From contig JAIRRU010000215.1 in the NCBI GenBank assembly GCA_031255815.1, positions 1-14,205 on the forward strand: DNA of 14,205 bases. Direction: 5' to 3'. Origin of the DNA: Treponema sp. (GTDB taxonomy: Bacteria; Spirochaetota; Spirochaetia; Treponematales; Breznakiellaceae). The notes under the pieces were generated by a model. That model was not told the DNA's origin. It searched no databases and saw nothing but the letters and a program-made list of their open reading frames with translations. Positions 1-14,205 of this stretch are shown here, piece by piece. The position numbers and the translations under genes were made by a program. Position 1 is the stretch's first letter. Each line of letters starts with the position of its first letter.

Positions 1-666
1 TTATTGGGGCATTCCTGGGGTTCCTTTCTGGTGCAGAACTATATCGAGAGTTCCGGCGGCCTGAATGAGGGGGGGAAGGATCTGGCCGGCTGTGCCCTCT
101 CGGGAACCCGGGGCCCCGACGGCGTTAGAATACGGTTTGGCGCGTCCCTTCTGGCCTTTATTGCCCGTCTTGCCGGTTCCCGGCGTTTTTCCGCCGCGGC
201 CAGGGCGGTGGCGGACGGCCCCTACAACAGGCCCTTCCGGCCGAACCGTACTTCCTTTGACTGGCTTTCCCGGGACAAGGAAGAGGTAGACCGTTTTGTT
301 GAGGATCCCCTTTGCGGGACTCTCTGTTCTGCCGGGTTTTACCGGGATCTGGTGAGCCTCCTGGAACACATCCACCGGAGGGAATGTATAGAACGGATAG
401 ACCGCCGGCTGCCTTTTTATATTTTCGCCGGCAGCGCGGATCCGGTAGGGGAAATGGGGGCGAGCCCCACAGCCCTGGTGGAGACCTACCGGGCTCTGGG
501 GATTAAGGATATCGAATTCACCCTGTACCCCGAAGCCCGGCACGAGACGCTGAACGAGACCAACCGGGACGAGGTAATGGAAAATCTGCTTACCTGGGTG
601 CTGAAGCATATTCCGGAACCGGGCGCGAAGCCGCCGGAGCCGGACGGGGTTCCGCCTGCCCGGTGA
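1..666 (+). CDS. Alpha/beta hydrolase (serine lipase/lysophospholipase-like), 5' truncated by window edge
   Basis: The gene is cut by the left edge. The frame is open from base 1 and the true start lies upstream; the TTG at base 4 is internal. The first visible residues, LLGHSWGS, are a GxSxG nucleophile elbow, with the putative catalytic Ser at bases 13-15. The rest of the triad is visible: Asp in FAGSADPV (439-441) and His in EARHET (541-543). A lid-like stretch containing NRPFRPNRTSFDWLSRD lies between them. This arrangement fits the Hydrolase_4/monoglyceride lipase-lysophospholipase group, which cleaves acyl esters; the substrate cannot be told from sequence. Only about 220 residues are present, so roughly the first third (strands before the elbow, oxyanion hole) is missing. 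The tail is Pro-rich (EPGAKPPEPDGVPPAR). pcnB begins 21 bp downstream in the same frame, so the two are probably cotranscribed. Confidence 0.85.
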   Translation, partial: LLGHSWGSFLVQNYIESSGGLNEGGKDLAGCALSGTRGPDGVRIRFGASLLAFIARLAGSRRFSAAARAVADGPYNRPFRPNRTSFDWLSRDKEEVDRFVEDPLCGTLCSAGFYRDLVSLLEHIHRRECIERIDRRLPFYIFAGSADPVGEMGASPTALVETYRALGIKDIEFTLYPEARHETLNETNRDEVMENLLTWVLKHIPEPGAKPPEPDGVPPAR

Positions 667-687
667 GCAAAAGTTTTTGGGGGAATC

Positions 688-1992
688 TTGCGCATTCGTT
701 ATTCAAGGGGAAAAAATGGTAATCCGGTTAAGAAAGCGGTTGTTTATACCCAAGATGAACACGGCATTTCTTTTTCCGATGTAGACAGGGATGCCGTTAG
801 TATCACTGAGAGACTTAAGGCGGCCGGTTACGAAACCTACATTGTAGGAGGCGCGGTAAGGGATCTCATTCTGGGGAAGAAGCCCAAGGATTTCGATATC
901 GTCAGTTCGGCGAGCCCTACCAGGATAAAGAAACTGTGCCGTAACGCCCGGATCATCGGACACCGCTTCCGGCTGGTTCACGTATACGCGGGGAAAAAAA
1001 TATTTGAGGTTTCCACCTTCCGATCCCTGAAGGAGGGCCCCACCAGCAATGTCTTCGGCACCATTGAGGAAGACGTGCTGCGCAGGGATTTTACCCTCAA
1101 CGCGCTGTTCTACGATCCGGGCAAACAGATCGTGATCGATTTTGTCGGCGGGATGAAGGATATCCGGGAAAAGCGGATACGGCCCATTATCCCCTTAAAA
1201 ACCATCTTCCAGGATGATCCGGTACGGATGATCCGGGCGGTAAAATACGGGGCCGCCGCTGGTTTTAAGCTGCCCCTTACCCTGCGCTGGCGGATAAAAA
1301 AAGAATCCCCCCTGCTTGCCGACGTTTCTTCGTCCCGGCTTACGGAGGAGATTGGCAAGATTGTCCGTTCGTCCCAGGCGGCGCTGATCGTTACGCGGCT
1401 TGAGGCCATGGGCCTCTACCGCTACCTCCAGCCCGAGGCTTCGGCGCTGATGAAGGGGAAACCCGGTTTCCGGGAAGCCTATATCGGCGGTTTTGAGGCC
1501 GCCGCCGCGGGGGAGGAAGCGGAAAAACCCGGCCGGCTTATGAGCGCCCTGATCCGCCCCTACCTTGAAGGCATAGGCGGCTGGGATGCCGAAGATCCGC
1601 AGGAATACTACAAAACCCTCTTTGCGGCGGCCCGGCGCTTCGTGCTTCCCATGAACCCGCCCCGGGCGGAGCTTGATCAGGCGGTGCGGCTTATATTTGC
1701 CGAACACGGCGTTACGGTGAAACGTTCCCGCTTCCCCGTCCGGCTGCGGGACGGGGGAGAGGAGGGCGAAGTTCCCGGTTCCGGGCTTCCGGGAAACCCT
1801 GAAGCCGCGCCGGGCCGGGGAAGCCCGGTGAAACGGCGGGGGAAGCCCGAAGCCGCCGGGGGGGAACCTGCCCCGGACGCCGCCCCGGCCCCCCGCAAGC
1901 GCCGCCGCCGGAAAAAGCGGAAAAGCCCCGGAAGCGGAGAGGCCGCCGCCTCTTCAAGCGGTTCAGGCGAAACCGGCGGCGCGGCGCCTTAG
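688..1992 (+). CDS. pcnB: Poly(A) polymerase I (polynucleotide adenylyltransferase, PcnB)
   Basis: This 434-aa nucleotidyltransferase adds 3' poly(A) tails to RNA, which in bacteria promotes decay. Visible motifs are the class II core YIVGGAVRDLILGKKPKDFD (residues 51-70) with metal-binding Asp68 and Asp70, then RNARIIGHRFRLVHV (about 86-100), RRDFTLNALFYD (about 132-143) and DDPVRMIRAVKYG (about 176-188). The RFRLVHV block after the active site is typical of poly(A) polymerase I and argues against a CCA-adding enzyme. About 50 residues (RYSRGKNGNPVKKAVVYTQ onward) precede the core. The start is TTG at 688; no ATG or GTG lies in frame before the core, and GGGGGA sits just upstream with short spacing. 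The C-terminal ~80 residues are disordered and basic (RKRRRRKKRK), coded by very G+C-rich DNA; E. coli PAP I also ends in a basic tail. It converges on the LacI gene with a 17-bp gap. Confidence 0.9.
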   Translation: MRIRYSRGKNGNPVKKAVVYTQDEHGISFSDVDRDAVSITERLKAAGYETYIVGGAVRDLILGKKPKDFDIVSSASPTRIKKLCRNARIIGHRFRLVHVYAGKKIFEVSTFRSLKEGPTSNVFGTIEEDVLRRDFTLNALFYDPGKQIVIDFVGGMKDIREKRIRPIIPLKTIFQDDPVRMIRAVKYGAAAGFKLPLTLRWRIKKESPLLADVSSSRLTEEIGKIVRSSQAALIVTRLEAMGLYRYLQPEASALMKGKPGFREAYIGGFEAAAAGEEAEKPGRLMSALIRPYLEGIGGWDAEDPQEYYKTLFAAARRFVLPMNPPRAELDQAVRLIFAEHGVTVKRSRFPVRLRDGGEEGEVPGSGLPGNPEAAPGRGSPVKRRGKPEAAGGEPAPDAAPAPRKRRRRKKRKSPGSGEAAASSSGSGETGGAAP

Positions 1993-2009
1993 ACAAACAG
2001 CGCCCCGCT

Positions 2010-3011
2010 TTACAGCTGCCTGACGCTGTCCCTGGCAACAAGGGATGTGTTTACCGCGATACGGATGCTTTCCGATCTGTCCCCGTTGATCCTTTTAAGA
2101 AGCCGTTCCACCGCCAGAACCCCCAGGTTCCTCTTGGGAACCCGCATGGTTGAGAGGGGAGGGTCGATGAGGGAAGAAGCGGGAATATCATCGAAGCCGA
2201 TAATGGAAACATCGTTGGGGACATGGTATCCCGCTTCCCGGAGGGCCCGGATGCAGGAGACAGCTATGATGTCGTTGTCGGCAAAGTAAGCGCTGGGTAT
2301 CTCGGGCGTCAGGGCCAGGTATTTTTTCATGTCTTCATAGGCCCCGTCGGAAGTGGAGGATATGGACACGGTATACTTGGGATCCATCCGCTTACCCGCC
2401 GCTTTAAGGTAGCCGTCCCGGCGTTCAAAAAAATTATTGATCCCCACGCTGGAACGGAGATGGCCGATTTTTGTATGCCCCATCCGTTCCAGATACTTAA
2501 CCGCACCTATGGAACCCTGGATGTTGTTTATTGTAATGCTGTCCATATCAACATCGTCAAAAGTATTATCCAGAATAACCATGGGAATTTGCAGCGCCAT
2601 AAAACGATCGATGTCGGCAGACATCATTTCTGTGGCCAGTAGAATGACGCCTCTGGACGAGGGGGAGGAAATCGCGCTAAGCTGCTGCAGGCTGTTATAG
2701 GATTCGTAAAAATATGAAATAACCAGGCTAAAGTCGTCCTTCCGGGTTTCCATTTCGATACCCTGGATCAGCTCCGCGAAGAAGGGCGTGTCGCTTACCA
2801 CATCGCCGTGTTTCTTATAGATAACCAGCGTAAGGCTTTTTACAGACGCCGGATTCGGGCGCTGCTGCTTTTCATATCCCATCTGCTTTGCCAGACAGAG
2901 GATCTTTTTCCGCGTCCCTTCCCCCACGCCGGGCCGGTTGTTGAGTACCATTGAGACGGTCGCGGCGGAGACGCCGACGATGCGGGCAATTTCGTTAGCG
3001 GTTACCGGCAT
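2010..3011 (-). CDS. LacI-family transcriptional regulator
   Basis: This is a 333-aa one-component sugar-responsive regulator. Residues 4-24 (TANEIARIVGVSAATVSMVL) form the LacI helix-turn-helix, followed by NNRPGVGEGTRKKIL and a hinge region. From about residue 58 (SLTLVIYKK) comes a periplasmic-binding-protein-like effector domain, including GVILLATEM, PMVILDN, YFADNDIIAVSCIRAL and DVSIIGFDDIPAS, all typical of the family. The start was set at ATG 3011 because LacI proteins begin at the HTH. The frame stays open 46 codons further upstream, but those codons come from an 18-bp tandem repeat and a promoter. No Shine-Dalgarno precedes this ATG; a TTTACA-N18-TATACT promoter ends 6 bases before it, so the mRNA may be leaderless. 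It lies downstream of the glycosidase operon behind a likely terminator. Control of that operon is inferred from position; the ligand is unknown. Confidence 0.9.
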   Translation of the reverse strand: MPVTANEIARIVGVSAATVSMVLNNRPGVGEGTRKKILCLAKQMGYEKQQRPNPASVKSLTLVIYKKHGDVVSDTPFFAELIQGIEMETRKDDFSLVISYFYESYNSLQQLSAISSPSSRGVILLATEMMSADIDRFMALQIPMVILDNTFDDVDMDSITINNIQGSIGAVKYLERMGHTKIGHLRSSVGINNFFERRDGYLKAAGKRMDPKYTVSISSTSDGAYEDMKKYLALTPEIPSAYFADNDIIAVSCIRALREAGYHVPNDVSIIGFDDIPASSLIDPPLSTMRVPKRNLGVLAVERLLKRINGDRSESIRIAVNTSLVARDSVRQL

Positions 3012-3017
3012 ACTGTC

Positions 3018-3047
3018 AGTATAAATGAAAGCGGTACCGGCTGTAAA
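3018..3047 (-). promoter_or_regulatory. Sigma70-type promoter of the LacI gene
   Basis: Read on the minus strand, TTTACA (3042-3047, 5/6 match to TTGACA) is followed by an 18-base spacer and TATACT (3018-3023, 5/6 match to TATAAT). The expected transcription start, 6-7 bases after the -10, falls on or next to the LacI ATG at 3011. Spacing and hexamers are good, and a terminator upstream makes an independent promoter sensible. No transcript data are available. Confidence 0.6.
3032..3039. promoter_or_regulatory. Candidate operator: CGGTACCG palindrome inside the LacI promoter spacer
   Basis: A perfect 8-bp palindrome, CGGTACCG, lies between the -35 and -10 hexamers of the LacI gene promoter, a position where a bound repressor would block RNA polymerase. 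LacI-family genes are often autoregulated through such sites. The palindrome is short and the DNA G+C-rich, so chance is a real alternative. Confidence 0.3.
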
Positions 3048-3097
3048 GCCCGGGAACAGGATGAACGCAGAGAAATGAAAATTACCCGGCAACGGCA

Positions 3098-3151
3098 CGA
3101 ACACCGCAAGCGGTACAAACACCGCAAACGATACAAACACCGCGAACAAAA
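3098..3151. repeat. Three tandem copies of an 18-bp repeat upstream of the LacI gene
   Basis: Three adjacent 18-bp units (3098-3115, 3116-3133, 3134-3151) share the + strand core AACACCGC, each followed by A/G-rich bases. On the minus strand the unit reads GCGGTGTTYGTRYCGYTK, and the middle copy contains inverted half-sites GCGGT-N6-ACCGC. The array sits between the operon terminator, overlapping its tail, and the LacI promoter. It could be a set of regulator half-sites or simple slippage DNA. Confidence 0.6.
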
Positions 3152-3168
3152 CAGGGAGGCCCCCTCCC
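3145..3168 (-). terminator. Rho-independent terminator of the glycosidase operon
   Basis: On the minus strand, 45 bases after the GH78 stop codon, GGGAGG-GGG-CCTCCC forms a perfect 6-bp stem with a 3-base loop (3154-3168). It is followed by the U-rich run TGTTTTGTT (3145-3153). The stem is short but nearly all G:C. It would separate the operon from the LacI gene downstream, which has its own promoter. Confidence 0.55.
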
Positions 3169-3213
3169 CGCGCGTTTATCCCGGCCCGGCGGATCTTTTT
3201 CCGTTTACCAGTA

Positions 3214-5994
3214 TCAGTGTTTCAGCGCGGCGCTGAGTTTTTCGGAAAGGGATTCTCCCTCTTCTTTGCTCAGGCTCAGGAAACCCTCGCGGATAAAATC
3301 GTTTATGCTCCGCTCTCCGGCCAGCATGGGAAAAAGCATCATACCGCTAAACTCCGGGTAGTGTTCTTTTAATACCGCGACGGCGGCCGGGCTCCGGTAT
3401 ATTTCGCTTAAAGGGGTATCCATGTTAAGCTCTTTCCCCCGGTTGTTTGGAAAATACCGGAAGCTGTATTCGCCGGAGGGGAGTTCCCGTACCGGATTAT
3501 CCCCGGTGTAAGGCAGAACACATTCGGCGACAGCCCCGAAGGGAACCGTAAAGTTCAGCTCAAGTTCCCCGCTTTCAAGGTATGCCCAGGAACTTTTTAT
3601 GAGGCCCAGGGGGGACGCGAACTCGGCCCTGATTTTTCCGAGGGTTTCGGAGGGCTGCGGGGCCAGGCGGAAACGCCTGAAACCGGGGCTGTCTTCCAGG
3701 GGGTTTATCCCGGCCGCGTTCCGGTAAAGCCATTCCACGATGGAACCGTAGGAATAATGATTCAGGGAGTTCATCCCCGTGTCGCTGATAGAACCGTCGG
3801 GCAGTATGGAATTCCAGCGTTCCCAGATGGTGGTGGCCCCCATGTTGATCTCGTAAAGCCAGCTTGGAAAATCTTCCTGCAAAAGGAGCCGGTAAGCAAT
3901 ATCGTTGCTCCCCGTCCCGGAAAGAACCCTGCAGAGATACGGGGTGCCGATAAACCCGGTCCTGAGATGGTAATTTGTCTCTTTGAGTTTCATGCGCAGC
4001 GCGTAAGCGTTCCTCTCCCGCCATTCGGGGGGCAGGATCTCCATGTACAGGGCCAGGACATAGGCCGTCTGGGTCGTAAGGGCAAGCCTGCCCGAAGGGC
4101 TGAAGTATTCGCGGAGAATAGCGGAACGGATCTCTCCGGCCAGCCGCGTGTAACGATCCTCGTCTTCCTTCAGGTTTAAAACCTTTGCCGCCTTTGCCGT
4201 AAGCGTTACCGAGTAAAAGTAGAAACAGCTTGCCAAATAGGTATGCTCGGTGCCGCCGAAGCGGTTGCCTATGGGGTCTTCGTTGTCCAGGGAAAGCCAG
4301 TCGCCGTAATGGAAACTGCCCCTCCACAGGCGGGTGTTCCCCGTTTCCCCGTCATGCCGTCTGAGAAAATCGGCCCAGCTTTTCATGTTTTCGTAGTGAA
4401 GGGCCAGCAGGTACCTGTCGCCGTAACGCACATACAGGTTCCAGGGAATAATCGCGGCCCCGTCCCCCCAGGCGCAGGCGCCCGTCTGGCTTACGTCGTG
4501 TTTGGGTATTACCACAGGAACATTACCGTCCAGAGCCCGCTGTTCCAGCAGCATGTCGTAGCAGAACTTGGAGAAGAAGCTTGCCACATCCATGTTAAAC
4601 GCGGCGGTGCCGAAGAAAACCTGTGCGTCTCCCGTCCAGCCCATTCTTTCGTCCCGCTGGGGGCAGTCGGTGGGCACGTCCAGAAAGTTTCCCCGCTGGC
4701 CCCAGAGGGTGTTTTCAAAAAGCCGGTTTACCTTGGGATTACCCGTTTCTATCCTGCCGGCGGGCCTGAGATCCGAATACAGCACCAGCCCGGTAAAATC
4801 CTCCGGATCCGCCCGGCCGCTCCATTTTGTCAGCTTGACGTACCTGAACCCGAAAAAAGTAAAGAGGGGGCTTACGTTCTTTTCCTTACCGTCGCTTTTA
4901 TACCGGTATTCGGCCAGGGCGGTTCTCAGGTTATCCCGGTAGAAGTTGCCGCCCTGCAGGACTTCTCCAAACTGGAGATGTATCTCCTCCCCCTCAGGCA
5001 GGCGGTTTTTAAACTCAAGCCAGCCCACCATGTTCTGCCCCATGTCCAGTACCGATTCCCCGGCGGGGGTTTTGATAAGGGCCGCCGGCTTTATCCGCTG
5101 CATGATCCTGATGCCCGGCGAACGCCTGGCCTCCAGGGGCGCCTTTATGTTTTTCTGTATTTTTACCGGATACTCTTCCCCCCCGTTCAGGGTATCGTCG
5201 CGGTTCTCCCCGTCAAAAATGCCGCTGCTCAAGATAGCCGAACGTCTTGCCTTCCAGGCTCCGGCGTTGCTCGCAAAGAATCCTTCGCTGCCGTCTTCGT
5301 AGACAAGGCGGATCTCCGCGATACAGGCAAATTCTTCGCCGTACCGGAAACGGGTCTTCCGGCTGAGCCCGTACCTGCCCTTGTACCAGCCGTTACCCAG
5401 AAACACTTCTATACGGTTGCTTCCTTCCCGGATCTGCCCGCTAATATCAAAGCTCTGGTAAGGCAGCCATTTGTCATAGGCGCAGAGCCCGGGGGATAAT
5501 GTTTCATCGCCGGTTTTTGAACCGTTGATCAGGAGTTCGTAGAGGCCCAATCCGCAGATGTAGATTCGGGCGGCCTTTACCTTCCGGGGAACGGAAATGT
5601 CGGTATAAAGAACGGGATGCCAGTCGCTGCTGAAAGCCGGGCTTATCCATTCGGCCTCCCAGCCTTCTTCAAGTTTCCCGGTTTCAAACCACGCGATCCC
5701 GCTTTGCCCTTTTTCATCCCCTATTTCCGCGCTTACCCGCCAGTAGTAACGGGTGCGGGGAAGGTAACCAGCCGCCGGAAGGGGGTAGCAGATATTGTCT
5801 ATATCATTTCTAAGGCCGCTGTCAAAAATAAGGCGGGAAAAATTTTCGTCTTCCGCCAGCTCGACGCGGAATCCGGCGGCTCCCTCAGCTTTCCTGTCCG
5901 TTTCTATTACCCACGACAGGCGCGGGATTTCCCCCAGCCAGAACCCCAGGGGGTTTTCAATATGGTTGGTTAGCATGCTGCTGATACGTATCAT
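3214..5994 (-). CDS. GH78 alpha-L-rhamnosidase (cytoplasmic)
   Basis: This 926-aa inverting glycosidase releases terminal alpha-L-rhamnose. The GH78 order is visible: N-terminal beta domains, including a Fn3-like start (about 1-110) and a sugar-binding-like domain (about 120-290, with LYELLINGSKTGDETLSPG); a beta-sandwich with VLDMGQNMVGWLEF (about 315-328); the catalytic (alpha/alpha)6 barrel (about 415-765); and a C-terminal beta domain. LDVPTDCPQRDERMGWTGD (438-456) carries the catalytic-acid motif with Asp443 and Glu449. GATTIWERW (719-727) carries Glu725, matching the general base of characterised members. There is no signal peptide, so it acts in the cytoplasm. A strong GGAGG lies 6 bases before ATG 5994, and the stop of the preceding gene is 12 bp upstream. 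Residues ~853-926 form an extra helical tail not part of core GH78. This is the last gene before the terminator at 3145-3168. Confidence 0.93.
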   Translation of the reverse strand: MIRISSMLTNHIENPLGFWLGEIPRLSWVIETDRKAEGAAGFRVELAEDENFSRLIFDSGLRNDIDNICYPLPAAGYLPRTRYYWRVSAEIGDEKGQSGIAWFETGKLEEGWEAEWISPAFSSDWHPVLYTDISVPRKVKAARIYICGLGLYELLINGSKTGDETLSPGLCAYDKWLPYQSFDISGQIREGSNRIEVFLGNGWYKGRYGLSRKTRFRYGEEFACIAEIRLVYEDGSEGFFASNAGAWKARRSAILSSGIFDGENRDDTLNGGEEYPVKIQKNIKAPLEARRSPGIRIMQRIKPAALIKTPAGESVLDMGQNMVGWLEFKNRLPEGEEIHLQFGEVLQGGNFYRDNLRTALAEYRYKSDGKEKNVSPLFTFFGFRYVKLTKWSGRADPEDFTGLVLYSDLRPAGRIETGNPKVNRLFENTLWGQRGNFLDVPTDCPQRDERMGWTGDAQVFFGTAAFNMDVASFFSKFCYDMLLEQRALDGNVPVVIPKHDVSQTGACAWGDGAAIIPWNLYVRYGDRYLLALHYENMKSWADFLRRHDGETGNTRLWRGSFHYGDWLSLDNEDPIGNRFGGTEHTYLASCFYFYSVTLTAKAAKVLNLKEDEDRYTRLAGEIRSAILREYFSPSGRLALTTQTAYVLALYMEILPPEWRERNAYALRMKLKETNYHLRTGFIGTPYLCRVLSGTGSNDIAYRLLLQEDFPSWLYEINMGATTIWERWNSILPDGSISDTGMNSLNHYSYGSIVEWLYRNAAGINPLEDSPGFRRFRLAPQPSETLGKIRAEFASPLGLIKSSWAYLESGELELNFTVPFGAVAECVLPYTGDNPVRELPSGEYSFRYFPNNRGKELNMDTPLSEIYRSPAAVAVLKEHYPEFSGMMLFPMLAGERSINDFIREGFLSLSKEEGESLSEKLSAALKH

Positions 5995-6006
5995 CTTATA
6001 CCTCCA

Positions 6007-8106
6007 TCAAGAAGCTAAACGCAGGCAGGCGGAAAGAACCTCCGCGATAATCCAGGAGGGGTTCCAGTTTGACGTGCCCCCCCGCCAGTCCTGCAAACGG
6101 TTCAACGAATCCCCGGCCTGGCTGTAGTTCGTCTGATAGTACTGTTCCCCCTGTTCCCCCGGCACGGTAAAGCCCCAGTCTCCGGGCTTTCTGCAGACCC
6201 CGTGCGTCCACGCGTCCAGGATCATCTGAGCGCAGTCCCGGTACATGGTATCCCCCCTCAGCCTGCCATACTCATCGAGTTCTACTGGTGAAAAAAACAC
6301 GTCAAGATGGTGATTCTGGACACTGACCCCCGGCCAGCCGCTTACCCGGAAACCTTCCCTTTCGCAGGGGCTTCCCGGTTTAAGCGGCGGTTCCCAAAAA
6401 TAGAGAAAGGTAAGTATCCAGTCGGCGGCTATCCCCGCCCATTCAAGGTAGCGATCCTTTCCGGTTTGACGGTGCAGTTCCATTGCGGCGATGAAGAAGT
6501 ACATCCCCGCTTCCTTGTCTTCGCAGCGGGCGTCCAGAGTGGCATAGGCGAAAGGGTACCGCATAGTTTCGGCGCTAAGCCGGTAGTACCTTTCCATTAC
6601 ATCTTCGGCATAAGAGATCCATTCGGCCTTTCCCAGGCAGGCCCCCGCTTTCGCCAGGGCGATAACGCAGGGGATGCCGGCGGAAGTTGTTTTATGCAGG
6701 GCCGGGTTCCCCTCCCGATCCCACTGGAGGGGGTATATCCCCTGGTCTGTTAAACGGGCGGGCGAGCTAAGAAAATCCATAACGGTCCGGATGAAAGTTT
6801 CCCACGCTTCAGGAACAGAACGGCCTTCTTTTTTCAGCAGCGCCATAATGTCCAGCAGATCCCCGGCGCTGCTTCCCGTCATCCTGCTTGAATAACCTTC
6901 CCTGCCGGACTGGTGGCTTATGGTTCCCCAGCGTTTCTCCTCAACGACATAGTAAGCGGAAGGCGCCCCGGAAGATCCCCGGAGGGAATTGCGGGCAAAG
7001 AAATCGGCGGCGGCCATCCCCCTTTCTATAGCCGCGGGATCCCCGGCGCGCAGGCCCTGAACCAGGTCGCACCAGGCCAGTTTCAAACATTCCCCTGTCC
7101 ACGCGTAGAGAAAATAATCCGGCCGGCCCGATATATTTCCAAAATCGTTGGCCGAACCGAAGCATAAATAACCGGCAGCTTCCCCGTCTTGGTACCAGCG
7201 GGAAACCAGGCAGTTGTGTTTCAGTTTTGCGAGTTCTTCCCGGCTCATAAGGGGCTTTGTCCGGGGGCGGTAGATCTTCCATCCTTCCCTAACCAGACTG
7301 CGGAAGCCCATCCCCTCTTTCCTGTCCGTATCCCAGGAAAGGTAATGTTTTTTCCGCCAGCTTGCCCCGGCCGCAAGGGAACTGTAGGGGTAAGGGTAGT
7401 CCCGGTGGCCGCCTTTGGCGGCGTACACCGTATCCTTTTCCCCGTTGAACATAAGGCCGCCGCTGAGGGCCGCCGCCGTATAACCGCTTTCCCCTTTCAG
7501 AAGGCCCAGGCTCCAAAAGGAATCGAAATCCCCGGCTGCGGGGGAAGGTTCCGCAAAGATACTGAAGTGCGGCCAGTCCTTCCCGGCCTTCCATTGGATA
7601 TTAAGCGCGGGTATCGGCAAACGGTGTTCCTCGGCAATGTAACCCGCGCCGGGGACGGAACCTGCTTTCGGTATAAGGCGCTCCGGATCGGCGGAAGGGT
7701 TATCGTTATAGAGACAGTGGGGGAGGGTGAATTTCGCCCCTTCAGCCCAGGGCATGGGAAAGCAGATCCCCGCCATAGCGTCGTTGATAAGGGCGCCGTG
7801 ATTTTTCCATTCGCTTTCCATGACCAGGCCCTTTTCCGGGTCAAAATGAAAACGGAGCCCTGCCTCTGCGCCGGGAAAAGCGCCGGGGATAAAGATCTCT
7901 ATATTTTCTTCCTGCCCGCGGATCTCCGCCTTACCGGTTGCCGCGTAGCAAAACTCCCAGGGCCGCCCCCGGGAAAAACTCAGCATCCCTGAAAGGGGGA
8001 AAGCGGCTATTTCAGCCGTTCCCTTTAAGAAGGCAAGGACAATCGCCGTTCCCTGGCCCCTAACTTCCAGGCTTTTACCGCCCATCGTTATACGATGCGT
8101 CATCAT
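6007..8106 (-). CDS. Uncharacterised protein, probable cytoplasmic glycosidase or lyase
   Basis: I do not recognise this 699-aa protein as any named CAZy family. The first ~260 residues look beta-rich with short strands and turns (FPLSGMLSFSRGRPWEF, ALNIQWKAGKDWPHFSIFAEPSP). Residues ~290-700 are helical and rich in aromatic and acidic residues, resembling an (alpha/alpha)6 toroid. Candidate active-site or substrate-contact patches are SHQSGREGYSSRMTGSSAGD (about 397-416), LDARCEDKEAG (about 524-534), QNHHLDVFF (about 597-605) and GDSLNRLQDWRGGTSNW (about 665-681). No signal peptide or membrane segment is seen. Upstream GGGAGG is 9 bases from ATG 8106, so I prefer that start; TTG 8109 and ATG 8103 are alternatives. 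It sits 23 bp after the GH140-like gene and 12 bp before GH78. Operon context suggests a role in the same glycan pathway; that is inference only. Confidence 0.8.
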   Translation of the reverse strand: MMTHRITMGGKSLEVRGQGTAIVLAFLKGTAEIAAFPLSGMLSFSRGRPWEFCYAATGKAEIRGQEENIEIFIPGAFPGAEAGLRFHFDPEKGLVMESEWKNHGALINDAMAGICFPMPWAEGAKFTLPHCLYNDNPSADPERLIPKAGSVPGAGYIAEEHRLPIPALNIQWKAGKDWPHFSIFAEPSPAAGDFDSFWSLGLLKGESGYTAAALSGGLMFNGEKDTVYAAKGGHRDYPYPYSSLAAGASWRKKHYLSWDTDRKEGMGFRSLVREGWKIYRPRTKPLMSREELAKLKHNCLVSRWYQDGEAAGYLCFGSANDFGNISGRPDYFLYAWTGECLKLAWCDLVQGLRAGDPAAIERGMAAADFFARNSLRGSSGAPSAYYVVEEKRWGTISHQSGREGYSSRMTGSSAGDLLDIMALLKKEGRSVPEAWETFIRTVMDFLSSPARLTDQGIYPLQWDREGNPALHKTTSAGIPCVIALAKAGACLGKAEWISYAEDVMERYYRLSAETMRYPFAYATLDARCEDKEAGMYFFIAAMELHRQTGKDRYLEWAGIAADWILTFLYFWEPPLKPGSPCEREGFRVSGWPGVSVQNHHLDVFFSPVELDEYGRLRGDTMYRDCAQMILDAWTHGVCRKPGDWGFTVPGEQGEQYYQTNYSQAGDSLNRLQDWRGGTSNWNPSWIIAEVLSACLRLAS

Positions 8107-8129
8107 CAAAAACCGCCTCCCGCAGGTGT

Positions 8130-9500
8130 TTATACGCCGCTTTGCCCGCGCCGTAAAAGGAGAACCCAGTCATTGTGCCCGGTTTTTTTCTCAGGCGGGC
8201 TGAAGGAAAAGGATCCTTCACAATCAAAAACGCCGCAATAACTGTAAATTCCGGCGGCGGGATCGAACCACCAGCCCCCGGCCTGTTTCCATTTGCTCCT
8301 GCCAAGGTTCAGCGTAAAAGTTTTACCGCTGTAGGTGTAGGCAAGAATAAAATTTTCCCCCATAAACGCGGAAACCCTTTCGTAGCCTTCCCCCCTGTCT
8401 TCGACAAGTTCCCCTGCCGCCTTTCCCCGGGAAAAGCCCACACTGTTCATGAGCGCCGCCAGGTGCCCCATCTGTCCCGAACCGGGATCGTGCAGGGCGG
8501 TTTTCCATTCGGATTTAACACCGTAGCTTCCCGGGCCGTATTCTTTTTTATAGAACTGCATAATTCCATTGTGGCCGTAGCTGTGCCCGCAGGCCCCCTC
8601 CAGCACCGACCAGTATGCGTAACGGCGGACATCGTGATCCTGCCAGTAGGGCTGCGAAGGATCGTGAAGGCCCTGGGGGATCTGCTCGTAGGAAGGCTCC
8701 CCGTCCAGCGTGGGCCGTTTTTTCCCGGCTTTATAATCCCTCTCCACATAACGCCAGTTGTCTTCCCCGAACCAGCCCTCCTTAGCGGTATTGTCATCCC
8801 ACTCTTTAAGGGATCTCTGATCGTAACGCCGGTGCCCGGACTGGAACATGTTGAAATCCAGCCAGGGCGAATCGGCAAACCAGAAACTGGATGAGGTTCT
8901 GCCGAAGGGGTGGTAACCGATCAGCTGATCCGGGGCCAAACGCTTAAGGGTGTTTCCCAGAACATCCCATACATCCCCGCCTGTGTCTCCGCGGATATCC
9001 CCGCCCAGAATCCAAACGATGTTCTTCCGCTTTCCCCAGCGCTCCGCCAGGAAAGCGGCGTATGGCGCGGCTTTTTCAGCCGTCAGGAGCTTTTGTTTTA
9101 CCATGGAACCCCAGGCCGGCAAAAGGCCCATGTAAAGGCCCAGTTCCCCGGCCTTGTCCAGCACCGCGTCCGCGTAGCGCCAGAATTCCCCCTCTTTGTC
9201 AGGACAGGCAAAATCGTTGTTCCGCAGGGCGCAGGAAAGCTGGTTGTTGTTCAGGGGGAGGCTGCTGTCTCCGGAATCGGCCTTTGGCAGGGTATGGATC
9301 AGGGTGGCCTGAATTACCGTGAACCCCTTATCCCGGCGGTTTCTGAGATAGAGCCCGGTTTCCTCAAAAGTCAAATTCTGAAACAGCAGCCATGCGGTAT
9401 CGCCCAGCCAGAAAAACGGCCGCTCCCCGTTGGCCAGATAACGCCCGTTTTCCTGTACCCTTAAAGGGCCGTAGTCCCAAGGTTTTTCCGTGTTCGTCAT
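8130..9500 (-). CDS. GH140/apiosidase-like glycoside hydrolase (DUF4038 plus C-terminal Collagen_bind_2-type domain)
   Basis: This 456-aa protein has the DUF4038 TIM-barrel signature. It begins with NGRYLANGERPFFWLGDTAWLLF (about 18-40), followed by FTVIQATLI, NIVWILGGDIRGDTGG (160-175) and LDGEPSYEQIP (265-275). By analogy with characterised GH140 apiosidase, Asp168 in GGD and Glu268 in DGEPSYE are the likely catalytic pair. The last ~90 residues, with WWFDPAAGIYS and SFSPPEKKTGHNDWVLLL, match the small beta domain (Pfam 'collagen-binding of a collagenase') usually attached to DUF4038; this does not imply collagen binding. No signal peptide is visible, whereas the characterised Bacteroides enzyme is exported. 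Its ATG overlaps the TGA of the GH39-like gene by 4 bp (ATGA), implying translational coupling. Apiose specificity is not proven by sequence. Confidence 0.85.
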   Translation of the reverse strand: MTNTEKPWDYGPLRVQENGRYLANGERPFFWLGDTAWLLFQNLTFEETGLYLRNRRDKGFTVIQATLIHTLPKADSGDSSLPLNNNQLSCALRNNDFACPDKEGEFWRYADAVLDKAGELGLYMGLLPAWGSMVKQKLLTAEKAAPYAAFLAERWGKRKNIVWILGGDIRGDTGGDVWDVLGNTLKRLAPDQLIGYHPFGRTSSSFWFADSPWLDFNMFQSGHRRYDQRSLKEWDDNTAKEGWFGEDNWRYVERDYKAGKKRPTLDGEPSYEQIPQGLHDPSQPYWQDHDVRRYAYWSVLEGACGHSYGHNGIMQFYKKEYGPGSYGVKSEWKTALHDPGSGQMGHLAALMNSVGFSRGKAAGELVEDRGEGYERVSAFMGENFILAYTYSGKTFTLNLGRSKWKQAGGWWFDPAAGIYSYCGVFDCEGSFSFSPPEKKTGHNDWVLLLRRGQSGV

Positions 9501-11170
9501 TTTTCTCCCCCAGCCTTCTCAAACACGAGCAAAGAGATACTGTGCGAAGGCATTTCAAAATCGTGCGCGATAACCCCGTCTTTAACGTCTATCAGTTTAT
9601 TCTCCAAACATTCAAGGGAATCCCGGCTTTTTATCTTCTCATACTGTTTTTTGTCCGGATACCAGGGCTTTCCCTGTCTTTCCCATTCCCCGTAGGGATT
9701 GGAATGATCCCTGTCGATCCGGTAATGCGTAAGAGAAAAACTGCCGGAACCCCCTGCCCCCGAAACGGTTAGGCGGATGCGGTTGGAGGAGTTGATGTCC
9801 CGGTCGTCATGGTGGCTGTAGATAAACACCTGAATTTCCCCGTTTTCCCCCCGCGCGCCGAAACCGGAAACATCGGCGCGCCGTTCATCCCCGTCGAAGA
9901 TCGTGATATTGTTTCTACCCTCGGCGTAAGGTTCAGCCTCTTCCGGCGGCAGCGCGCCGGAACTGGAAAAGCCCAGTTCCTCCCGGCCGAGTTTTCCGAA
10001 TATGGCAAAGAGATTGAAAATAGCCTTGTTGATACCCATCGTCGAGAAGGTCCGCGTCCCTTCGAAACATCGTTCGGCCGGGAAAAGGAATGCCCAGGCC
10101 AGGGGTTTTATACTTACGCCGTATTCTTTCGCAAGGGAACCGATTTTACAATAGGCAGCCGCCGTATAAGTCGCGTAATACTCCGTGTTACGGAAGATAA
10201 GGTTACTGTTGTCGTAGTAACCCCCCGCGGCCCAGCCATCGGGATCGGCCTCGGAAAGAACCACCTCGCGGCCGGAAAAACCGCTTTTCACGATATCGTC
10301 AAGACCGAACCGTATGTGCCTGATCAAATTTGAAACGGAAGGGGCCTCTTTTTCCGCCTTCACCGTAAAGCGGAAACCGCCCCCCTTGGCATGGTAGGAA
10401 ATAAAGTCAAGACGGGTTCCCGCCGCGCCGGAGTAAAAGTTTACCCCGCTTTTACAGTGTTGCAGAAAATAGCTAAAAAACTCGGAGGCAAGACGGCCCC
10501 GGATAAGCGTGGTAACTCCGGGGCCGCCCAAACGAAGATCCGGTCCCGCCGCGTGTAAGGCGTGTTCCGTATAATCAAATAATTTGCAATATTCGGCAAC
10601 GGAACCCCGCCAGTAGGAAATGTCAGGTTCATTCCAAAGCTCGAAATACCAGGTCTCAACCTGTTCTTTTCCGTATTTATCGGTAAGGTGGCGCCCGAGG
10701 GCTTCTATCAGCGCGTGCCACTTGCCATAGTCTTTTGGCGGGCAGCTCCAGCCGTCTTGCATGTAGCGTCTTGCGGCCTGTTTTTCTTCGATTTTGGGCA
10801 GATAAGACGTGTCAACAAGATCCATGGGCATAAACCCAAGTTCAAGGAAAGGCTTGTTCCCCGTCTCCAGGTATGAGTCAACGATTTTGTCGTATATTTC
10901 GAAATTGTAAACAGGATTGCCGTCCGCGTCTTCGGTATATATATTGGTCGAACCGTATTTTGGAACACCGTTACAGTTGCCCGTGTTGAACATAAAATGG
11001 GATCTGATGTAATAGGCTTCGTGTTCCAGTTCCCCGAATTTCCGCAGAAGCTCCAGCCCTTCGGGCGTATAGGCGAAATTACATTCATCAAACCCGATGT
11101 ACCGCCAATAATGTTCCAACACGCCCCGGCTTTTCCCGGCATCAACCTGTATCTCTATATCCTTCTTCAT
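9497..11170 (-). CDS. GH39-like glycoside hydrolase (beta-xylosidase/alpha-L-iduronidase clan GH-A)
   Basis: This 557-aa retaining glycosidase of the GH39 type has an N-terminal TIM barrel with YFELWNEPDISYW (175-187), where Glu181 is the acid/base. It also has REVVLSEADPDGWA (301-314), with Glu307 the probable nucleophile. Other family-like blocks are EAYYIRSHFMFNTG, KPFLELGFMP and LDFISYHAKGG (254-264). A beta-sandwich follows from about residue 430 (VFIYSHHDD, SHSISLLVFEK). Start ATG 11170 was chosen because AAGGGG precedes it by 8 bases and the protein begins MKKDIEIQVDAGKSRG; the frame stays open 43 codons further, but that stretch is hairpin repeat and permease remnant. No signal peptide, so cytoplasmic. 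Specificity (xylose, iduronate or another sugar) cannot be set from sequence. It overlaps the next gene by 4 bp. Confidence 0.85.
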   Translation of the reverse strand: MKKDIEIQVDAGKSRGVLEHYWRYIGFDECNFAYTPEGLELLRKFGELEHEAYYIRSHFMFNTGNCNGVPKYGSTNIYTEDADGNPVYNFEIYDKIVDSYLETGNKPFLELGFMPMDLVDTSYLPKIEEKQAARRYMQDGWSCPPKDYGKWHALIEALGRHLTDKYGKEQVETWYFELWNEPDISYWRGSVAEYCKLFDYTEHALHAAGPDLRLGGPGVTTLIRGRLASEFFSYFLQHCKSGVNFYSGAAGTRLDFISYHAKGGGFRFTVKAEKEAPSVSNLIRHIRFGLDDIVKSGFSGREVVLSEADPDGWAAGGYYDNSNLIFRNTEYYATYTAAAYCKIGSLAKEYGVSIKPLAWAFLFPAERCFEGTRTFSTMGINKAIFNLFAIFGKLGREELGFSSSGALPPEEAEPYAEGRNNITIFDGDERRADVSGFGARGENGEIQVFIYSHHDDRDINSSNRIRLTVSGAGGSGSFSLTHYRIDRDHSNPYGEWERQGKPWYPDKKQYEKIKSRDSLECLENKLIDVKDGVIAHDFEMPSHSISLLVFEKAGGEK

Positions 11171-11175
11171 CGCTT

Positions 11176-11217
11176 CTACCCCTTGAGAGAACCTATCATA
11201 AGCCCGCCGGCCCGCGC
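11176..11217 (-). pseudogene. Orphan C-terminus of an ABC sugar permease (remnant)
   Basis: On the minus strand the codons ending at TAG (11176-11178) read GGLMIGSLKG-stop, the standard end of CUT1 permeases of this class. The intact permease in this window ends RGMMIGSLKE-stop, and 17 of 18 bases match (11182-11199 against 13204-13221). An in-frame TAG at 11218-11220 leaves only 13 sense codons, so this is no gene by itself. Its last codons, AAG GGG, provide the Shine-Dalgarno of the GH39-like gene, whose ATG is 5 bases beyond the stop. This may explain why it was kept. Confidence 0.7.
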
Positions 11218-11230
11218 CTAGCCCGGAGAT

Positions 11231-11302
11231 CCCGCAAAATGCCTGTCCTGCGGGGCATTTTGCGGGGCTTGTCCGGCAAGCGGCCAGGTTGTTGGACAAG
11301 CC
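11231..11302. repeat. Double-hairpin intercistronic repeat, copy A (after the binding-protein gene)
   Basis: Two adjacent perfect inverted repeats are present. One has arms GGCTTGTCC (11266-11274) and GGACAAGCC (11294-11302) with a 19-base loop. The other has 13-bp arms CCCGCAAAATGCC (11231-11243) and GGCATTTTGCGGG (11254-11266) with a 10-base loop; the two share base 11266. No T-run follows on either strand, so a simple rho-independent terminator is unlikely. It begins 16 bp after the binding-protein stop and is related to copy B at 13139-13194. Confidence 0.75.
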
Positions 11303-11318
11303 TGCTGTTCTTCCGTTT

Positions 11319-13028
11319 TTACTTCATGTACTTTTGGTAAATAGCAACAAGATCTCTGGAACCCATTCTGTCAAGCTCGGCAAGATACGCGTTCCAGGCG
11401 GCGTCACTGTTTATGTCCCGCACTCCGGTAACAAATTCAGCAATAGCCTGCTCCTTAAAGGGGTTTAGAACAGCATTGATATCCGCCATCCGTTTGTTAT
11501 CCGCGTCATCCAGCGCGGTGGGAGGGATAAAGTACCGATCGGGGATAGCGTTGGCCGTATCGCCGCTGGACCAGGGAATCAAAGCGCCCAGAAGAAAGCT
11601 GGGATTTTTGAACGCCGCCTCATGGAGGCTCTTGTCGCCCGTGGCAAGCCATTTGTTAATAGTGTCTATATCCTGGGCCTGCTCGCCATACCTGTTTCTT
11701 TTGTTCATCAGCATTGGATTCTGGACATACCAAAGGCTGTTGGCCGCCATCGAGGTCTCGGCTAACAAGCGTTTGTAAAGAGCGGGTTTTCCGTCAAGGC
11801 CGAGGGCCCCCGGATCCGGTTCGGTCCAGGATACTCCCTTGTTGTGCTTGCCGTTTAGAAGCATCTCCAGATTCAGCATATAGTCAAACAACGCTACTGC
11901 CAACTCCGGATCTTTGCATTTATCGGTGATAAACCAGCTGGGCTGAAGTATGCCCCAGGGATCCCGGTTTGTCGCCCAATGCCGCCCGCCCGGGCCGTTC
12001 ATGGGGTACAGAACGAACATTTCAGGCCAGCGCGGGTCGGTAGTGCCGACAACGTCGTGGGAGTAGCTGCTCAGCATAACACCCGCCACGGGAGCCGGGT
12101 TTTTGACCAATGATTTTAACTGATCGCTCGTCAGGGTAAACGCGTCTTCCTTGATAAGTTTTTCCCGGTAAAGCCCCGCCATATATTTAAGGGCATCCCG
12201 GTATTCATTTAAGCGGTACTGTTCGGTAACTTTCCCGTCGTACAGGGCGAGCCCGAAATTGGAAGTATCATAGACAAAGGGCATAAAGGATTTGGCGAAA
12301 AAAGCCGTGGCAAGACGGATGTCGCGGAACACGAGAGGCACCTCGTCGTTTTGGTCCCCGTTCCCGTTTACGTCATTATCCCGAATCCAGCGGAGATAAG
12401 CGGTAAATTCATCCAGAGTGGCGGGAACTTTGCGGTTGTTGTCCCGCACCCAGGGCATATAGTACCAACCCCGGCCCCGGATGTACATTTCCCATACAGC
12501 GTCGTCTACCCTGGGCAGAGAGTAAAGTTTCCCGTCAGAACTGCGGAGTTTTTGATTAAGCGCGGGATATTCCTCAAAGGCCAGGGCGATATTCGGATAA
12601 CTCAAGGGATTGTAAGCGTCCAGGGGAACAAAGATTCCCTCAGAGGCCCAGTAACACATATCATTGTAGGGGAGGCTCCGATCGTTAATGATATCAGGAT
12701 AATCCCCCGAAGCCAGAAGCAGATTCCTCCGCTGGCTTTGTTCCGCGCTTGATACGGCGATGAATTCAAGCTTGACGCCCGTAGCGTCCACCACTTCCCT
12801 GGTATAAGAGTTATCCTTGTAATCGTAGCTGGTGATCATCTGATTGGAGCCGAGGGGTATAAACATGGTAAAAGTGGTCCTGCCGTCGGTAACGAAAGGA
12901 ACGCTTGTGTACTTCTTGCCGGATTCCGCTGCCGCCGCGGATGCCGGCGCGCCGCCCTGGGATCTTCCGCCCGCGAAAACAGACGCTGCCATCAAAGCAA
13001 CAAACAAAAAAGCAATCATCTTTTTCAT
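11319..13028 (-). CDS. ABC transporter extracellular solute-binding protein (CUT1, LipO/AlgQ-like)
   Basis: This 569-aa periplasmic sugar- or oligosaccharide-binding protein should deliver substrate to the two permeases encoded upstream. Residues 1-19 (MKKMIAFLFVALMAASVFA) form a signal peptide with VFA before GG. No lipobox Cys is present, so cleavage by signal peptidase I is likely rather than lipoprotein anchoring. A Gly/Ser/Ala linker follows (20-38). Typical blocks are ASGDYPDII (106-114), GIFVPLDAY (131-139), DGKLYSLPR (165-173) and a calcium-loop-like DNDVNGNGDQNDE (217-229), as seen in large oligosaccharide-binding proteins such as AlgQ. A strong AAGGAGAG (13035-13042) lies 6 bases before ATG 13028. 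The gene is bracketed by hairpin repeats, and a possible promoter lies just upstream, consistent with a need for more binding protein than permease. Confidence 0.93.
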   Translation of the reverse strand: MKKMIAFLFVALMAASVFAGGRSQGGAPASAAAAESGKKYTSVPFVTDGRTTFTMFIPLGSNQMITSYDYKDNSYTREVVDATGVKLEFIAVSSAEQSQRRNLLLASGDYPDIINDRSLPYNDMCYWASEGIFVPLDAYNPLSYPNIALAFEEYPALNQKLRSSDGKLYSLPRVDDAVWEMYIRGRGWYYMPWVRDNNRKVPATLDEFTAYLRWIRDNDVNGNGDQNDEVPLVFRDIRLATAFFAKSFMPFVYDTSNFGLALYDGKVTEQYRLNEYRDALKYMAGLYREKLIKEDAFTLTSDQLKSLVKNPAPVAGVMLSSYSHDVVGTTDPRWPEMFVLYPMNGPGGRHWATNRDPWGILQPSWFITDKCKDPELAVALFDYMLNLEMLLNGKHNKGVSWTEPDPGALGLDGKPALYKRLLAETSMAANSLWYVQNPMLMNKRNRYGEQAQDIDTINKWLATGDKSLHEAAFKNPSFLLGALIPWSSGDTANAIPDRYFIPPTALDDADNKRMADINAVLNPFKEQAIAEFVTGVRDINSDAAWNAYLAELDRMGSRDLVAIYQKYMK

Positions 13029-13050
13029 CTTAATCTCTCCTTAAAAAAAT

Positions 13051-13078
13051 TGTATAACCGCAAAGCGGCTATTGTTAC
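13051..13078 (-). promoter_or_regulatory. Possible promoter with operator-like inverted repeat upstream of the binding-protein gene
   Basis: On the minus strand, GTAACA (13073-13078, 4/6 match) is followed after 16 bases by TATACA (13051-13056, 5/6 match). The spacer holds an inverted repeat, CCGC-AAA-GCGG (13058-13068), with further ATA/TAT pairs outside it. A start near 13044 would give a short leader with the strong Shine-Dalgarno at 13035-13042. The -35 is weak. The inverted repeat resembles the ACCGC-AA-GCGGT at 3103-3114 upstream of the LacI gene, so a shared operator is possible. Confidence 0.35.
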
Positions 13079-13095
13079 CACCGAATAAAATTAGC

Positions 13096-13194
13096 GTTGT
13101 TCGAAAACTTCAGCTTCCGGACAACTTCCGCTAAAACCGCAAAACGCAGAGCATTTTGCAAGACTTGTTCGCCGGCCGGGTTGTTGAACAAGCC
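13096..13194. repeat. Multi-hairpin intercistronic repeat, copy B (between permease and binding-protein genes)
   Basis: Three successive inverted repeats are present. Stem 1 has GACTTGTTC (13162-13170) with GAACAAGCC (13186-13194). Stem 2 has GCAAAACGC (13139-13147) with GCATTTTGC (13151-13159). An extra stem has GTTGTTCG (13096-13103) with CGGACAAC (13118-13125). Stems 1 and 2 and the loop text GGCC-GGTTGTT correspond to copy A at 11231-11302. Copy B starts 3 bases after the permease stop. No T-run marks it as a terminator, so an mRNA-stability or processing element or a dispersed repeat family is likelier. Confidence 0.7.
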
Positions 13195-13197
13195 CGT

Positions 13198-14085
13198 TCA
13201 TTCCTTGAGCGAACCTATCATCATTCCCCTGATAAAATACTGCTGAATAAAAGGATAGAGAATCATCATGGGCAATGCCCCGACGACCAGTACCGCATAG
13301 CGGAGCTGCTGAAAGAGTTCCTGCAGCGCCGCCATACCGCCGGGATCCATTATGGCTACCATTTCCGGGGGCACCTGGGCGATAAAAAGTATGTCCCGAA
13401 GCACCATCTGGAAGTTAAAAGTGCCGGGCTTGGTAAGATACATCATGCCGGAAAAATAGCTGTTCCAGATTCCCACCGCGTTAAAGAGGACCATCACCGC
13501 GATAACCGGCGCGGCCAGCGGTAAAGCAATAGTAAAAAAGAAACGCACATCCCCGCAGCCGTCTATGTGGGCGGCGTCTAAAATACCGGCGGGCAGGCTG
13601 GTTTGAAAATAAGATTTGACAATGATCATGTTGTAGCAGGAAAACCCCGCCCCTACTACCAAGGCCCAGCGGCTTCCCACCAGGTGCAGGTTCCGCATAA
13701 GCAGATAACTGGGAATGATGCCGCCTGAAAAAAACATGGTTATAACAAAGTATGTCAAGAAAAATTTGCGATCCGGTATGTCCCTGCGGGAAAGGGGATA
13801 GGCGCATAAAAGGATGAGGGATACTGAGACCGTGGTTCCCCCGGCCACGTAAAAAATAGAATTCAGAAATCCTGAACGGATGAGACTGTGATTAAACACG
13901 GCCTTATAAGACGCCAGACTGAATTCGACAGGCCAAAGCAGCACCTTGCCGACAGCAATCGCTTCAGGCGAACTAAACGAGCAGGAAACCACATAGATAA
14001 GGGGATACGCCACCGAAAACCCGGCGATAGCGAGAAAGAGAAAACAGCAAATCTGGTACGATATGTCCGGAGCTGAAAGTTTCAT
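13198..14085 (-). CDS. CUT1 ABC transporter permease (YtcP/LplC-like)
   Basis: This 295-aa inner-membrane permease has about six hydrophobic segments (for example residues 11-34, 74-97, 108-130, 140-157, 188-207, 264-284). The cytoplasmic EAA loop LPAGILDAAHIDGCGDVRFF (164-183), followed by FTIALPLAAP, couples to the ATPase; here it begins DAA rather than EAA, a conservative change. It ends FIRGMMIGSLKE, the usual end of this subfamily. The ATG overlaps the stop of the preceding permease by one base (TAATG), and GGGAGGGG lies upstream inside that gene, so the two are translationally coupled. Its partner is the LplB-like permease entering from the right edge, and the binding protein is the next gene. 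No ATPase is in view; such systems often share a MsmX-type ATPase encoded elsewhere. Confidence 0.93.
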   Translation of the reverse strand: MKLSAPDISYQICCFLFLAIAGFSVAYPLIYVVSCSFSSPEAIAVGKVLLWPVEFSLASYKAVFNHSLIRSGFLNSIFYVAGGTTVSVSLILLCAYPLSRRDIPDRKFFLTYFVITMFFSGGIIPSYLLMRNLHLVGSRWALVVGAGFSCYNMIIVKSYFQTSLPAGILDAAHIDGCGDVRFFFTIALPLAAPVIAVMVLFNAVGIWNSYFSGMMYLTKPGTFNFQMVLRDILFIAQVPPEMVAIMDPGGMAALQELFQQLRYAVLVVGALPMMILYPFIQQYFIRGMMIGSLKE

Positions 14086-14205
14086 TAAAACATCCCCTCC
14101 CCGGTAAGTATGTTGGAAATCTTATTCACGATGAGGGTGAGGATAAGCCCCACCGCATTTTGAAAAAGCCCAATGGCGGTACCGAAAGAATAATCCGCCC
14201 GGCTG
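14085..14205 (-). CDS. CUT1 ABC transporter permease (LplB-like), C-terminal fragment at window edge
   Basis: Only the last 39 codons are in the window; the gene continues past the right edge. The minus strand reads SRADYSFGTAIGLFQNAVGL and then ILTLIVNKISNILTGEGMF-stop. The YxxGTAIGLFxxxxxxILTLIVNKIS pattern with a GEGMF end is characteristic of LplB-type permeases, the usual partner of the YtcP type. The stop TAA (14085-14087) overlaps the next ATG by one base. The 5' part, the true start and any upstream promoter cannot be seen. Confidence 0.85.
   Translation of the reverse strand, partial: SRADYSFGTAIGLFQNAVGLILTLIVNKISNILTGEGMF

Follow-up and report, generated by a model that had tools for sequence, protein, structure and literature searches.

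An orphan permease 3' end beside a truncated MITE-like repeat upstream of a GH39 gene of Treponema sp., an apparent relic of gene-cluster reshuffling

In Buchnera, spacers with the Shine-Dalgarno sequences of retained genes also preserve what is left of inactivated ones, as described in the available part of PMC3164680. Short repeats of the REP, REPIN and MITE types form a second described system, and the element reported here is likewise short, non-coding, palindromic and dispersed, as far as these repeats are treated in the available parts of PMC3116915 and PMC12306157. No account of the element was found in the literature on Treponema and termite species and on repeats, the topics to which the search was confined. 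The accessible part of PMC13067680 contains no such repeat, and the spirochaetes treated in that of PMC12306157 are others only.

The window, which is the whole stretch of DNA that was analysed, comprises 14,205 nucleotides of a contig of Treponema sp. (JAIRRU010000215.1). The order of its features on the minus strand is permease, repeat B, solute-binding protein gene, repeat A, orphan permease tail and GH39 gene, with the following coordinates:

13198..14085, minus strand: intact ABC permease gene (Pfam BPD_transp_1), with the C-terminus RGMMIGSLKE-stop and 21 orthologues of 63-76% identity
13092..13194, minus strand: repeat B, a full-length three-hairpin MITE-like element identified by alignment and by a match of 97 bits to covariance model R1 over its positions 1-109 (repeat B is among the 24 copies used to build R1, and repeat A was left out of the model)
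11319..13028, minus strand: solute-binding protein gene (Pfam SBP_bac_1); 17 of the 21 orthologous loci have a homologue behind the permease
11234..11303, minus strand: repeat A, a truncated copy with hairpins I and II only (R1 match 11302-11219, 38.9 bits)
11206..11233, minus strand: G+C-rich junction of 28 nt, seen in the sequence, holding the in-frame stop TAG at 11220-11218
11176..11205, minus strand: orphan permease 3' end, GLMIGSLKG-stop, recognised from the sequence, from patterns in related genomes and from a comparison of tails
11179..11184, minus strand: AAGGGG, the last two codons of the orphan tail; by sequence and duplex energy, no stretch ahead of the GH39 ATG resembles a Shine-Dalgarno sequence more closely
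9497..11170, minus strand: GH39 glycoside hydrolase gene (Pfam Glyco_hydro_39, E 2e-53)

Beyond GH39, the same strand carries an apiosidase-like gene, a gene with no Pfam family, a rhamnosidase gene and a gene for a LacI-type regulator, in that order. The second of these, at 6007-8109 between the apiosidase-like and rhamnosidase genes, encodes 700 amino acids and gave no Pfam match at E 0.001.

The orphan tail reads GGC GGG CTT ATG ATA GGT TCT CTC AAG GGG TAG (GGLMIGSLKG-stop; 11208-11176, minus strand), and its stop is separated from the GH39 ATG at 11170 by a gap of 5 nt. An earlier, sequence-only reading of this DNA had matched the tail to the end of the intact permease at 17 of 18 bases. 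The likeness was confirmed on recounting, since the core of the orphan, ATGATAGGTTCTCTCAAGG (11199-11181), shares 18 of its 19 bases with the permease end (13221-13203), and a blastn comparison within the window gave E = 0.002 for this match. The same reading was also correct in that the tail is cut off: an in-frame TAG stands upstream of it at 11220-11218 on the minus strand, and the tail adjoins the truncated hairpin repeat A, from which it is separated by 28 nt. When permease similarity was sought upstream of the orphan, with the 28-nt junction included, the best match covered the motif alone, and the orphan is therefore a fragment and not a gene.

Comparisons were made with 195 related genomes from the family to which G003 belongs, G003 being the genome that contains locus L032 (Treponema sp.). 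We take G003 to be a termite-gut strain, and the bacterium of the window is probably a gut spirochaete. The strict DNA pattern GGNNTNATGATAGGTTCNCTNAARG was found in four of the 195 genomes, with one match in each, and all four matches are permease 3' ends. A degenerate signature, GGNNTNATGATHGGNNSNNTNAARGRNTRR, which represents the permease C-terminal motif and its stop, matched in 64 of the 195 genomes, and its reversed control matched in none. The orphan fits the C-terminal form G-x-M-I-G-S/A-x-K-G/E plus stop that is seen at permease ends and, judged from these patterns, it is a genuine permease remnant.

Tails were then compared using 100 sequences fetched among the degenerate-signature matches listed, plus 30 loci. 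Counting the two of the window, this gave 150 tails with differing contexts: 138 were preceded by 150 or more open codons, 5 lay too close to a sequence edge and 7 were cut short. The window orphan is the shortest of these seven, its motif being preceded by 4 open codons. Permease decay seems to occur in the group, with the window orphan as its extreme, since the six other cut-short tails (L279, L264, L251, L268, L227 and L311) keep permease similarity upstream. These six are apparently truncated, frameshifted or internally deleted genes, assembly errors being possible, and three of them sit at most 460 bases from a contig end. In L279, the permease gene has seemingly lost some 90 codons from its interior.

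Repeats A and B belong to one family of elements of about 109 bp with three hairpins, which was seen in the window and in loci L106-L134 and L337-L344. Of 30 predicted pairs in the stems, 8 had both sides changed in at least one of the 24 aligned copies. The R1 search, carried out on the 195 genomes using Infernal with stricter filters, detected the element in 156 of them, many with at least 19 copies. Among the copies that could be placed, 29 of 30 lay outside long ORFs, and their orientation showed no clear preference. Repeat B starts 3 bp behind the permease stop. In repeat A, 42 model positions of R1 corresponding to hairpin III are replaced by 8 bases. Of 49 rows from the fetched loci, six were by inspection reverse-strand reads; the other 43 were forward-read copies having hairpins I and II, and all of them kept hairpin III. 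These loci had largely been picked as good matches, a choice that favours whole copies. Repeat A could also be a member of a two-hairpin subfamily in the window's own genome.

Among 24 copies, all have A-N-T as their right flank and 23 have it as their left flank. Left and right flanking 3-mers were identical in 16 of the 24, where 2000 shuffles gave 9.7 on average and 18 at most, which makes this identity suggestive only. In addition, one genome holds two insertion sequences of about 890 bp (L372, ~1070-1961, and L366, ~1412-2305) with AGACTTGTT ends around DDE_Tnp_1 matches and ATT on both sides, whose transposase reads in two overlapping frames. They may be of the IS5 type, which has 3-bp A-N-T target sites. 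The left end of the element resembles the AGACTTGTT of these insertion sequences, and the right end is alike at 9 of 10 bases. Both are candidate partners or parents of the element, which we call MITE-like because of its suggestive flanks and of ends that resemble theirs, and which is probably mobile. No pair of such ends about 890 bp apart was present at the DUF4096 transposase loci, whereas two loci from DDE_Tnp_1 had it. An Rfam search of the window, repeats included, gave no match at gathering scores. A search for a 16-base repeat pattern in viral contigs yielded 14 loci resembling repeat B over 16-20 bases only, and these were set aside.

The permease body missing upstream of the tail, the truncated repeat A and the order of permease and then binding-protein gene are direct observations on this locus. 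We consider it likely that a deletion removed the permease body and hairpin III of repeat A and spared the last ten codons and the stop. The starting state would have been a permease directly before GH39 with repeat A beside that permease. One deletion, or one repeat-linked recombination, would have run from inside repeat A into the last codons of the permease, leaving as its product the present junction of repeat A without hairpin III, 28 nt, the ten-codon tail and GH39. The breakpoint is not clean, since the 28-nt junction separates repeat A from the tail, and the homology of the orphan to permeases is limited to ten codons. The link between permease loss and the repeat is drawn from the window locus, since five of the six stretches fetched around the other decayed permeases contained no element nearby, and one (L335) had an element about 3 kb away. 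A rearrangement scar, as proposed in the sequence-only reading, is the best reading of this truncated gene end by a truncated repeat; the cassette which that reading had placed between two copies of the tail is disfavoured.

The deletion implies an ancestor in which GH39 came directly behind the permease whose tail remains, and we infer this arrangement because permeases in relatives are closely followed by enzyme genes. Among nine genes downstream of such permeases that were tested by Pfam, six belonged to enzyme families (three URO-D-like, one aldose 1-epimerase, one GH109-type and one alpha-L-fucosidase), one was a permease and two had no match. In one relative, L198, the sequence CTCAAGGGGTAA-CAAAA-ATG precedes the aldose 1-epimerase gene, so that a permease-enzyme junction with the same geometry of tail, stop, 5 nt and ATG does exist, which agrees in part with the sequence-only reading. 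The permease directly before GH39 itself for which that reading proposed to search relatives was not found: the permease-tail motif was upstream of GH39 in none of 80 genome loci (76 with more than 60 bases upstream) and none of six family loci, and the ancestral permease-GH39 junction was not seen among them. Five of the 80 loci had less than 300 bases upstream, and 14 had no ORF of 80 amino acids ending within 400 bases. Of the 61 ORFs upstream of GH39, 44 were included in a Pfam scan, in which 25 of 63 families are listed.

In a tree of 56 proteins, the window GH39 groups with P0001, to which it is 86% identical, and with P0002 (100/98). This group next joins a Bacillota sequence, the nearest named row (96/91), and six treponeme or related proteins form a clade of their own (100/99), to which the window protein does not belong. 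The window GH39 may thus have been acquired separately, by horizontal transfer, of which the tree alone is no proof. A newcomer GH39 would suit an account in which no deletion took place in situ and the tail arrived with GH39, recombination between two elements having brought the operon of the permease and binding protein next to one with GH39 and a permease tail of its own. The dispersal of the element in 156 of 195 relatives, many at 19 copies or more, would have offered the opportunity. However, plain recombination between two complete elements leaves a complete one, and repeat A has no hairpin III, so this account needs a further deletion; we find it unlikely.

The order of permease and binding-protein gene bears on the cassette, that is, on the proposal of a block, made up of repeat B, the binding-protein gene and repeat A, whose insertion between the permease and GH39 duplicated the permease tail. 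A homologue of the binding protein is encoded directly behind the orthologous permease in 17 of 21 loci, with gaps of about 41-115 bp. The remaining four have no such homologue within 1.5 kb downstream: a URO-D-like gene is found in L192 and L145, an ORF of 132 amino acids without Pfam match in L190, and no ORF of 90 amino acids starting within 60 bases in L159 (longer stretch L189). Since permease followed by binding-protein gene is the usual order, an inserted block is disfavoured, and the adjacency that the sequence-only reading explained by insertion is the normal one. The extra piece in the window's permease/binding-protein gap is, as judged from its match to the repeat family, element B. 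A search for the element at 20 orthologous permease loci gave two clear copies, both away from the gap (L195 and L150). The presence of an element in this gap is perhaps not unique to the window, because L150 also gave a weak match of 21.5 bits directly after the permease. Searching plasmids with the window's binding protein gave 78 records, all below 60% identity, and a scan of viral contigs with the window's permease gave no relative. In G003, 90 matches to the window's binding protein were obtained (L095, L098, L101 and L103), some proteins matching more than once, and its set of transporters of the binding-protein type is very large.

Two similar tails, alike at 18 of 19 bases, do flank the block, which is bounded by two copies of one element, and the SLK core of the orphan is commoner in orthologues of the window permease: in 20 tails with the MIGSLK core the last residue was E in 15 and G in 5. 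However, the orphan terminates in SLKG-TAG, the intact permease has SLKE-TGA, and SLKE-stop is the ending in every one of the latter's 21 orthologues. Over 30 nt the orphan shares 22 bases with the window permease; of 148 other tails, eight share 24 with it, three of these eight being SLKE tails. Moreover, when the 20 MIGSLK tails are compared two by two, 4.7% of the pairs have 18 or more of the 19 core bases in common. The likeness of 18 in 19 needs no duplication, since that proportion of MIGSLK pairs is as alike and 8 of 148 tails match better. The claim that the paired tails arose by duplication is consequently doubtful, and excision between them, two imperfect repeats of 19 bp, finds no support in these data. 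On these grounds insertion of the cassette appears improbable. The parentage of the orphan is ambivalent, because its core is like that of the SLKE orthologues and its last residue like that of the more distant permeases, 22 of 23 of which end KG-stop; its parent was possibly a permease other than the intact neighbour.

Two further explanations deny that the tail descends from a permease. It might be a regulatory leader peptide (MIGSLKG) or a translation-coupling uORF that merely resembles a permease end, and its seven codons from ATG to stop, ending 5 nt before the GH39 start, have a fitting layout. However, the four strict matches elsewhere are all permease ends, and the motif was found before GH39 in none of the 80 genome and six family loci, which disfavours a conserved uORF; we give very little credence to the explanation as a whole. 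A chance resemblance, for which it can be said that the homology spans just ten codons, is ruled out for practical purposes by the 64 genomes with the true signature against none of 195 with its reversed control.

The tail may now assist the translation start of GH39. The AAGGGG of its last two codons is a putative Shine-Dalgarno sequence of GH39, a role that is plausible but weak. The duplex of the GH39 leader with the anti-Shine-Dalgarno sequence has -8.3 kcal/mol, a value as low being reached by 25% of shuffles, and this pairing is the weakest among the six window genes tested; for the leader of the apiosidase-like gene, 49% of shuffles pair as well. An artificial GH39 leader without the tail gave -5.5. 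It is plausible that the orphan tail was kept for this putative ribosome-binding use by GH39. More tentatively, and with considerable doubt, a MITE-linked deletion may have eaten the permease from its 5' side until selection stopped it at the final codons, which were serving as the translation start signal of GH39. If so, the C-terminus of a dead gene would have been domesticated as a ribosome-binding site, and a MITE would be reshaping sugar-use operons in this spirochaete family.

The orphan tail looks like an ordinary but unusually clean relic of gene-cluster reshuffling. Its ten codons are the trace of an operon rearrangement, and they suggest that GH39 has come to have another upstream neighbour. 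The repeat family is a more useful by-product than the scar of the tail itself: the element, in 156 of 195 genomes, and its candidate parent insertion sequences, in one genome, provide a handle on a possible reshuffling of the many transporters and hydrolases of these spirochaetes.

When the locus is compared with known systems, the insertion sequences L372 and L366 share with the IS5 type the DDE_Tnp_1 transposase, the AGACTTGTT ends and the ATT on both sides. The differences are that the right end of the element departs from that of the insertion sequences at 1 of 10 bases and that their transposase reading is two-framed. From the REP, REPIN and MITE-type repeats, the element is set apart by its three hairpins in about 109 bp and by ends that resemble those of two insertion sequences of about 890 bp, neither of which is mentioned in the available parts of PMC3116915 and PMC12306157. 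Finally, the likeness to the decaying pseudogenes of Buchnera lies in the remains of a dead gene in a spacer near a Shine-Dalgarno sequence, and the window goes beyond what the available part of PMC3164680 describes in that the candidate Shine-Dalgarno sequence is formed by the final codons of the dead gene itself and in that the break adjoins a probably mobile repeat.
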